Below, in pieces: positions 1 to 64,000 of a stretch of 64,000 nucleotides of DNA. The position numbers were made by a program, and so were the translations under genes. The DNA comes from Streptomyces sp. CA-210063 (GTDB taxonomy: Bacteria; Actinomycetota; Actinomycetes; Streptomycetales; Streptomycetaceae): assembly GCF_024612015.1 (NCBI RefSeq), contig NZ_CP102512.1, positions 4,526,001 through 4,590,000 of the forward strand, given 5' to 3'. Under the pieces are notes generated by a model. That model saw only the letters and a list, made by a program, of their open reading frames with translations, was not told where the DNA came from and did not search any database. Numbering within the stretch: position 1 is the first letter of the stretch; each line of letters starts with the position of its first letter.

Positions 1-2586
1 CTGCTCGCGCAGGAACCCCGCGTACGCGTCGCTGTCGGTCTGGTCGGCCACGTCCAGACCCGCGACGTCGATACCGGCGACCGAGACGGACCGGGTGGCG
101 GTGGTGTCCTTGCGTTTGTCGCCGTCCATGCCCTGCAGGTAGAGGGAGACGGTCTTGGTCTGGGTCTTGCCCGCGATGCCCTTGGTGGCGGTCACCTTGC
201 CGTAGCCGCGCCAGACGGACCAGGTGCGCTCGTCCTCCGGGGTCAGCGGATTGTCGTTGTGGTGCCAGGCGGGGTCGGCGTAGCTGTAGGTGTTCTCGGT
301 GCCTTCGTTCTTGCCGGTCGGGTCGGCGGTGCCGACGGCGGTGACCCGGTACTTGTGGAACCAGTCGAGGGAGGCGTCCTCGGCCCCGTTGATGTTCCAG
401 TACTGCGGGTAGCAGGACTTCGAGTTGTCGTCCTCGGCGGCCGGCATGTTGGAACCGCGCACGCACTCCGGGCCGGAGAGGGTGACGGTGGTGATGGCGC
501 CCGTCTCGGAGGTGACCGTCCTCATACGGGGCCGGGTCAGGGGCAGGATGTCGTCGGTGGCGTCGACCCGGTTGGGGCGCATCTCGTAGGTGAAGGTCAC
601 CGGGTCGAGCGCGATGTCGGTGCCGTTCTTCCCGGTGTGCCGGACCGACTTCAGGGTCAGGGTCTGGTCGGAGGTGTCGCCGATGTCGCCGCCGTCCAGG
701 TACTCCTGGGTCAGGTCCCAGCTGTCGACGGCGGTGAAGGCGCTCGCCGTGGCCGACCAGGCGTGTGTGGTGACGTTGGTCAGGCGCTTGCGGGTGAAGA
801 AGGCCGGGCTGACCGCGTCGCAGTCGGCGCCCGAGGCGCACACCGAGTCGTAGGGGACGTCCGGCCAATTGTCGGCGGTGGAGTCCTTCAGCTCGGAGCA
901 GTCGGAGGCGGTGCAGCGCTCGGCGTAGGAGAAGGTGACCTTGTCGGAGGTCACGCCGGAGAACAGGGTGTCCTTGTCCTGGCCGTAGAGGATCTTGGTG
1001 AGGTAGCCACCGCGGGTGTACTTGGTGGTGGCGGTGTCGGCGTCGTTCTTGGCGTAGTAGTTGCTCTCCGGCGTGTACCAGTACGTCATGGCGTTGCCGT
1101 GCGTGTCCACGACGTAGTCCAGGTTCCAGCGCCAGGCCTGCGTCACGGACCGGTCGGCGAAGGCGGAGCCCTGGTCGTAGCCGGGCTCGCCGGAGTCGTC
1201 GCCGTAGACCGGAACCGTCCACACGGAGTCGGTGGCGTCATCGGTACCCGCACCGGGGAGCTTGTTGAGGCCGAAGGTGTACTTGGTGCCGTCGCCGGTG
1301 GTCACCGTCCAGTACTCGCCGTTGCCGTCGCCGTTGTCGGCTCCGGTGGAGTGGGTGACGGTGGAGGCGTCATCGGAGCTCAGCCGCCAGACACCGGTCG
1401 TGTCGTCCTTGATCAGCTCGTTGGACTTGCCGTTGAGGACGATGGAGGCGTTGTCGTACTTCCAGCACAGGTCGTACTTGTCGTCCTGCCCGTCCTTTTC
1501 ACAGGAACCGTAGGAGCGCTCCACGTAGGACGCGGCGGACAGATCGAAGCCCTCGCCGACCTGGCTGCCCTGGTTGTTCGTCGAGGCGGTCCTGCCGTCG
1601 ATGCTGCCGGAGTCGTACGACAGCGACACGTTCGGCTTCGGCCCCGCCGCAGCCGGCGGTACGGCCATGTCGTACGACCACGTGAACGCGCCCGACGAGC
1701 CGCCCGCCTCCCAGGTGGAGGAGGACGAGAGAGGGCTCGCGGTGTAGTCGCCGGAGCCGGAGGTGGACGCGCCCGTGGTGGCGACCAGGGCCAGGACGGT
1801 TGCCGCGGAGGAGTCGGTCGCGGCGGCAGCGGTGGTGACCGAGGAGAAGCTCGCCGGGGTCACCACGCTGGACGCTTCCGCCCTGCTCGACGCCGTACCC
1901 GTTGACGTCCCCGTCAGAGCGACCTCCGCGGAAACCGTCCTGCCCGAAACGTCATTGTGGGAGTCGAGCGGGGTGCGCTCACGGCAGGCCGGCTTGTCCG
2001 GGGTGGTCAGGGCACAGGCCGGGAGGCGGTAGAGACGCAGGCGACCCGCCCAGTCACCACCGTACGCGGAGGCGAAGGCCGAGTAGTCGACGCCGATCTC
2101 CGCGGTGCCCGGCTCGGCGGCCGTCGCCGTCAGGAGTACACCCTTGACACCGGCGGCCTTCGTCTTCTTCCGGTCCAGGACCTCGATCCGGGTGCTGTCG
2201 GAGGTGTTGGCGAGCGTCACGGGGAGCCCGCCGGCAGTCAGCCGGGAGGCCTTGCCCTTCCCGGCGGGCTTCGCACTCGCCGCACCGGCCTTCGGCCACG
2301 TCGCGGTCTGCTGCGTCGTGGCCTGCCGGGCCTGTTCGGCGTTCTCCTTGCCGACCGCGGCCACCCGGGCCCGAGCCTGCTTGGCACCCAGGCCGGTGAC
2401 CGCGTAGACCTCGGAGGCCTCCTGCTTCGGTGCGTCGGGGCGGCCCAGGCCGCTGCCTGCGGCCTGGACCGGCCCGGCCAGGGCGGTCGGCGCAACGACC
2501 GCCAACACGAGCGTCGGCAGCAGGACGCGTCCGAGGCCGCCGCTGCCCCGGCGGGCACGCAGACGGGCACGTATACCGGCGCTCAT
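1..2586 (-). CDS. Rhs/YD-type secreted shell protein, N-terminal part (runs off left edge)
   Basis: The open frame starts at ATG 2586 behind a clear AGGGGAG ribosome site and stays open to base 1, so 862 codons are visible and the C-terminus is missing. The N-terminus is basic and then hydrophobic (around LGRVLLPTLVLAVVAPTALA), which reads as an export signal. Around residues 270-310 the protein shows the start of the SpvB/Rhs shell (stretches such as SYDMAVPPAAAGPKPNVSLSYDSGSID), followed by Tyr/Asp-rich beta repeats. Such proteins form a cocoon around a variable C-terminal toxin, but no toxin part is in the window. It lies 70 bp after a LamG-like secreted protein on the same strand, so the two probably form one operon. 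Confidence 0.8.
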   Translation of the reverse strand, partial: MSAGIRARLRARRGSGGLGRVLLPTLVLAVVAPTALAGPVQAAGSGLGRPDAPKQEASEVYAVTGLGAKQARARVAAVGKENAEQARQATTQQTATWPKAGAASAKPAGKGKASRLTAGGLPVTLANTSDSTRIEVLDRKKTKAAGVKGVLLTATAAEPGTAEIGVDYSAFASAYGGDWAGRLRLYRLPACALTTPDKPACRERTPLDSHNDVSGRTVSAEVALTGTSTGTASSRAEASSVVTPASFSSVTTAAAATDSSAATVLALVATTGASTSGSGDYTASPLSSSSTWEAGGSSGAFTWSYDMAVPPAAAGPKPNVSLSYDSGSIDGRTASTNNQGSQVGEGFDLSAASYVERSYGSCEKDGQDDKYDLCWKYDNASIVLNGKSNELIKDDTTGVWRLSSDDASTVTHSTGADNGDGNGEYWTVTTGDGTKYTFGLNKLPGAGTDDATDSVWTVPVYGDDSGEPGYDQGSAFADRSVTQAWRWNLDYVVDTHGNAMTYWYTPESNYYAKNDADTATTKYTRGGYLTKILYGQDKDTLFSGVTSDKVTFSYAERCTASDCSELKDSTADNWPDVPYDSVCASGADCDAVSPAFFTRKRLTNVTTHAWSATASAFTAVDSWDLTQEYLDGGDIGDTSDQTLTLKSVRHTGKNGTDIALDPVTFTYEMRPNRVDATDDILPLTRPRMRTVTSETGAITTVTLSGPECVRGSNMPAAEDDNSKSCYPQYWNINGAEDASLDWFHKYRVTAVGTADPTGKNEGTENTYSYADPAWHHNDNPLTPEDERTWSVWRGYGKVTATKGIAGKTQTKTVSLYLQGMDGDKRKDTTATRSVSVAGIDVAGLDVADQTDSDAYAGFLREQ

Positions 2587-2656
2587 GACAGGACTCCCCT
2601 GGTGATCACGACGGACTTGGAACGGACGGACGGAGAACGAGAGTTGGAGCGGGCGG

Positions 2657-5600
2657 TCAGGCACCGGCGATACCGACGGTGTCGCTGATCTGCTGCTGAC
2701 CGGACATCGCCCCGGCCCAGATCCGCACATCGGTCACCCGGCCCGCGAGGTAGTGCGCCCAGGCGGAGTCCACGAAGCCCTTGCCGACCGCGAAGTCGGC
2801 GGAACCGGCCACGGCCGTGTAGGCGAGGTCGGAGCCGTTCTGGTTGGCGCCGATGTACAGGCCGATGGTGTCGGTGTACGCGTCGAACACACCGGTCAGC
2901 TGCGTCACGCTGTTGCCGGAGACGACCGCGGCCTCGTCGGAGACCACCGCGGTCCAGCTGCCGTCGGCGTTGAGCCGACCGAAGTACCACTTGCCGACGG
3001 GAAGCTCCGTCTCGGTCTCCGGATCGAACTCGGTACCGGTTTTCTCGAACCACAGGCCCCACGAGGCGCCGTCGGTCCCGCGCTGACCGACGACCTGAGC
3101 GACGTAGCCATCGGCCTTCGCGCCCATGGCGGCTGAGTCCAGCTCCACCGCGGCCGTGACCGTGAACGAGCCGGACTCGTCGATCACCGGCCCGGCCGTG
3201 GTGGCCGCGTCGTCCGTGCCGTCGAGCACGATCGCCTCGCCGTCCAGGGTGGCCCCGCCGGTGAGCGTGAGGGACCGCCCGTAGCCGGAAGCTGTGTCGG
3301 ACAGAGTGGTGCCACTGGCCCCGTCCGGATCCCAGGCTCCGACCAGCTCGACGTCCGCGTTGCCGTCCGCGTCAAGCAGCCGGGCTTCGGTGGCGACCTC
3401 GTCGTCGGTCAGCAGCCGCTGCCAGACCGCCACCTCGTCGACCCGGCCGCGCCAGTAGTTCTGGTAGGTGCCCGCGGTGTAGGCAACCCGACCGATCTGC
3501 AGCGCGCCGTCCGAGACCGTCGCGTCCGAGGTGGCGGGCAGACTCACAGGCCCTCCCTGGAGCCGTCCGTTGACGTAGAGGCGGATGGTCCGGTTCTCGG
3601 CGTCGTAGGAGCCCGCCACATGGGTCCACGTCTTCAGCGCCACTCCGGCAGCATCCGCGTTGGCACCCTGGTACTTGCGGACGCCGTTCTCGTACCAACT
3701 CCACAGGAACACCCACCGCTGAGCACCGGACGAGTAGTAGAGGGAGAAGCTGGAGCTGTCGCTGCCGGTCTGCGACAGGACGGTGCGGTAGGCGGACGAG
3801 TCCGTGAGGTACGCCCACGCCCCGACAGTGAACGAGGACTGGGTGTTCACGACCGACTCGGTGGTGGCCGCGTACCCGGACTGGCGCGTGGTGTCGGAGG
3901 TGTCGTTCAGCCAGAGCGAACGGTCGCCGTCGCCCCGGCGGGCCAGCGAGGACCAGCCCGCACCGGTGGTGTACAGCGTCGCCGGGTGCCGGGCGCCCTC
4001 GGTGGCGGTGTCGGCCGCCGTGGTCACGGCCGAGCCTGCGGCGGCGTCGTCGAAGTGCCAGCGGCCGACCGCGGTCTGCCCCTCGGCGACCTTGAACTCG
4101 ACGATCGCCTTGCCGCCCCAGCCGTTGACGTCCTTGGCCCGGACCTGGAGCTGCTGCAGACCCGCCAGCCGTGGCGTGATCCACGGCTTGACCGTCTCGC
4201 CGACGATCGCCGTCGACCAGGTCTTGTCGGTGGCGAGTTTGTACTGATAGTGCGTGTTGGTGGTGTCACCGGCCGCCGGAGAGAAGGTGAACTGCGCCTT
4301 GGTGCCGGGTCCTCCGGCGGCTGCGCAGGCATCGGCGGTGCACTCGCTGTACGGGCTGCCGAAGCTGATCTTCGGAGCCTTGGGGGCGGTGGTATCGACC
4401 TTGAAGTAGCACCAGCCCTTCGTCGTCACCGTGCTGTTCGACTCCAGGTAGCTCGCATCGTCGTTGTACAACGACCGTGTGTGCACCCTCAACCGGTACA
4501 ACGCGCCCTCGGAGAGCGTGATCGGCGACGGATAGGTCACCGCGACGTTGTCACCGACAGAGCCGCTGGTCGGCCGCACCGGCTCGGTCGCCACGTCCCA
4601 GCTGCCGTCGCTCTGCTTCCTCTGCACGAAGAAGTGCGCCCGCAGATGGGCTCCGCTCTCACCGCCCGCCGCGGTCTGCGGCCGCGCTGTCAACATCGGC
4701 GTCGGGTCCGCGATGATGTCCGGATCGCCGGCGTCGGTCTCACAGCTGATGCCGCTTCCCCGCACGATGCCGGCACTGGTCGGCACGGCGGGCAGACCGA
4801 CGTACTTCACGGACAGCACAGCGTCGTCGTCGAACCGCTTCCAGCCGTTGGGGTCAGACTCGTCATCCGCCTTCAGCATCAGCGTGAGGCGGGAGAAGTC
4901 ACCGGCGGCGAACTTCTTGACCGTCGAGGTCAGGTTCTCGTAGCTCTGCGCCGGGTCGTCGTTGAACTCGATCGGCGCGTCCGGCTGGTCCGGGTCGCAC
5001 AGCGAGCCCCGCCCGGCGGCCACGGTACGGTCACCCATGACGTCCCAGTTCGACGTCGGGCCCGGCCAGTTGGTCGCGGAGGAGATATTGCCGGTGCGGA
5101 CCAGCTCGACGACCGTCTTCTCGCAGGACATCGACCAGCGCTCGGTCACCCGGAACGTGGTGTCCAGCACGCGCTTGCCCGCCAGCTTGGTCGGCGCGAA
5201 CTCGAAGTACATGCGCTGCTTGTAGCCGGAGCCGCAGTAGTAGGCGTAGCCGCCGGTGACGTACGTACCGCAGTAGCCGACGCCCTCGCCGTCGTCACCG
5301 CCGGAGAAGTTGTAGTAGGTGTCGCCGTCCGAGGACAGCACGGTGCGCTCGGACTCCTCCAGCGCCACATCGGGGTCGATATACAGCGGATAAACCGTGT
5401 CCTCGCCGGCCAGCAGCTCCGGGTCGGGCACGACCGCCACCGATTCTTCGGTCAGTTGCACGGGCAGCACGGCGGAGGCGTCACCCACGCCGGGCCCGTC
5501 GGCGGGATGGTCGGGAGAGGCTTCGCCGTCGCCGTCCTGGACGGGCTCGTCGTCACTGGCGGAGGCAAGTGACATGGTGGTCGTTCCACCGGTGCCGACG

Positions 5601-6385
5601 TCACCGGCCGAGTCCCACATCCGCGCGGCCGGGGAACGGAACACCGTGTTGCCGTCCTCGTCCACAGCGGCCAGCCCACCGCCCGTACGGCTGCTCACCG
5701 CCAGGCCCTCGGTCTCCAGCGAGAACTCGATCCTCTCGAGATCCGGGTTGGCCGCGGCCTCGGCGGACTTGACGATCAATACCTGCTTCACGCCCTCCAC
5801 GGTGGCCGTCAGCCGCAGGTCGACTCCGGGAAGCACATCGGCGTAGGTGACGGCAGCGCCGTCCAGCGTGGGCTTCGGCAGGGTGCCGGGCCAGCCCAAG
5901 CTCAAAGACTTGCCGTCCTCGGCGAGAGTCACCAAGCCGTCGCCGTCACCACCGGCGGAGAAGGAGATATCGGCCACCGCCGCCTTCGGCCCGATCGAGC
6001 CGTCAGCCCGGCGCTCCAGAGTGGCATCCGGCGCGGCCCACGATCCGTCCTTGGTCGCCACCCGCACGGGGACGACGGACTGCTCCAGGGTGAACGAATA
6101 GCCGTCCGGGTTGGCGTACGTCGTGGAGTACTCCGCGCGCTCGCCGACAACCTCGACCTCCTCCCCGGAGGCCGCCGCCCGCTCCAGCGCCGTCGAAGCC
6201 TCGGACGCCGAAGAGGACTCCTGCGTGTCCGCCGACGCGGTCGGCGCGGTGACGACAAGCGCGGGCAGGACAGCCAGCAACACCACCGCAGCCGTCGCCG
6301 CGGAGAAGAAACGCTCCAGACAACCCGAGCGACCGTTCTCCAGGCAGCGCAAGCGATCCCCGCCCATACCCCCACCCCCGCTCAC
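2657..6385 (-). CDS. Secreted LamG/concanavalin-fold protein, Rhs partner
   Basis: 1242 aa. The N-terminus has a basic stretch, a hydrophobic core and an Ala-X-Ala cleavage-like site (VVTAPTASA), so it should be exported. The first 800 residues resemble the DNRLRE-type beta-rich region common on actinobacterial Rhs partners, including a fibronectin-like part. Two LamG-like jelly-roll domains follow at roughly residues 790-980 and 1000-1230, each with the typical order of activity-like phrases (FTVGAWAYLTD; GSFTVTAAVELD). It lies directly upstream of the Rhs shell gene. The GTG start at 6385 has a poor ribosome site; ATG at 6367 is an alternative and would give the same signal peptide. Ligand unknown. 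Confidence 0.75.
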   Translation of the reverse strand: MSGGGGMGGDRLRCLENGRSGCLERFFSAATAAVVLLAVLPALVVTAPTASADTQESSSASEASTALERAAASGEEVEVVGERAEYSTTYANPDGYSFTLEQSVVPVRVATKDGSWAAPDATLERRADGSIGPKAAVADISFSAGGDGDGLVTLAEDGKSLSLGWPGTLPKPTLDGAAVTYADVLPGVDLRLTATVEGVKQVLIVKSAEAAANPDLERIEFSLETEGLAVSSRTGGGLAAVDEDGNTVFRSPAARMWDSAGDVGTGGTTTMSLASASDDEPVQDGDGEASPDHPADGPGVGDASAVLPVQLTEESVAVVPDPELLAGEDTVYPLYIDPDVALEESERTVLSSDGDTYYNFSGGDDGEGVGYCGTYVTGGYAYYCGSGYKQRMYFEFAPTKLAGKRVLDTTFRVTERWSMSCEKTVVELVRTGNISSATNWPGPTSNWDVMGDRTVAAGRGSLCDPDQPDAPIEFNDDPAQSYENLTSTVKKFAAGDFSRLTLMLKADDESDPNGWKRFDDDAVLSVKYVGLPAVPTSAGIVRGSGISCETDAGDPDIIADPTPMLTARPQTAAGGESGAHLRAHFFVQRKQSDGSWDVATEPVRPTSGSVGDNVAVTYPSPITLSEGALYRLRVHTRSLYNDDASYLESNSTVTTKGWCYFKVDTTAPKAPKISFGSPYSECTADACAAAGGPGTKAQFTFSPAAGDTTNTHYQYKLATDKTWSTAIVGETVKPWITPRLAGLQQLQVRAKDVNGWGGKAIVEFKVAEGQTAVGRWHFDDAAAGSAVTTAADTATEGARHPATLYTTGAGWSSLARRGDGDRSLWLNDTSDTTRQSGYAATTESVVNTQSSFTVGAWAYLTDSSAYRTVLSQTGSDSSSFSLYYSSGAQRWVFLWSWYENGVRKYQGANADAAGVALKTWTHVAGSYDAENRTIRLYVNGRLQGGPVSLPATSDATVSDGALQIGRVAYTAGTYQNYWRGRVDEVAVWQRLLTDDEVATEARLLDADGNADVELVGAWDPDGASGTTLSDTASGYGRSLTLTGGATLDGEAIVLDGTDDAATTAGPVIDESGSFTVTAAVELDSAAMGAKADGYVAQVVGQRGTDGASWGLWFEKTGTEFDPETETELPVGKWYFGRLNADGSWTAVVSDEAAVVSGNSVTQLTGVFDAYTDTIGLYIGANQNGSDLAYTAVAGSADFAVGKGFVDSAWAHYLAGRVTDVRIWAGAMSGQQQISDTVGIAGA

Positions 6386-6917
6386 ACGATCTTTACGAGC
6401 GGGGATGCAACCAGCCTTGAACGAACCCGGTCAAATGAAATCCAGATGAACTAACCACGCGCCTTAGGCAACTGACGTTACGTCAGCCACGAGGAGTCCG
6501 CCGTCCGAATTGGTCCGGATTCAAGACCGCGCCGAGCCTCCAAGAACGCCGACCGCCATACCCTCCGGCCAAAGCTCACTTCGACTCCAACCTCACACCT
6601 CTACGTCGGAGCGGTGTGAAGTTGGCGCTTCTCGACAAGAACAGAAGACCCCTGTGTTCGCGGTTTCCCCGTTCGCCCGGCCCTCTTTGGGTGCTCCACA
6701 ACCGCCTCGGCCGCACCATCACTGCACCGATGGCCTCCCCTCGGCCTCCCCCTTCCCGAATCCCGGTCCGAAGCAGGCGATGATCCGCACAAACATGCAG
6801 GTCAACGTCCTACACGTCGCCAGAGTCACTGAGCACAGGAACCCCACAACCCATGCACGGGAATGCGTAGGTCAACAGGCGTTCCAAATCAGCGTTCCCA
6901 TGGTCACGGAAAAGAAA
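6386..6917. other. Gene-free stretch upstream of the LamG gene
   Basis: No convincing coding frame on either strand. It must hold the promoter of the LamG-Rhs operon near its left end; I cannot point to a clear -10/-35 pair. Confidence 0.4.
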
Positions 6918-6998
6918 AAACCCCAGGTCAAAGACTTGACCTGGGGTTCACCACAGAGCCGCCTTCGGGATTCGAACCCGAGACCTACGCATTACGAG
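6918..6998 (-). repeat. Attachment-site scar 1: 3' half of tRNA-Thr(CGT) plus terminator
   Basis: Read on the minus strand this begins in an anticodon loop (CTCGTAA, anticodon CGT = Thr), then the 3' anticodon strand TGCGT, variable loop AGGTC, T arm TCGGG-TTCGAAT-CCCGA and acceptor strand AGGCGGC. The 5' half is absent: the bases before the loop do not pair as ACGCA. A terminator hairpin follows at 6921-6946 with a T-rich tail. A 62-bp block (6937-6998) is identical to 30523-30584 in the same orientation. A sequence cut exactly at the anticodon loop and repeated directly is what tRNA-targeting integrases leave behind. Confidence 0.85.
6921..6946 (-). terminator. Rho-independent terminator of the tRNA-Thr fragment
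   Basis: CCCCAGGTCA and TGACCTGGGG pair across a short loop. On the minus strand the stem is followed by GGGGTTTTTTC, the usual T run. Confidence 0.8.
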
Positions 6999-7356
6999 AC
7001 CATGAGTGATCGTGTTGCGTGGTACCTCGTCGTGCTGCCCGGTGATGTTCTGCCTGATCAGAGCACTTGCAACAGGTTGGCCCATGCCGCACCGTGATGC
7101 ACCGTCCAAAGGCGTCTGTCCACCAACTGTCCACCGGTGGGGCTCTCGTCAGCCTGCCAGTGAGACTGCCGCTGGGCTGCCGGTGAAGCTGTCGAGCGGT
7201 CGGAAAGACGAGCAAAGGTCACTGTGGGACCTCGACAGCCATCCGCCAGTGGGTTCTCCACGGATGCTTCCCCGATAGCACCTCACCCTGGCCACTATCT
7301 GCCCGGTCCTGGCGCGGATGTGTTCCGCCGGGGTTGCCGTCGGGCTACGGCTTGAT
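6999..7356. other. Gene-free stretch beside the attachment scar
   Basis: I see no supportable gene. It contains the phrase CGTCCAAAGGCGTCTGTCCAC near 7102, which recurs with one change near 8044 and recalls the TGTCCACC repeats often found next to actinobacterial integration sites. Confidence 0.3.
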
Positions 7357-7563
7357 TCAGCCCAGGACGCCGATGTCGAGTCGCTGGCGGGCACAGGTGA
7401 CGACGACGTGGGCGAGCCGGGCTTCAGCGGCGTCGAAGTCTCCGGGCAGGGGGTCACCGTTCTCGTCCGTCTCTTCTTGGTTGACCGGTTCGGTGAAGTC
7501 CTCGCCGATGCGGACGGAGGCCCATTTTCGGCCTCTGCCCTTGTGGGTGGTGGGGCCACGTTC
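7357..7563 (-). pseudogene. C-terminal tail of a UvrD/PcrA-type helicase (remnant)
   Basis: A 68-residue open tail without a start codon, closed upstream by an in-frame TGA (7564-7566). It ends with AEARLAHVVVTCARQRLDIG, very close to helicase motif VI of superfamily-1 UvrD-like enzymes, where ARLAYVAVTRAR..L is usual. The central Arg of motif VI is replaced by Cys. Only the last domain survives, so it is a relic. Confidence 0.45.
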
Positions 7564-7566
7564 TCA

Positions 7567-8281
7567 GCGTCCTGTTCGACCGGGAGTCTTGCAGGATAAG
7601 TGGTCCCCACGCCTCTGCTGTGGGTGTCTTTGCCCACGCAGGGGTTGGATCAGCCGTCGATGTCGGGGAAGGGCCGCCGGCCGACGGGGTCTCCATGTGC
7701 GTTGCGCGAGGAAGGTTCGGAGAGTGCCGCCTGGCGCAGGTGCTCGGCGAGCGCCGCGGTGGCCGTCGGCGAGGCTCGGTCCTTGACGCCCCAGGCCAGC
7801 AGATGGTGACGGCGGGCCCAGAGGTCCTGCAGTTCGCACACGTCCCCACCAAGGCATCGCAGACGCCCGCCCGCTGCACCCCCTGCCTCCGCCGATCACC
7901 GACCCGGACGCCATCGCCCACCTCGACATATGACGACGCGACCGCCTCGGCGGCACCCTCCACGAGTACCAGCATGCGGCCTGACCTGCACGGACGCGAT
8001 TCTCGGCAGGGACAAGGTTGCCCGGTGCTCCTGCGTGATACCCCGTCCAAAGGCGGCTGTCCACACCGACAGGGTTGTCACCGGCCCACCAGCGAGAATG
8101 GAACTGGACTCCCGACGACGCCGTCGCCCGATCGGAGAATCGAACGGAAGCCGCTGTAGGATCTCCACAAGCACACCTTCTCCGAGGTTCCGGCACCCTG
8201 CCCTCCCCTGTACAGATGGTCGACGCCGTAGCCGCGAAGGAGCCGCGCCAGTTGACGCTCAGGTCAACACGGCCGACTGGG
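7567..8281. other. Gene-free stretch
   Basis: Several overlapping frames are open on both strands, but none has a plausible start, ribosome site or recognisable protein. It includes the second CGTCCAAAGGCGGCTGTCCAC copy near 8044. Confidence 0.3.
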
Positions 8282-8924
8282 TCATTTCTCGTCGAGCCGT
8301 TCATCGAGGATCTCGGCAGCCCAGGCGCGCAACCGTCGGCGCATGTCCTCCACCTGGCCGCCATTGATGCCGTATACCTCGTACTCCCGGTCCGGCCAAC
8401 GGTCGACCGCCCGCAGCGCTTGGGCGAAGTAACGCGGATCGAACCCGGCGTCGTGCTCCAACGCCAACTCCAGCAGTTGCCCACCCGAGTACCGTCCGGA
8501 GGCGAGCGCGGCATTCACGTGGCGCGGCCCGTCCGAAGAGGGTGGTCACTTTGTTGGCCACGGCGTCATCGGCATGCAGGACCGGACCGATCTCCAACAC
8601 GGCAGGCGGGTGAGCCCTCCAGTCGCACCCGAGCTCCACCTTCGCCGTGCGCCCCTGTCCATCAGCAACCGCGAACCGGGCGAACACCCCACCGGACTTC
8701 TCCACCTCAACGGTGAGGCCCGCCGCCCGGTAGGCCGCAGTCACCGCATCGACGGCCTCGGAGAAGGCCACCGGGTCAGCGATGTCCGTGAACAGGTCGA
8801 CGTCATCCGACAGCCGTTCCAGGAACCCATGCGCCTGGACGGCGTACCCGCCGGCCAGGACGAAGCCGTATCCCGCGGCGGCTCCAAGACCGATACGGGC
8901 GAGTCGGGCGTGAAAGGGATCCAT
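8282..8924 (-). pseudogene. AbiEii-like nucleotidyltransferase toxin, frameshifted
   Basis: The frame starts at ATG 8924 (MDPFHARLARIG). It shows the nucleotidyltransferase core of AbiEii/DUF1814 proteins: LAGGYAVQAHG (about residue 20) and DDVDLFTD (about 35-42), then ANKVTTLFGRAAPR near residue 130. Here the frame breaks. The expected continuation (VNAALASGRYSGGQLLELALEHD) lies in another frame and stops at 8282. The break is near 8510 and fits loss of two bases or gain of one. AbiEii enzymes are the toxin half of type IV toxin-antitoxin pairs. The gene begins 11 bp after the small upstream gene, matching an antitoxin-toxin order. Confidence 0.7.
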
Positions 8925-8935
8925 GCAGGCGGATA

Positions 8936-9259
8936 CTACGCAGCCCTGCGGGCCAGTTGCGGGAATCGCCCTTCCCACATCAACCGCACTCGCGGCGGAA
9001 GCCACAGCCTCCGCCACACGGCCGAGAGCAGTACCGGGTCAAGGAACTTCCGCAGCTCCCCTGCATGCATGGCCTCCCGGATGACCGTCTCATAGAGCAT
9101 CCGCAGGTCCGCGTCGTCCGACAGGTCGTAGACACGCTTCGGTGTCCAGTCCAGCGCAGTCGGCAAAGCCACCATTCCGGCTGCCGGACCGGCAAGTTCC
9201 TCCAGCGTCTCCGGAACCGTGTAGGGCCGGATCTCCGCGTACCGCACCCGAGACTCCAT
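8936..9259 (-). CDS. Small protein upstream of AbiEii-like toxin, possible antitoxin partner
   Basis: 107 aa, started at ATG 9259 (MESRVRYAEIRPYTV), chosen because it begins the conserved-looking part. Longer starts enter the neighbouring IS-rich region. The sequence is mixed charged with no motif I recognise (LEELAGPAAGMVALPTALDW in the middle). Small genes directly before DUF1814 nucleotidyltransferases are usual, and often encode the cognate antitoxin or a linker protein. The function here is therefore inferred from position only. Confidence 0.5.
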   Translation of the reverse strand: MESRVRYAEIRPYTVPETLEELAGPAAGMVALPTALDWTPKRVYDLSDDADLRMLYETVIREAMHAGELRKFLDPVLLSAVWRRLWLPPRVRLMWEGRFPQLARRAA

Positions 9260-9608
9260 ACGCTCAGTATGCCCCTGCACGAGAGCTGTCCGCCGGTCGC
9301 TGTGGTGTCCGCCCATGACGTCATCGACGCCCGTGTGGAGGGCACCCACCAGGAGCGCGCCCGCCACAGGCTCACCCCCTACCGATTGCGCCAGCTGAGA
9401 GCCCCGGTGCCGCGCCTGTCCCTGGACGTGCGGCGCGGAAAGCGGCGCTACCCGCTCGACCTGGCTGCTGCCCGCCGAGGGATTCGCCCCTGCGCCTGCC
9501 GAAAACCTCATCCGTCCTGGTGGGGGCTGGTGTACGGGTGGTGTCGAGCGCGGGCGCTCGGGCGGGTGCAACGGGCACCCGGTGAGTGCCCCGGCAGGAT
9601 GATCTGTC

Positions 9609-10475
9609 GTGCTGCTTCGACTTGCCTGTCTGGGTGTGGCGAACGTGTTCGCCCTGCTGCGGCTGCTGCCGGTGAGCGACCATGGCAAGGACGCGGAGAT
9701 CCTCGCGCTGCGTCATCAGATCACCGTGCTGGAACGCCAACTCGGCCGGGACCGGGTGCGGTTCGCCCCGAGTGACCGAGTGTTCCTGGCCGCGCTGCTG
9801 CACCGGCTCCCGCGCGGTGTGCTGCGCCGGGCACGGCTGCTGGTGCGCCCGGACACTGTGCTGCGCTGGCACCGTGACCTGGTCTCGCGCCGCCACGCGG
9901 CCCGTTCCCGGCCGAAACGCGGGAGCCGACCGCGCACCGTGCACTCCATCCGCTCGCTGGTCCTGCGCCTGGCCCGCGAGAACCCGACCTGGGGCTACCA
10001 GCGCCTGCACGGTGAACTGCTCGTCCTCGGCGTGAAAGTGGCGGCGTCCACGGTCTAGGAGATCCTCAAGGAGGCCGGGATCCCGCCAGCACCCGAGCGG
10101 ACGTCCAGTACCTGGGCGGACTTCCTGCGCTCCCAGGCCGATGCCCGGCTGGCGTGTGACTTCTTCGAGACCATCACTCTGTCCGGGACGCGGCTGTACG
10201 TGTTCGCCGTGCTCGAGCACGGCAGCCGGCGCATCCGCATCCTGGGCGCGACGGCGCACCCGACCGCCTCCTGGGTGGCGCAGGCCGCCAGGAACCTCGT
10301 CATGGATCTCCAGGACGCCGGCCGCCAGGCCCGCTCGGTGATCCGGGACCGGGACGGGAAGTTCCCCGAACTGTTCGACACGATCCTCGCCGACACGGGG
10401 ATCGAGGTCGTGCTCAGTGGCATCCGGATCCCCCGCATGAACTCCATCATGGAGAGATGGGTGCAGACCTGCCGT
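9609..10475 (+). pseudogene. IS3/IS481-type DDE transposase (integrase core), nonsense and 3' truncated
   Basis: One frame runs from ATG 9609 to about 10475 with a single in-frame TAG at 10056-10058. Before it lies a helical N-terminal region (ILALRHQITVLERQLGRD, then TWGYQRLHGEL). After it comes the integrase fold with the catalytic acids in order: DFFETI, DRDGKF and the Glu of NSIMERW. The usual C-terminal tail that follows ERWV is missing because the sequence runs into an IS630-type gene in the opposite direction near 10475. Two defects make it inactive. Confidence 0.75.
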
Positions 10476-11188
10476 GGCCAGATCGAGGGCGGCGAGCATG
10501 TGCATCACCCCGTCGTACCGGTTGTAGGTGGCTCGCAGACGACGAGGTGAGCGGCGTGGACGCCACGCCTTGCCCTTGCGGGGCATCAGATTCAGCGGCC
10601 CGAACTCGTCCACGCACACCACCCGGCCATCGGCCGGCGGCGTGTCGTACAGCGCCAGGACCCGGTGCATCTTGGCGATGAAGTCCGGGTCGTTCGAGGA
10701 TTTCCAGGTGGTGGTCGACTGCCAGGAGACTTTGCCCTCGCGCAGTATCCGCCACAGGGTCTCACGGCCGACCGCCGGGACGACTGACTGTTTCACCAGG
10801 TGCTCGGCCAGCTTGGTCAGGCTCCAGGTGGAGAAGGCGGTGATGCGCCAGTCGGCGGGGGACGTCCGGGCGATCAGGCAGACGTGCTCGCGCACCTCGC
10901 TACTGATCGTCCTGGGGCGTCCCCCGCTCCATTTTGGGTCCAGTGCCTCGAACCCCCTTCGTTGAAGGCATGGATGACATCGCGCACATAGTCGGCGCTG
11001 ACCTGCATCAACGAGGTGATGTCCGGCACCGACTGGCCCTGTACGGACATCATCACCACGATCGTCCGCCGCAACTTCACCGGGTCCGTCGCGGTCCGGC
11101 TGATCCGCTGCAGCCGACGGCCCTCCTCCATGCTCACCGGCCGGACGAACACTCCCGGACGACGTCCCACAACCACCTCCACGATCAC
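10476..11188 (-). pseudogene. IS630-type transposase, frameshifted and 3' truncated
   Basis: Starts near 11188. The N-terminal helix-turn-helix (SVPDITSLMQVSADYVRDVIHAFNEGG) is followed by a frame change near 10955. The body continues in another frame with FEALDPKWSGGRPR, WSLTKLAEHLVK, VCVDEFGPLNLMPRKGKAW and the first catalytic Asp of the IS630 DDE domain. It ends abruptly after LAALDLAT at about 10476, where the opposing IS3/IS481-type fragment begins, so the last third including the later catalytic residues is lost. Confidence 0.75.
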
Positions 11189-11775
11189 GACCTGGAAGCA
11201 GCCTGCCCCGCAACAAGCGAATGATCAATTACCTGGCCAACGAACTGAGACGAGCCACCAGCAGTCCTGAAGGTTGCCTACATCAGTGGAACTACGCAAA
11301 GGCCTACCACTTCTTCACCCACCAAGTGCCTCCGACGAGTGCGGCAACAAGGACCCCGACAACCTCGTTCTCGCTGGTCAGAGACAGCTTCGGCTTACGC
11401 AATGGGACCTCCCCCGGGTCAGCGTTCACCAGGAACTCCGGATCCGCCAGCCGCCCATCCACCCCAGCAGGTCCCGCCCCAAGACCCTCAATGCGCAGAT
11501 CATCAGACACAACCCACAAGTAACCACCTCCACCGACACAACTCCGGCACCCGACGCTCCCCAACAACGCGCTTACGTAGCCGATTACGTAACGTCACCA
11601 CCGAAACCCCGGCAGCTTCAGTGGACACCACCCGTTCCAGGCCACGCAGACAGCCCCCACCGCTGCCAATTCGCGCAGCCTCCAAGAAGGAAGTGGGTCC
11701 AGTGGTCTCCGGGCATGCGCCCGCGCCGGGCAGCTCCTCCCCGGGATACGTAGACGTCCGGGGACGGCCCGCTGT
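11189..11775. other. Gene-free stretch between IS remnant and carboxylase operon
   Basis: Nothing supportable as a gene. It should carry the end signal of the carboxylase operon at its right side, but I see no strong hairpin. Confidence 0.3.
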
Positions 11776-12003
11776 TCAGGCCGCCCCGGGTGGTACGACG
11801 GAGCGTGGTCGGGTGAACCGGGTGGCGAGCGGCCGCCGCAGGCCCGCCGCGCGGTCGGCCCAGGCGGATCGCGGGGTGCGGCGCGGCAGGCCAGGCCGGG
11901 TGTCCGCAGGCGGGGCGCCGGCCGCCCGGGCGGCGAACACCGCTACGACGGCGGCGATTTCCTCGGGGGTGGGCTGCCCGTACAACACGGTGATGGGGGG
12001 CAT
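11776..12003 (-). CDS. Acyl-CoA carboxylase epsilon subunit
   Basis: 75 aa. The N-terminus (ITVLYGQPTPEEIAAVVAVFAARA) is the hallmark of the small epsilon subunits that actinobacterial acyl-CoA carboxylases need to join their alpha and beta rings; the rest is a basic Pro/Arg tail. It follows the beta subunit by 28 bp on the same strand, as in accB-accE or pccB-pccE operons. No enzymatic residues are expected. Confidence 0.85.
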   Translation of the reverse strand: MPPITVLYGQPTPEEIAAVVAVFAARAAGAPPADTRPGLPRRTPRSAWADRAAGLRRPLATRFTRPRSVVPPGAA

Positions 12004-12031
12004 CGTTTCGCTCCTCTCGGTGGTCTCGCCG

Positions 12032-13630
12032 CTACAAGGGGATGTTGCCGTGCTTCCTCTCCGGCTGCGCCTCGCGCTTGGTGGACAGTGCCCGCAGGCC
12101 GCGGACGAGGTACTCCCGGGTCCGCGACGGCGCGATCACGGTGTCGACGTGTCCTCGTTCGGCAGCGTGGCGGGGGGTGAGGAGGGCGCTTTGGTACACG
12201 GACATCAGCTGGGCACGCCGGGCCTCGACCACGGCCGGGTCCTCGGCTTCGGCGCTCTCCCCCGCCACGGGGTCCAGCAGGCCGACCGCGTCCCGTGCGC
12301 CGCTGACCGCGATCTGGGCGGTGGGCCAGGCGATGGCGAGGTCGGCGCCGAGCTGCTTGGAGCCCATGATGTCGTACGCACCGCCGTACGCCTTGCGGGT
12401 GACCACGGTGATGAGCGGGACGGTGGCCTCCGCGTACGCGTAGGCCAGCTTGGCGGCGCGCCGGCCGATGCCGCGGAGTTCCTGTTCGGTGACGGGCAGG
12501 AAGCCGGGGACGTCGACGAACGTGAGGACGGGGACGTTGAAGGCGTCGCAGGTGCGGATGAAGCGGGCGGCCTTCTCGGAGGCGTCGATGTCCAGGCAGC
12601 CGGCCAGGTGCAGCGGCTGGTTGGCGACGACTCCGACGGGCCGGCCCTCGACGCGGCCGAAGCCGGTGATGATGTTGGGCGCGAACAGCGCCTGTGTCTG
12701 CAGGAGTTCACCTTCGTCCAGCAGGCACTCCACCAGCCGGTGCATGTCGTAGGGCTGGTGCGCGGTTTCGGGGACGATCGTGTCGAGTTCCCGGTCCTCG
12801 GTACTGGTGTCCACGTCGGAGTCCTCGTCCGGGTAGGCCGGCGGGTCCTCCAGGTTGTTGGACGGCAGGTACGACAGCAGGGCCTTGACGTACTCGACGG
12901 CGTCCTCGTCGCTGTCCGCCAGGTGGTGCGCGCTGCCCGAGACGGTGTTGTGGGTGCGGGCGCCGCCCAGCTCCTCCGGGTCGACTTCCTCACCGGTGAC
13001 GGTGGTGACGATGTCCGGGGCGGTGGTGAGCAGGTGCGAGGTCCGGTCGACCATCACAGTGAAGTCGGTGAGCGCGGGCGAGTGCACCCCGCTGCCGGTG
13101 CAGGATCCCGTGATGAGGGATATCTGCGGGACGACGCCCGAGGCCCGGGCGTGGCGGCGCAGCACCTGGCCGTACGCGCCCAGCGCGCCGGTGCTGTCCT
13201 GGATGCGCGTGCCGCCGGTGTCATGGATGGCGATGACGGGGCAGCCGGTCTTGAGGGCGAAGTCGATCGCGGTGCCGGCCTTCCGGGCGTGGGCCTCGCT
13301 CAGGGCGCTGCCGAGGCCGGGGAAGCCGAAGGCGAAGACGGCCACCGGGCGTCCGTCGACCGTGCCGTGGCCGCAGACGGCGCCGTCGCCGGGAAGCCGG
13401 CCGTCCCCGGTGTCCGTGGGGCTGCTCGCGTGCCGTCCCAGGAACTCGTCCAGTTCCACGAACGAGCCCTCGTCGAGAAGTTGCTCCACCCGCTGCCGGG
13501 CGGTCACCCTGCCTTCGTCTTCGGTGTCCGGCGTGCCGGCGACGGTATGGAGGAGCGCGGCGGACTCGCCGATGAGCCGTTCCGTCGATTTCCTGGCGGT
13601 GGTGTGGACGTCGGTGGCCGCCACGGTCAT
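12032..13630 (-). CDS. Acyl-CoA carboxylase carboxyltransferase (beta) subunit
   Basis: 532 aa. ATG 13630 is preceded by CAGGAGAC at the right distance, so the longer frame to 13864 is rejected. The protein has the two crotonase-like halves of biotin-dependent carboxyltransferases: DEGSFVELDEFLGRH early, the first oxyanion region (GSCTGSGVHSPAL, about 165-180) and the second (RKAYGGAYDIMGSKQLGAD, about 420). It transfers CO2 from carboxybiotin to acetyl-, propionyl- or a related acyl-CoA; the acyl preference cannot be read here. It sits between the alpha gene (187 bp upstream) and epsilon. Confidence 0.9.
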   Translation of the reverse strand: MTVAATDVHTTARKSTERLIGESAALLHTVAGTPDTEDEGRVTARQRVEQLLDEGSFVELDEFLGRHASSPTDTGDGRLPGDGAVCGHGTVDGRPVAVFAFGFPGLGSALSEAHARKAGTAIDFALKTGCPVIAIHDTGGTRIQDSTGALGAYGQVLRRHARASGVVPQISLITGSCTGSGVHSPALTDFTVMVDRTSHLLTTAPDIVTTVTGEEVDPEELGGARTHNTVSGSAHHLADSDEDAVEYVKALLSYLPSNNLEDPPAYPDEDSDVDTSTEDRELDTIVPETAHQPYDMHRLVECLLDEGELLQTQALFAPNIITGFGRVEGRPVGVVANQPLHLAGCLDIDASEKAARFIRTCDAFNVPVLTFVDVPGFLPVTEQELRGIGRRAAKLAYAYAEATVPLITVVTRKAYGGAYDIMGSKQLGADLAIAWPTAQIAVSGARDAVGLLDPVAGESAEAEDPAVVEARRAQLMSVYQSALLTPRHAAERGHVDTVIAPSRTREYLVRGLRALSTKREAQPERKHGNIPL

Positions 13631-13763
13631 CCGGTGTCTCCTGTCGTTGCGCGTGTAACGGGTGGGTGAGGTGGTCGCGGGCTGCCCCGGTCCCCGTGCA
13701 TGGGCTGTGTGATCTCCCGTCGCGCGCCGCTGCGTGATTCGGTGTCGTTCCCCATGTCGTTTT

Positions 13764-13810
13764 GCATGTACGCCCCGTGCGGGCCCTGTATGTAGGCCCC
13801 GTGCGGGCCG
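13764..13810. repeat. Two tandem GC-rich repeats between alpha and beta genes
   Basis: The unit CCCCGTGCGGGCC with flanking TGTA occurs twice, 24 bp apart (13772 and 13796). Each can form a small hairpin. It lies in the alpha-beta intergenic space and could tune the ratio of the two subunits; that role is a guess. Confidence 0.5.
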
Positions 13811-13817
13811 TGACGCA

Positions 13818-15581
13818 TCACGAACCGATCTCGCAGAGGGGGGCGCCGGAGGTGACGGAAGCACCGACCTCGGCCATCAGGCCCTTGACGGTGCCGGCCT
13901 TGTGCGCGTTGAGCGGCTGCTCCATCTTCATCGCTTCGAGCACCACGACCAGGTCGCCCTCGGCGACCTGCTGGCCTTCCTCAACGGCAACCTTGACGAT
14001 GGTGCCCTGCATGGGCGAGGCCAGGGTGTCCCGGGAGACGGCGGGTCCCGGCTTGTTCACCGCCCGCTGCCTGGGGCGGGCGCCGCCGGCCGCTGCGGTG
14101 AAGGCAAGGCTCATCATCCCCAGCGAGGTGGGCAGCGAGACCTCCAGGCGCTTGCCGCCCACCTCGACGACCACCGTCTCGCGGAACGCCTGGTCCTCAT
14201 CCTCCGCCTGCGCGGGCGCGGCGAAGGCGGGGATGTCGTTGGCGAACTCGGTCTCGATCCACCGGGTGTGCACGGAGAAGGGCCCCTCGCCCGGTGCGAA
14301 GGCGGGGTCGTCCACCACGGCACGGTGGAAGGGGATGGCGGTGGCCATGCCCTCCACCCGGAACTCGGCGAGCGCGCGGGCGGCGCGCTGGAGGGCCTGC
14401 TCACGGGTGGCGCCGGTGACGATCAGCTTGGCGAGGAGGGAGTCCCAGGCCGGGCCGATGACCGAGCCGGACGCAACGCCCGTGTCCAGGCGTACCCCCG
14501 GACCCGTCGGCGGGACGAAGGCCGTCACCGTCCCGGGTGCGGGCAGGAAGCCGCGGCCGGGGTCCTCGCCGTTGATGCGGAACTCGAAGGAGTGGCCGCG
14601 CACGGGTGGGTCGTCGAAGCCGAGCTCCTCGCCTTCGGCGATCCGGAACTGCTCGCGGACGAGGTCGATGCCGGTGACCTCCTCGGTGACCGGGTGCTCG
14701 ACCTGCAGGCGGGTGTTGACCTCCAGGAAGGAGATCGTGCCGTCGTTGCCGACCAGGAACTCCACGGTGCCCGCGCCGACGTAGCCGGCCTCCCTCAGGA
14801 TCCCCTTGGAGGCGGAGTACAGCTCGGCGTTCTGCGCCTCGGTCAGGAACGGTGCCGGGGCCTCCTCCACCAGCTTCTGGTGGCGGCGCTGCAGCGAGCA
14901 GTCACGGGTGGACACGACGACCACGTTGCCGTGGGAGTCGGCCAGGCACTGCGTCTCCACGTGGCGCGGCTTGTCCAGGTAGCGCTCGACGAAGCACTCG
15001 CCCCGCCCGAACGCGGCCACCGCCTCACGCACGGCGGAGTCGTACAGCTCGGGGACCTCCTCCAGGGTGCGGGCCACCTTCAGCCCCCGCCCGCCGCCGC
15101 CGAACGCCGCCTTGATCGCGATCGGCAGCCCGTGCTCCTTCGCGAAAGCCACCACCTCCCCGGCCCCGGAGACCGGGTCCGCGGTGCCCGCCACCAGCGG
15201 CGCCCCGGCGCGCTGCGCGATGTGTCGCGCGGCGACCTTGTCGCCCAGGTCTCGGATGGCCTGCGGCGGCGGGCCGATCCAGATCAGCCCCGCGTCAGCG
15301 ACCGCCTGTGCGAAATTCGCGTTCTCGGACAGGAACCCATAGCCGGGATGAACGGCATCCGCTCGGGAATCCTTGGCGGCCTGCAGCACCTTGGCGATGT
15401 CCAGATAGCTGACGGCCGGAGTGTCACCTCCCAGCGCGAAGGCCTCGTCGGCCGTACGCACATGCAGCGCGTCCCGGTCCGGATCGGCGTACACCGCCAC
15501 ACTGGCGATCCCCGCATCCCGGCAGGCACGGGCGACGCGGACAGCGATTTCGCCACGGTTGGCGATGAGCACCTTGCGCAC
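13818..15581 (-). CDS. Acyl-CoA carboxylase alpha subunit (biotin carboxylase + BCCP)
   Basis: 587 aa from GTG 15581 ([13 protein letters not shown]), preceded by GAGAGAAG; the longer in-frame start lacks a ribosome site. The N-terminal 440 residues are biotin carboxylase: [20 protein letters not shown], the glycine-rich ATP-grasp loop [10 protein letters not shown], and [16 protein letters not shown]. The C-terminal 75 residues are the biotin carrier domain, with the biotinyl Lys in EAMKMEQP at about residue 552. It feeds carboxybiotin to the beta subunit next door. An operator for the local GntR regulator lies 180 bp upstream. Confidence 0.92.
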
Positions 15582-16281
15582 GATGGCTTCTCTCTCAGAC
15601 CTGGGTGCGTTGTCGTCGGCAGAGCGGTCGCCCCATGACCATGCGGCGGAGGCGACGAAGCCCGGCTGAGCCCCGAGCACTCTTCGAGGAGGCGGCGAGG
15701 GGTCAGGTCAGGCGGGAAGAGGTCGGTAACGGACTCCGCCGCTTGCCGACAGTACAGATTGTAGAACGATCCTTCAATACTTGGATTCAGGTCGGATCTG
15801 ACTATTCATCCAGTCATGCGCCTTGTCCGGCACCGGAAGGCGCAGCGGCGCACGAAAGGACAGCAGCCCCAGTACCGACGGGCACGTGACGTCCACCATG
15901 GGCACCCCTCCCCTGGCGCGGCGGGCTGACCGGAAGGAAGCCCTCCCAGGTCAGCGCGCCGGGCAGCGAAGCACGGCACTTCGAGGCCCCAGGGGCAGGA
16001 GGCCACCCAGTTCGGCGCCGAATCCTTTGGATGACTTTCCAGGCGGGCGAGGCATCAACAAGCCCTCGACTCTGGCGATAATCACAGTATCGTAGGGCAA
16101 TCCTACGTACTCGCGCGGATGCTGCGACTCTCAGAGCCGGAGCAGACACTCCCACGCACGGTCCGTTCGTCGTCGCGGCACCAAAGTCAGGATCGCTCGT
16201 TCGACGAGCCCCTCGCCGTGACGGACTCGCCGCGCGCCCACAGCGCATCCAAGGCTGCACCTACTCTCTCGTGAGCGTGCC
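15582..16281. other. Regulatory gap between divergent carboxylase and ATPase-fold genes
   Basis: No believable gene in 700 bp. It contains the operator at 15761-15780 in front of the carboxylase operon. The rest must hold promoters for both directions; I cannot define them by eye. Confidence 0.4.
15761..15780. promoter_or_regulatory. GntR operator copy A (carboxylase operon)
   Basis: GTAGAACGATCCTTCAATAC, i.e. TTGAAGGATCGTTC on the other strand: an imperfect palindrome centred on GATC. The core AAGGATCGTT is shared with sites at 16859 and 19331. The site is 180 bp upstream of the alpha-subunit start. Confidence 0.7.
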
Positions 16282-16884
16282 ATGCACCCGTTCATCCCCG
16301 CCCAGACACGGCCCGCCCCCTCGACCTCCACACCGGAGGGCCGGACGACCTGGCAGCTGCCGCCGGTCACCGAGTCCGTCCGATCGGCCCGCTTGCAGGT
16401 CGCCGCCCAGCTGAGCGCATGGGGGCTGCCACACCTCATCGACGATGCCGTGGTGATCGTCTCCGAACTCGTTACCAATGCGGTCTGTCATGGTGCGGGT
16501 CCCATTTGGCACACTGTGCGCCATATCTTCACCGGCGCCGGTGAGAGTATCCACATCGAAGTGGGCGATCACGGCTCCACATGGAACGGCACACCCGCCC
16601 CCCGCAGGGCGATGGACACCCTGGAGTCCGGTGGCCGGGGCCTGCCTCTGGTCGAGGCGCTGTCCTCGCACTGGGGCGCCTGGCGCCTGCCGCACGGCGT
16701 CGTGGTCTGGGCCGTCCTGCCGGCGGGACCGAGCGGGCAAGCGGTTCCAGCGAGCCTCGACGGCCGGGGAATCCTGCCAGGACCGCAGGATCACGTACCG
16801 ACCGCCCACGAAACGAATGTGAAATCAGAACGCCTCGTAGAAAAAACCTTCATAACTCTTGAAGGATCGTTCAACGATATCTAG
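16282..16884 (+). CDS. ATP-binding anti-sigma-factor-like protein (HATPase_c / RsbW-type)
   Basis: 200 aa. The Bergerat fold is visible: N box in DDAVVIVSELVTNAVCHG (about 55-72), Asp of the D box in IEVGDHGS (about 93-100), and the G box ESGGRGLPLVEALSSHWG (about 115-132). Streptomyces encode many such single-domain proteins, thought to act as anti-sigma kinases or partners of regulators. The C-terminal 50 residues have no known fold. The last codons overlap operator copy B, so binding of the regulator there would sit on the 3' end of this gene. The ribosome site is weak. Confidence 0.75.
   Translation: MHPFIPAQTRPAPSTSTPEGRTTWQLPPVTESVRSARLQVAAQLSAWGLPHLIDDAVVIVSELVTNAVCHGAGPIWHTVRHIFTGAGESIHIEVGDHGSTWNGTPAPRRAMDTLESGGRGLPLVEALSSHWGAWRLPHGVVVWAVLPAGPSGQAVPASLDGRGILPGPQDHVPTAHETNVKSERLVEKTFITLEGSFNDI
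16859..16875. promoter_or_regulatory. GntR operator copy B (MFS transporter)
   Basis: TTGAAGGATCGTTCAAC, a near-perfect 16-bp palindrome (TTGAA-SGATCS-TTCAA). It overlaps the end of the ATPase-fold gene and is 150 bp upstream of the MFS start, the right place to control that gene. Confidence 0.75.
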
Positions 16885-17023
16885 CTTGTTCCCAAGGTCG
16901 AGCGTCAGGCCCACAAACCGGCAAGGTCCGCAGCGGCGGCCGGACACATGAGGACCGACCGACCCTCAACAGCTCTGACACGACGTCTCGTTCCGCCAGT
17001 CCCCTCTTCCCGTGAGGTCCAGC

Positions 17024-18295
17024 GTGACAACCACTCCCACAAGAACCACGGCCACCGCCGTCGGCGAGGCGACCGGCCCCTTCGCCTGGTATCAGACGAT
17101 GTCCCAGCAGGGCCGACGCGCCTTCAAGGGGGCGTTCGGCGGATACGCCCTCGACTCCTACGACTTCCAGGTGCTGCCGCTGAGCATGGCGGCCATAGCG
17201 GCCTACTTCAGCCTCAGCACCGCCGAGACGGGCCTGCTGACCACCGCCACCCTGCTCGCGTCCGCGGTCGGCGGTGTCCTCGCGGGTGTGCTGATTGACC
17301 GGGTCGGCCGGGTCAAGACCCTTATGATCACGGTGGTCACCTACGCCGTGTTCACGGTGGCGTGCGGCTTCGCCACGAATTACGAGATGCTGCTCGCGAT
17401 GCGCACGCTTCAGGGCATCGGCTTCGGCGGCGAGTGGGCAGCCGGTGCCATCCTGGTCGCCGAGTACGCCAGGCCGCACTACCGCGGCCGGGTCCTCGCC
17501 TGGGTGCAGTCCTCCTGGGCGATCGGCTGGGGACTGGCCGTCATCGTCAGCACCATGCTCATGGACAGGGTGAACCCCGACCTTGCCTGGCGGATCCTGT
17601 TCTGGACCGGTGCCCTGCCTGCCGTGCTGCTGGTCTACATTCGCCTCAAGGTCAAGGATGCTCCTGAGGTCTCGGAGCGGCTCGCCAAGAAGGAAGCCCG
17701 CGTTCCGGTCACGACCGTCTTCAAGGGCGGCCTGGCCCGCAAGACACTCTTCGCGACCCTGCTGTCCATGGGCGTGATGGGCGGCTACTACACCTTCGCC
17801 ACCTGGCTGCCCACCTACCTCAAGACCGAGCGGGGACTGTCCGTCGTCGGCACCGGCGGCTACCTCTTCGTGCTCATCACCGGCGCCTTCTGCGGCTATG
17901 TCGCTGCCGGACACGTCGTCGACCGCCTGGGCCGCAAGAAGGCCTTCGCCCTCTTCGCCTTCCTCAGCGGCAGCCTGCTGATGACGTACGTCAACGTTCC
18001 CGAGGGTTCCAACAACCTGCTCATGATCCTCGGCTTCCCGCTCGGCTTCAGCGCCTCCGCCATCTTCTCCGGCTTCGGCTCGTACCTGGCCGAGCTCTAC
18101 CCGCACACCGTCCGCGGCACCGGCCAGAGCTTCACCTACAACGTCGGACGCGCCCTGGGCGCGATCTTCCCGACGGCGGTCGGATTCTCCTCCGGGGGCG
18201 TCGGCGGCGCACTGGTCTACGGCGCCATCGGCTACGGCCTCGCACTGATCGCTCTTCTGGGGCTGCCCGAGACCAAGGGCAGCGAGCTCAGCTGA
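17024..18295 (+). CDS. MFS importer of the aromatic-acid/organic-acid:H+ symporter type
   Basis: 423 aa, about twelve membrane spans. GTG 17024 is chosen because GAGG lies six bases before it; GTG 17012 is in frame but has no such site. The two MFS loop motifs are present: LIDRVGRVKTL after span 2-3 and VVDRLGRKKAF in the second half, and TLQGIGFGGEWAAGAILVAEY in span 4-5 is typical of the AAHS/sialate group. It probably imports an organic acid handled by the neighbouring carboxylase or 5-oxoprolinase genes; the substrate is not readable. Operator copy B lies upstream and a strong hairpin follows the stop. Confidence 0.85.
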   Translation: MTTTPTRTTATAVGEATGPFAWYQTMSQQGRRAFKGAFGGYALDSYDFQVLPLSMAAIAAYFSLSTAETGLLTTATLLASAVGGVLAGVLIDRVGRVKTLMITVVTYAVFTVACGFATNYEMLLAMRTLQGIGFGGEWAAGAILVAEYARPHYRGRVLAWVQSSWAIGWGLAVIVSTMLMDRVNPDLAWRILFWTGALPAVLLVYIRLKVKDAPEVSERLAKKEARVPVTTVFKGGLARKTLFATLLSMGVMGGYYTFATWLPTYLKTERGLSVVGTGGYLFVLITGAFCGYVAAGHVVDRLGRKKAFALFAFLSGSLLMTYVNVPEGSNNLLMILGFPLGFSASAIFSGFGSYLAELYPHTVRGTGQSFTYNVGRALGAIFPTAVGFSSGGVGGALVYGAIGYGLALIALLGLPETKGSELS

Positions 18296-18344
18296 GCCCG
18301 CTCTCCGCACAGACCGTGCAGATCCCTGCACGTGTGCCCGATCG

Positions 18345-18378
18345 GTGGTGGCCGGTGGTTCGACTCCCCGGCCACCAC
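18345..18378. terminator. Bidirectional terminator between MFS and GntR genes
   Basis: GTGGTGGCCGG and CCGGCCACCAC form an 11-bp perfect stem with a 12-base loop. It lies between two converging genes. The loop contains TTCGACT, which makes it look like a tRNA T arm, but the tRNA pairing does not work. Confidence 0.65.
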
Positions 18379-18520
18379 TGCCTGCTTCCCGGCCCATCCC
18401 GTGCGCCGACGAGAACGCAGGCCGACGTGCGGGCAGGCCCGGCCGACCGTGGCAGGCCCGGGACGGGGGTTGTGTCACACCGCCTGTGGGCGCGGGCCCC
18501 TTCAGGCCCCCATGCTTCCT

Positions 18521-19216
18521 TCAGGCCTCCATGCTTTCCGAGTACCTCTCGACCAGCTGCTTCTCGGCGTCGTCGAGATACGAGGTCAGCAGCAGCTCCG
18601 CCCTGACGATGTTCGCCTCCTGGAGGACGGTGAGGATCTCCCGGTTGCGCGGCAGGTACGACTCGTGGAAGCCACGCGGATTGTCCATCGCGTGGAAGAC
18701 CAGACGCAGCTCGGCCAGCACGCCCCGCATCAACTCGTTCAGACGAGGGCTGCGGGCCAGGGCCACCACGGCCTGGTGGAAGTGGATGTTGGCCGTCCCG
18801 AGGTCGGCCCAGGCGCCGTCCTCCGAGGCTTTCTCTCCCTCGGCGACCGCGGCGGCCGCCTGGCTCAGGTCGTACGGCGGCATAGCCAGGCTGCGCACCG
18901 CGGCACACTCGATGAGTCTGCGTACCTGGTAGATGTCGATGACGTCCTGGACCGTGAGCACCCGCACGAAAACCCCGCGGTTGAGTTCATGGGCGAGCAG
19001 CCGCTCGTGGGTGAGCAGGCGGAACGCCTCCCGAAGGGTGTTGCGGGAGACGCCGAGAGCGTGCCCGATGGAGTCCTCCGAGAGTTTGCTGCCCGGCGTC
19101 AGGTACCCCTCCGCGATACGCGTGCGCAGAATCTCGGCCACCCGGTCGGCGGTGCTGGAGCGCCCGAGCAGTTCGCGGTCACCCATGAGCACAGCCGGGT
19201 CGATCTCGGCAGCCAT
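18521..19216 (-). CDS. GntR-family regulator, FadR/FCD subfamily
   Basis: 231 aa from ATG 19216, which has AGGA eight bases upstream; ATG 19225 is a possible alternative. Residues 15-75 are the winged helix of GntR proteins (ILRTRIAEGYLTPGSKLSEDSIGHALGVSR then NTLREAFRLLTHERLL). The rest is the all-helical FCD domain, with the expected Asp/His residues for a metal (ECAAVRSLA, HFHQAVVALARSPRLNELM). Such proteins sense acyl or organic-acid ligands. The palindrome AAGGATCGTT stands 115 bp before its start and also before the carboxylase and MFS genes, so it probably controls itself and both neighbours. Confidence 0.88.
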   Translation of the reverse strand: MAAEIDPAVLMGDRELLGRSSTADRVAEILRTRIAEGYLTPGSKLSEDSIGHALGVSRNTLREAFRLLTHERLLAHELNRGVFVRVLTVQDVIDIYQVRRLIECAAVRSLAMPPYDLSQAAAAVAEGEKASEDGAWADLGTANIHFHQAVVALARSPRLNELMRGVLAELRLVFHAMDNPRGFHESYLPRNREILTVLQEANIVRAELLLTSYLDDAEKQLVERYSESMEA

Positions 19217-19330
19217 GACGTCCATCCTTCGAACGGGGGCCGACCGGCATTCCGCGGCGGCTCAGAGCGTGTCTACAGCACCAGTGAATCGAAAAACCGA
19301 GAACGAAACAACAAGGTCACTTGTCGGATT

Positions 19331-19350
19331 GTTCAACGATCCTTTAAAGT
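19331..19350. promoter_or_regulatory. GntR operator copy C (regulator and DUF1445-pxp side)
   Basis: GTTCAACGATCCTTTAAAGT; the reverse complement reads AAAGGATCGTTGAAC, sharing the ten-base core with copies A and B. It lies between the regulator gene and the divergent DUF1445-pxpABC operon and could serve both. Confidence 0.7.
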
Positions 19351-19522
19351 GGGTTCGCCGTATAGCCCGGACCTGTGTCTGGCGGCTTCCGTCCGCCGTT
19401 CATGAGACGGAGCACCGAGGGTGCGGCGTCGCAAGCCCTCCGCGCAACCACCGCGGGCCGGAAGAAGGCCTGCGCTCCCCCTTGGCAGTCGCAGTCGGAC
19501 TGCCGTGACGAGAGGACCGCAG

Positions 19523-20321
19523 ATGACGGAAGCAGTTCATCCGGAGGCCAGGACCCCCAGTCAGGCCCGAGCCGTCTTCCGTGCGGGCTCCAGTGCACCC
19601 ACGGCCGGCTGGTGTGCTGGATACACCCAGGCCAACCTCATCTCGGTGCCCGTGGAATGGGCCTACGATGTTCTGCTTTTCTGCCAGCGCAATCCCAAAC
19701 CCTGTCCGGTCCTCGACGTCACCGACCCGGGATCCTGGTCCACGGTCCTCGCCCCCGACGCCGACCTGCGCACCGACGTCCCCCGCTACCGCGTGTGGGA
19801 GAACGGCGAGCTGGCGGACGAGCCGACTGATGTCCTCGACGTCTGGCGGGACGGCCTGGTCACGTTCGTGATCGGATGCAGTTTCACCTTCGAGGGTGCT
19901 CTGGCCGGGGCGGGAGTACCGATGCGCCACATCGACCAGGGGCGCAACGTCGCCATGTACCGGACGGACCAGCAGTGCCGGCCGGCCGGCCGGCCGGATG
20001 CACGGGCCGCTCGTGGTGTCTATGCGCCAGATCCCGGCCGGTCTCGTCGAGACCGCGACCCACATGAGCGCTCTGATGCCGGCGGTGCACGGCGGGCCCG
20101 TACATGTGGGCGATCCCGCGGCGCTCGGAATCAAGGACCTCTCCCGCCCCGACTTCGGTGACGCGGTGGAGGGGGAAGCCGGGGATGTACCGGTCTTCTG
20201 GGCGTGCGGCGTCACCCCCCAGGCCGCCCTGATGGCCTCACGGCCGCCCTTCGCGATCACCCATGCACCCGGGTACATGCTGATCACCGACGCCCAGGAC
20301 GTGGACTACCGCGTCGCGTGA
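19523..20321 (+). pseudogene. D-glutamate cyclase-like hydro-lyase (DUF1445), split by a 4-bp repeat frameshift
   Basis: ATG 19523 follows AGAGGACC. The first 150 residues fit DUF1445 proteins ([48 protein letters not shown]). At 19978-19997 the sequence has five CCGG units and the frame is lost. If one unit is removed the reading continues as [21 protein letters not shown] through [19 protein letters not shown] to the stop at 20321, giving a normal ~264-residue enzyme. The family includes enzymes converting D-glutamate to 5-oxo-D-proline, fitting the 5-oxoprolinase genes just downstream. It may be a real mutation, a switch, or a sequencing error. Confidence 0.85.
19978..19997. repeat. (CCGG)5 tetranucleotide run inside the hydro-lyase gene
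   Basis: Five perfect CCGG units. Four units would put both halves of the DUF1445 gene in one frame; five do not. Confidence 0.9.
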
Positions 20322-20376
20322 CGCCCACCGGCCGCCCGAGAGGGACACGGATGACTCCGAGGAGACCAAGCAAGCG

Positions 20377-21141
20377 ATGACCGACAGCGTGATAGACCTC
20401 AACGCGGACCTCGCGGAAGGGTACGGCCGGTGGACACTCACCGACGACGAGGCCCTGTTGTCCGTGGTCACCAGCGCCAACATCGCCTGCGGCTTCCACG
20501 CGGGCGATGCCGCGACCATGCGCAGGGTCTGCGAGGGCGCGGCCGAACGGGGCGTGACCATCGGAGCACATGTCTCCTACCAAGATCTGGCCGGGTTCGG
20601 GCGCAGGAACATGACCGTGCCCGCGGATGAGCTGGCCGCCGAGGTCGCCTATCAGATCGGCGCACTCGAGGTGTTCGCCCGGGCGGCGGGAACGAAGGTC
20701 GCCTACGTCAAGCCGCACGGGGCACTGTACAACCGAGTGGTGCACGACGAGGAACAGGCCGACGCTGTCGTCCGCGGTATCAAACTGGCCGATCCCCGTC
20801 TGCCGGTGTTGTGCCTGCCCGACTCGGCCATCCTCCGCCAGGCAGAGCAGGCCGGCATGGACGGCTTCACCGAGGCGTTCGCGGACCGCGCGTACACCGA
20901 GGCAGGGACCCTGGTCCCGCGGGGCACTCCGGGCGCCGTGATCACCGATCCCCAGCAGGTCGTCGAACGGGCCCTCGCGCTTGCCGTCGAGGGCAGTACC
21001 ACCACACCCGACGGCAAGCCCGTACAGATACGGGCCAGATCACTGTGCCTGCACGGCGACACACCCGGAGCAGTGGAACTGGCACAGCGGGTGCGCACGG
21101 CGCTCGAGACGGCCGGAGTCCGGGTGGAGGCGTGCGCATGA
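20377..21141 (+). CDS. pxpA: 5-oxoprolinase subunit A (LamB/YcsF family)
   Basis: 254 aa, the usual length. The family signature is complete: DLNADLAEGYGRW at the N-terminus, NIACGFHAGD near residue 35, GAHVSYQDLAGFGRR near 65, VKPHGALYN near 110 and a C-terminal LCLHGDTPGAVE. PxpA works with PxpB and PxpC in ATP-dependent opening of 5-oxoproline to glutamate in the cytoplasm. Its stop overlaps the start of pxpB (ATGA), so the subunits are translationally coupled. The frameshifted DUF1445 gene is 55 bp upstream. Confidence 0.92.
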   Translation: MTDSVIDLNADLAEGYGRWTLTDDEALLSVVTSANIACGFHAGDAATMRRVCEGAAERGVTIGAHVSYQDLAGFGRRNMTVPADELAAEVAYQIGALEVFARAAGTKVAYVKPHGALYNRVVHDEEQADAVVRGIKLADPRLPVLCLPDSAILRQAEQAGMDGFTEAFADRAYTEAGTLVPRGTPGAVITDPQQVVERALALAVEGSTTTPDGKPVQIRARSLCLHGDTPGAVELAQRVRTALETAGVRVEACA

Positions 21142-21830
21142 GGGCGCTGCCGGTCGGAGAGGACTCACTGCTGATCGACCTGGAGACTCCGCAGGAGGCT
21201 CAGGCTCTGCACGCGGAGGTGTTGCGACGCCGCGACGCGGGGCTCCTGACGACCAGGGAGATCGTTCCCGGAGAGAAGACGGTTCTGCTCTACGGAGTCC
21301 CGGACGCAGAAGGTCTGCGTGCCGAGCTGAGCCGGTGGACCGTACCGGAGGCGGCTGCGGACAGCGGCCCGCTGCTGGAGATTCCGGTCCGCTACGACGG
21401 CGCCGACCTCAGCGCCGTCGCCCGGTTGTGGGGCGTGAGAGAAGACGAAGTGGTGCGCGTACACAGCGGCACCGAGCACCGGGTCGCCTTCTGCGGATTC
21501 GCCCCGGGATTCGCCTACATGACGGGGCTTCCCGACGCCTACCATGTACCACGGCGCGACGCTCCGCGCACCTCGGTGCCCAAGGGCTCCGTTGCACTCG
21601 CCGGCCCGTACACCGGCATCTATCCAAGGTCCTCGCCGGGCGGCTGGCAGCTGCTCGGAACCACACAGGCTCCCCTGTGGGACATGGAACGCGAACCGGC
21701 GGCGCTGCTCACCCCTGGCACGCGGGTGCGGTTCATACCCCAGGAGCCGCACCGGGAACTGTCCGGGAAACCCATGTCCGCCGGAACACTCGCGTCCGCA
21801 GGGCGCGGCAAGCGCGTGAGGTGCCCGTGA
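21138..21830 (+). CDS. pxpB: 5-oxoprolinase subunit B (KipI family)
   Basis: 230 aa from ATG 21138. The C-terminal cyclophilin-like half carries the conserved stretch VAFCGFAPGFAYMTGLP (about 115-131), then VPKGSVALAGPYTGIYPRSSPGGWQLLG (about 147-174), diagnostic for KipI/PxpB. It pairs with PxpC as the allophanate-hydrolase-type half of 5-oxoprolinase. It overlaps pxpA by four bases and pxpC by four (GTGA). Confidence 0.92.
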   Translation: MRALPVGEDSLLIDLETPQEAQALHAEVLRRRDAGLLTTREIVPGEKTVLLYGVPDAEGLRAELSRWTVPEAAADSGPLLEIPVRYDGADLSAVARLWGVREDEVVRVHSGTEHRVAFCGFAPGFAYMTGLPDAYHVPRRDAPRTSVPKGSVALAGPYTGIYPRSSPGGWQLLGTTQAPLWDMEREPAALLTPGTRVRFIPQEPHRELSGKPMSAGTLASAGRGKRVRCP

Positions 21831-22708
21831 ACGCAAGCAAGCTCGAGGTCGTACGGGCCGGCGCGCTCACCACCCTTCAGGACCTGGGGCGGTTCGGCCA
21901 CGCCGGTCTGGGCGTACCCCGCTCGGGGGCGCTCGACCAGCCGGCCCACCGGCTGGCGAACCGGCTGGTGGGCAACACCGCCGACGCGGCAACTCTGGAG
22001 ACCACGCTGACCGGGGTGGCGGTGCGCGCCGACCAGCCCGTGACCGTCGCGGTCACCGGGGCCCCCGCCTCCGTGCGGATCGACGGCCGCCCGGCCGCGT
22101 GGGCAACCCCCGTGCACGTACCGGCCGGTGCGACGCTCGACGTGGGCGCTGCCACCTGCGGCCTGCGCAGCTATGTGGCGGTGGGCGGCGGCATCGACGT
22201 CTCCCCCGTCCTGGGCAGTCGCTCCACCGATCTGCTCTCCGGCCTGGGGCCCGCCCCGCTGCGAGACGGAGACGTCCTGCCCCTGGGGGTGCCGCAGGGC
22301 CTGCCCCGTCACGCCGACACGGTGTTCTGGCCGCAACCGCCCCGGGAACTGCTGCTGCCGGTGCTGCCGGGTCCGCGGGACGACTGGTTCACCACCGCCG
22401 CTCTGCGCACTCTCGCCACCGCCCGGTTCACCGTCTCGTCCCAGAGCAATCGCATCGCCCTGCGGACGGACGGGCCCGTCCTGGAGCGCGCGATGCACGG
22501 CGAACTGCCCAGCGAGGGCATGGTGATCGGGGCGATCCAGGTGCCGCCCGACGGCAGACCGGTGGTCTTCCTCGCCGACTGCCCGACGACCGGTGGCTAC
22601 CCGGTGATCGGTGTGGTGCCCGAGAGGGGGCTGCCCGCCGCCGCCCAGGCGGTGCCCGGCCTTCCCCTGCGCTTCGTCCCGGTCCGCCGCCGACCGCGAA
22701 CCGGGTGA
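21827..22708 (+). CDS. pxpC: 5-oxoprolinase subunit C (KipA family)
   Basis: 293 aa from GTG 21827, overlapping the pxpB stop. Family markers are visible: TTLQDLGRFGHAGLGVPRSGALD near the start, RSYVAVGGGIDV with VLGSRSTDL near 120-135, the QSNRIALR segment near 205, and LPSEGMVIGAIQVPPDGRPVV with DCPTTGGYPVIGVV near the end. With PxpA and PxpB it completes the 5-oxoprolinase. It is the last gene of the operon. Confidence 0.92.
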   Translation: MNASKLEVVRAGALTTLQDLGRFGHAGLGVPRSGALDQPAHRLANRLVGNTADAATLETTLTGVAVRADQPVTVAVTGAPASVRIDGRPAAWATPVHVPAGATLDVGAATCGLRSYVAVGGGIDVSPVLGSRSTDLLSGLGPAPLRDGDVLPLGVPQGLPRHADTVFWPQPPRELLLPVLPGPRDDWFTTAALRTLATARFTVSSQSNRIALRTDGPVLERAMHGELPSEGMVIGAIQVPPDGRPVVFLADCPTTGGYPVIGVVPERGLPAAAQAVPGLPLRFVPVRRRPRTG

Positions 22709-23775
22709 CCGCGCACTGATGACTCCCCGCGTCCGAACCTGTCGTTGATGGTCTGTCGAGTCCCGGCGCCGGGGGCCGGTGGCCAGTCGGGCGCATTGCC
22801 GACGGGCCACCGGCCCTGTCGCGTCGCTCCGTGAGATCAGTCCCACCGGCCCGTCGGCCGGGCGCGGGCCCCACGTCGGTGATGCCGGTCGTCGCGTCCA
22901 GCCGCAGCAGGCGGCGCTCACGGCGCGCACGTGGTCATCCTCTGCGGGTTCAGCGGCGTGGCACTGTCGCGGGCTGCGTCGTGCCGCCGGCCACCCGGGA
23001 GTTCCGGCCGCCGACGTCAAGGTCTGCGCGGGCTCCGGTGTCTTCCGGACTGCCGCGAGTGAGTCTCCTGGTCAGCAATGAGGGTGTGCTGGGCGGCTGA
23101 CGGTCTCGCCTTCGCTGACGCTCCGTCACCCGGTCCGCGATACCCACTCCCGCCGGCCTGACAGCGGTGCATCAGGCCGTTCCATCAGCCCCGCTCCGAT
23201 CAGGCGGGCCGTGGTACGGGCGGGCCAGGAGTGGTCGGCTACCCCGGCGTGGCGGAACCGGCACGGCTCCTCCGGCCGGCGCGGGACGCAACGCTGCGGC
23301 ATTCAGCGACGGCCGTCTCACCGACGAACCACGGTGCTCGCGATCCGCCTCACGGCACCCTGACCGCGTCGCGCTCCTCCGGCTGCACCCGAACCACATC
23401 GTCTTGCCTGCCGTCCCCGCCGGGTCGTGGAACCACGCCTCAGCGGTCGGTGAGGCCGGCGAACAGTAGCAACCACCGCCCCCGCTCGGCGGGTTCACCG
23501 TCCCCCGCCCGTACCTCCGGCAGGGCCCGCGCCCAGCCGGCGGCGGGCCCGGGAACTGTCCACCGTGTCAGCTGTCGCGAGGTCCGGTTCCCGTTCCGGT
23601 GAGGACGCGGATTTCGGTTTCCGTGTAGTCCGCTCCGCCCGGCCGGCCGGCCGCGGTCGAGTACCGAGCCCGCCCAGGCGAGGTCTCTCACCAAATCGGC
23701 GGTGAGATGCGGACTTTGGGCCTCTGACCTGGTCTTCGATGCTCTCTGTTGACCCTACGTACTGGGGTGGTCGTG
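22709..23775. other. Gene-free kilobase after the pxp operon
   Basis: Open frames occur on both strands, as expected at this GC content, but none has a start with a ribosome site, a recognisable fold or a sensible composition. It may be decayed coding DNA; I see no identifiable relic. Confidence 0.35.
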
Positions 23776-24363
23776 TTACATACCCCACACGTCGAGTGGC
23801 TGGTGGAGGTCGATGGTGCGGCGCGGCACCACCGCGAGCCCGACGCCAGCGGCAGCGAGCGCGACGAGGACATTGAGGCTGGCGACGGTGGTGCGGTAAC
23901 GCACCACCGGACGGTGCGGCCCGAGGTGCTTCTCGATCCAGCGGCGCAGCGAGGACTCGGCGTCGAGCCCGACGAGAGGGTGCTCGGCGACCTCGCCGTA
24001 GGTCAGCGCGGTCCGCCCGGCGAGGACCCCTCCCGCCTGGCCGACCACAACGAGGGAGTCGTCGCCGAGGGGCTCCAGGCGCAGGCCGCAGTCGCGGGCC
24101 TCGTCGTCGAGGACGACCCCTAGGTCCGCCTCGCCGTCGGCGAGCATCCGCACGGTCTGCGGGGTGCGGCTCTCGGACACCGTGACGTCGACGTCCGGGT
24201 GTGCGCGGAGGAACGAGACCAGTGCCTGCGGCACGAGCCGATACATCGCGGAGCCGCCCCCCAGCAGGGTCAGCGGAGCGGTCGGTGACCGGGTGTAGCT
24301 GGCGACCGCGCTTTCCAGCCGCGCGGTCAGCAACCCGATGCGGATCGCGCAGCTCGCCGCCAT
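23776..24363 (-). pseudogene. LysR-family regulator lacking its DNA-binding domain
   Basis: Only the ligand-binding half of a LysR protein remains: LTLLGGGSAMYRLVPQALVSFLRAHPDVDVTV, then LADGEADLGVVLDDEA, and AAAGVGLAVVPRRTI near the end. The N-terminal helix-turn-helix (about 60 residues) is absent; upstream the frame runs into a membrane-protein relic at about 24330. A deletion probably fused two broken genes head to head. Confidence 0.65.
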
Positions 24364-24565
24364 CTATCTCAGCGCGACCGTGCTGTTCCTCATCGCCTCG
24401 GACACGCTGAGCTCTCCCCTTCTCCTCACCGGCATGCTGGTCGGCGCGGTGGCCGGCGGCTTCGCCGGCGCCCACCTCGCCCGCCGTCTCCCCGCCCGGC
24501 TGCTGCGGGGCGTCATTCTGACCACCGCCGTGATCATGACTGTTCTGTATTTCCTGCGCGGCTGA
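24338..24565 (+). pseudogene. C-terminal membrane segment of a permease (possibly TauE/SafE type)
   Basis: 75 residues with two or three membrane spans (AAIYLSATVLFLIASDTL; LLTGMLVGAVAGGFAGAHLARRLP; GVILTTAVIMTVLYF). GGFAGAHLARRLPARLLR before a last hydrophobic helix is typical of the end of TauE/SafE sulfite-exporter-like permeases. The larger N-terminal part is missing and the truncation point meets the truncated LysR gene. Confidence 0.45.
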
Positions 24566-24620
24566 CCACGCGGGTAGCCGCGGCGATCAGCCCCCGTCGT
24601 CGGAGCTGAGGCTGACTGAC

Positions 24621-25163
24621 ATGACCGAAAGTGACACCGGAGCCACCGCACCATACACGGATGCTGCGCGCGCGAGGGTGGTGATGGCCTACGAGGCATG
24701 CGAGGTGGCCGACCTCGCGCGTGCCGCCGTCCCGATCGGCGAGCACGAGTTGCAACCTGACGGCACTACCCGTTCGCCGGGCGCCATGCTGGCCGACGCC
24801 GTCCGAGTGCTCGCGGCCGCGCGGCGGTTCCTCGAAGCCGCGGCCGTGTTCGAGCGGGTGGGCGGCGCCGACTGGCAGCTCATCGGTGATGTCCTGGAGG
24901 TGTCTCCGCAAACCGCGCGAGCGCGCTTCGCGATGGCCGAGGCCGGCTTCCGGGAGGGACTGCTCTTCCCGGAAGGGATCGGAGCCGCCGGTGAGGTGAC
25001 CCGGTTGCGCGTCTGCATGGCCAGGGAACCGCTGGAAACGGCCCTCGACCTCGACGACTGGGTACTACGCCACGAGGACGGCGACAGCGACCTCGGCACC
25101 ACGCCGGTCTCCGGTGGTCTGGTCCGGATGGACCGTCGACGACGGATCGAGAAGCACTCCTGA
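24621..25163 (+). CDS. Hypothetical protein with a helix-turn-helix-like segment
   Basis: 180 aa from ATG 24621. Not recognised. The part ADWQLIGDVLEVSPQTARARFAMAEAGF (about residues 90-118) has the spacing of a sigma-factor-type helix-turn-helix, and the rest is acidic and helical. It is followed after 18 bp by a one-span membrane protein on the same strand. Confidence 0.6.
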   Translation: MTESDTGATAPYTDAARARVVMAYEACEVADLARAAVPIGEHELQPDGTTRSPGAMLADAVRVLAAARRFLEAAAVFERVGGADWQLIGDVLEVSPQTARARFAMAEAGFREGLLFPEGIGAAGEVTRLRVCMAREPLETALDLDDWVLRHEDGDSDLGTTPVSGGLVRMDRRRRIEKHS

Positions 25164-25181
25164 CTCCCTGAGAGGAGAGAC

Positions 25182-25376
25182 ATGGACACATCGTCATCTG
25201 ACGCGGCTCGGCTGCTCCGATTGCTCGCCCTGCGCGCCTTGACCCTCGTACTTCTCGTCGGCATCACGGGCGAAACGCAGCTGACGCTGCTCTTCGCCCT
25301 CACCGGTCTCGGGCTCCTCCTGGTACCGGTCAAGTCGGCAGGCGGGCCGCCGACCGGGCCGGAACGCGACGTCTGA
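25182..25376 (+). CDS. Small membrane protein
   Basis: 64 aa behind a strong GAGAGGAGAGAC ribosome site. Two hydrophobic stretches (LALRALTLVLLVGI and LTLLFALTGLGLLLVPV) suggest two membrane spans or a hairpin; the tail is short and polar. No family recognised. The stop codon touches the left end of the IS5-type element, so the insertion lies immediately behind the gene. Confidence 0.6.
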   Translation: MDTSSSDAARLLRLLALRALTLVLLVGITGETQLTLLFALTGLGLLLVPVKSAGGPPTGPERDV

Positions 25377-25412
25377 GAGGGCATTTGATCTAGCCGAATT
25401 GCCCTTTAATTC

Positions 25413-28400
25413 CTAGTAGGTTCCTCGCCAGGTTGGTGCGGTCTCGTCCGTTATGCGCTTGGCGAGGTTGTCGATCGATGCAACGTGGATCATGGCTTCG
25501 GAACTGGCGGTGAGGGTCTCGTAGTCGCGGGCGAGGCGGCGGTGCATCATGATCCAACCGGTTGGGTCGGCCGCGCGGCGAGGTGCTCGCCGTGAGGGCG
25601 AGTCCTGTTCCGCGCGGCCTCCCGCCGAACCGGACATGACGGTTTCCCGGTCATCCGGCTCTCCAGTGACTACTGCGTGAATGGTCTGGCAGGCCGTTCC
25701 GAATGGATACGGTCGTGGCAGATGTCGCAGGCCACGACTGTTTTGCGGCGCCGATGGAGCATGACGCGCGCCCAGTCGGAAGGCTGCCATCCGGCATGTG
25801 CGAGATCGGCGAGAGCGCGGACGTGGTGCACTTGCACGTTGCCCTTGCTTCCGCAGATCTCGCAGGTATCCGCCAGGAGTCTCGCAATGAGTTCCTTCTG
25901 CGGGTAGTCCACCCGGACAGGCTCACGATCGGCGAGTTCCGCCGCCCGCTGCCGTTGGAGGGGAATCCCACCGAATCGGGCCACCAGTGGCGTCCTGTTC
26001 TTCCGCTCGATTCGGGCCTCGAAACAGACTCGGGGCCCGTTCGGCGGTCGATTCTGGCCTTGTGCTTGGCAGCCATCTTCGACACTGACGAGCGGTGCTT
26101 GGCCGCAAGAGTCTTGAGCATAGAAGTCTCCATGACCCATTGCAGCCGATGCAGCCGGAAGACATCTCCGGCAAGCAGGTAGTACTGGACGACACCCCGA
26201 TAGACGGTCCCGAAGGTCGCCACGATCGCGTGATCGCTGCTGTTGATCAGGGCCGTCTTCTTCGCGGGTTTTCCGCGATCGGTGTAGGGGGCGCACTTGG
26301 CTTTGATCACGTCCCGTGGGACACGGAGTGCTATCTGGCCGTTGACCCGACGGTAACGGCCGGTCTTCTTCGTGTCGTTGTGCTGGGTCGTGATCTCGTA
26401 GCCGAGAGAAACCTCGCTGCCCGGGTGCGGGCGTGAGTGATCAGTGTCTTTTCCTGGGACAACTCCAGCTTGAGTTCGTCACGCAGGAACTGCCCCAGGC
26501 GTTGTTTGATCTGCTCGGCCTCGGCTTTCGGTCCGGTGAAACCGAGGAGGTGATCATCCGCATAGCGTATGTAGCGCAGCCTGCGGTATCCCGGATCGTT
26601 AGGATCCGCGCTCGGCAGACTGGCCATCCGCTGACGCAGCGCACGGGCCTGGACCCGGTCGCCGCGTCGGCGGGCTTTCGCCAGCAGATTCTGCAGCTCC
26701 AGATAGGCCGGGTTGCGGGCCCGGCGCTTCCCTCGGGTGTACTCCGGAATCAGAACTGTCTCGACGAATTCATCCAACTTGTGCAGGTAGATGTTGGACA
26801 GGATCGGGGAAGCCACCCCGCCTTGCGGCGCTCCGGAGAGCGTGGCGCCCCATCTCCAGTCCTCCAGGTATCCGGCTGTCAGCATGTTGCGCACCAGCCG
26901 CAGGAACCGCTGGTCATGAATCTTCTCGCCGAGGATCAACAGCAGGACCTCGTGGTCCAGGCTGCCGAAGCAGTCGGCGATGTTCCCTTCGATGAACCAA
27001 GACGTCCCGGTCCAGGTGTGGTCTACCTCCCGTAATGCGGTGTGGCAGCCCCGGCGGGGACGGAACCCATGAGAGCGGTCGGAGAACGTAGGCTCATAAA
27101 ATGCCTCAAGTAGAAGGCGAATCACTTCACCGACGAGCTTGTCCGACCAGGTCGGCAGTCCCAACGGGCGTGTCTTCCCATTCTTCTTCGGGATGTGGAC
27201 ACGCCGGACCGGGCGGAAGCGGTAACGCTCGTGGCGCATTGCTTCAATGATCCGGTCGATCTTCCGCTGTGACATTCCGTCCACGGTTTCCGACGTGACC
27301 CCGGGCGTCATCGCACCATGGTTGGCGTAGATGCGCCCGTAGGCCAACAGATACAACTGCGGATTGAATAACTGCCGATACAGTTCATCACACGGCAGGC
27401 CACGGCTACCGCGTTCACGCAGGACACCCAACACCGTTTTGGCGCTCTGCATTCCGCATACCTCCCGGCTTCGAGTGTCCGAATCACCTGGCCCCCTTCG
27501 CCCGATGCGGACGGCTTTCCCGTCCTCCCTGGCCGGTCGTGACTCCGGCGACTACTACGGGGCCTCCGTCGCCATAGGACTCGCGTCCCGTAGGCGATCC
27601 CACGTTCGTCCCTGTCTGTACGTTCTAGCGCGACACAGGCGTCCCACTCATCTCCTTGAATGTCCTCGCTGGACATCGCTCAGCACCCCGGAAGTGCTCC
27701 GGCCAACAATCGAAGCCGGAGCAGAGTGCGGCGCCGGTTTCAGCTGTCATTTCCGGCGGATGGGAACTTGCATCTTCTGGAGATTGGGCTTCAAACAATC
27801 CAGTCTTCGCCATATCGCGCGGGCCGCCCAGCACACCGTCCCTGACAACTGGGCCCGGTCACTGGTTTTCTGACATGCTGTTGTCCCCTTCACCTTTCGG
27901 ATCCAGGTAAGTCATCCGGCCCAGAAACCTCCTTCCGAGTTCCTCCCGACTCAGCCGGGGATACAAACAGGGCGCCTCGTGGCGCACATACTTCGTTCCA
28001 CTACCCAGCGCCTTTTCAAGACGTGAAAGCCGCGGGTCCCGGGGTTTTTGTCGACGACTTCGACATCGATTCCGAGGTTCGCGCCGCGCTCCACGACGGC
28101 CTTCTTGAAGCCGGTGTCGACCCAGCTCTTGGCGATGGTCGGGTAGGCGCTTTTGGCTTGATCGAGGAGGCGTATTCCCAGGGCGTTCTCGGAGAGGCTC
28201 GCGGCGGTGACGGTCACGGCGAGGATCAGGCCGATCGTGTCGGTGAGGATCCCTCGCTTCCGGCCCACGATCTTCTTCGCCGCATCGGTTCCCTGGCTGG
28301 TCACGGGCACATTGGTGGAGGTCTTGATGCTCTGGGTGTCGATGACGGAGGCCGTCGGTTCGGGCTTGCGTCCTTCCTTCACCCGGGCCAGGGCGGTGAG

Positions 28401-28679
28401 GTCGTAATTGAGCTGGGCGAAGATTCCCTCATCGCGCCAGGCGGCGTAGTAGAAGTAGACGGTGCCGTGGCCGGGGAAGTCGTGCGGGAGATATTTCCAG
28501 GGGATTCCGGTGCGGTTCAGATAGAGAATTGCGTTGAACACGTCGCGGAGTTCGACTTTCGCTGGCTGGCCGGTGGGTCGGCGGTCGAGCCGGGCTTTCC
28601 GCCAGGCCGTCAACGTCGGCTCGATCAGGGCCCATCGGGCGTCGGACAGGTCGCTGGGGTACGGCTTGCGCTGGCTCAC
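25413..28679 (-). CDS. IS5-type transposase, in two exons across a group II intron
   Basis: Exon 1 (28679 down to 27988) gives the N-terminus (SDLSDARWALIEPTLTAW), the IS5 zinc-free helical domain, the catalytic Asp in ASVIDTQSIKTS, and VDTGFKKAVVERG; it ends in RRWVVERS. Exon 2 (25560 down to 25413) gives GWIMMHRRLARDYETL and ends in WRGTY. Joined at these bases the exons make an unbroken 279-residue protein (840 bases, junction codon ATC) with the usual RRWVVER-x-GW-x-x-x-HRRL-x-RDYE motif containing the last catalytic Glu. The transposase can therefore only be made after splicing. GTG 28679 has no good ribosome site. Confidence 0.7.
25627..25661 (-). ncRNA. Group II intron domain V
   Basis: Minus strand: GAGCCGGATGACCGG, loop GAAA, then CCGTCATGTCCGGTTC. 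This is the 34-base hairpin with two-base bulge and GAAA tetraloop of the catalytic domain V. It lies about 66 bases before the inferred 3' splice site, leaving room for domain VI. Confidence 0.85.
25670..27452 (-). pseudogene. Group II intron-encoded reverse transcriptase/maturase, two frameshifts
   Basis: From about 27452 the reverse transcriptase is intact: RRVHIPKKNGKTRPLGLPTWSDKLV, HGFRPRRGCHTAL, GAPQGGVASPILSNIYL and the catalytic RYADDHLLGF. A two-base duplication near 26405-26408 (TC repeated on the coding strand) shifts the frame before the maturase X domain, which continues as RVPRDVIKAKCAPY. A second shift near 26050 (one C lost) precedes the nuclease domain, which has CEICGSKGNVQVHHVRAL and CDICHDRIH. 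The intron cannot make its own protein unless both are sequence errors; splicing might be served by a copy elsewhere. Confidence 0.85.
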
Positions 28680-28720
28680 GCCGTACCGTTGCCATGGATA
28701 GTGTGGAAGGGGTTGTTCCG

Positions 28721-28849
28721 ATGAATATCGGGCGGTTCTCCCGCATCTTAAAACCAGACGGACTTCCGGCAGCAGAAGTGCGTGAAACGGACCACAGGGT
28801 TCGTGTGTCGAGGGAAGGCGAACTGCGCATACGGCTGCAACCAGCATGA
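28721..28849 (+). CDS. Possible 42-aa protein inside the IS5 right arm
   Basis: ATG 28721 with AAGG upstream; MNIGRFSRILKPDGLPAAE then a charged Arg/Glu-rich tail. Not recognised. It could equally be chance, or a relic of the gene that the element entered. Confidence 0.25.
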   Translation: MNIGRFSRILKPDGLPAAEVRETDHRVRVSREGELRIRLQPA

Positions 28850-29023
28850 ACCGGGGCAGCGACGAAAGCCGTTTTTCGGAACAGAACTACGTAAACGCCC
28901 TCTGAGAGGGCGTTAAGTCCGTTTCTGGTAGGCGCCCCGCAGGGTGTCAGTCAGTGGCAGAGCCACGACCACCAGAACCCGCTTACGAGTATCAATGTCA
29001 GTGGCGGACCGTAGTTTCCGCAC

Positions 29024-29560
29024 ATGGCTGACGCGTACACCACCCTGTGGACCAACGACCTGTGTAGAGCGCTCATTTCGGGCGGCTTTGAGGGGCAGCG
29101 GTTGGGCGTGCTCTTCGGCGGTCCTCACCAGTCACTCCCCAGCTTCGAGCGGGCCGGAGTGAAGACGGGCGACGCCGTCTACCCGATACGGGCCTTCCGC
29201 AAGCAGATGTGGGTGCTCGGGCGGCTGGAGGTCGGCTGGCTCCTGGACTACGACACCGTGGGAAACCACCTCGCGATGGAGGACTGTCTCCGGCTCGTCC
29301 ACTGGAAGCCGTTGAAGGCCGGCTGTGTCAGCGAGGTTCTGGTCGGACCTCCGGGCACGCCCCTCACCTTCAACCGCCCGGTTCCCGGGGATCTGCTCGG
29401 TCGGCTGACCTACCGGTCACGGCGCGGCGAGCGGCAGATCAAGCACGTCGTGGACGGTGAACTGCTGCGGGCGGTCAGCGTCCACGGGATCTACCGGCTC
29501 GCACCCCAGTCCGCAGAGGAACTGCGTGCCGTCCTCAATGATGAGGTCGCACAGCCGTAG
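29024..29560 (+). CDS. Hypothetical protein
   Basis: 178 aa from ATG 29024. Not recognised. The sequence is compact with even composition and several Trp and Cys residues (FGGPHQSLPSFERAGVKTGDAVYPIRAFRKQMWVLGR; DCLRLVHWKPLKAG), so it is probably a real folded cytosolic protein. It starts about 120 bp after the IS5 element. The ribosome site is weak. Confidence 0.6.
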   Translation: MADAYTTLWTNDLCRALISGGFEGQRLGVLFGGPHQSLPSFERAGVKTGDAVYPIRAFRKQMWVLGRLEVGWLLDYDTVGNHLAMEDCLRLVHWKPLKAGCVSEVLVGPPGTPLTFNRPVPGDLLGRLTYRSRRGERQIKHVVDGELLRAVSVHGIYRLAPQSAEELRAVLNDEVAQP

Positions 29561-30433
29561 CCGATGCCGCACGGCCTCTACGAGTTCCACCTGGGTAAGG
29601 CCCGCGTGGTTTCACTGTAGGCGGCATGACCTGCGCGGATTGCGTGAAGGGCGTCGGAGAAGCACGGCAGGCTGCACCGCACACACTTCCGTGGCGTGGC
29701 ATTCCTGCTGCAGCGGGCCGGATCGGCAGCCCACTTCGGCTCACACAGCACGCTCCTGAGGCAGTTCCACGTCCGGGAACGCGCACCTGAACCTACTCCT
29801 GAAGACCTGAGCGCCCAGGTGACGGACACTCCGCTGCCCCGTCACCCCATACCTCGCTCTCGACATCTCCAAGGTGATCGTCGGGCACTTCACGAACAGC
29901 CGGGATTCGAGCGGCAGCTGCCCGGCGTCTTCGGAAGCGGGCAGTGGCTGTGGTCGGACGACGGCGGCCTCCGTTCGACAAGAGGTGTCGGCCGCTGCAA
30001 TGTGCCGCGCTGATGCCCGATTGCTGCTCGCCGCCTGGCCAATGACGGGCCGCGCCTCTTGGCATCCAGAGCGTTGAGAGCACCGAATCCGAAGAGCTGA
30101 TCTTGCTCTGAAAAGGACGACGCTCCCGCATGCACCGACGCAGCCTCCTTCAATCCTCTTGCCTCGTCACGGCCAATCATCGCCAGGACCCGAGCCGGAC
30201 GTGAGATCTGTCCGGACCGGACAGTCTCGACGACGCCTATCGTCCTATCGGAGACCAGTGGATTTCACCCATCACCGCAGGGCCACAACAGTCCCTTGAT
30301 GGAGTGTCACGCACAGCTGTCCACCGGCTGTCCACCGGGACCCATCGCGCAAGCGTGATCCATCCCTTAAGAGCAAGTAAAAGACCAGGTCAGAAGGCCA
30401 GATCGTCAATCTCGTCACAGAAACCAAACCTCT
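29561..30433. other. Gene-free stretch left of the second attachment scar
   Basis: No supportable gene. Near 30310-30340 there is CTGTCCACCGG twice in tandem, like the TGTCCACC phrases beside the first scar. Confidence 0.35.
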
Positions 30434-30449
30434 GACCTACGCATTACGA
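30434..30449 (-). repeat. Short third copy of the tRNA-Thr attachment core
   Basis: GACCTACGCATTACGA, 16 bases identical to the anticodon-loop/variable-loop part of the two longer scars, 70 bp left of scar 2. It may be the crossover core of a separate integration or excision. Confidence 0.6.
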
Positions 30450-30503
30450 TGCACAGGCAGACAGTGCCCGATTTGCCGAGGTTCCAAGGTCACCCGAAAC
30501 AAG

Positions 30504-30584
30504 AAACCCCAGGTCAAAAGCCTGACCTGGGGTTCACCACAGAGCCGCCTTCGGGATTCGAACCCGAGACCTACGCATTACGAG
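30504..30584 (-). repeat. Attachment-site scar 2: 3' half of tRNA-Thr(CGT) plus terminator
   Basis: Same structure and orientation as scar 1; bases 30523-30584 are identical to 6937-6998, and the terminator stem differs by only a few loop bases. Again the tRNA 5' half is missing (GGATCTTGCATC precedes the anticodon loop on the minus strand). It is the left junction of the prophage that occupies the rest of the window and the right junction of the 23.6 kb segment before it. Confidence 0.85.
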
Positions 30585-31009
30585 GATGCAAGATCCTTTC
30601 CCTGCGCTTCACTACCTATCCCCGATGAGCCCTAACTTGCAGGTCAGAGACGTGCCGCCTCCCGCCCCTTCCCGATCTTGCACCCGCCTTCCCCATCCTT
30701 CCGTCCCCAAGGCGTCCCCATCAGGGCCCAGAAATGGGGGTCGGTGGCAGATCTGAGAGTTCATCCGCAGCTCGGGCGGGGTGCCGGTTCCGTGGACCAT
30801 CGCATCGCCCTTCCGATGCAGAAAGGACCTCGCCCCTCTACTCGGGGGGCGAGGTCCTCTGTGGCGCTCTTTGCGCCTGCGTCTCGCAACGATCTTACAG
30901 GGACACTGCGTTCGGGCATCGCGTGCTGAAGAAGCGGTCCATGCCACCTAAGGTGCGACTCCGCTTCGCAGAACCCACCGACGCTCATCCCGACAGTACG
31001 ATCTCGGGC
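30585..31009. other. Prophage left-end gap
   Basis: No gene and, notably, no integrase. It holds one strong hairpin (30824-30858) and the promoter region of the following plus-strand gene. Confidence 0.45.
30824..30858. terminator. Strong hairpin near the prophage left end
   Basis: AGGACCTCGCCCC and GGGGCGAGGTCCT pair perfectly over 13 bp. It could stop transcription leaving the prophage. Confidence 0.7.
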
Positions 31010-31939
31010 ATGACGATCGAGCCGTACGCCGACCAGTTCCTTCTGGCGGCGCTCGACATCTCCGGCGGCGACGTCCAGGAGATCCTGGGAACCGACCAGG
31101 TCATGCATGCCGCACAACTTGCCACGGTTCAAACGGGGGCGATCATCTCGTGGCTACTCTCTCAGCGGTACGTCAAGGATGAGCTCACCCAGGCCAACGG
31201 CGTCACCAAGCTGATCAGGCTGACCGTCAGCGGCCTGGAGCACGCGTACCTGCTACGCCGCAGATCAGAGTCGCGTGTCGAGCGTGAGCAGTACCTCCAC
31301 AACACGCTCGTACGTTGGGCGCACGAACACGCTCCGGCCGGCGGCTGGGCGCAGCTTCAGCTCTTCGCAGCCGACGACAAGTGGTGGTTCTGCGGCACGG
31401 AAGTCACTTGGGACGAGGTGTTCGCGGCCATCGACTACCTTGAGGTCAAAGGCTTGCTCAGGGCGGATCGTGGACCGACTTCCGGACCTGTCGCCGCCGG
31501 AATCGCGCCCACCCCCCTGGGTACCGACTTCGCTCATTCTCACCAGCTCTTGGGGAGCTTCATGAACAGCCAACAGCCGCCGGGCGCCAGCGTCACGAAC
31601 TACATCAGCAGCAACGTCGTCCACGGTGCTGTGTCCGGAGGCAACATGGCCACCGGGGGTAACAACACCCAGACCTCGAGCACAGGCATAGATGCAGACG
31701 CCCTTGCGGCGCTGGTCGCGCAACTGCGAGAGATGGCCCCGAACCTCGATCTGTCCGAGGATGACGCGCAGGACCTGGCCGACGAGATCGACACCCTTGA
31801 GCGCGAGGGGACCGAGCCGGGCCGGGGAGCCAGAGCAATGCGCTCGATCAGACGAATCATGGGGCAGGCCGCGCTCACGGCGGCTACCGAGCAGGGCGTG
31901 GTGGCAGCATTGGGGGCCGGTGCGGCGCTGTTTGGCTGA
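31010..31939 (+). CDS. Hypothetical protein next to the attachment site
   Basis: 309 aa from ATG 31010 (MTIEPYADQFLLAAL). Not recognised. The first 160 residues are helical and include a possible winged-helix-like part (WGEV-type TWDEVFAAIDYLEVKGLLRADRG). The middle has a Gly/Asn motif, NVVHGAVSGGNMATGGNNTQ, followed by an acidic helix (ALVAQLREMAPNLDLSEDDAQDLADEID) and a glycine-rich hydrophobic end. It is one of few plus-strand genes in the prophage and lies at its tip, the usual place for lysogenic cargo. A terminator hairpin follows. Confidence 0.65.
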   Translation: MTIEPYADQFLLAALDISGGDVQEILGTDQVMHAAQLATVQTGAIISWLLSQRYVKDELTQANGVTKLIRLTVSGLEHAYLLRRRSESRVEREQYLHNTLVRWAHEHAPAGGWAQLQLFAADDKWWFCGTEVTWDEVFAAIDYLEVKGLLRADRGPTSGPVAAGIAPTPLGTDFAHSHQLLGSFMNSQQPPGASVTNYISSNVVHGAVSGGNMATGGNNTQTSSTGIDADALAALVAQLREMAPNLDLSEDDAQDLADEIDTLEREGTEPGRGARAMRSIRRIMGQAALTAATEQGVVAALGAGAALFG

Positions 31940-31954
31940 TGTACGGAAACGACG

Positions 31955-31990
31955 GAGGTCCCGCCCCCCTTGTAGCTGGGGCAGGGCCTC
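31955..31990 (+). terminator. Terminator after the plus-strand cargo gene
   Basis: GAGGTCCCGCCCC pairs with GGGGCAGGGCCTC (one mismatch, one G-T pair), 15 bp after the stop. Confidence 0.65.
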
Positions 31991-32029
31991 TGTCGTGTTC
32001 GGTGTCGTATGACGAGCGGTGGGGATCGT

Positions 32030-32191
32030 TCAGGCGCGGGCTGAAGTCGCGTTCGTCCGGCGGTTGGCGCGGATCTCGGCGAGTCGGCGGGCGGATTCGG
32101 CGGTGTAGGCCGGGCCTCGGCAGTCGTCGCGGCAGAAGGCGCCGGCGGGCACGCCGCAGTCTTCGCAGCCGTCTTCGAGTTCGGGGAGCAC
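32030..32191 (-). CDS. 53-aa cysteine protein (zinc-ribbon-like)
   Basis: GTG 32191 reads MLPELEDGCEDCGVPAGAF then CRDDCRGPAYTAESARRLAEIRA. The Cys-x2-Cys and Cys-x3-Cys pairs suggest a bound zinc. It lies past the terminator that ends the early operon, on the same strand. Start choice is uncertain. Confidence 0.5.
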   Translation of the reverse strand: MLPELEDGCEDCGVPAGAFCRDDCRGPAYTAESARRLAEIRANRRTNATSARA

Positions 32192-32248
32192 CTGGGGTCC
32201 TGTTCGTTCGAGTATCGGGGTGAGTCAGCTCGTCCGGGCCGGCACGCC

Positions 32249-32281
32249 GAGGGGCGTTCCTTCCTTCGAGGAACGCCCCTC
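32249..32281. terminator. Terminator closing the prophage early operon
   Basis: GAGGGGCGTTCCT and AGGAACGCCCCTC pair perfectly over 13 bp with a 7-base loop, 14 bp beyond the stop of the last long early gene. Confidence 0.85.
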
Positions 32282-32294
32282 CGCGCGGCCGGTG

Positions 32295-33326
32295 TCAGTG
32301 GCTGTGGTCCGGTGCCGGGCCGTCCTCGTCGAGCGGGGGCGGTACGCAGTAGTCGACGTTGGGTTCGGGGGAGATGAGGTCGCCGGTCTTGGTGTCGGTG
32401 CAGTAGGCGTCGAAGATCTCGCCCGCGGTGAGGGGGTCGAGCCGGTACCCGGCCAGTCGCCATCCGTAGATGCGGTCGCGGCCATCGGGGGTGGAATCGG
32501 TGCGACTGACCAGGCCGCCGGGAAGGGCGGCGGCTCGCCCGAGGGCCAGGACGGTGGTGAAACCGAAGGCCTCGTCCGAGTCGAGCTGCACGGCACCGTC
32601 CGGCTTCCGGGTCGCGTGGAGGGTGTAGACGAGCGAGTCGTCCCCAACCCCGATGCTGCACACCAGGTGCTGTTCTCCTGTTGGGCCCGCTTCGAGAATC
32701 CGGAGCAGTAGCTCCGCGGAGTCGTTGAAGGCCGCCCGGCCGATGTCATCGGTGCAGCACGTGCAGGAGCCAAGTCCCATCAGAAGCTCCGTCGCCCGGT
32801 ACGAGGCCGCCTGCTGGGCGATGAGACCGGGAGCGAGCTCGGTCTCGTCGGGGCTCTCGGGCGCGGTACCGGGGTCGGCGTCACGCTCGAACTCGTCTCG
32901 GTTCCGGAGAAAGGCTCTCGACACCCTCACTGGCGGGAGGGAGCGGACGATGGCCTTGTGGAGCAGCTGCGCCATGGAGTAGGTGGGTTGGGCGACGAGG
33001 GCGTCGTGGAGGGAGCGGTCGGCCTGCTTCATGTCGCCCGTGATCCAGCTGGTCCAGCCTCGGAGGGTGTGGAGTGCCGGGGTGAGGTGGGTGAGGCCTT
33101 CTCTGGTGCAGACGGTGAGGGCGTGTTCCCACAGGAGTCGGGCCTTGCCTATTTCGAGGGGGTAGATGTAGGCGAGGGCGATGTCGCGGGTGGGCAGGTT
33201 GAGCAGGCCGTTGGCGATCTTGAAGATCGTGGAGTCGTCGACGTCGTCCGGGATCTGCCGGTTGTAGATGACGTCGTGGATGAGGTCGACGGTGGCCTTG
33301 TTGGCCTGTCCGATGGTGGTACGCAT
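32295..33326 (-). CDS. DUF4192-like phage protein
   Basis: 343 aa from ATG 33326 with GGAG upstream. The N-terminal half ends in ALHTLRGWTSWITGDMKQADRSLHDALVAQPTYSMAQLL, which matches the TPR-like end of DUF4192 proteins found across actinobacteria and their phages. The C-terminal half is acidic with a Cys cluster (GLGSCTCCTDDIG). Function unknown. It is the last long gene before the operon terminator and follows the neighbouring gene by 14 bp. Confidence 0.6.
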   Translation of the reverse strand: MRTTIGQANKATVDLIHDVIYNRQIPDDVDDSTIFKIANGLLNLPTRDIALAYIYPLEIGKARLLWEHALTVCTREGLTHLTPALHTLRGWTSWITGDMKQADRSLHDALVAQPTYSMAQLLHKAIVRSLPPVRVSRAFLRNRDEFERDADPGTAPESPDETELAPGLIAQQAASYRATELLMGLGSCTCCTDDIGRAAFNDSAELLLRILEAGPTGEQHLVCSIGVGDDSLVYTLHATRKPDGAVQLDSDEAFGFTTVLALGRAAALPGGLVSRTDSTPDGRDRIYGWRLAGYRLDPLTAGEIFDAYCTDTKTGDLISPEPNVDYCVPPPLDEDGPAPDHSH

Positions 33327-33340
33327 GGAGTGCTCCGGGT

Positions 33341-33841
33341 TCAGGTGGTGGCGGGGGTCTTCTTGGCGGCCGTCTTCTTGGTGCGGGTCCTGCGCGGCTT
33401 GGGGGGCGGGGGCGGGGTGATGACTTCGGCTTGCATGGCGTCGTCGTCGTTCCAGGGCTGGTCGCCGACATGGCGGGGCTTGCGGATGGCGGCGGGCAGG
33501 AGGCGCTCGCGGATGACGGCGGCGATGTGCTCGGCGGGGTCGCTGTCCCCGGTGGACAGGGGCGTGGCGGTGTTCCAGGTGTAGAAGCCCGTGGTCCATT
33601 GCCCGGTGGTGGTGTTGAGGGCGGCGCCGGTGCAGGACAGGTGGAGGGCGATGACGGTGCCGTTGAAGATGGGGCGGATCCCGATGGCGGTGAGGGTGCC
33701 GCTGGAGGTGTCGGTGAGAAGGACGCCGCCGTGGAGGGGGTCCTTCTTCTTGCTTTTGTCGGGGAGGGAGTTCCAGGTGGGGCCGAGGAGTTGGGCGACG
33801 GCTTCGCCGGTGGACTTGAGGGCGCTGGGCGCGACGATCAT
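33341..33841 (-). CDS. Hypothetical phage protein with a basic tail
   Basis: 166 aa. A beta-rich middle (GVLLTDTSSGTLTAIGIRPIFNGTVIALHLSCTG) is followed by a Pro run and a C-terminus of Lys/Arg/Thr (KPRRTRTKKTAAKK), a pattern that suggests nucleic-acid binding. No family recognised. A GC hairpin lies in the 53 bp gap upstream. Confidence 0.6.
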   Translation of the reverse strand: MIVAPSALKSTGEAVAQLLGPTWNSLPDKSKKKDPLHGGVLLTDTSSGTLTAIGIRPIFNGTVIALHLSCTGAALNTTTGQWTTGFYTWNTATPLSTGDSDPAEHIAAVIRERLLPAAIRKPRHVGDQPWNDDDAMQAEVITPPPPPKPRRTRTKKTAAKKTPATT

Positions 33842-33894
33842 GTTGTTCCTTCGGGTCGGGCCGGGGCGCTGGCGGCGCCCCGGCCGTGGGGGCG

Positions 33895-34209
33895 TCAGAA
33901 GAGGCGGCTGGGAAGGATGGAGGTGGCCGCCGAGGCTGCGCGCGCCTGGTTGTAGGCGTCGTGGGGCCGCTCGTACGAGAGGGCGAAGGTGTGAGCGATG
34001 AAGGCGACGAGGCCCTGGTGGACGGTGTTGATCCAGGTGGCGGCGGGCGCGCTGGTACCTATGCCGCTGGCGCGGAGGGCGCTGAGGGTCTGTTCGGCAC
34101 AGCGGCGGGCGTCGTCGGAGTGCAGGCCGAACTCGGCGACGGCGTTCAGGAAGGTGTCGTTGTCGAGGAAGGCGATGGCCTCGTCGACCGGGTCAAGGGT
34201 GATGTCCAT
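33895..34209 (-). CDS. Small phage protein, first gene of the left early operon
   Basis: 104 aa from ATG 34209 (MDITLDPVDEAIAFLDNDTFLNAVAEFGLHSDD). Acidic and helical, not recognised. It begins about 50 bp behind promoter/operator repeat 1, so it is the first gene of a transcription unit that runs left to the 32249 terminator. Confidence 0.6.
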   Translation of the reverse strand: MDITLDPVDEAIAFLDNDTFLNAVAEFGLHSDDARRCAEQTLSALRASGIGTSAPAATWINTVHQGLVAFIAHTFALSYERPHDAYNQARAASAATSILPSRLF

Positions 34210-34258
34210 GGGGGTCCTTTCGGGGTTGTGGTGGTGGGCTGCCTCCCTCACCTCTTAG

Positions 34259-34324
34259 CCTTATTTTATAGGCATTCAGGTTGGGGAGGAAAGATCACCG
34301 AAGGGAAATCTCAACGGCTGGACG
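34259..34324 (-). promoter_or_regulatory. Phage promoter/operator repeat, copy 1
   Basis: Minus strand: GTCCAGCCGTTGAGATTTCCC ends about 30 bases before CTGAATGCCTATAAAATAAGG. The whole 65-bp block is shared with copies 2 and 3; TATAAAAT is a good -10. It faces the 34209 gene. Confidence 0.75.
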
Positions 34325-34337
34325 TAATTTGTGCAGG

Positions 34338-35384
34338 TCAGGCGGCCTCGGCGGCCGAGAGGAGCCGCTGCGCCCCCTCGATGGCCGCAGCCATCGCAGC
34401 CGCGCCGGCCATCCGGTCGCGGCGCTCCTCCATCTCGCGGCGGTGCTCGACCGCGCGGTTCCACATGTCACCCTCGGCGAGGGTGTCGCCGCAGGCCACC
34501 ATCGCCATCGGGCCGAGGCCCCACACGATCATGTTGACCGCGCAGCCCGCTGCCGCCGTCGGGTCGATCTCCTGCGCGAACCATGTGAAGTCCGCCGGAT
34601 CGAGTCCCTTGTACCGGAGGTGTTGGGCGGCGGACCGGAACATGCCGCCCGTGCCCGCGCAGGGGTCGAGGATGGACATGCCCGGCTTGGCGTCGGCGAG
34701 CGCCCAGCCTGCCGAGACATCCCCACCCCCGCCGTCGGGGATCACGAAGCGGGACATGACGTCGGTGATCTCGGGCGGCGTGTGGTACTCGCCGAGCCCC
34801 TTGGTAGCGCCATGGGAGCGCAGGTTGGTGATGGTCCACGACATGAGGTCGATGTCGGCGTTGTCGTACGGGTTGCTGCTGCCGGTGTGGTCGAGGACGT
34901 TGTGCCGGATTGCGGCACGGGCGACTTCGTAGATGGCGTGGAGCTCGTGCTTGGTGTGGTCGTCCTGGTCGGCCCAGCTGAAGATGGTGTGGGCGACGCC
35001 GATGAGGTCGGGGCGGCGCATCCAGTGATAGGCGGCGGCCTCGCGTACGCACTGGACGATCTCCTTCCCATTCAGACGGTTGAAGAACTGGGCGAGGTCT
35101 CGGGGGTAGTCCCTGATCGGCCACAGGGCTAGGGCTGCGACGACACCGACGGGTATCTCTATGCGGCTGCCGCCGTGTGCGCGATGCCAGGCGTCGGCGA
35201 TCGCCTCGCCGAAGGTGGGGCCGCCGCTGAGGTGTACTGCGAATTGCGGCAGGCTGCGACGGCTGTCTGGTGGGGGTACTGCTTTGGTGGCGGGCGGAGT
35301 GGCGTTCGGGCGGGCCTGGAAGGTCGGCGGGACGGCAGGGAGTTCGGATTCGTTGCCGAGCTCGGCGAAGAGGTCGAGTTGCAT
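34338..35384 (-). CDS. N6-adenine DNA methylase-like protein (HsdM type), motif IV not seen
   Basis: 348 aa. It has the helical N-terminal part of HsdM-like enzymes, LGEYHTPPEITDVMSRFV, then motif I LDPCAGTGGMFRSAAQHL, the S-adenosylmethionine site (about 235-255), and FAQEIDPTAAAGCAVNMIVWGL. After ACGDTL, where these enzymes have the catalytic (N/D)PP(F/Y), the protein ends in a short helical tail without it. It may bind AdoMet without methylating, or work with a partner. It lies between two promoter repeats as a one-gene unit. Confidence 0.75.
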   Translation of the reverse strand: MQLDLFAELGNESELPAVPPTFQARPNATPPATKAVPPPDSRRSLPQFAVHLSGGPTFGEAIADAWHRAHGGSRIEIPVGVVAALALWPIRDYPRDLAQFFNRLNGKEIVQCVREAAAYHWMRRPDLIGVAHTIFSWADQDDHTKHELHAIYEVARAAIRHNVLDHTGSSNPYDNADIDLMSWTITNLRSHGATKGLGEYHTPPEITDVMSRFVIPDGGGGDVSAGWALADAKPGMSILDPCAGTGGMFRSAAQHLRYKGLDPADFTWFAQEIDPTAAAGCAVNMIVWGLGPMAMVACGDTLAEGDMWNRAVEHRREMEERRDRMAGAAAMAAAIEGAQRLLSAAEAA

Positions 35385-35467
35385 GGTTCTCCTGTCTGAA
35401 CCTGGGCCGCCCCCGGTGCGCGGCCGGATGGCCGTGCGCCGGGGGCGGTGGGGGCTTCGGAGGGGGG

Positions 35468-36466
35468 TCAGTGCGTGCCGAGGGTTTGCATGACGGCGTC
35501 GAGGAGCGCGCCGGCCTGCTCCTGGTCGCGGAAGGCCGGGTCACATTCGCGGAGAACTGCGGTCATGGCGGCCTCGTCGTCGACGGCTACGACGTACCTG
35601 ACGCTGAGGCAGGCGACCACGAACTCCACGAACAGCGCCTCCTGTTCCTCCAGCGAGTCAGGGACTTCGTGGCATCCGACGATGCCGATGCCGTCGCCGT
35701 CGTCGGTGTAGACCACCCACCAGGCCGTGCCCGCTTGGGGTTCGGTGAGCCAGTCGGCGATCGCCTCGACGCAGCTGGCGAGCTGGTCGACCGGCTGGGT
35801 CATCCAGTCCCGCTCAGCGCCGGTTGCGTCTCCGGTCACGAGCCTCCACCGGTCGGCAGGGCGGACGGGGGGACGGTCAAGGACCCATTCGTCGTCGTCC
35901 GAGTTGTGGAGCGACAGCAGGACGTAGGGGACTCTTCCCGTGGCGGCGAGGGTCGTCGCAGCCTGGTCGCTGCTGATGACTAGCCAGGTGTTACCGGCAT
36001 CGCCATCAGTGTGCGCCGTGATGCCCCATTCGGCGAGGACGGTTGTCGCGAGCTGCTCGGCGGTCTCCCCTACGCCTTCTTCCGGCACGCTGCCGCCGTG
36101 CCGAGGGATCCACCGGAGGACAGCGTCCACAAGAGCCGCGGTGTCCGCTTCGTACGCGAGGTGCTGGTCGCGGGAGTCGTAGACATCGGCGAACGCGCTT
36201 CCGTCGTCGCTCCACTGCGCGCTCCAGCTGTCGTGGTCTCGGACGGGGTGATGGATGCTGACGTCGGGGTGTTCGCTGTCGCGGTTGACGGTGGTGCCGG
36301 CGAAGGTGATGCGCGTGCCGTCGGCGAGCGGGACGACGGCGTAGTACCCGCCGCTGTCGCCATCGGGCAGGCAGTGGACATCTGCCGCGCGCAGCATGGC
36401 GAGGGGTGCCGTCACCACCTCGTCGTCTGCGGCCGGGGCGGTCGGCGCGTGGATGTTTGGGGTCAC
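35468..36466 (-). CDS. Hypothetical phage protein
   Basis: 332 aa from GTG 36466, chosen because GGGAG lies seven bases before it; the longer frame enters repeat 2. Very acidic, with a repeated pattern of short beta stretches (GGYYAVVPLADGTRITFAGTTVNR; DEWVLDRPPVRPADRWRLVTGDATG) that recalls DUF317-type proteins of actinobacterial mobile elements. Not assignable to a function. It is the first gene behind promoter repeat 2; a GC hairpin separates it from the methylase gene. Confidence 0.6.
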   Translation of the reverse strand: MTPNIHAPTAPAADDEVVTAPLAMLRAADVHCLPDGDSGGYYAVVPLADGTRITFAGTTVNRDSEHPDVSIHHPVRDHDSWSAQWSDDGSAFADVYDSRDQHLAYEADTAALVDAVLRWIPRHGGSVPEEGVGETAEQLATTVLAEWGITAHTDGDAGNTWLVISSDQAATTLAATGRVPYVLLSLHNSDDDEWVLDRPPVRPADRWRLVTGDATGAERDWMTQPVDQLASCVEAIADWLTEPQAGTAWWVVYTDDGDGIGIVGCHEVPDSLEEQEALFVEFVVACLSVRYVVAVDDEAAMTAVLRECDPAFRDQEQAGALLDAVMQTLGTH

Positions 36467-36507
36467 CGTGTCTCCCTTCAGGTGTGGGGCCGTCCCCCTC
36501 ACCGTTA

Positions 36508-36573
36508 CCCTTATTTTATAGGCATTCAGAGGGGGGAGGAAGCTCGCCAAGGGAAAATCTCAACGGCTGGACG
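36508..36573 (-). promoter_or_regulatory. Phage promoter/operator repeat, copy 2
   Basis: Minus strand core CTGAATGCCTATAAAATAAGG with the same upstream block (GTCCAGCCGTTGAGATTTTCCC) as copy 1; about 45 bases before GTG 36466. Confidence 0.75.
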
Positions 36574-36654
36574 ACCCATCACAGCCCGGCCGCGAACTCC
36601 TCACCTGGGGCGATGCCGAGAAGATCGCGGCCTCGCGGCCGTACAGCGTCACGC

Positions 36655-36822
36655 CTAGAAGTCCACGCCCAGCAGGCTCAGCAGCCAGGCCACGACGGCA
36701 CGCACTCCTCCCGAGACGGCAGCCATGACCGCTGCCGTGGCCCAGGAATCTCGGGCGGCCTCCCGGCGTCGCGTAGCGCGAGCCCCACGGTCTCCTCTTA
36801 GTGCGCGGCGTCGACGACTCAT
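36655..36822 (-). CDS. Small membrane protein (55 aa)
   Basis: ATG 36822 follows GAAGGGGGTGGAGGCG. A basic start (MSRRRRALRGDRGARATRRREAARD) precedes one hydrophobic helix (WATAAVMAAVSGGVRAVVAWLLSLLGV), so it should be a single-span protein with the N-terminus inside. No family recognised. Confidence 0.45.
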   Translation of the reverse strand: MSRRRRALRGDRGARATRRREAARDSWATAAVMAAVSGGVRAVVAWLLSLLGVDF

Positions 36823-36987
36823 CGCCTCCACCCCCTTCTTGTAGACGGCTGCTCCGGCCGGCTCCGCGTCCGTGAGGTACAGCGCGGGGCCGAGAACCAT
36901 CGGATCAGCGCCCGGCTGCACCGATCCGGCAAAGGTGGGGGGTCTGTAATCCCCACTCCGGGGAGGCGAAGGGGGTAGCGTCGGCCT

Positions 36988-38187
36988 GTGTCTGGCGATA
37001 CGACGCCGAGTCCGGCGGATCAGCAGCTCATCGATCATGCTCAACAGCACGGCTTCACAGTGACCGTGAAGCAGCTGGAGACCTGGCGGCGGCGGAAGTG
37101 GCCACTGCTCCCCGGCAACAAGGTCGTACGGCTCGGCCGAGGAAAAGGCACGGAGTCGCGTCCAGAGCCGGAGGCGTTCGATCTGGTTGTGGCACTGGCC
37201 CGGCTGGCAGGCCGGGGCCGGCGGCCGAGGGACCTCGCACTCCTGCTGTTCGCGGAGGACCGGCCTGTGTCGGAGGCCGTGGTCCGTGCGGCGTTCACCG
37301 CCGCAGTGGACGACATCGTCTTGAGCGGCGAAGCCCCGTCCAACGAATCAGCCGACGACGGAAGTTACGGTGCGCCGAAGAGTGACGAGGAGCAGATCAC
37401 CCAGGCCGCCGAGCGGGCCGCTGTTGCTGGCACCATGACCCTGGTACCTGCCCGCGCGCGGCGCATCGATGAGCGCATCGCGCGCTGGGCCCGGGAGGCA
37501 GGAGTGCAATGGCCGCCACCGGAACTCTCCGCGTACGACAGCAACCCTGAACCGGAGGCCTTCACCCCGAAGGACGCCACCGTGGCGGCGGCGGACATCA
37601 TGCTCACGGGTGGTCCGGCCATCACCCCGGACGGGTTGGGCGGTCTGTTCCGCGCCATGCAGCCCCAGGCAGGCGCCAATCCGATGGCCTCTCTGGCCGA
37701 GTACACCATGGCCGATGTGTCCGAGGACGTGGGCACAGCCGTATTCGACGAGGAGGACGGCTTCGCTCTCCTTCCTCGTGGTGATGTCCGCGATGTGCTC
37801 CGCGAGTTGGCGGCCACCGTCCCGCTTGAAGATCTCCGCGCTGCGTGGCGGGCGGATACTTCTCTCCACGAGTGGGCGGTGGATCTGGCCGAGCGGGCCG
37901 AGGCCGAACTCGACGCCGGCAAGCCCGGTGAGGCCGTGACGGAGTGGACGCTGGCGCGCTGGTTGCCGTTCGGGGCGACGTACCTGCTCGCCGAGCTACG
38001 TTCCGCCCCGACCAGTCCGGCCGACCGCGCCCGCTCTTCCTTGTCACTGCTCCTGTCCCGCCAGATGCTGCGGGATCTCGATCAACGCGTCCCTGGCTGC
38101 CAGTGGGATCTGATGCCAAGCCTGACTCCCCCGCCACTTCAGACGCTGTTCTCCATGAGATCCCGGAACAGCCCGACGGGCGTCTAG
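36988..38187 (+). CDS. Plus-strand hypothetical protein with a MerR-like N-terminus; stop codon from a MITE
   Basis: 399 aa from GTG 36988. Residues 10-40 (QQLIDHAQQHGFTVTVKQLETWRRRKWPLL) read as a MerR-type DNA-binding helix pair as in phage regulators. The rest is helical and acidic (ALLPRGDVRDVLRELAATVPLEDLRAAW), not recognised. It is one of few plus-strand genes in the early region, divergent from the operons to its left. The stop TAG (38185-38187) contains the TA of the insertion at 38185, so the original C-terminus was probably longer or different. Confidence 0.65.
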   Translation: MSGDTTPSPADQQLIDHAQQHGFTVTVKQLETWRRRKWPLLPGNKVVRLGRGKGTESRPEPEAFDLVVALARLAGRGRRPRDLALLLFAEDRPVSEAVVRAAFTAAVDDIVLSGEAPSNESADDGSYGAPKSDEEQITQAAERAAVAGTMTLVPARARRIDERIARWAREAGVQWPPPELSAYDSNPEPEAFTPKDATVAAADIMLTGGPAITPDGLGGLFRAMQPQAGANPMASLAEYTMADVSEDVGTAVFDEEDGFALLPRGDVRDVLRELAATVPLEDLRAAWRADTSLHEWAVDLAERAEAELDAGKPGEAVTEWTLARWLPFGATYLLAELRSAPTSPADRARSSLSLLLSRQMLRDLDQRVPGCQWDLMPSLTPPPLQTLFSMRSRNSPTGV

Positions 38188-38315
38188 TGTCCTGCGCCAG
38201 TAATCCGTTGGTAGATCCGTCTCGTCCCGGCGTTTGGGTTCCGGTCGGCGACCAGGCGTGTTGACAGCCTGCGGCCCAGTACGAACTACCTAGGAACTTC
38301 CGGCGCAGGGCACTA
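38185..38315. mobile_element. MITE of IS630 type, about 130 bp
   Basis: Ends are TAGTGTCCTGCGCC and GGCGCAGGGCACTA, mirror images with one change, flanked by TA on both sides as in IS630/Tc1-type insertions. The inside (about 100 bp) has no gene. The element gives the preceding gene its stop codon. Confidence 0.75.
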
Positions 38316-38364
38316 GCCCTCAGCGAGCACTTCGGCTCGGAAACGAACCGCGCCTCCACCGCAG

Positions 38365-39570
38365 TTACTCGGTCTCGTCTCCCTCCTGAAGGATCACGGA
38401 GGCAGAGTCCTCGGGCCACCCTTTCTCCAGGAGGAGCTTGTAAATCTTAACTCTGCGCTCCCCTCGTTGGCCCTCGCCTACATACTGAGAAGTAGAGGCT
38501 TGTTTCAGCGTGTCAATCGTTTTCTCTGGATCATTCTGTGCAATCCATAGGATGACACGCACGACGCAGTCACATTCCCTGGACTGAGTCAATTCAGAGA
38601 GATACGCCTTTTGGGCGTCACTCCCCAGGAGCGGATACAGGGCCGGCAGGTCGCGATCCTGGCAAAGTTTCACGCGCTCATAAAGGAGAACTCCAGGATG
38701 ATGCATCCTTGAGTCGTTCTCCATCACGTTCGCCAGCATTGCAACGAATTTCGAATCTCTGGTGCGTGAAACGACTCCGGCAACGTAGCGGGCATTCACC
38801 CCCCAGACTTGATCCAATTCTTCAAATTCGTGCTGCGCTACGTGGCGTAGAATTTGGGAAACTTCCCGAAGATCGCGCTCCTTCGCTGCTGATTCCAGCA
38901 CGCGGAGGGCTGCGGCACCTCGTTCATTTTCGAACAATAGATCGAGAAAGTTCATGAGCCGGTCGACTTTGAGCCGTTCTGTGTGCTTGAACAGCAATTC
39001 GTCGGCTTCACGCGACTTACCCTCGTCAAATAGTTCATTCGCGCTCTCTGCCACCTGGGCATCGAGTTCTGCTTGACCCACCCCGTCGGCTGGCACTGTG
39101 ACTTGCGAAGTCGGCTTCCCTTCTTTTACTTCTACACCCAGTTCGATTAACTTCAGCCTTGCCGTGTCGAGATCTCTCTGGAGGCGATGTCCCCGCAGTT
39201 CTTCCGTCCATGCCTTCCATTTTAATTCGTTCTTTACTCTAGCTGCGGCGAAAAGGATGCGCAGGCTTGCCTCGAATTCCGCGGTTGGATTGTCCAGGTC
39301 GGCCGACTTCCCCAGCAATCGGTAGAGGAACTGCAGTAGCTCTCTATCCGGAAGAGTCTCTCCCTGGAAATGGCGCGAAAGCGTGGAGATAGAGATTCTT
39401 TTTTCGTCCGCTGCAGAAGCAGTGAGTTCACGGGCCAAGCCTTCGAGGGTGATTCCAGAGGCCTGTCTCAGCCCCTGCAAGTGGATCGCAAGGTTCCTCA
39501 TCTCGACGCAGTCCGTGCTCGGCTCTGCCGGCCTCCGTCCGGGCCGTGCCGGCCCGCGCTCCTCGGTCAC
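38365..39570 (-). CDS. XRE-type helix-turn-helix protein with long helical C-terminal region
   Basis: 401 aa from GTG 39570, behind an ideal AAAGGAGGCGG site nine bases upstream. Residues 25-90 are an XRE helix-turn-helix (LQGLRQASGITLEGLARELTASAAD, then ISISTLSRHFQGETLPDRELLQFLYRLLG). The rest is a solenoid-like run of helices (VDRLMNFLDLLFENERGAAALRVLESAAKERDL). The codon use is clearly less GC-rich than in the surrounding genes. Streptomyces proteins of this build are often cargo of mobile elements; some act in defence, but no effector domain is visible here. Confidence 0.7.
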   Translation of the reverse strand: MTEERGPARPGRRPAEPSTDCVEMRNLAIHLQGLRQASGITLEGLARELTASAADEKRISISTLSRHFQGETLPDRELLQFLYRLLGKSADLDNPTAEFEASLRILFAAARVKNELKWKAWTEELRGHRLQRDLDTARLKLIELGVEVKEGKPTSQVTVPADGVGQAELDAQVAESANELFDEGKSREADELLFKHTERLKVDRLMNFLDLLFENERGAAALRVLESAAKERDLREVSQILRHVAQHEFEELDQVWGVNARYVAGVVSRTRDSKFVAMLANVMENDSRMHHPGVLLYERVKLCQDRDLPALYPLLGSDAQKAYLSELTQSRECDCVVRVILWIAQNDPEKTIDTLKQASTSQYVGEGQRGERRVKIYKLLLEKGWPEDSASVILQEGDETE

Positions 39571-39721
39571 GCTGTAGCCGCCTCCTTTTTTGCACAGCGC
39601 GCAACATTGTCCCGGTGCATGGCGCGGGTTTCCACCTGATTGCGCGAAAAATCCGTCGGATGCTGCACTTGCGTCACGTCGGTCATCCCGTTGAGGGAAG
39701 CGCGGAAAGGGTTCCAGAGGC

Positions 39722-40111
39722 ATGCGAGGCGAACGAAAGATCATTTACGGAATCGTCGGTGGTGGCTACGGTGCCGCACTGAGCGGAATCCTTGACGTGC
39801 CTTGGTTCGTGTGGCTCCTCGGCGCTGCACTCGTCGCCGTATATCTCACGATCCCTCAGGAATCAGCGCATCGTCTCGCCTGGTGGAAGGCACTCTGGGG
39901 GCGCAAGATCCGAAACGCGCTCGGCGGGTTCGGCCCCGCTGCCCAGGCTGGGCGAGACCCCGTTCACCCAGCCGGCAGTAGAGCTGACCAAGAGTCCAGG
40001 CACGCACGGCTGGCCGGATCAGCGGTGGACGGGGGCGCTGATCAGGACCGTGATCAGCCGCCGCTTCCAGCGCGGCGTCGACGAGAGCCCGGGTCTGCTC
40101 CACCGCCATGA
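39722..40111 (+). CDS. Small membrane protein, C-terminus disrupted
   Basis: 129 aa frame. The first 65 residues look genuine: a basic start, GIVGGGYGAALSGILDVPWFVWLLGAALVAVYLTIP (two spans) and a positively charged end (WWKALWGRKIRN). The last 60 residues are out-of-frame reading through a transposase relic, so the native end has been lost. It is divergent from the XRE gene, 150 bp away. Confidence 0.45.
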   Translation: MRGERKIIYGIVGGGYGAALSGILDVPWFVWLLGAALVAVYLTIPQESAHRLAWWKALWGRKIRNALGGFGPAAQAGRDPVHPAGSRADQESRHARLAGSAVDGGADQDRDQPPLPARRRREPGSAPPP

Positions 40112-40154
40112 ACTTCGATCCTTCAGTCATTGCTCCAGTAGCAGGGTCACGTGA
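39930..40154 (+). pseudogene. Winged-helix fragment of an IS630-type transposase
   Basis: In the frame next to the membrane-protein ORF one reads VELTKSPGTHGWPDQRWTGALIRTVISRRF, which matches the winged-helix part of IS630-type transposases (HGW..DQRWTLARV..LI.RRF). Nothing else of the transposase is left. Confidence 0.5.
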
Positions 40155-40193
40155 CGTGCTGGGCCCACCCCCGTGGAGGCGGGCCCAGCACGG

Positions 40194-40382
40194 CTATACG
40201 GCAGTCACTTCGTCGCCGTCGTCGAGAAGCATCGAGAGCCTGGAGCCGCTGTCCCACTCCACGTAGAGCATGCAGAGGCCGACGTCGAACCGCTGGACCG
40301 TGCCTTCGTCGCCGGGCTTGAGCTGGGTGTGGGGATCGGTGGTGTACACGAGGGCAATACGGTCGCCCTTCTTGTAAGTCAT
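40194..40382 (-). CDS. DUF4314 protein
   Basis: 62 aa from ATG 40382 with GGAG upstream; a longer start through the Pro-rich segment is rejected. The sequence (KKGDRIALVYTTDPHTQLKPGDEGTVQRFD then VEWDSGSRLSML) is the whole DUF4314 domain, an SH3-like barrel common in phages and conjugative elements. Role unknown, perhaps protein or nucleic-acid contacts. It follows the Cys-rich peptide gene by 34 bp. Confidence 0.75.
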   Translation of the reverse strand: MTYKKGDRIALVYTTDPHTQLKPGDEGTVQRFDVGLCMLYVEWDSGSRLSMLLDDGDEVTAV

Positions 40383-40416
40383 GAGTTCTCCAGCTGTGTT
40401 GGGCGAGGTCCGCTGG

Positions 40417-40575
40417 TTAGGCGTCGTGGTCGCAGGCATCGGCGGGACAGGCTCCGCAGTCGAAGCAGTGGTCGCAGGCGCAGGCACCACAGCCGAGCTC
40501 CGGGCATCGGATGTCATGGCTGCGGCAGTACGGATAGGTGAACGGCACCTCTTGTGTCTCTCTCACTTCCTTCAT
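40417..40575 (-). CDS. 52-aa cysteine-rich peptide, possibly leaderless
   Basis: ATG 40575: MKEVRETQEVPFTYPYCRSH, then C at 24, 29, 32, 34, 37, 40, 43 and 48. Nine cysteines, several in Cys-x2-Cys spacing, point to a zinc cluster. The start lies only four bases behind the TATAAAATAAGGG core of promoter repeat 3, so if that is the -10 the message would start at or near the ATG and have no leader. A GTG 10 codons downstream with GAGAGACACAAGAG before it is an alternative. Confidence 0.5.
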   Translation of the reverse strand: MKEVRETQEVPFTYPYCRSHDIRCPELGCGACACDHCFDCGACPADACDHDA

Positions 40576-40577
40576 GC

Positions 40578-40640
40578 CCTTATTTTATAGGCATACAGGT
40601 GGGGGAGAAAGTTCCCGAGTGGGAATTTCAACCCCTGGAC
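40578..40640 (-). promoter_or_regulatory. Phage promoter/operator repeat, copy 3
   Basis: Minus strand core CTGTATGCCTATAAAATAAGGG with a diverged upstream block (GTCCAGGGGTTGAAATTCCC). It starts the unit of Cys-rich peptide and DUF4314. Confidence 0.7.
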
Positions 40641-40656
40641 AGAGAGTTCTCGCAGG

Positions 40657-41199
40657 TCAACCCACCGCAATCGCACGAGCTGTGGCCTGGGCTTCCCCTA
40701 GGCGCCAGACGCGGATCACCGCGCCCGGCGCGTCCAGCGCACCTTCTCCCTCACCGGGATGGACCTTGGACGCGGCCACCTTCACAACACGCGAGTCATC
40801 CGCGATCGCCCCGCCGTCGGTGAGCGCGTCGAACGTGGACCTCAACAGCTTGTCCAAGTCGCCCGAGTCCCGTGTCACCGGCCACGTCGGGCGCTTCGGC
40901 CGGGCGGGCTTTCGTACGGTGAACACGATCTGCACGAATAGTGCCCCGTCCAGCGGCGCCGGCTCCGGCTCGTCCTTGCCCCGAGCTGCGGCCAGGGCCT
41001 GGCGGACAGCGGCAGCAGCAGCGTGCCGCCACGGCTTCACCCGCACGGACTGCTCGATCATGCGGCCGTGGCCGATGTGCCGCTTGCTGCCCTGCGGCGC
41101 GGGGCGGTGGTTGAGCACCAGCACCTCGAAGTCCGGATGGGCGCCCCCCGCCTCCGGCTGATCTCCCGAGGCGGGCTCCACCTGGATCGGCGCGCTCAC
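40657..41199 (-). CDS. RusA-type Holliday-junction resolvase
   Basis: 180 aa from GTG 41199, overlapping the previous stop (GTGA). RusA traits are present: RPAPQGSKRHIGHGRM near the start, RPTWPVTRDSGDLDKLLRSTFDALTDGGAIADDSRVVKVAASK with the catalytic Asp cluster (D-x-D, then DD) near residues 120-150. It resolves branched DNA in phage recombination. It is the last gene of the unit that starts near 45180 or further right. Confidence 0.88.
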   Translation of the reverse strand: MSAPIQVEPASGDQPEAGGAHPDFEVLVLNHRPAPQGSKRHIGHGRMIEQSVRVKPWRHAAAAAVRQALAAARGKDEPEPAPLDGALFVQIVFTVRKPARPKRPTWPVTRDSGDLDKLLRSTFDALTDGGAIADDSRVVKVAASKVHPGEGEGALDAPGAVIRVWRLGEAQATARAIAVG

Positions 41200-41618
41200 T
41201 GAGGTGCCTCGCCCTCTGCACCGCAGTACCGGCACCGAGGCGACGCGAACTCGTGCGGGACGTGCCCGTCCCTCCCCCGGCAGGCATGTGGGTCCGGGGG
41301 CGGCGGGGCGAGCTCAGCAAGCTCTGGGGGGAGAGGCGGGCACACCTCCAACTGCTGCCACTCCAGCCGCTCTCCTGCTGTGTCGATGTCCTCGGGCGGT
41401 TCCACCGGGACCGTGGCGGTGAAGTACTCGTGCACCAGATCATGTGGTGCACAGCCGACCGTGTTGAGGAACGGGCGGGCGCCGGTGAGGTAGGCGCGGC
41501 GCGGGGACCAGGCGGACACGATTACCCACACGTGGGCGGTGCCAGTGTCGCAGCAGTCCAACTTGCCGCCGGTCTCTACGGCAACGATGGATAGCACCGC
41601 GGTCGTGGTGCGGCTCAA
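41196..41618 (-). CDS. Hypothetical phage protein with C-terminal zinc knuckle
   Basis: 140 aa. The start is a TTG (41618) overlapping the previous stop as TTGA, which supports it. The N-terminal part is beta-rich (HVWVIVSAWSPRRAYLTGARPFLNTVGCAPHDLVHEYF). The end, CRYCGAEG, preceded by CRGRDGHVPHEF, forms a probable zinc site. Not recognised. Confidence 0.6.
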   Translation of the reverse strand: MSRTTTAVLSIVAVETGGKLDCCDTGTAHVWVIVSAWSPRRAYLTGARPFLNTVGCAPHDLVHEYFTATVPVEPPEDIDTAGERLEWQQLEVCPPLPPELAELAPPPPDPHACRGRDGHVPHEFASPRCRYCGAEGEAPQ

Positions 41619-41746
41619 CGGGTGCCCGCCTTCCCGCCTGTCGGGTCCTGTGGGACAACGGTCAGGGCCATGCTGCGGGCGGAGTAGACCTGGTTGCCGT
41701 GAACGGCCACGCCAACAGCGGCGGCGGTACGGGGGGAGCGGGGCAT
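41615..41746 (-). CDS. 43-aa phage peptide
   Basis: ATG 41746 with AAGGA nine bases upstream: MPRSPRTAAAVGVAVHGNQV, then YSARSMALTVVPQDPTGG. The first seven residues are the same as in the HTH protein at 42508. Coupled to the next gene by TTGA overlap. No known function. Confidence 0.5.
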   Translation of the reverse strand: MPRSPRTAAAVGVAVHGNQVYSARSMALTVVPQDPTGGKAGTR

Positions 41747-41796
41747 CAAGGCGTTCCTTCTGGTGTGCCGGGATTCAGTTCGGTTCAGGTCAGCGG

Positions 41797-42042
41797 TCAC
41801 CGGGCGGAGCCCAGGAGCCAGGTGGCGAGGTCGTCGTCCGTGCCGTTCGTCCCCGCGTCGTCGAGCGTCACGAAGCCGACTCGCTCGTAGGTCACGGCGC
41901 AGGCCGACCAGCAGCGCACGCACAGCAGTCCGGTGATCTCCGACCGCCATGCCGGGTCGGGGGCGGTCAGGCCAGCTCGGTTTCGGCGGAGCGTGCAGCG
42001 GACACACGGGGCCAACTCCGGTGAAGGGTTCGGGTCGTTCAA
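41797..42042 (-). CDS. Small zinc-finger-like phage protein
   Basis: 81 aa from a TTG (42042). Cys-x2-Cys pairs CVRC (about 13-16) and CVRC (about 41-44) enclose a basic loop (TLRRNRAGLTAPDPAW), so a treble-clef-like zinc site is likely. The start is uncertain because TTG has only a modest ribosome site. Confidence 0.5.
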   Translation of the reverse strand: MNDPNPSPELAPCVRCTLRRNRAGLTAPDPAWRSEITGLLCVRCWSACAVTYERVGFVTLDDAGTNGTDDDLATWLLGSAR

Positions 42043-42068
42043 GGGAGATCCATTCCGGTGCGTTGCGC

Positions 42069-42206
42069 TCAGTCGTCCGCGATGACGACGCCGACGACAG
42101 CGGCCAGCACGGCCAGGAGGCCGTTGCTGGTCAGCAGGTAGGTGACGGTGCCGGACAGGATCGCGGCGGCGGTGCGGACCGGGACGGTGCTGTTGCGGTT
42201 CGTCAT
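42069..42206 (-). CDS. 45-aa single-span membrane peptide
   Basis: ATG 42206 with AGGGGA five bases before it and ATGA overlap with the HTH gene. MTNRNSTVPVRTAAAILSGT then a hydrophobic helix VTYLLTSNGLLAVLAAVVGVVIADD. No family recognised. Confidence 0.55.
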   Translation of the reverse strand: MTNRNSTVPVRTAAAILSGTVTYLLTSNGLLAVLAAVVGVVIADD

Positions 42207-42508
42207 GAGTTCCCCTGGGCGGCGTCGGGGGTCTCGGTCGGGGGGCGCAGTAGTTCGGCGGGCGTGGTGTCGAGCGCGTCGGACAGCCACACGAGCTGGT
42301 CGACGCTCATCGCGGGTAGTCCGCCCGCGGTGTTGACGCCGTCTTCGAGTCGGGTGAGCAGTCCGCGGGCGAAGGGGTGGCCGGCTGCGCGGACTTTGGC
42401 AGTCAATCCCCGTCTCGACAGGCCGAGTTCGGCGCGTCTTCGGCGGATGTTGCAGGCCGCGATGCGGGTGTGGCTGACGGCGGTGCTGGTGCGTGGGGAA
42501 CGGGGCAT
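42203..42508 (-). CDS. XRE-like helix-turn-helix protein
   Basis: 101 aa from ATG 42508. An XRE fold is visible: NIRRRRAELGLSRRGLTAKVRAAGHPFARGLLTRLEDG, then MSVDQLVWLSDALDTTPAELLRPP. Such proteins bind DNA operators or act as Cro/repressor-type regulators. Overlaps the membrane peptide gene by four bases. Confidence 0.75.
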   Translation of the reverse strand: MPRSPRTSTAVSHTRIAACNIRRRRAELGLSRRGLTAKVRAAGHPFARGLLTRLEDGVNTAGGLPAMSVDQLVWLSDALDTTPAELLRPPTETPDAAQGNS

Positions 42509-42517
42509 GGTCGTCTC

Positions 42518-43144
42518 TCAGATAGGGAGGGTGGGTGCGGTGGTCAGTTCTCGTGTCCAGGCGAGGAGCCGGGGCAGATTCACGTCGGGAGCGAAGGCCA
42601 GGTAGGTGCCGTCGGCGGTGGTGCATCCCATGTGGTGAGCTAGGCGCAGGCGCCGTCGGGAGTTGACGCGCCCCATGTGGACGGTCTTGCCTCGACGCTG
42701 GGCTTCGTCGGCGAGTTGGGCGGCGTACGGGCCGGTCTTCCACTCGGTCGATCCGGCGAGGAACAGCAGGTCGATCTCGTCCCAGGGGATCAGTCCGGGA
42801 GCCTGCGAGCCGTCCTGAGCTGCGTACGCGACGGGCACTCCGAGCGCGCGGATGGGCGCCAGCCAGGGCCGGGAGTCACTGAGGGTGGCCTCGGCGTCCA
42901 TGGGGACGTCGGGCGCAACAGCCCAGAGGCAGCGGTCGGCGCCGTACCGGTCGACGGTGGAGGTGAGCCAGGCCCACCAACGCTCGGGCCCCGGCCAGCC
43001 CTTGCCGAATCGTCCGTTGTCGCAGGCGTACAGGGCGCCGTCAGGTACGCGGTTGCCTTGGCTGGGCGTGGTCATGCAGCCGAGGAGTCCGGCACTCATC
43101 GCCGACCTCGCTTCGGGGCTGGAGGGAGTGGCGAGGTAGAGCAC
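42518..43144 (-). CDS. TGT/DpdA-like base-exchange protein (tentative)
   Basis: 208 aa from GTG 43144 (MLYLATPSSPEARSAMSAGLLG). The run of phrases WAVAPDVPMDAEATL, GVPVAYAAQDG, LIPWDEIDLLFLAGSTEWKTG and RGKTVHMGRVNSRRRLRLAHHMGCTTADGTYLAF has the order of the short phage proteins called queuine tRNA-ribosyltransferase-like, related to DpdA, which inserts 7-deazaguanine bases into DNA. Asp residues for catalysis are plausible (APDV, DGT). It overlaps the upstream gene by 49 bases and sits in a coupled chain with a PAPS-reductase-like gene. Assigned from memory of motifs, not a search. Confidence 0.5.
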   Translation of the reverse strand: MLYLATPSSPEARSAMSAGLLGCMTTPSQGNRVPDGALYACDNGRFGKGWPGPERWWAWLTSTVDRYGADRCLWAVAPDVPMDAEATLSDSRPWLAPIRALGVPVAYAAQDGSQAPGLIPWDEIDLLFLAGSTEWKTGPYAAQLADEAQRRGKTVHMGRVNSRRRLRLAHHMGCTTADGTYLAFAPDVNLPRLLAWTRELTTAPTLPI

Positions 43145-43482
43145 GGGATCGGGCGGTCCTTGGCCGCCGGGGTGACGGGCTGGATGGTCAGTACGCCCGC
43201 CCGGACCAGGCGCAGCGCGAGGGAGGCCGCGCTGCCGCGCGGGTGGGCCGCGTATCCGGCGCAGATCGCGGGCGCGTCGGTGCCCAGCGTGGAGTGGCAG
43301 ACGATGTGCCCCTCGTTGGCGATGGCGTCACGGATCATCTGGGCGAGCCGGCCGGGTGTGAGGTCCATGAGGTTTCCCGGCCGGAAGATGCAGGTCGTGC
43401 ACTTCTCGGTGCAGACGCGCACGGTCCATGTGGCGGGGTCTGCGACGTCGTCGCGGAGCTTGTCGGAACCCTCGTCGATCAC
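43096..43482 (-). CDS. Cysteine-cluster phage protein
   Basis: 128 aa from GTG 43482, overlapping the PAPS-reductase-like gene (GTGA). CTEKCTTCIFRPGNLMDLTPGRLAQMI near residue 24 and HIVCHSTLGTDAPAICAGYAAH near 60-80 give four to five Cys spaced like a metal centre. Proteins of this form are frequent in actinophages; an iron-sulfur or zinc site is likely, and the function is unknown. Confidence 0.6.
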   Translation of the reverse strand: MIDEGSDKLRDDVADPATWTVRVCTEKCTTCIFRPGNLMDLTPGRLAQMIRDAIANEGHIVCHSTLGTDAPAICAGYAAHPRGSAASLALRLVRAGVLTIQPVTPAAKDRPIPCSTSPLPPAPKRGRR

Positions 43483-44270
43483 CGCTGCACCTCCGTCCGC
43501 GACGCGGAGTGGAGGGTGCTGACGGCGTCGTCGAGGGTGGGGGCGGCCTGGTGGCGGCGCCGGAGTTCCGACAGGGGGAGCGGGCGGCCGACTCCGTTGC
43601 GCCGTTCACGCAAGATCGCGACGTCACCGAGCTTCGCGCGGAGTGCCTCTTCTTCGGCTTCGGCGTGCGCGTACCGGTCGGGCAGTACCTCCAGGAGGCG
43701 TAGCCACTGCTTCTGTCCGGCCCTGGCGCACGTGGCCCCGCAGTTTTTGTGGCTGAACCCGAGCTCGTACAGGCTCGGTGGTTCGACTCCCAACGCCCTT
43801 GCCTCATCCAGGAGTTCTTGCTTGGTGCGCGCGGGCTCCCACTTGGAGCACAGGGGGAAGCGGGTCTGCCAGGGCTTCCAGTTGCGGGCAATGGCGGGGA
43901 TGCGGGCCCGGTCGCGCGGCGTGTTTTCGATGCCGATGTACACCAACGAGTCGTCCGGTCCGGCGTGCTGCCGCATCCAGTCCAGGCAGGGGATCTGTTT
44001 GAGGGCCCTGGAGCACGGGGTGATGCGGTCGTTGCCGAGGAACCTCTTGTCGTGGAAGACCTGCCAGGGGGTTCGGCCGTCGGACACCTTGGTCAGCGGT
44101 ACGCCGAGGAGACGGCTGGTGTCGTCGGCGAACCGCCACAGGTCGGGATCCTCGATGCCGGTGTCCGCGATGAGCAGGACCAGGTCGTCGGTGCCGTGCC
44201 GTTTCGCCACGCGCACGGCTGCGGCGAAGCTGCCGATGCCGCCGCTGAATTGGATGACGTGGCGGGTCAT
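43479..44270 (-). CDS. PAPS-reductase-like ATP-pyrophosphatase (PP-loop) protein
   Basis: 263 aa from ATG 44270, in ATGA overlap with the gene before. The PP-loop is FSGGIGSFAAAVRVAKRHG near residue 8, followed by LLIADTGIEDPDLWRFADD, and RITPCSRALKQIPCLDW. A Cys motif (LGFSHKNCGATCARAG, about 190-205) replaces the CGIH motif of true reductases. Such phage enzymes adenylate a substrate; relatives serve in DNA phosphorothioation (DndC) or tRNA thiolation, others have no known role. Confidence 0.75.
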   Translation of the reverse strand: MTRHVIQFSGGIGSFAAAVRVAKRHGTDDLVLLIADTGIEDPDLWRFADDTSRLLGVPLTKVSDGRTPWQVFHDKRFLGNDRITPCSRALKQIPCLDWMRQHAGPDDSLVYIGIENTPRDRARIPAIARNWKPWQTRFPLCSKWEPARTKQELLDEARALGVEPPSLYELGFSHKNCGATCARAGQKQWLRLLEVLPDRYAHAEAEEEALRAKLGDVAILRERRNGVGRPLPLSELRRRHQAAPTLDDAVSTLHSASRTEVQR

Positions 44271-44842
44271 GACGCTGCCCCCCGCGTGCAGGCGCAGACG
44301 GCATGGGCGTCGTGGGCGACGAGTTGCTTCCAGCGGTGCCATGGGCAGGGGCTGACCAGGCCGGGCCCGGGCGGGTGCTGAGTGATCGCGAAGCGCGGGT
44401 CGTACGGGCCGCCCATGGCGCGGACGGGTTCGTACGTGCTGCACACGAGGCAGCGGCCGACCCGCCCTCCGGGCTGCTCCTGGTAGAGGACTGTGCGGGA
44501 GCCGGGGCAGTAGCGGGGACGGTGCAACTCGCGTGGGTTGAAGACGAGTTCGCGGCCTTCGGGCTGGGGAATCTGTCCCGCGCCGGCGGCGCGACCTTCG
44601 CAGGTTCCGCAGATGCGTTCGCCGGTGACGGGAATGGTCCGGGTCAGGTAGTCGCCCGAGACGTACGGACCGCACCACAGGTTGAAGACGACGCGGCCGA
44701 CGGCCTCGCGGTAGCCGGAGCGGGGCCGGTGCCAGCGTGACATCGCGCGGGTGCGGACCAGTGGGGGCGCCTCCTCCAGGGGATGCGCGTCCGAGCGGTC
44801 CCGGATGCCGGTGACCGGGGGCAGGAGCCGGACGGTCATCAC
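44267..44842 (-). CDS. Multi-cysteine (zinc-ribbon) phage protein
   Basis: 191 aa. Cys pairs ICGTCEG (about 77) and GRCLVCSTYE (about 130), plus YCPGS and CPWHRWKQL, suggest two zinc sites. A WHRPRSGYREAV segment near the start is basic. It is coupled by ATGA to both neighbours, so it belongs to the PAPS-like/TGT-like chain. Not recognised. Confidence 0.6.
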   Translation of the reverse strand: MMTVRLLPPVTGIRDRSDAHPLEEAPPLVRTRAMSRWHRPRSGYREAVGRVVFNLWCGPYVSGDYLTRTIPVTGERICGTCEGRAAGAGQIPQPEGRELVFNPRELHRPRYCPGSRTVLYQEQPGGRVGRCLVCSTYEPVRAMGGPYDPRFAITQHPPGPGLVSPCPWHRWKQLVAHDAHAVCACTRGAAS

Positions 44843-45180
44843 TGGGCGTTCCGCGGCTGGTAGGTGTTCGGGGTCGCGGTGACGATGACCTTGTTGCCCG
44901 TCGGTGTCTTCACGCCGTCGATCTCCACGTGGAGCTCGGCGATGTTCTCGTCCTCTTCGTCGCGGAACCAGAGGTACTTGGCCGTTCCGCCTTCGAGGAC
45001 GAGGCGGGAGCGGGCCTCGTCCTCGCAGTGCTCGCTGGCTGCTCTGAACCGGGTGTAGATGCCGAGATGTGCGCCGAGGTGTTCGGCTCGGTAGGTGACG
45101 AGTCCGCCGCAGGCGTCGAGTAGGGAAGCGAGCAGTTGCTGCCCGGTGAGCAGGTCGAGCTTGGCGGTGATGGTGGGCAT
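44839..45180 (-). CDS. Hypothetical phage protein
   Basis: 113 aa from ATG 45180, behind CCTAGGAGACCAAC and a GC hairpin. MPTITAKLDLLTGQQLLASL then mixed alpha/beta (YLWFRDEEDENIAELHVEIDGVKTPTGNKVIVT). Not recognised. It heads a coupled chain that runs to RusA. Confidence 0.6.
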   Translation of the reverse strand: MPTITAKLDLLTGQQLLASLLDACGGLVTYRAEHLGAHLGIYTRFRAASEHCEDEARSRLVLEGGTAKYLWFRDEEDENIAELHVEIDGVKTPTGNKVIVTATPNTYQPRNAQ

Positions 45181-45241
45181 GTTGGTCTCCTAGGCCCGGC
45201 CCCTTCCCGGGGCCGGGCGGCGGGTTCGGTTGTCTGGTGGG

Positions 45242-46669
45242 TCAGGCGGCGAGGGCGAAGAGGTCCTGGCCGGTGATGGCTTCGACGAGGCAGCACATGA
45301 GGACCTCGGCAGCGGGCGGGGTGACGGCGTTGCCGTATTGGCGGACCTGTTCACGCCGGGTGCCGAGCACCTTGTAGGTGTCGTTGAAGGCCATGCCGAG
45401 GCCGATCTCGTCGGGGTCGAGCATGCGGAGCAAGCACTCGTCGACGGTGATCGGCTTGGTCAGCGGCGGGGTGACCAGGGCGTGCCGCTCGACGGTGGTG
45501 ACGGTGCTCAGCGGGTCACTCGCGGGCCGGGCGTTGCCGTTGCCGTAGTACGGGACGAGCAGGGGCGGGGTGACGAGCGCGTGGTGGAGGCCGGAGGCGC
45601 AGAACGTGGCGAGGGGTTCGTCGACACCGCGCGCCTTCTTCTGTGATCCGCCGCCGCGCATTTCCGCGATGAACGGCAGGAATTGGCCGGGCCCGTAGGC
45701 GATGGCGGTCTCCTGGCGGGTGGTGAACGTCCGCATCGGCCCGCCGACCAGCGACCACGGCGACTTGCCGTCCCGGCCTTCCATGGGCACGGCGAAGGGC
45801 CAGCCTTCGTACCGGTCGATGCCGGCCTGCACGCGATCCCGGGTCTTCTCGACGATGGGCCGCTTGCGGGAGCCGATGGGGGTGCCGGGCTTCTTCCAGT
45901 TGATGGCGGCGGCCGGGAGTACTGGTGGCTCGACCACCTGCTTGCAGCCGGGCGCCGGGCAGACGTATACGTACTGCGCCCGGTAGCGGCCCCACTCGAT
46001 GCCGTTCTTGAAGGACTGGCGTGCGGCGATGACCCCGTGGTCGGGACAGTCGGCCTCCGGGCTGAGCCACTTGTCCCAGTTCGGTTCGCGGATGCTCTTC
46101 AGCCAGTACATGACGTACATGCGGTCGCGGGACTGCGGGGCGAGCGGGCTGCCGAAGCGGGGGCGGGCAAACATGCTGTTGAGGTAGATGACCTTGATCT
46201 TGTAGCCGAGGTCCTCCATGCGGATCTTCCAGGAGCGCCAACCGATCCAGTTGATGAGGTCGACGACGTTCTCGACGATCCCGCCGAGGGTGGGCTTGCC
46301 GCGCAGGAGCATTGCTTCGAGGTAGCGCGGGACGTCGTCCATGGTGGCGCGGCTGCGCTCGGCGGCCTCGGACGGGAGGATCTCGCCGAACAGGTCGGGC
46401 TGCCGGTCGGCGGCGATCCGGACGCCACGGGCGATGGAGTGGTTGGTGCACTCGGGGCTGGCCCACAGGATGTCGACCCGCGGGTATCGGCGGAAGTCGA
46501 TCTGTGAGATGTCGGCGCAGTCGTGCAGGACGTTGGGGAAGTTGAGGCTGTGGGTGTCCACGGCTAGTTGCCAGTGGTTGGCGGCGAGGAGCATGGCGCA
46601 GCCGGGCACGCGGGCTATGCCGAGAGAGGCTCCTCCAGCACCGGCGTAGAAGTCGCCGACGGTGAGCAC
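45242..46669 (-). CDS. C5-cytosine DNA methyltransferase
   Basis: 475 aa from GTG 46669, preceded by CCTCTTGGAGACC. Motif I is FYAGAGGASLG (about 7-17); motif IV is WASPECTNHS with the catalytic Cys (SPEC instead of PCQ, about 70-78); motif VI ENVVDLINW (about 135); motif VIII QSRDRMYVMYW; motif X YGNAVTPPAAEVL near the C-terminus. The region between 190 and 330 holds the target-recognition part with a Cys pair (CPAPGC). It probably protects phage DNA from host restriction; the target sequence cannot be read. Confidence 0.9.
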   Translation of the reverse strand: MLTVGDFYAGAGGASLGIARVPGCAMLLAANHWQLAVDTHSLNFPNVLHDCADISQIDFRRYPRVDILWASPECTNHSIARGVRIAADRQPDLFGEILPSEAAERSRATMDDVPRYLEAMLLRGKPTLGGIVENVVDLINWIGWRSWKIRMEDLGYKIKVIYLNSMFARPRFGSPLAPQSRDRMYVMYWLKSIREPNWDKWLSPEADCPDHGVIAARQSFKNGIEWGRYRAQYVYVCPAPGCKQVVEPPVLPAAAINWKKPGTPIGSRKRPIVEKTRDRVQAGIDRYEGWPFAVPMEGRDGKSPWSLVGGPMRTFTTRQETAIAYGPGQFLPFIAEMRGGGSQKKARGVDEPLATFCASGLHHALVTPPLLVPYYGNGNARPASDPLSTVTTVERHALVTPPLTKPITVDECLLRMLDPDEIGLGMAFNDTYKVLGTRREQVRQYGNAVTPPAAEVLMCCLVEAITGQDLFALAA

Positions 46670-46728
46670 GGTTGGTCTCCAAGAGGGAGTGCGCGGGCGG
46701 CAGTTGGGCCCGACACATGGGGTGGTGG

Positions 46729-47184
46729 TCAGGTGGCGGCGCGCGAGGCCAGGTACTTGGCGCGGCGGGCGGGCGCCGTGAGTTCGTATGCCGGGGTGCA
46801 GGCCCGGCAGGGCTTCTCGCCCGCCCGCAGGTGCTGCCGGTATCCGTCATCGGTGCCGCAGCGGTAGCGGGGCTCGGCCCGTTCGGCCAACTCCGTGTTG
46901 TCGGGCCCGGATTTGCGGTGGTCGAAGGCGGTCGCGAGGACCTGGCCGTCGCGCCACACTCGCCCCCCGCACACTCCGTCGAAGCCGCTCTGTCCGGGTG
47001 CGACCGCTTCCACGCATTCCTGCCGGAAGGGGCAGCGGCGGCATACGTCGAGCTGGCTGCGGGAGTGGTCGACGCGTTCGCGGGCGTCGTCCTCCGCCTT
47101 GTCGGCGGTAGCGGTGGACTGGCGGTGCACGAAGCCGGCGATGCCCTTGCAAGGGGCGGCTTCGATCCAGCCGGTGCGGGTCAC
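46729..47184 (-). CDS. WhiB-like iron-sulfur regulator with C-terminal zinc-like tail
   Basis: 151 aa from GTG 47184 with GGAG six bases before it. Four cysteines in WhiB order: APCKG (about 12), then CRRCPFRQEC (about 48-57). FDGVCGGRVWRDG follows, the equivalent of the G(V/I)WGG turn. The C-terminal half has YRQHLRAGEKPCRACTPAYEL, a further Cys pair seen on phage relatives. WhiB proteins bind a [4Fe-4S] cluster and the main sigma factor; phage versions (as in TM4) can alter host septation. Confidence 0.8.
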   Translation of the reverse strand: MTRTGWIEAAPCKGIAGFVHRQSTATADKAEDDARERVDHSRSQLDVCRRCPFRQECVEAVAPGQSGFDGVCGGRVWRDGQVLATAFDHRKSGPDNTELAERAEPRYRCGTDDGYRQHLRAGEKPCRACTPAYELTAPARRAKYLASRAAT

Positions 47185-47215
47185 GGGTGTCTCCGGGCGC
47201 GAGTAATCGGGCGGG

Positions 47216-47473
47216 CTAGAAGGGGGGTTCGTCGCTGAAGGGCCCGCGGGGGCGGCGGCGCGGGAGCCGGAGGAGGAACAGGTGGTGCTCCGGCTTCCAG
47301 CACCCGCAGATGACCCAGTTGGTTCCGCCGTAGTCACCGTCCGGGGCCGCGTAGTCCTCGTTCCATCCGCCCTGCCCGTGGCATTCGGTGCAGCGGGGGT
47401 GGGGGGTGTCGGTGAGTTCGAGGCCATGACGGGGCCAGCTGGTAAGGCGAAGGCGGATTCGGTGACCGCGCAT
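47216..47473 (-). CDS. DnaJ-zinc-finger-like small protein
   Basis: 85 aa from ATG 47473, behind the hairpin plus CCTCTTGGAG leader. The stretch CTECHGQGGWNED (about 26) and ICGCWKP (about 54) form one half of a DnaJ-type CxxCxGxG zinc site. Basic ends. Role unknown. Confidence 0.6.
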   Translation of the reverse strand: MRGHRIRLRLTSWPRHGLELTDTPHPRCTECHGQGGWNEDYAAPDGDYGGTNWVICGCWKPEHHLFLLRLPRRRPRGPFSDEPPF

Positions 47474-47530
47474 GCAGATCTCCAAGAGGTTGGTCCGGGG
47501 CCCGCCCCTCGACGGGGCGGGCCGGCGCGG

Positions 47531-47686
47531 TCAGCGGTGGTCGGCGTGGCGGGCGTGGTAGTTGCCGCAGGTCGTGCAGAGGAGGCGGCGGTTTCGGCGG
47601 TCCCAGCGGACCTGCTCCAGCACGAGGAAGGCGAGGCCTCCGGCAACAGCCAGGCCGAGCACGAGGAGGACGTAGAGGATCGTCAC
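47531..47686 (-). CDS. 51-aa membrane peptide with zinc-knuckle tail
   Basis: GTG 47686 with GGAG before it, overlapping the previous stop (GTGA). A single span (ILYVLLVLGLAVAGGLAFLVL) is followed by a basic stretch and CTTCGNYHARHADH, a Cys-x2-Cys-x3-His-type site at the C-terminus. No family recognised. Confidence 0.55.
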   Translation of the reverse strand: MTILYVLLVLGLAVAGGLAFLVLEQVRWDRRNRRLLCTTCGNYHARHADHR

Positions 47687-48321
47687 GGCTGCTCCTTGCG
47701 GGCGGGGCAGTCGGATGCCGTGGTGAGGCGGACCAGGGCGACCTGGATGCCGAACAGGTCGCCGATGGTGCGCGCGTAGTCGAGGTCCTTGTTCAGCGCG
47801 GCCCGCTCGGCGTCGTTGGCCGGATGCGCGAAGAGGCAGTGGCAGGCGCTCTTGGTGGCCTCCGGTCGTGTCGGGGCTGCCTGGAGGCTGGCGAGGAGGG
47901 CCTCGATCCGGAGGTGGAAGTCCGGGAGGTGCAGGTGGTGCTCGTTGCGGATGAGCCACTCAGTGATCGCGCCGAGCATCGGAGCGGTGGCGCTGCCGTT
48001 CTCCTCCTGGTCGCCGCCGTCGGTGGAGTCGTACACGAGGTAGTCGACGGTCGGGTTGTCGTGGTGGGCGCGGATGACCGTCCAACCCGCGAGTTCGGCG
48101 GGGTCGACCGGCAGGCATTCGCCAGCGGCGATCAGCAGGTGCGTGCCGTCGGGGAGGTCGGCGACGACGCTGTACTCGCCGCCGCACAGCTCCACGTCGG
48201 TGACGAGGCCGAGGGTGCGAAGCGGGGTGATGACGTGGCTGTAGTTGTGCCACAGCTTCTGCCACAGGGGGGCGTCGAGTCGGTTGTGGTCAGGCAGGGG
48301 CGCCAGCGCCAGGTTGTTCAC
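47683..48321 (-). CDS. Hypothetical phage protein
   Basis: 212 aa from GTG 48321, chosen because GGAGGAGACC stands directly before it. Beta-rich first half (YSVVADLPDGTHLLIAAGECLPVDPAELAGWTVIRAHHD), helical second half with HHLHLPDFHLRIEALLASL. Not recognised; several actinobacterial mobile elements encode similar acidic proteins. It is the first gene behind promoter repeat 4 and the palindrome at 48341. Confidence 0.6.
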   Translation of the reverse strand: MNNLALAPLPDHNRLDAPLWQKLWHNYSHVITPLRTLGLVTDVELCGGEYSVVADLPDGTHLLIAAGECLPVDPAELAGWTVIRAHHDNPTVDYLVYDSTDGGDQEENGSATAPMLGAITEWLIRNEHHLHLPDFHLRIEALLASLQAAPTRPEATKSACHCLFAHPANDAERAALNKDLDYARTIGDLFGIQVALVRLTTASDCPARKEQP

Positions 48322-48340
48322 GGTCTCCTCCAAGAGGCCC

Positions 48341-48374
48341 GGCGTTTACGTTACAGAGTAAACGCCTATCTTTG
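48341..48374. promoter_or_regulatory. Operator-like palindrome and GTAAACGCCTATCTT motif
   Basis: GGCGTTTAC and GTAAACGCC (48341-48349 and 48358-48366) form a perfect 9-bp inverted repeat; the right arm runs on into CTATCTTTG. The motif GTAAACRCCTATCTT recurs at 54057, again just upstream of a minus-strand gene. Confidence 0.6.
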
Positions 48375-48442
48375 AAGCCGGATCGGCCTTGCGAGTTCAT
48401 CGACCCGAGAGGGGCAGAAGCCTCACCCTCAACTCGACACCC

Positions 48443-48457
48443 TTATTTTATAGGCAT
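48443..48457 (-). promoter_or_regulatory. Phage promoter/operator repeat, copy 4 (core only)
   Basis: Minus strand ATGCCTATAAAATAAGGG; the long upstream block of copies 1-3 is absent. It faces the 48321 gene at about 120 bases. Confidence 0.65.
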
Positions 48458-48489
48458 TACGGAGTGTGATCCAATCCTGGCGATGAGCG

Positions 48490-49506
48490 TTATCTTCTTG
48501 TGACTTGACGTCCAGCTGGGCGCTCCCTATTCCGGATCGCCCCCTCACGGGCGGCTCTCTGAGCCTCCAGCCGCGCGTTCTGGTACCCCTCGGGGTCCGC
48601 CTCCCGTCGGGCCAGGACATCCCGCCTGTCGGCCCGCATCTTTTCCAACCGCTCCTGCTCAGCCCGTCGCGCCGCGTCTGCGGCCTCCCGCCTGTCGTGC
48701 TCCCGGGCAGCTCGGGGAGACGTACCGCACGCCCGGCAGTTGGCTCCAGGCCGTTCCGTGTGTTTCCGGCAACGGGCAGCGGGAGCAGGCGGATTGCTCT
48801 CGGCGGCAGCGGGCTCCTCTGCGGCGTCAGCCGTGGGGGTAGGGGGGGTACAGGAAGGATCAGAGGAAGGAAAAGAAGGAAAGGAAGGGGTTCCACCGGT
48901 GGAACCGTCAGGGTTCCACGGTTGAAACTCAGTGGGTTCCACCGGTGGAACCCACTCTTCACCCCCATCCGGGTTCCACCCGTGAAACCCTGCGGCCGTC
49001 GAGGGCTCCTCTTCCGAGCCAGGATCCGACTGGCCGCCCTGCTCCCCCTCGTCGTTGACGGCCTTGGCGCGGGCCGCCCGGGCTGCCTCACGATCCTCCA
49101 CGTCCCTACGGGTCATCGCGGGCCTCGACGGCTGGGCTCTGGTCACCCCTCTGCGGACCTTGTTCTGGTTCTTCGGCTTCGTCTCCCGCTGCGCCTTACG
49201 CGCTTCCAGTTCGGCTCGTGTGGGTGTGTCAGGCACGCCGTGGGGGAAGATCCGGTAGGCGGCGGAACGGCCTTCCTTGCCCGTCTCCAGCCGCTCCACC
49301 AGGCCCTTGGCGACCAGCTCGGTGACGATCGTGATGGCGCGTTTCTCCGTGACACCGATCCACGCTTCCAGGCGTAGCCCGCCGGGCCGAGCAATGCGGG
49401 TCTCGTCGTCGGCGCTGTCGGCGATCTTCATCAAGGCCAGCTTCTGCCCCTGGTTCACCTCTTCGGGCGGCAGGTAGGCGGCGGCGACCAGCAGGGCTAT
49501 GGACAT
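48490..49506 (-). CDS. Phage replication initiator (lambda O-like) with internal origin
   Basis: 338 aa from ATG 49506 with AAGGGAAAG before it. The N-terminal 90 residues are a winged helix (KLALMKIADSADDETRI, LEAWIGVTEKRAITIVTELVAKGLVERLETG). A long Pro/Gly/Trp-rich linker follows, then a basic helical C-terminus with a Cys site (CRKHTERPGANCRACG) and coiled coil. This is the plan of phage initiators such as lambda O, in which the winged domain binds iterons inside the gene. Four iterons are indeed found in the part coding for the linker. Confidence 0.7.
   Translation of the reverse strand: MSIALLVAAAYLPPEEVNQGQKLALMKIADSADDETRIARPGGLRLEAWIGVTEKRAITIVTELVAKGLVERLETGKEGRSAAYRIFPHGVPDTPTRAELEARKAQRETKPKNQNKVRRGVTRAQPSRPAMTRRDVEDREAARAARAKAVNDEGEQGGQSDPGSEEEPSTAAGFHGWNPDGGEEWVPPVEPTEFQPWNPDGSTGGTPSFPSFPSSDPSCTPPTPTADAAEEPAAAESNPPAPAARCRKHTERPGANCRACGTSPRAAREHDRREAADAARRAEQERLEKMRADRRDVLARREADPEGYQNARLEAQRAAREGAIRNRERPAGRQVTRR
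48850..48990. other. Probable phage replication origin: four iterons and a purine/pyrimidine tract
   Basis: GGTTCCACCGGTGGAACC, a perfect 18-bp palindrome, occurs at 48889 and 48935. Variants GGTTCCACGGTTGAAAC (48912) and GGTTCCACCCGTGAAACC (48972) complete the set; spacings are 23, 23 and 37 bp. To the left, 48850-48890 is almost pure A/G on the plus strand. In the gene's direction the order is iterons then pyrimidine tract, as iterons then unwinding region in lambda ori. Confidence 0.65.
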
Positions 49507-49549
49507 TCGGGCTTTCCCTTGAGCGGTGCGGGGCGGGGCGTCGGGGAGC

Positions 49550-49834
49550 TCATCTGTGTCGGAGGGATGGCACTCCGTCGGGGAAGACCCGGTAACTGAC
49601 CTCGTCTTCGTGGCGGTCGACCGCAAGCAGTCCGCTCTCCGCCAGTTCCCAGACGATCTCGTCCGCCTGGTTCTCCGAGACGCCGGCCCACGACGCGATC
49701 CGCTGGAGGGTGGGGGTGGAGATACGTGTCTGGTCGTCGGCGCTGTCGGCGATCTTCATCAGGGCGAGCTTCTGCAAAGGGGTCACCTGCCTCGGCGACA
49801 GGTCGGCGGCGGCGAACAACAGGTGGACGGACAT
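49550..49834 (-). CDS. Stand-alone winged-helix paralogue of the initiator N-terminus
   Basis: 94 aa from ATG 49834 with AAGGAG six bases upstream. The sequence (VTPLQKLALMKIADSADDQTRISTPTLQRIASWAGVSENQ, then YRVFPDGVPS) is clearly homologous to residues 1-95 of the downstream initiator, including LALMKIADSADD and YRIFPHGVP. It lacks the linker and C-terminus. It could compete for the iterons and so restrain replication. Stop and next start are 43 bp apart. Confidence 0.7.
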   Translation of the reverse strand: MSVHLLFAAADLSPRQVTPLQKLALMKIADSADDQTRISTPTLQRIASWAGVSENQADEIVWELAESGLLAVDRHEDEVSYRVFPDGVPSLRHR

Positions 49835-49936
49835 AGCACTCCTTGGGGAAAGCACGATCGGGGAGGGAGAGGCCGTGCACGCCACGGCCGGAGCCCAGGG
49901 GCGCGGCGTGCACGGCGGTCAGTGGGGAAGTCGAGG

Positions 49937-51082
49937 TCAGGTCGTGCCGGTGCGAGCGGGGCTGACCTTGATGGAGCGCGCCGTGGTCCGGCGGACAGTG
50001 CGCATCGGCACGGCGATCCCGGCCTCTTGCAGCAAGGCCACGGCGCGGTCCAGATCCGGTTCCGTCGGCAGGTCAACGCCCAGCTCACGGAAGCGGTTGA
50101 TGACGGCGGCCCGGTCGACTTCCTCGTCCGTGACGTCTCGGCCGCCCTGCCACTTCAGCTCGTTGTCGCCGTACACACCTGGGGCGGAGGCATCGAGCTT
50201 GGCCCGGGCGAGCCTCTTGAACTTCTTGCCCTGGGTCTCCAGTTCGTGGCCGTGAACGTACTCGGCCAGCGCCTGGGCACGGTCGGCGTCGTCGTGGATG
50301 AGGATGGTCTGCACCGGGGCTCCGGGACGGACGCCGTGCCCCCAGCACCTGGTGCGGAAGACGCAGTAGTCGCAGATCGCGTCGAGGCCCGGCCCGTCGA
50401 AGTCCCGCTCGGCCTGCTCCGGGTGCTCGTAGCTGCGCACGAGTTCAACCCACCAGCGGGCGCGCTGCGCCTCCGCTTCGTCGTAGGCAAACTCCTGGAT
50501 GTGCTCCTCGCCGTTGTCCCGGCACACGAACCGGAAACGGATGCGCTGCACATCGATCGGGCCGAGCCTCGACAGGGGCCGCTGGCCCCATCGGTCTTCG
50601 AATCCCACGGACCGCAGCAGGCCCGCGTACAGGTACACCTGCCGGATCTCCGCCTCGGTGGCTCCGTAGCGGACGACGCGGTCCCACACGAACAGGCTCT
50701 TCGTCTTCACGTCCTCGACGGTCACGACGTCGGCCGGCTGCTTCGGTCGCAGCCGCTTGGGCAGACGGCGCGCGGTGGCTGCGTCCAGGTGAACGGCGTC
50801 GATGTGTCCACGGATCAAGTCGTCTCCGACCGCGGTCTCGATCAGCCAGCCGTACTCGCGCTTCGCCGCCGTGAGGAGGCCCTCGTGCAGGTAGGTGCCG
50901 AGGATCGCAGCCCGCTTATCGGAGTCGTCGGTCGGCTCGCTCTCGTCGAGGATGTACGCCGCGCGTCTTTCGCACACGGTGTCGGACGCGCCCAACTGTC
51001 GCTGGCGGGAACGGGATCGTCTCGCGTCCGCTTCGTGCGCGGCAGGCCAGAGCGAGGGGGTCTTGGTGGTGAGTGTGGTCAT
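49937..51082 (-). CDS. PD-(D/E)XK nuclease (RecB/Cas4-like)
   Basis: 381 aa from ATG 51082, behind a hairpin and CCTCTTGGAGACCTG. The core is GHIDAVHL (acid in HID, about 125) followed by VVTVEDVKTKSLFVWDR with the E-x-K signature (about 150). A Cys site (SDTVCERR near the N-terminus; CDYCVFRTRCWG near 285) resembles the iron-sulfur clusters of AddB/Cas4-type exonucleases. Probably a 5' exonuclease acting with the RecA-like ATPase in phage recombination. Confidence 0.8.
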   Translation of the reverse strand: MTTLTTKTPSLWPAAHEADARRSRSRQRQLGASDTVCERRAAYILDESEPTDDSDKRAAILGTYLHEGLLTAAKREYGWLIETAVGDDLIRGHIDAVHLDAATARRLPKRLRPKQPADVVTVEDVKTKSLFVWDRVVRYGATEAEIRQVYLYAGLLRSVGFEDRWGQRPLSRLGPIDVQRIRFRFVCRDNGEEHIQEFAYDEAEAQRARWWVELVRSYEHPEQAERDFDGPGLDAICDYCVFRTRCWGHGVRPGAPVQTILIHDDADRAQALAEYVHGHELETQGKKFKRLARAKLDASAPGVYGDNELKWQGGRDVTDEEVDRAAVINRFRELGVDLPTEPDLDRAVALLQEAGIAVPMRTVRRTTARSIKVSPARTGTT

Positions 51083-51143
51083 CAGGTCTCCAAGAGGGAC
51101 CGGGCCCCGCCCCATGGGCAGGGGCCCGGTGAGTGCGGGGGTG

Positions 51144-51911
51144 TCAGGCGTCGTGGACCGCTTCGAGCCGGTGGGCACCGCAGTGGTCGCAGAAGTTCGA
51201 GGTGCCGTTCAGCGGCGCCACGAAGCCGTGCGGCTCGGTCCTGTTCAGCGCGTCGATCTGCATCTGTGCCACGAGGAGATCCGCGGACAGGCGCAGTCCT
51301 TCCTCCCGCATGACTTGGACGGCGCGCGCCATCCCAGCAGCCGTCGGATCCTGCGGCGAAGGGCCGCTGTCCTGGGGCCCGACGGCGACGAGACCGAGCT
51401 CCTCGCAATGCCGCTCGTCGAGCGTCTGGCCGACAGGCTGTCCGTCCTGGGTGACACAACGACTGGTGGAGCTGCGGGGCTTGATCGAGGCGTTGGGAAC
51501 CACGTCGGCCAGTGCCCAGTGGTTTGCCGATGACGGCACGGACGTTGCGGGCGACAGGAGCCGCATGCCCTCCCAGAGGGCGATCACGGGTGGCAGCGCC
51601 CGATGGTAGGCGCCGGTGACCCAATGGGTGGGCGTGTAGCCGCTGGTGCAGGAGTTCGGCCACCCGGCGCAGTGGCAGAGGTCCTCGTGTATCGCGTCGG
51701 CTACGGCGCGGTTCGCGACCCGGGCGAGCGCCGCCAGCTCCACGTCCGACAGCTCGATGCGGGGAAGGGCGGGCCAGCCCTCAGAGGAGCTGGCCTCCTT
51801 CTTCCAGTCTGTGACCGCCTCGGCCCGTACTGACGCGACGAGTTGCGTCGCCATGCGCTCGGTCCAACCGGCTTGCACCATGGCCTTGATCAGGAGGTCT
51901 CGCGCGCTCAC
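51144..51911 (-). CDS. Hypothetical phage protein with C-terminal zinc site
   Basis: 255 aa from GTG 51911, overlapping the previous stop. Helical N-terminus (LLIKAMVQAGWTERMATQLVASVRAEAV), a middle with CHCAGWPNSC, and FCDHCGAHRLEAVH at the end. No family recognised. Coupled to the winged-helix gene upstream, it belongs to the recombination/replication unit. Confidence 0.6.
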   Translation of the reverse strand: MSARDLLIKAMVQAGWTERMATQLVASVRAEAVTDWKKEASSSEGWPALPRIELSDVELAALARVANRAVADAIHEDLCHCAGWPNSCTSGYTPTHWVTGAYHRALPPVIALWEGMRLLSPATSVPSSANHWALADVVPNASIKPRSSTSRCVTQDGQPVGQTLDERHCEELGLVAVGPQDSGPSPQDPTAAGMARAVQVMREEGLRLSADLLVAQMQIDALNRTEPHGFVAPLNGTSNFCDHCGAHRLEAVHDA

Positions 51912-52561
51912 GCCGCCGCCTCCGAACTACCCGGTCCGGCTGCGCTGTTGTGGGCGTATTGCGCCTCGCCGATGAACCGCCAGGTGGCGATCGTGTTTTC
52001 CACGGCCGCGAGCGTGGCCAGATCGTCCGCGCCCGCTGCTTCCGCCGACAGCTCGCCGAGGAACGCCTCCAGATCGTCCGCGTCGAGATACCTCGCCCAG
52101 ACGAGCGCGGGCGGGTAGTGCTCCAGTCCCTCGACGGCCATCCGACGGAGCAACTTGACGGCATTCGCCCGGCCGGGTTCGAGTTCGGTGTCGGGAGGCA
52201 GCACCTCGATCACGTCGGCGGCCCCCAACAGGGCGTTCACCCAGTCGGGATCCTGCTGTGCCGAGGGCGTGACGGCCCTGCTGAGGGTGTAGCTGCGGAT
52301 GCCGTCCGCCTCGTGCATGATCAGGAATCCGCGACGGTGCAGGTTCTGGAGGTCTCGGCGCGCGATCCGGCGGCCCGGTGCTGCGGAACCGCGTACGGCC
52401 TTGACCCTGGCCGTCGTCCACCGCCCGCCATGCGTCCGCATCGTGTCGAGGAGCTGGGCGAGCCGTCTCGGCATCGAGGCGGCTCCGAGTCCCTGGTTGC
52501 CGGTGATGCCCGGCGTCGATGCCTGCTGCTCCCCCGGCTTGACGGTTGCTTGCTGCGTCAC
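51908..52561 (-). CDS. Winged-helix-like phage protein
   Basis: 217 aa. RLAQLLDTMRTHGGRWTTARVKAV then RRDLQNLHRRGFLIMHEADGIRSYTL (about 35-95) reads as a winged-helix DNA-binding domain. The rest is acidic and helical (LVWARYLDADDLEAFLGELSAEAAGADDLATL). Four-base overlaps on both sides place it in the same translationally coupled block as the RecA-like ATPase. Confidence 0.6.
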   Translation of the reverse strand: MTQQATVKPGEQQASTPGITGNQGLGAASMPRRLAQLLDTMRTHGGRWTTARVKAVRGSAAPGRRIARRDLQNLHRRGFLIMHEADGIRSYTLSRAVTPSAQQDPDWVNALLGAADVIEVLPPDTELEPGRANAVKLLRRMAVEGLEHYPPALVWARYLDADDLEAFLGELSAEAAGADDLATLAAVENTIATWRFIGEAQYAHNSAAGPGSSEAAA

Positions 52562-53637
52562 GCTGCCTCGCCGCCCTTCTCACGCTCAGCGGCTGCGCGC
52601 AGCCTGGCGGCCGGGTCGTCTGAGACCGCGTCCGTGAAGTCCCGCTCCGGGGTGGTGATCTCGGTGTGCCGGGCCCTGATGGCGGCCTGAACGGTGGTTG
52701 CCTCACCGCGGGTCAACCCGGACTCGTCGGGCTTGGTGGCCCGCCACAAGGCGCTCAGGTCATCGGCGGTCGTGCAGGCGGCGACCCGTTGCAGCCAGGG
52801 CTGTACCCGGTCCCCGGCGAGGGCGGGCATCACGCGCGGCGCGGAGGCGGTGGAGCAACCGAGGCTCTCGAAGACGAGCGTTTCGATGGAGAAGTCCGGG
52901 ACCTTGAGCGGCCGGCGCTTCTCGACGCGCAGTTTGAGGGAGCGGGCCTTGATGATCTGCGGGTCTTCGTCCCGCAGGAAGCGGACCCACACGGTGACGT
53001 CGAACCCGAGGTCCTTGTGGCCGCTGACCTTCCACTCCTTGCGGCCGGTGACCGGGTTGCCGAAGTCGTCGACGGCGGAGACCTGCTTGCCGCGAGCGAG
53101 GACGATGGCGATGCCGGGCAGGGTCTGAAGCAGGTGCATGATCCGCTGCCAGCGTTCGACAGCGTCGTTCCATAGGTTCATGGGGATGTCGACGGCGCTG
53201 TCCGGATCTTCGGCGAGGGCCTTGGCGTTCTTCTTGGTCCGGCGTGCTCGCTCCTGTGTCCAGTTCGTGAGCAGGCGCCACAGTGCGGACACGCTGTCGA
53301 TGGTGAGGACGACGGGTGGTTCACCAGCTGCGGCTGCCTCGCGAGCAGCGTCGTGCACGGCTTCGATCTGCTCAAGGATGTCCCGGTAGGTGCCGTCGTG
53401 CTCGATGATCACGTAGTCGGCTCCGGGGATAGCCGCGTATTCGTCGGCGCTGCCTTCGGCGAGGTCGATCCAGTACATCTGGCCGATGCGCTTGGACGCG
53501 GAGAACTCGGCGGCCGAGTAGGTCTTGCCGCTCGCCTCCTCGCCCTCGATGAGGATCAGCGGCCATGGCACAACGCCAGTGGGCTTGCGGGTCTTGAGTT
53601 TGGGCCTGGCCGGGCGGGCCGGGGCAGGGGTAGTCAC
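52558..53637 (-). CDS. RecA-like phage recombinase/ATPase (AAA_24, Sak4-like)
   Basis: 359 aa from GTG 53637; GGAGAGA of the CCTCTTGGAGA leader stands just before it. Walker A is LIEGEEASGKTYSAAEF (about 30-46), Walker B is VVLTIDSVSALWRLL (about 110-124), and a late strand gives PGIAIVLARGKQV. The C-terminal 90 residues are a helical extension. Proteins of this group anneal or pair single strands in phage recombination. Together with the PD-(D/E)XK nuclease and RusA it makes a full recombination set. Confidence 0.75.
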   Translation of the reverse strand: MTTPAPARPARPKLKTRKPTGVVPWPLILIEGEEASGKTYSAAEFSASKRIGQMYWIDLAEGSADEYAAIPGADYVIIEHDGTYRDILEQIEAVHDAAREAAAAGEPPVVLTIDSVSALWRLLTNWTQERARRTKKNAKALAEDPDSAVDIPMNLWNDAVERWQRIMHLLQTLPGIAIVLARGKQVSAVDDFGNPVTGRKEWKVSGHKDLGFDVTVWVRFLRDEDPQIIKARSLKLRVEKRRPLKVPDFSIETLVFESLGCSTASAPRVMPALAGDRVQPWLQRVAACTTADDLSALWRATKPDESGLTRGEATTVQAAIRARHTEITTPERDFTDAVSDDPAARLRAAAEREKGGEAA

Positions 53638-53671
53638 GTCTCTCTCCAAGAGGCAGTGGCTGGTGGGCAGT

Positions 53672-54028
53672 TCAGGAAGAGCGCAGAGCGCGCAGTTCGA
53701 AGAGGCGGGACCATTCGGGGTGCTGCTCGATGAGGAGCCGCACGTACCGGCTGCGGAAGTTGTTGTTGAGCCGGAATGGATCGCCTTCTGTGGCCTGTCC
53801 GTACCGCCAGCGCAGGACCTCGAAGAGCATGCCGATGCCGAGCTGTTTGAAGCCCTTGTCGGCGCAGTCCGCGGTCATGCGTTCCAGGGCTCGAAACACC
53901 CACGGGTTGAGGTCGTGGAATGCCTCGAAGCGTTCCTGGATGGACTGGTCGGCGGATGGGGCCGGGGCCACGAGTCGCCGGATGGCGTCGTCTTCCAGTC
54001 CAGGCAGCGGGGTCAGGCAGCGGTTCAC
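53672..54028 (-). CDS. Conserved-looking small phage protein
   Basis: 118 aa from GTG 54028 with GAGGGGGG five bases before it. Helical and compact: IQERFEAFHDLNPWVFRALERMTADCADKG, then LGIGMLFEVLRWRYGQATEGDPFRLNNNFRSRYVRLL. Proteins with this pattern are common in actinophage early regions but have no function assigned that I know of. It stands right behind the GTAAACACCTATCTT motif. Confidence 0.6.
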   Translation of the reverse strand: MNRCLTPLPGLEDDAIRRLVAPAPSADQSIQERFEAFHDLNPWVFRALERMTADCADKGFKQLGIGMLFEVLRWRYGQATEGDPFRLNNNFRSRYVRLLIEQHPEWSRLFELRALRSS

Positions 54029-54056
54029 GAACCCCCCTCTAGGTTCACTCTGTTTT

Positions 54057-54072
54057 GTAAACACCTATCTTG
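54057..54072. promoter_or_regulatory. GTAAACACCTATCTTG motif
   Basis: Matches the motif at 48358 (GTAAACGCCTATCTTTG) in 14 of 16 bases. It is about 30 bases before GTG 54028. Confidence 0.5.
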
Positions 54073-54112
54073 CGTGATGAGTGTGCGCTGTCAACCTTCG
54101 AGGGGTGGCAGG

Positions 54113-54358
54113 TCAGACGGACCGCAGGCGACGCATGGGGCGTTCGGGGCAGTCCGCAACCTGATGCTCGACACTGCCGCACACGCAGGACTGGAGCCTG
54201 AGCTTCGGCATAACGACATCGAGGACGGCAACGAGCGTGGCGGCGCGCACTGAGGCGCCGCCGACCTGGATATGGACTCGAAGCGCGTCGGCGACGACCT
54301 TGATGTCCCATCCGGCGACGGCGACGATCGGGCCGTCGCCGTGTTCAATGATGCGCAC
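54113..54358 (-). CDS. Small phage protein with a Cys-x-Cys end
   Basis: 81 aa from GTG 54358, chosen over ATG 54364 because AAGGG lies six bases before the GTG. Beta-rich first half (IIEHGDGPIVAVAGWDIKVVADALRVHIQ), a helix (VRAATLVAVLDVVMPKLRL) and CVCGSVEHQVADCPERP, a probable zinc knuckle. First gene behind promoter repeat 5. Confidence 0.55.
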   Translation of the reverse strand: MRIIEHGDGPIVAVAGWDIKVVADALRVHIQVGGASVRAATLVAVLDVVMPKLRLQSCVCGSVEHQVADCPERPMRRLRSV

Positions 54359-54393
54359 GTGCATCCCTTCTGAAATCACCTCAACTGACACAC

Positions 54394-54412
54394 TTATTCT
54401 ATAGGCATTCAG
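54394..54412 (-). promoter_or_regulatory. Phage promoter/operator repeat, copy 5 (core only)
   Basis: Minus strand CTGAATGCCTATAGAATAAG, 36 bases before GTG 54358. One base differs from copies 1-4 (TATAGAAT). Confidence 0.65.
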
Positions 54413-54431
54413 AGGGGGTGTCCACACAACG

Positions 54432-54469
54432 CCCTTGCCCCTGCCGGGAGTTCACGGCAGGGGCAAGGG
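54432..54469. terminator. Terminator after the regulator gene
   Basis: CCCTTGCCCCTGCCG and CGGCAGGGGCAAGGG pair perfectly over 15 bp with an 8-base loop, seven bases after the stop at 54477. It insulates the early operon from the regulator. Confidence 0.85.
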
Positions 54470-54476
54470 CAGGGAG

Positions 54477-55076
54477 CTACGCCTTCGAGGCCGCGCGGGC
54501 CGCCGGCCCGCGCGGAAGGATCACCGAGCCGGGACCGTCATACCGCCGCTCACGCAGAGCCGACACGACCTCCCGGTCTGCGGCCCAGTCCCGCCCGCGG
54601 CTGATCGCCTTGAACGCCGGCCCCAATTGCTCAAGCGCCGTGTCCAAGAGCCAGAACTTCGACCCCGACAAGTCGTAGTCCACTGGCAGTTCCTTCAGGC
54701 TGCGCACGCGCTCCGCCAGCGTCTGCTGACTTACATCCCACAGCGCCGCCCCCTCCTGGAAACCGACGAGCGGCGGAACGTCGGCAATCGAGCCGATCAG
54801 GGCACCCCCAGGTTGCGACGCCTTGATCTCTTCGACGACCTGCTCGTTCGGCTCCTTAGGGCGCGGGCGATTGAGGCCGAACTCAACGGCGAAGTTCAGG
54901 AGCCAGTACGGTGCGCCGGACACGATCACGGCGTACTCGTAGTCGAGGGCGCCCCGGGTGATCCACTGCGACGCCTGCGCCGGCTTCACGCCGTAGAGCG
55001 CGCCGAACTCCTGGAGTCCCACCAGAAACGGCTTCTCCACCTTCGTCACCAGGACCACCTCCTCACCATCCGCCAT
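54477..55076 (-). CDS. Two-repeat DNA-binding protein, candidate phage repressor
   Basis: 199 aa from ATG 55076. Two similar halves are visible: LVGLQEFGALYGVKPAQASQWI ... YWLLNFAVEFGLNRP (about 18-75) and LVGFQEGAALWDVSQQTLAERV ... FWLLDTALEQLGPAF (about 103-160). Each looks like a MerR/excisionase-type helix-turn-helix with a wing. The gene is a single transcription unit between two terminators, at the boundary of lysis and early genes, where a phage repressor is expected. A reversed copy of the CCTATARAATA repeat touches its start codon, which would fit autoregulation. Confidence 0.6.
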   Translation of the reverse strand: MADGEEVVLVTKVEKPFLVGLQEFGALYGVKPAQASQWITRGALDYEYAVIVSGAPYWLLNFAVEFGLNRPRPKEPNEQVVEEIKASQPGGALIGSIADVPPLVGFQEGAALWDVSQQTLAERVRSLKELPVDYDLSGSKFWLLDTALEQLGPAFKAISRGRDWAADREVVSALRERRYDGPGSVILPRGPAARAASKA

Positions 55077-55077
55077 T

Positions 55078-55095
55078 GCGCCTATAGAATACGGG
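55078..55095 (+). promoter_or_regulatory. Reversed copy of the CCTATARAATA repeat
   Basis: GCGCCTATAGAATACGGG on the plus strand, two bases before the regulator start and opposite in direction to copies 1-5. Best read as an operator of the regulator gene. Confidence 0.6.
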
Positions 55096-55160
55096 CACCG
55101 TGTGATCGCGTGCCCGTGGGGAGCTACCAGCGGGTGTTACGGTGAAGGTCTCCAAGAGGC

Positions 55161-55185
55161 GAAGCCCCCACATAGTGGGGGCTTC
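55161..55185. terminator. Terminator after the lysis genes
   Basis: GAAGCCCCCAC and GTGGGGGCTTC pair over 11 bp with a 3-base loop. An orphan copy of the CCTCTTGGAGACC leader follows it (55150-55159, minus strand) with no gene directly behind. Confidence 0.85.
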
Positions 55186-55209
55186 TCCCTTTCCTGGCTG
55201 AGCCGAGCG

Positions 55210-55446
55210 TCAGGCCGCGAGGTCGTACGACGGCGGCTTCGCGTATCCGAGAAGCCAACCGAACCGCGGGGACAGGTGCTCCTCGGCGAAGCGGAACACG
55301 CCGTAGTAGGCGAAGGTGGCGATCGGGGTGAGCACTCCGGTGACGGCAGTTGCATCCAGGTGGAGGCCATGGCTCAGGGCGACTGCGACGAGCCAGCCGG
55401 CCACGGCCGGGACGCCGGTGCGCAGGAGTGAGGTGTAGAAGTTCAC
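55210..55446 (-). CDS. Holin-like membrane protein
   Basis: 78 aa. A short polar N-terminus, two membrane stretches (VPAVAGWLVAVALSHGL and TGVLTPIATFAYYGVFRFAEEHL) and a polar end (GYAKPPSYDLAA). Size, topology and position directly after the endolysin fit an actinophage holin that opens the membrane for the endolysin. The motif FAYYGVFRFAEE is common on such proteins. Confidence 0.75.
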   Translation of the reverse strand: MNFYTSLLRTGVPAVAGWLVAVALSHGLHLDATAVTGVLTPIATFAYYGVFRFAEEHLSPRFGWLLGYAKPPSYDLAA

Positions 55447-55483
55447 GATGTCGTGCTCCTTGGTCCTTGGTCTGAAGTGCGGG

Positions 55484-56344
55484 TCAGGAGAAGAGGCGCC
55501 GCCAGGTCTCGGGGCCGGGGTAGCCGTCGGCGTCGGACCCCGTCCACCCCTGGGTACGCTGGAAGGCCACGACGTTGAGGCGGTCCGCCTCCCCCCAGTC
55601 GCGAGACGGCCCGACGCGGTAGTGCTTGCCGAAGCCCCGGCGCACGAGCTGCTGGCCCAGCAGAAGGATCGACACGTTCGACTTGCCGGGGCCGAAGGCG
55701 TTCCGCCCCGGGAAGTTCGGCGGGCTGGGCTTCGCCGGTTCAGTCAGGGAGTCGTCCTTGAGCAGCACGGCGACACGAGCGCGGAAGTCGCGCATGTCGA
55801 ACGTGGGATCGATCTTGCCCGGCTGCCACTCCTTGTGCCCGATGACGGACTCCGCCGTCCAGCCGTGCTTCCGGCAAAGGGCCGCTGCGGCGCGGGCCGC
55901 GGCTTGGACCTGCGCCTCAGGCCACGGGTCCTTCCCGTTGCCCGCGTTGATCAACTCGAAGCCGTAGAAGTGCGGGTTGCCGTCGGCGTTCCCCTGGTCG
56001 TCGACGGGGAGCTTCGTCTCGGCCTTGACTGCGGCCAGTACGTCGCTGTCGCCCCGGCCGGCGTGATTGGCTCGGCCCCAGCCGACGAGATGGACCGCGC
56101 CCGCCTTGTCGATCACACCGTGGCATAAAGGCCCCGGGAGATCGTCACGGCCGTTGTAGCAGAGGGCGACCATCCCGGAGGTGGAGGAGTACGGGCCGGT
56201 GTGGTGGATCATCACGCCGTTCACCGGCCCCCAGGCCCCGACGTGGTTCCGGTTGTGCGTGGCCCACGATCGAACCTCACGCACGTCCAGGCCTTCCGCC
56301 GTGAACGCGGACAGGGCAGTAGACGCGGACAGGGGTGTCGCCAT
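55484..56344 (-). CDS. Endolysin: N-acetylmuramoyl-L-alanine amidase with peptidoglycan-binding domain
   Basis: 286 aa. The amidase-2/PGRP fold shows the zinc His in GVMIHHTGPYSS (about 44-55), the substrate cleft in HFYGFELINAG, and the second zinc site in VIGHKEWQPGKIDPTFDM (about 165-182). The last 45 residues (WGEADRLNVVAFQRTQGWTGSDADGYPGPETWRRLF) are a peptidoglycan-binding module. The enzyme cuts the bond between glycan and peptide at host lysis. Its leader is a near copy of the leader of the tail gene at 62692. Confidence 0.9.
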   Translation of the reverse strand: MATPLSASTALSAFTAEGLDVREVRSWATHNRNHVGAWGPVNGVMIHHTGPYSSTSGMVALCYNGRDDLPGPLCHGVIDKAGAVHLVGWGRANHAGRGDSDVLAAVKAETKLPVDDQGNADGNPHFYGFELINAGNGKDPWPEAQVQAAARAAAALCRKHGWTAESVIGHKEWQPGKIDPTFDMRDFRARVAVLLKDDSLTEPAKPSPPNFPGRNAFGPGKSNVSILLLGQQLVRRGFGKHYRVGPSRDWGEADRLNVVAFQRTQGWTGSDADGYPGPETWRRLFS

Positions 56345-56371
56345 CAGGCGCTCCTGCTTCTCCCCCGCGCC
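56340..56371 (-). repeat. Duplicated 5' leader, copy at endolysin gene
   Basis: Minus strand: GGCGCGGGGGAGAAGCAGGA, then GCGCCTGATGGC into the start codon. The same 32 bases (with GA or TC inserted) precede the tail gene at 62688-62721. GGCGC and GCGCC could pair and enclose the GGGGGAG ribosome site. Confidence 0.65.
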
Positions 56372-56541
56372 TGATCAGGCTACAGGCCGAGCCTGCCTGC
56401 TACGACGGCGACGATCACTCCAACTACGACGGGTGCGACCAAGGCTGTAAGCGCCAACCGCCTTACGAGCTCGTAACACGATCTTGTTGAAGTGCTCTGG
56501 TCGGGCGTGACTGATGTGACGATTCGGCCGTTCGGGAGGGT

Positions 56542-57350
56542 GTGAGTACTCGGCCGTGGATCGTGGATGACGACTTGTGGGCGTTGATCGAGCCACTGCT
56601 GCCGCCCTGGCCGGAGCGGGCGCCGGGGCCGCGGCCGGTGGCGGACCGGCTGTGTCTGCAGGGCATCCTGTACGTCCTCTGCAACGACATAGCCTGGCAA
56701 CTGCTGCCGCTGGAGCTGGGGTTCGGCTCCGGGCAGACCTGCTGGCGGCGCCTGGAACGGTGGCAGCAGGCCGGTGTCTTCGACCAGCTGCACCGCATCC
56801 TGCTCGCCGAGTTGAACGCGGCCGGCGAACTCGACTGGTCGCGCGCGTGTGTGGACGGCTCCCACATCCGCGCGAAAAAGGGGGAGCCGACACCGGTCCG
56901 TCGCCGGTCGACCGGCGGAAGACGGGCAGCAAACACCACTTGATCTGCGACGGACGCGGCACCCCGCTCAAGGTCATCACTACCGCTGCCAACGTCAACG
57001 ACGTCACCCAGACCCTCGCCCTGGTCGACGGCATCCCGCCCGTTGCAGGCCGCCCCGGCCGCCCGCGCCGCCGCCCCGACTCGCTGCTCGGCGACAAGGG
57101 CTACGACTCCAACTCCCACCGCGAAGAGCTGCGCAAGCGGCGGATCCTGCCGGTCATCTCCCGCAAGGGCTCCCCGAACATCAAAGGTCTGGGCAAACTC
57201 CGCTATGTCGTCGAGCAGACCTTCGCGCTTCTCCACCAGTTCAAGCGCCTCGCCGTCCGTTGGGAACGCCGCACCGAACTCCACGACGCCTTCGTTTCAT
57301 TGGCCTGCGCCCTCATCTGCTGGAGGCGGCTGAAGAAGCACCGATCATGA
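56542..57350 (+). CDS. IS5 (IS427-like) transposase, two frames joined by frameshifting
   Basis: The first frame from GTG 56542 gives WIVDDDLWALIEPLLPPWP, the DUF4096 part, and CVDGSHIRAKKG with the first catalytic Asp. At A5G5 (56875-56884) the reading changes to the -1 frame, which continues as PVDRRKTGSKHHLICDGRG, DSLLGDKGYDSNSHREEL with the second Asp, and YVVEQTFALLHQFKRLAVRWERR with the Glu, ending at 57350. Split frames at a slippery run are normal for this IS group, so the enzyme is probably active through programmed -1 frameshifting. Confidence 0.8.
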
Positions 57351-57510
57351 TCGTGTTGCGAGCTCATAGCGCCCTGTGTCCACGTTTCCGGGGGCGGGGC
57401 GACCTGGCTGTCAAGGTGCTCGATATGCCGTGCCGAACGAGGATGATTGAGCCCGGTGCGATGCACCACATCAACCCAAGCTGATAAGCCGCAGCCGGAC
57501 CGCCCCGCGG

Positions 57511-57909
57511 TCAGGGCTGGTCGTACCAGGCAAACGCTGCGATCCGCCAGCCCTCGGAGGTGCGGACGAACTGGATGGTCTTGGTCCCGTCTCCCTCGAA
57601 CGGCTCACCATCCAAGATCCCGGACTTGCGGTACTCGCCGAACCGCGACGCGATATCGCCCGCGATCTCTGTCCGTTCAGAGGTCTCCCACTCGGAGAAC
57701 TCGACCAGCCGACCGTCGGTCAGCAGCCGCTGGCGAGGCTCGATGAACTCGTCCACGGTGTAGACCGTGAACTCCGGGCCGGTCTTGACGATCACGCCAC
57801 CCGGAAGAATCAGCTGGCGGATCCGGGCCACGTCGGCAGCCTTGCCGCCCCGGTTGTCAAAGGCATCGAAGAACTCGGCGGTCACGACGTCTATCTCGAT
57901 CTTGGACAT
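57511..57909 (-). CDS. SnoaL/NTF2-fold protein, IS passenger
   Basis: 132 aa from ATG 57909. FFDAFDNRGGKAADVARIRQLILPGGVIVK, then EFIEPRQRLL, RFGEYRKSGILDGEPFEGDGTKTIQFVRTSEGWRIAAFAWYDQP: the one-domain cone fold of NTF2/SnoaL-like proteins (DUF4440 style), which ends in F.....GW.I....W. Members are isomerases, hydrolases or simple binding proteins; no catalytic set can be assigned. It lies between an intact IS and an IS remnant and so travels with them. It is not phage-like. Confidence 0.7.
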   Translation of the reverse strand: MSKIEIDVVTAEFFDAFDNRGGKAADVARIRQLILPGGVIVKTGPEFTVYTVDEFIEPRQRLLTDGRLVEFSEWETSERTEIAGDIASRFGEYRKSGILDGEPFEGDGTKTIQFVRTSEGWRIAAFAWYDQP

Positions 57910-57942
57910 GGCGCGACAGTAACAGCGAAGGGGCGGCGGACA

Positions 57943-58103
57943 TCGTCGGTCTCGACGGGCTGCGGAATGTCGTCGAGGCAGACCGTCGCGCGCCAGTTCA
58001 AGCACCTCGCAGTCCGCTGGCAGACGGCTCGACCTCCACAACGCCATAGTCTCCCTGGCCTGCGGACTGATCTGCTGGAGACGACTCAACAGCCCTTCAC
58101 CAT
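57943..58103 (+). pseudogene. 3' remnant of a second IS5 transposase
   Basis: Across frames one can still read LRNVVE, FKHLAVRWQ, LDLHNAIVSLACGLICWRRL, the counterpart of the last 50 residues of the intact transposase next door, but with indels. It supplies the right end of the composite element. Confidence 0.7.
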
Positions 58104-58442
58104 GATCGTGTTACGAGCTCTACGGTTCGCGCCTCTTGCCTTTCCACATCGCGCTCGCGCTTGATGGCCTCGATGTCCTCCTCAAGGCCCTTGATCTTCA
58201 GCTCGTCGGTGCGCCGATCGGCTTCGTACTGGATCTTCGTGACCATCTCAGCGAGACGGGCACCGAGAGCAGCGAAGTCACTACGAAGAGCGTCGCGCAT
58301 CTGCTGCATGGCCCGTAGCAGTTCCCACGGTGTGGGGTCCTGGCCCTGCGGCTCGGTCACGGTGATCCCTTCGGCTGCCCCGCGCCGCTGAAGATCAGTC
58401 TATGAGACGCGGGGCAGACCTGAATTGCCGTGCTGGGGCCGG

Positions 58443-61400
58443 TCAGGTGATGGCTTGACCGGTGTAGTCGTCGGCGGAGCCGCAGTCCTCTACCAGCAGG
58501 TAGGCGACGTTGCTGCTGCTGGCGGCGAGGGTCCACGTCTGTGCAACTCCGCCTTGAGTTCCGGTCCAGCACAGTGCGGCCGTGACATCGCTGCCCGTGG
58601 TGTTGGTCAGGATGGTCTGGACGGAAACGGCTGCGTTCACTGTGGAGGCTTGCAGATTGTTGACCCTTATCTGGTCCTTGTAAATCGTCCCGGACACGGT
58701 GTTCTTGCGGATTCGATATAGCGCGTAGCTGTCGCTTGCCGCGCTGTGCAGCGCCCAGAGGGAGACACGGTAGGCGCGGCCGGTCTTGAACGTGATGCTG
58801 CCGGTGGTGATGAGGGCCGTCTCCGTACTGGAGAACGTGACGTTCGCGGTCAGCGTCTTCTGTGCGACAAAGCCGCGCCCCTGGGATTTGCCGTAGACGC
58901 TGAGATCTCGGTCGATCGCGAATCCGCTGGAGGTGAGCTTGGCAGTGGCCTGGGACGAGCTGGAGGGCGCGTCGCGAACGTGTAGCTCGATGGACGATCC
59001 GGCGGCCGATGTATCAGCGCCGTACCCGTTGATGTAGGCAACTCCGTTGCCGCTCAGATCGTTTGCATAGACGTTGAAGATCGCTCCCGAGTAGCCCGGA
59101 ACGTGGCTTTGCAGGAACAGCCCTGTCTCTTGACTTGAACCGGCTACCTGGGGAGCACTCAGGGAAATGCTGGGAACTTCGTAGGTGCCCGAGGAATCTG
59201 AGGCGTACGCGATGGCGGTATTGAGTTCTGCGGGTGCCGATTCATCGGCGCTGCCGGAGTAGAACTCAATCGATCCGGTCTCCGGATTGGTGTTTCCGGG
59301 GCTCATGACAACTCGTTGTCCGCTCTCGGCGGTTTGAAGGGTGCTGCCGGTGAGGACGGCTCCGTTGATCGTCTTGCCGTTGATGGCGTCGGCGTCGAGC
59401 TTGTCCGCCGTGATTGCCCCGGCCTTGATGTGGGTCGCTTCGATCGCGCCCGCCGAGATCTTCGTTGCCGTCACGGCATTGGCCGCGATCTTGTCCGCCG
59501 TGACGGAGAGTGCGTTCAGTTTGTCCGTGGTGACGGACAAGGCCGCGATCTTCTCGGCCGTGATGGCCAGGGCCGCGATCTTCTCTGCGGTCACCGCTCC
59601 GGCGAGGATCTTGGGCGCGGTGACTGCGCCGTCGGCGATTTGTACCCCCGGGACCACCGGTCGGACGACTGCGTTGTCCCACAGCACGGCTCCGGCGGTC
59701 GACTGGTACGTCTCCACCCAGACCGTGGCGGCGGTGGTGTTGGCCGGCGCCGTGACCGTGGCGGCAAGGCGCTGCCACGAGCCGCGGGCCGGGACGTCCA
59801 CCTGGGCGACGCCGAAGCCGACGGTCGCGCCCGCGCCGTCCTGCCACCGGGCGTAGAACTTGAGCGCGCCTCCCACCCAGTCGGCGGACGCGTTGGCGTC
59901 GATGGCGAGGTAGAGCTGCTCTCCGCTCAGGATCGGCATCGACGTGAGGTTCAGGGATCGTGTCGTGGCGGCCGTCGCCGTGGCGTCGACGCGGAGTGCC
60001 TTCGCGGAGCCGTTGCCGCCGGAGACGACGGACCATACGTTCGTGGCGATCGCCGCGGTGTAGGCACCTTCGAACGATGGGTCGCTGAGCACGTTGGTGC
60101 CGCCCGCGACGACCAGTTTGTCCGTGGAGACCGAGGCCGCCGCGATCTCGGTTGCCGTGACCGAATTCGCGGCGATCTCGCGGCCCGTGATGGCATCAGC
60201 CGCGACCTTCCCGGCGATCACCGAGTCAGCCGCTAGCGCGGCGGCGGTCACCGAGCCGCTCACGAGGTTGGTTGCGTCGACGATCCCGGTCTTCAGCGCC
60301 TCGATGGCAACGGCGTCGACCTGCATGACGGCCGGGGAGTCGGAGACGCCCATCGAGGCGTAGTTGAGCCACAAGTAGGGGGTGATGTACCGGACGGCGT
60401 CGTGCACGGTGCCGGGCGAGCGCGGGTCGTTGTTGGGGCCGGCGGAGCCTGCGGCTGCGCGGTCCTTGAGGTAGCCGACGACCGTGACCCAGCCGTCCGT
60501 GGTCAGCAGCGATCGATACGACGCCGCGATGTAGTAGTGGCTGTTCGGGGTGTTCGCCCCGGCGCGGTTGACCAGGGTGGTCTGGTCTGCGCCCACGCCG
60601 AGCACGCCGACGTAGAACGCGTCCGGGCCGGCGGCAAGTTGGGCTGTGGCCCTGATCCGGGCGCTGATCCGGTACAGGACACCGGGCTCGTACGGGACGA
60701 GGGTCGTGCCACGAAGCCGGATGAAGCCGCGGGCTTCACCGACGTTCGCGCCGGTGGGAGCGTCCGGTACGCCGGTGAGGTGCGCCCACGTGGCGCCGCT
60801 GCCCTGATCGGTGGTCTGCCAGGCGGCGGCCTCGCCCATCGTGTCGATGAGGCGCTGGCTGGTGGCGTCCGCGAGCGCGCCGCCGAGCGAACTGAGGGTG
60901 ATCGCGCCGCTCGCGACTTTGCCCAGCGTCACGGAGTTGGCGGCAAGCTTCTCGGCGAGCACCGCGCCAGCCGCGAGCGCGCTGGAGTTGACTGCCCCGA
61001 GGGCGAGCGCCGCGTCGGTGACCGCGCCGCGTGCGAGCTTGGTTTCGTCGATGATCGCGTTGACGAGGTCATCAGGGACGGCCTTGCGCGCCTGGCCCTG
61101 CACAGGGGTCGAGGGCTCTCCGGCCGTGCCGGAGGTGTTGACCGCGATCAGGCGCACCCACAGCGGGGTGTAGGTGTCGGTGGCGAGGGTGATGCTTCCG
61201 CCGGCGGCCGTGTGGAAGGCTGCCACGGGGCTGCTGGTGTCCGGTTCGGCGTCGGCGGTCGTCGACAGGTGGACCTGGACTTCGGCCAGATCGAGGGGAG
61301 CGGTCTCGGCGTTCGCCCACGTTCCCGGCCAGGTCACGGTGAGCCCGGACAGCGCGGACTCAACCACGGGCGGCGTGGGGGCGGGGGGCGGCGGACCGTT

Positions 61401-61592
61401 GTGGGCGATGAAGCCGACGGTGCCGTCGTCTTGGAGGCCCATGCTGCCGCGCAGGGCGCCGTCCTGGTCGTAGACCTCGATCGCGCCGCCCTCGACCGAC
61501 GAGAACGCCATGCGTGCCGTGCGGGTGGTTCGGGAGAGCTGCTTCTCCAGGACGGCGACGCGGGCGGCCAGGCGGGCGAGTTCGCTGCTCAC
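58443..61592 (-). CDS. Large phage tail-tip/fibre protein
   Basis: 1049 aa from GTG 61592 with GGGAGG before it, overlapping the previous stop (GTGA). Starts with a coiled coil (ELARLAARVAVLEKQLSRT), then a fibronectin-like segment (ALSGLTVTWPGTWANAETAPLDLAEVQVHLST). Many short repeats of the type AVTAEKIAALAITAEKIAAL and GAVTDAALALGAVNSSAL follow, which fold as trimeric shafts. A carbohydrate-binding-like domain lies near 480-620 and a beta-rich head at the C-terminus. It probably contacts the host surface. Confidence 0.8.
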   Translation of the reverse strand: MSSELARLAARVAVLEKQLSRTTRTARMAFSSVEGGAIEVYDQDGALRGSMGLQDDGTVGFIAHNGPPPPAPTPPVVESALSGLTVTWPGTWANAETAPLDLAEVQVHLSTTADAEPDTSSPVAAFHTAAGGSITLATDTYTPLWVRLIAVNTSGTAGEPSTPVQGQARKAVPDDLVNAIIDETKLARGAVTDAALALGAVNSSALAAGAVLAEKLAANSVTLGKVASGAITLSSLGGALADATSQRLIDTMGEAAAWQTTDQGSGATWAHLTGVPDAPTGANVGEARGFIRLRGTTLVPYEPGVLYRISARIRATAQLAAGPDAFYVGVLGVGADQTTLVNRAGANTPNSHYYIAASYRSLLTTDGWVTVVGYLKDRAAAGSAGPNNDPRSPGTVHDAVRYITPYLWLNYASMGVSDSPAVMQVDAVAIEALKTGIVDATNLVSGSVTAAALAADSVIAGKVAADAITGREIAANSVTATEIAAASVSTDKLVVAGGTNVLSDPSFEGAYTAAIATNVWSVVSGGNGSAKALRVDATATAATTRSLNLTSMPILSGEQLYLAIDANASADWVGGALKFYARWQDGAGATVGFGVAQVDVPARGSWQRLAATVTAPANTTAATVWVETYQSTAGAVLWDNAVVRPVVPGVQIADGAVTAPKILAGAVTAEKIAALAITAEKIAALSVTTDKLNALSVTADKIAANAVTATKISAGAIEATHIKAGAITADKLDADAINGKTINGAVLTGSTLQTAESGQRVVMSPGNTNPETGSIEFYSGSADESAPAELNTAIAYASDSSGTYEVPSISLSAPQVAGSSQETGLFLQSHVPGYSGAIFNVYANDLSGNGVAYINGYGADTSAAGSSIELHVRDAPSSSSQATAKLTSSGFAIDRDLSVYGKSQGRGFVAQKTLTANVTFSSTETALITTGSITFKTGRAYRVSLWALHSAASDSYALYRIRKNTVSGTIYKDQIRVNNLQASTVNAAVSVQTILTNTTGSDVTAALCWTGTQGGVAQTWTLAASSSNVAYLLVEDCGSADDYTGQAIT

Positions 61593-62692
61593 GCGGTGCC
61601 TCCCCCGTAGGTGAAGCGGTCCGCGCGCTGGAGTTGGATGACTGCCTGCTCGGGGGCGTCTTCGGTGGCTGGCCGGATCTGCCAGCCAACGATGCGGCAC
61701 CAGGCGTCGAAGTCGGTCCACTGGTCGTGGACCCGGACGCGTACGTCGTCGCCGATCTGCCACGAGCCGATGCGCGCCGACGGATGGTCTCGGAGGGTGA
61801 TCTCGGTGACCTCGCCGATCACCTGGCGGGAGATGCGCTCCTTGCGGGCGCGGGCGGCGAGCCGGTCGTTCGCCTTCTCCTCGGGTACTTCGAGGAGGTA
61901 CTCCAGGCGCAGGCGGCCGTCGCGTACGGCATCGATGGCGCGGCGCCGGTTGCGGCCCTCGCCAGCGCCGAGGGCGACGACGACTTGGGCGGCGCTGTCG
62001 GCGTCGTACTCGATGGGCACGGCCCGGGTGATGTTGATGCCGGACTCGAAGTGGATGTCGGTGCGGCGGCGGCCGAGCCGGGGCCAGCCGATCCGGATGC
62101 GGCCTTGCGGGGTGCCGCTGCTCCAGGTGACCTCTTCGGTCCATTCGGGGCCGCCTTCGACGACGACCATGTCCTCGATGACGTCGCCGAGCGACGGCGT
62201 GTCCCACCAGTCGATCCGGTAGGGGTCTTCCGGGGTGCCGACGGTGGCCTTGGAGGTGGTGTCGTCGACCTGGATGCCGAGCTGGCTGTCCGGCTGTTCC
62301 TGGCAATAGGCCCAGACGTCCCGGATGACGGTGCACGGGTCGGCGTAGGTGTAGGGGCCGCGTGCGTTGAGCTGGCCATGAAGGTCATAGCGGCGGTAGG
62401 GGTAGGAGCCCCAGCCGGAAGCCTCGATGGTGAGTTGCTGGCCCTCGGGGTCGGCTCTCCAGATCAGGCCGCCCCACAGCAGCCGTCCGTCCCGTTCGGC
62501 GTAGATCTTGGTGGTGCCGGGGTCGAGCTGCGCGCGGATCAGGTGGGCCAGGCGGGGCTCGACGGTGGCGGTGAAGATGCCTGTCGCGGACAGTGCGGGC
62601 CCGAACTCGACGTTGTTCAGGGGCAGGTCCCAGGCGAGGACCTTGTTGGTGAGCGCGTCAGCGGTGAGGTAGCGGTACGACGGCGACGCCAT
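61589..62692 (-). CDS. Phage minor tail protein (tail tip)
   Basis: 367 aa from ATG 62692. The N-terminus (YRYLTADALTNKVLAWDLPLNNVEFGPALSATGIFTATVEP) and GLIWRADPEGQQLTIEASGWGSYPYRR are typical of the siphovirus minor tail proteins that follow the distal tail protein in Streptomyces and mycobacterial phages. The second half (RRAIDAVRDGRLRLEYLLEVPEEKANDRLAARA) is helical. Leader shared with the endolysin gene. Confidence 0.8.
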   Translation of the reverse strand: MASPSYRYLTADALTNKVLAWDLPLNNVEFGPALSATGIFTATVEPRLAHLIRAQLDPGTTKIYAERDGRLLWGGLIWRADPEGQQLTIEASGWGSYPYRRYDLHGQLNARGPYTYADPCTVIRDVWAYCQEQPDSQLGIQVDDTTSKATVGTPEDPYRIDWWDTPSLGDVIEDMVVVEGGPEWTEEVTWSSGTPQGRIRIGWPRLGRRRTDIHFESGINITRAVPIEYDADSAAQVVVALGAGEGRNRRRAIDAVRDGRLRLEYLLEVPEEKANDRLAARARKERISRQVIGEVTEITLRDHPSARIGSWQIGDDVRVRVHDQWTDFDAWCRIVGWQIRPATEDAPEQAVIQLQRADRFTYGGGTA

Positions 62693-62721
62693 CAGGCGCG
62701 ATCCTGCTTCTCCCCCGCGCC
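62688..62721 (-). repeat. Duplicated 5' leader, copy at tail gene
   Basis: Same sequence as 56340-56371 with two extra bases; begins GGCGCGGGGGAGAAGCAGGA on the minus strand and ends in the start codon. Confidence 0.65.
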
Positions 62722-62746
62722 GTGGTGTGGTGGTGACGGTGTCGTG

Positions 62747-63676
62747 TCAAACGACGCCTTCCGTGAACTCCACGTCGGCGATCAAGGAAGTCGCAGCGTC
62801 GACACCGAGGTTGCCCCACTCGGATTTGGAGGGTTGGGTGCGCACGAAGAGGTCCTGGGTGGTGCCGCGCAGGGCCGCAGCGAGGGTGATGGTGTCGGCG
62901 AGGACGACGGTGTTGCGGCGGATGTTGGCGCCCTGGTCGTCGTCGATGGCGGTGGTCTGCCCCGTGTCGGTGCCCAAAGATGTCTGCATGTTGGCGAACA
63001 CGTCGGATTCCGAAAGACGAAGGCCCGCAAGAGTCACCAGCAGCTTGGCGCTCGTCGCCCAACTCGGGATCGGGACCTTCCAGCGGGCGGCGGCTGGCCA
63101 GTTGTACCACTGGCCGTTCTGCGCGACCAGCCGGTTCAACGCGCTGGGATAGGCGGTGTACAGCGTCCGCTCGCGTCGAGGGTTCGCGATCTGCCTCAGG
63201 TCCGTGACCATGGCGTTGGTGATGGTGGCCGTGTTCGCCGGAATGTCGAGGCGCGCCAACGGGATCGCCGTCATTCCGGACGGGACTACCTTCGCCGTGG
63301 CGGAGACGCCCGACACGACATGGAAGTAGCCGATCTCGTCGGCAGCAGGGTCACGGTTGCCTTCGTACTCCGGATCCTCAACTCGAAGGCACACGAGGTC
63401 GGATCGGCCTGACGAACCGGTGGGAGCGATCGGCACGATGGCGTCACCCACGTTGTACTGCGTGTAGGAGCCCTGCCCCCACGCGGCGCCGCGGACCACG
63501 GCGGAGCCATCGCCGACGCGGACGCCGGCGCCGGGGGTGGCCCACTCCCGGACCTTCAGGTCGTTCCCTTCGGTGACACCCTGATTGCCTCTCGCGAGAT
63601 CTCTGATCATCATGCGGAAAGCGCGCGCGGGGTGGGTGCCGCCGTGGGTCAGCATGGGCGGCTGTATCAGTGCCAT
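62747..63676 (-). CDS. Phage tail/baseplate protein
   Basis: 309 aa. MALIQPPMLTHGGTHPARAFRMMIRDLARGNQGVTEGNDLKVREW and RSDLVCLRVEDPEYEGNRDP with PSGMTAIPLARLDIPANTATITNAMVTDLRQIANPR match the upper-fibre or baseplate proteins seen between tail-tip genes of siphophages of actinobacteria. The C-terminal 140 residues form a separate beta-rich domain, perhaps for receptor contact. It ends 55 bp before the next tail gene. Confidence 0.7.
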   Translation of the reverse strand: MALIQPPMLTHGGTHPARAFRMMIRDLARGNQGVTEGNDLKVREWATPGAGVRVGDGSAVVRGAAWGQGSYTQYNVGDAIVPIAPTGSSGRSDLVCLRVEDPEYEGNRDPAADEIGYFHVVSGVSATAKVVPSGMTAIPLARLDIPANTATITNAMVTDLRQIANPRRERTLYTAYPSALNRLVAQNGQWYNWPAAARWKVPIPSWATSAKLLVTLAGLRLSESDVFANMQTSLGTDTGQTTAIDDDQGANIRRNTVVLADTITLAAALRGTTQDLFVRTQPSKSEWGNLGVDAATSLIADVEFTEGVV

Positions 63677-63691
63677 CGGGTGGTGCTCTCC

Positions 63692-64000
63692 TTACAGGGC
63701 GGTATAGGCATCGCGCCACGACACCGTGAGGCGAGTGGAGTTGGTGTAGTCCGCGCCGATCCACCGGACTTCGCTGGTGCCGGGGGGAAGCTGGAACAGG
63801 TCCAGGCGGGAGGCGGCGGACAGCGCCGAGGAGGCGTTGCCGCCGTTGCGCAGGATCCATCGGGTGCCGGGGCGCGTGTCGATCTGGAGGGTGTCGTTCT
63901 CGCCGAGGGTCAGCGCGAGGTCGAGGACCTGGCCGGTCTCGGTAATCCAGATACGGGGGCTCACGACCGGGCCCTTGATGGTCAAGGCGGGCCAGGCGGG
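63692..64000 (-). CDS. Distal tail-type protein, C-terminal end (runs off right edge)
   Basis: 103 codons are visible and the frame is open to base 64000 (reading PAWPALTIKGPVVSPRIWITETG). PAWP followed by a beta sandwich (LDLALTLGENDTLQIDTRPGTRWILRNGGNASSALSAASRLDLFQLPPG; then YTNSTRLTVSWRDAY) is the usual last domain of distal tail proteins of actinophages. The N-terminal part lies outside. Confidence 0.65.
   Translation of the reverse strand, partial: PAWPALTIKGPVVSPRIWITETGQVLDLALTLGENDTLQIDTRPGTRWILRNGGNASSALSAASRLDLFQLPPGTSEVRWIGADYTNSTRLTVSWRDAYTAL

What the first reader, a model, noticed from the sequence alone, without database searches (positions are those of the whole stretch)
48850..48990. 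Phage origin with palindromic iterons inside an O-like initiator gene
Seen: four GGTTCCAC-type repeats, two of them perfect 18-bp palindromes, at 23/23/37 bp spacing in the linker-coding part of a winged-helix gene, next to a 40-base purine-only tract. Known: lambda O binds iterons within its own gene, beside an easily melted tract. The layout here is the same, but the repeats are GC-rich palindromes and the melting region is a purine/pyrimidine run rather than AT-rich, so it would be a high-GC version of that design.
Basis: partly seen in the sequence, partly recalled or inferred. Interest (0 to 1): 0.75.

Follow-up and report, generated by a model that had tools for sequence, protein, structure and literature searches.

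The report
Phage replication origin inside initiator gene
A virus hidden in a Streptomyces chromosome appears to carry its DNA-copying start site inside the gene for the protein that would open it, laid out as in phage lambda but built for GC-rich DNA, and related viruses suggest which part of the protein reads the site.

Summary
The four palindromic repeats are real, at the stated places, in the linker-coding part of an O-like winged-helix gene (48490-49506, minus strand) of a Streptomyces prophage. Comparison strongly supports an origin. Of 87 related, partly redundant loci, 69 keep all four sites at the same spacing in the initiator frame, although the sites lie in three reading frames. Fourfold-degenerate third positions inside the module are nearly frozen (mean entropy 0.39 in 24 columns, 1.28 in 78 outside). 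The module is larger than reported: a pyrimidine tract, the gene's least stable stretch in 65 of 73 loci, then a C-run and hairpin. A second initiator class with different iterons shares that C-run and hairpin. Two iteron classes exist, and residue 116 follows them (K in 23 of 23; L in 28 of 28 plus one tied locus), but over only 3-4 independent switches. Binding and replication are untested. The design is known from lambda and pSK41; this family was not found in the searches made. Corrections: the purine-only run is 29 bases, not 40, and lambda's melting region is also purine/pyrimidine-asymmetric.

The parts
48490..49506 (-). O-like replication initiator gene, 338 aa, ATG at 49506
   Evidence: PHROG 270/6643/8540, replication initiation (E 3.6e-5, 1.5e-4, 1.7e-3, scanned with the longer ORF 48490-49626); 174 homologues at E<=1e-3; HTH_36 in 49 of 50 aligned members at E<=0.01, the window's own below Pfam's cut-off
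49222..49506 (-). winged-helix DNA-binding domain, residues 1-95
   Evidence: AlphaFold2, block pLDDT 82-96; structural matches are general winged helices
49159..49161 (-). residue 116 in the basic arm PKN..[K/L]AR, which follows the iteron class
   Evidence: K in 23 of 23 class-A loci, L in 28 of 28 class-C loci and in the one tied locus
48972..48989 (.). iteron 1 in gene order (GGTTCCACCCGTGAAACC on + strand)
48935..48952 (.). iteron 2, perfect palindrome GGTTCCACCGGTGGAACC
48912..48929 (.). iteron 3, imperfect (GGTTCCACGGTTGAAACT)
48889..48906 (.). iteron 4, perfect palindrome, next to the tract
48848..48887 (-). candidate unwinding region: pyrimidine-rich on the coding strand, 45% GC in this 40-mer of a 68% GC gene
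   Evidence: least stable 36-bp window of the gene starts at its edge in 65 of 73 loci; third positions conserved
48816..48848 (-). C-run and conserved hairpin (inner stem-loop CGGC-TGAC-GCCG at 48822-48833; outer stem CCCC/GGGG has one mismatch here)
   Evidence: alignments A3 and A5 and pair counts
48721..48771 (-). C-terminal C-x2-H-x7-C-x2-C motif, residues 246-262, probable zinc knuckle (zinc is inferred)
   Evidence: C246, H249, C257 and C260 at least 90% conserved among 50 members; also in the second initiator class
49550..49834 (-). upstream truncated paralogue of the winged-helix domain, without the basic arm or tail
   Evidence: 52% identity over 91 residues; translation; PHROG O-like
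49937..51178 (-). conserved neighbour: PD-(D/E)XK / exonuclease-like gene
   Evidence: Pfam below cut-off, PHROG exonuclease and CRISPR/Cas-associated; cluster present in 24 of 26 chosen loci
52558..53649 (-). conserved neighbour: AAA/Sak4-like ATPase
   Evidence: cluster present in 18 of 26 chosen loci

Best explanation
This is the lytic replication origin of a Streptomyces prophage, embedded in the gene of its initiator, an arrangement like lambda O. Inferred mechanism: the N-terminal winged helix, with a basic arm around residue 116, binds each 18-20 bp palindrome as a dimer; four dimers at 37/23/23 spacing form a nucleoprotein complex; this opens the adjacent low-stability pyrimidine/purine tract on the gene's 3' side; the exposed strand beyond it, with a C-run and a small hairpin, and the protein's zinc-knuckle tail help bring in the host helicase and primase. 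The linker peptide coded by the origin probably serves as a disordered tether. Shown by sequence: the repeats, their frame-independent geometry, synonymous constraint, tract, hairpin covariation, class/residue-116 association, phage context. Inferred: binding, dimers, melting, helicase recruitment.
For: Four sites at 37/23/23 in the initiator frame in 69 of 87 relatives, in frames 2,0,2,1; 3 more loci carry the array in the downstream half of a locus with a duplicated winged helix. Third-position entropy 0.39 in 24 module columns, 1.28 in 78 others. Tract: mean GC 0.55 against 0.70 for the gene, 93% pyrimidine, least stable stretch in 65 of 73 genes. Residue 116 follows the iteron class. PHROG replication-initiation matches. 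Neighbours: exonuclease-like and Sak4-like genes, methyltransferase, endolysin, tail genes, RusA, tape measure; synteny in 26 chosen loci. Predicted winged helix, disordered linker, C-terminal helices. A second initiator class that shares tail and hairpin has a winged helix matching 267 of 50,697 phage records, none over 80% of the query; of the 30 rows listed, 4 are annotated as replication proteins.
Against: No match to the family in 50,697 phage records or, for one class-C homologue, in 72,556 plasmids, so no experimental anchor. No helicase or loader recognised in the ORFs scanned (not every ORF). Stability is a nearest-neighbour estimate only, and 8 of 73 genes have their least stable window elsewhere. 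L050 and L086 keep two sites and lack the tract; L064 has 34 instead of 37. 12 of 87 loci show no array. The window's own hairpin folds no better than shuffles (z -0.62). Few independent class switches: sign test p 0.25, or 0.5 without the tied locus L076.
Confidence: 0.85

Rival explanations
1. The palindromes are operator sites for the protein acting as a repressor or autoregulator of the early operon, not an origin.
For: The fold is a general winged helix, with MarR-family proteins among the top structural matches; a truncated winged-helix paralogue sits just upstream in the window.
Against: The sites lie more than 500 bp inside the coding sequence; a conserved low-stability tract and, in most loci, a hairpin follow them in constant order; the PHROG matches are replication families.
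Confidence: 0.08
2. The array is a site for another protein, for example a partition centromere or packaging site, that happens to lie in this gene.
For: The half-site GTTYCAC resembles the Streptomyces chromosomal parS half-site (recalled, not from a call).
Against: The class of the array follows residue 116 of this very protein over 51 clear loci plus one tied; the perfect palindrome is found nowhere else in the genome.
Confidence: 0.05
3. The repeats are a by-product of a repeated peptide (WNPDG and the like) in a low-complexity linker.
For: The encoded linker does contain WNPDG twice.
Against: Sites are in three reading frames with spacings that are not multiples of 3, and synonymous positions are nearly frozen.
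Confidence: 0.01
4. The hairpin acts in the initiator mRNA (translation, stability or a priming transcript) rather than as single-stranded DNA in the origin. This competes only with the hairpin step of the best explanation.
For: Pair counts cannot tell RNA from DNA; lambda origin activation needs transcription (passages of PMC5043065).
Against: It lies mid-gene beside the low-stability tract and is shared by initiators whose other origin parts differ.
Confidence: 0.3

Closest known systems
Phage lambda ori within gene O (O initiator)
   Same: Four 18-bp iterons in the middle of the initiator gene joined to a 38-bp AT-rich region; O binds as dimers; the AT-rich region has almost all purines in one strand (passages of PMC3349717, PMC7466680 and PMC5043065).
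   Different: Iterons here are GC-rich, near-perfect palindromes at 37/23/23; the tract averages 55% GC; a C-run and hairpin follow; zinc-knuckle-like tail; no loader recognised next to it.
Staphylococcal plasmid pSK41 Rep (RepA_N)
   Same: N-terminal binding domain, central linker coded by the origin with four Rep boxes, C-terminal domain (passages of PMC5703833). Foldseek's first rows include chains titled initiator, MDR initiator and Rep-DNA complex; that these are pSK41 Rep is recalled.
   Different: No RepA_N match; GC-rich sites; the C-terminal part is predicted as long helices.
pPR9 Rep with pfam13730 N-terminal domain
   [quoted passage not shown]).
   Different: Staphylococcal plasmid with a pSK41-like C-terminus; sequences not compared here.
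Streptomyces linear plasmid pSLA2 internal origin
   Same: Recalled as a phage-like origin with iterons in the rep1 coding region; the paper is not held.
   Different: Not compared directly; a class-C homologue had no tblastn hit in PLSDB.

Membership tests
Lambda-type in-gene origin (works like) | Multiple iterons inside the initiator's own gene | tested here: met
Lambda-type in-gene origin (works like) | Easily opened region directly beside the iterons on the gene's 3' side | tested here: met
   by computed stability only: least stable window there in 65 of 73 genes
Lambda-type in-gene origin (works like) | Initiator binds the iterons and opens the region | not testable with these tools
   needs purified protein
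Lambda O protein family | Sequence relation to O | tested here: inconclusive
   PHROG 8540 'replication initiation O-like' E 0.0017, PHROG 270 E 3.6e-5
Lambda O protein family | Helicase-loader gene (P) downstream | tested here: inconclusive
   the next conserved gene (216 aa; cluster in 22 of 26 chosen loci) has no Pfam or PHROG match at E<=0.01; a novel loader is not excluded
RepA_N (pSK41 type) | RepA_N domain at the N-terminus | tested here: not met
   Pfam scan of 50 members at E<=0.01: HTH_36 in 49, MarR_2 in 5, PRP1_N in 1, no RepA_N
RepA_N (pSK41 type) | Four boxes in linker-coding DNA between N- and C-terminal domains | tested here: met
PF13730 HTH_36 | Domain match above the curated cut-off | tested here: inconclusive
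   49 of 50 members match at E<=0.01, best 5.9e-9; the window protein scores 16.2 bits, under the cut-off of 25
Streptomyces chromosomal parS | GTTTCACGTGAAAC-type site bound by ParB (consensus recalled) | not tested
   no parS reference was fetched; sites here have a 2-bp centre, GTTYCAC-NN-GTGRAAC

The most novel reading that the evidence does not exclude
Streptomyces phages share a portable origin architecture in which the iteron-binding half (winged helix, iterons, unwinding tract) is exchanged as one block, while a constant cis element (C-run plus hairpin) and a constant zinc-knuckle tail stay together as a helicase/primase-loading module; within one class one base of the half-site (GGTTCC[A/C]C) is read by residue 116 of a basic arm outside the winged helix, so origins change specificity by a one-residue, one-base co-switch.
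Probability: 0.33. Interest if true: 0.75.

Novelty: new variant of a known kind. Interest (0 to 1): 0.6.

Why it matters
It gives a natural series of in-gene origins in high-GC bacteria in which site, reader and downstream element can all be aligned. That makes two old questions testable: how an initiator and the iterons inside its own gene change specificity together, and what, besides the melted tract, an origin supplies for loading the replication machinery. It would also supply a new family of Streptomyces phage replicons.

Tried and rejected
Cultured relatives: tblastn of the window protein and of a class-C homologue against 50,697 phage records gave nothing, and of the class-C homologue against 72,556 plasmids nothing. 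A 38-nt, 84% DNA match of the hairpin segment in mycobacteriophages Miko and Rachaly (E 0.06, 0.005) lies in gene 20 among capsid genes of Miko, not in repA; rejected as chance. The peptide-pattern scan with the single window protein found no viral relative; only the alignment query worked.

Residue 116: class was called from the left half of the four sites. 51 loci are clear; L076 is a 2:2 tie that the script put in class C. With it the class needs 4 changes on the tree, without it 3; residue 116 needs the same number each time; supported independent pairs 3 or 2, all concordant, p 0.25 or 0.5. Held-out: 13 further loci, of which only 3 are distinct from the discovery set; all 3 fit. Among 120 listed database proteins (of 174 hits; no DNA), residue 116 read K in 105, L in 8, M in 4, unread in 3, and several L or M proteins have linkers that imply mixed half-sites. 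So it is a strong association, not a strict code. An earlier half-site count counted both strands and duplicates and is not used.

GC skew falls from about +0.18 to +0.01 across the site, but no control was run and it rises again in the tail genes; not used. A PDB profile search found nothing at E<=0.1. Rows dropped before the codon and class counts: 73 to 53 by k-mer redundancy (L086 among them), then L050 (two sites only), leaving 52. The module borders used were chosen.

Full report
What is there. The window is part of one contig of 10.86 Mb; the nearest database protein (95% identity) is from Streptomyces europaeiscabiei. The finding lies in a prophage. Genes beside it match an exonuclease and a Sak4-like ATPase, a DNA methyltransferase, endolysin and minor tail protein, tail fibre, RusA-like resolvase and, beyond the window, a tape measure protein. 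The gene is 48490-49506 on the minus strand (338 aa), with weak but consistent PHROG matches to replication initiation families (E 3.6e-5, 1.5e-4, 1.7e-3).

The observation. Four repeats at 48889, 48912, 48935 and 48972 with 23/23/37 spacing are exact. The two perfect palindromes are the only ones of the pattern GGTTCCACNNGTGGAACC in the genome; in the window 3 matches with up to 3 mismatches stand against 0.05 expected, 0 of 100 shuffles. The purine-only run is 29 bases, in a 40-mer with 37 purines and 50% GC, unique in the 64 kb.

Relatives. The palindrome pattern found 27 stretches in IMG/VR. In 16 of them it belongs to an array of two to five sites with spacings of 23, 23, 37 and partly 33, in an open frame of the same kind; 11 are lone matches. 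A protein profile found 36 viral and 51 genome loci, partly the same phages. Of these 87, 69 have four sites at 37/23/23 in the initiator frame; L064 has 34/23/23; L050 and L086 have two sites; L040, L079 and L080 carry the array in the downstream half of a locus whose winged-helix part is duplicated. In some of the 69 the third site is weak. The other 12 are a contig end (L108) or match only the C-terminal part (L067, L109-L118). The full-length gene is uncommon: 8 of 199 Streptomyces genomes at E below 1e-60, the window's own included; in an order-wide sample 10 of 197 genomes match at E<=1e-8, all in that genus, while one search also gave Kitasatospora, Streptantibioticus and Actinacidiphila records.

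Selection on DNA, not protein. The sites fall in frames 2,0,2,1, so a repeated peptide cannot explain them. In 52 non-redundant genes the third positions of fourfold-degenerate columns have mean entropy 1.22 before the array, 0.40 in it, 0.37 in the tract and 1.28 after (60, 10, 10 and 22 columns). With the module taken, after the fact, as gene positions 514-692 it is 0.39 in 24 columns against 1.28 in 78 (Mann-Whitney 3.8e-10; columns and sequences are not independent). The tract keeps T-ending codons where the N-terminal part has GC-ending ones (AT3 0.55 against 0.12).

The tract. It lies on the gene's 3' side of the array. Over 73 genes its mean GC is 0.55 against 0.70 for the gene, with 93% pyrimidines on the coding strand; the least stable 36-bp window of the gene starts within -20..+45 of the array's end in 65 of 73.

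Two iteron classes and residue 116. By the left half of the sites, 23 of 52 genes read CCAC (class A) and 28 CCCC (class C); L076 is a tie, put in class C. Residue 116, in the motif PKN..[K/L]AR after the winged helix, is K in all 23, and L in all 28 and in L076. Of residues 1-135, the next best column agrees in 48 of 52. On a tree of residues 1-108 (bootstrap not settled) the class needs 4 changes, at least 3 on well-supported branches, and residue 116 also 4; without L076 both need 3. The supported independent pairs (3, or 2 without L076) all go the same way, too few for significance (p 0.25 or 0.5). Counting both halves, K arrays have 4-8 of 8 A-type and L arrays 0-3 of 8 (27 and 31 distinct arrays); L076, the mixed L array, sits inside the K clade. 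Three distinct held-out arrays fit. Proteins with M at 116 exist. A causal reading is inference.

The hairpin and a second initiator class. After the tract the genes share a C-run (CCCCCCTACCCCC in most) and a hairpin with inner stem CGGC-TGAC-GCCG. A second class (L067, L109-L114, L116, L117, L140, L153 and others) has a different winged helix, different repeats (CGGTTCACC type in those checked) and a different low-GC tract (44-56% in the 45 nt read), yet the same C-run, hairpin and zinc-knuckle-like tail. Over 67 sequences (52 of the first class, 15 of the second; 47 distinct) 93.6% of cells pair against 90.5% in shuffles; 11 cells have changes on both sides against 2.1; slid versions pair 44-62%. 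The most variable pair joins two third codon positions (GC 32, AU 7, UA 1, GU 3, other 4). The inner stem is perfect in 56 of 67 rows and broken in 11. Against: many AU rows are related; the window's own outer stem has a mismatch and its fold is no better than shuffles (z -0.62), as is L066 (0.11), while L087, L111 and L085 score -1.76, -2.96 and -1.60. The second class's winged helix resembles proteins in 267 phage records, and 4 of the 30 rows listed are annotated as replication proteins.

Neighbours in relatives. In 26 chosen loci (window included) the clusters of the exonuclease, the 216-aa gene and the methyltransferase occur in 24, 22 and 23, and the Sak4-like gene in 18; 7 loci have a gene that I take by eye for a RecT annealase.

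Context of knowledge. Lambda ori has four 18-bp iterons and a 38-bp AT-rich region inside O (passages of PMC3349717; PMC7466680); its AT-rich region has almost all purines in one strand and its iterons bind O dimers (passages of PMC5043065). pSK41 has its origin with four boxes inside rep, coding a dispensable linker, and pPR9 has a pfam13730 N-terminal domain (passages of PMC5703833). Streptomyces plasmids with iterons beside rep are described (passages of PMC3583192). Passages of PMC4569894, PMC10797057 and PMC7157519 were also seen. Searches combining Streptomyces with prophage, iterons, replication origin, lambda O, linear plasmids and actinobacteriophage initiators listed no paper whose title or abstract start described this family; two searches showed 10 of 32 and 10 of 116 papers, and the library lacks most subscription journals. 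pSLA2 as a 'phage-like' origin is recalled.

Verdict. An in-gene origin of the lambda kind, in a family not found in print by these searches, with three added features: three-frame geometry kept with few exceptions, class/residue co-variation, and a shared hairpin module. New variant of a known kind. The odds of the novel case were lowered slightly (0.35 to 0.33) because one class switch rests on the tied locus.

Noticed in passing
window 49550-49834 (-): A truncated copy of the winged-helix domain (52% identity) just upstream of the initiator, lacking the basic arm and tail; L040, L079, L080 and L122 also have one. It could be a negative regulator competing for sites. The motif scan for it in the other loci was too strict to give a frequency.
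   Followed up: partly
L132 1459-2466, L141 1396-2457, L142, L143: A related initiator (winged helix E about 1e-11 to the family profile) with a different array of repeats (CAGTGTCCG at 8 places in L132 and 7 in L141, both strands); another possible in-gene origin type.
   Followed up: partly
L115 and L118, about 7850-7960: A further initiator type with a similar zinc-knuckle tail, and CAATCTGGCC-type repeats seen in L118.
   Followed up: no
window 26331-27452 (-): Reverse transcriptase gene (RVT_1, E 7.5e-26) near a transposase-like gene at 27951-28847.
   Followed up: no
window 43479-44678 (-): PHROG match to phage phosphoadenosine phosphosulfate reductase (E 4e-36), a possible auxiliary or DNA-modification gene.
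   Followed up: no
window 47683-48333 (-): 216-aa gene conserved downstream of the initiator in 22 of 26 chosen loci without Pfam or PHROG match; a candidate partner of the initiator.
   Followed up: no
window 46000-51000: GC skew drops from about +0.18 to +0.01 across the origin candidate; no control run.
   Followed up: no
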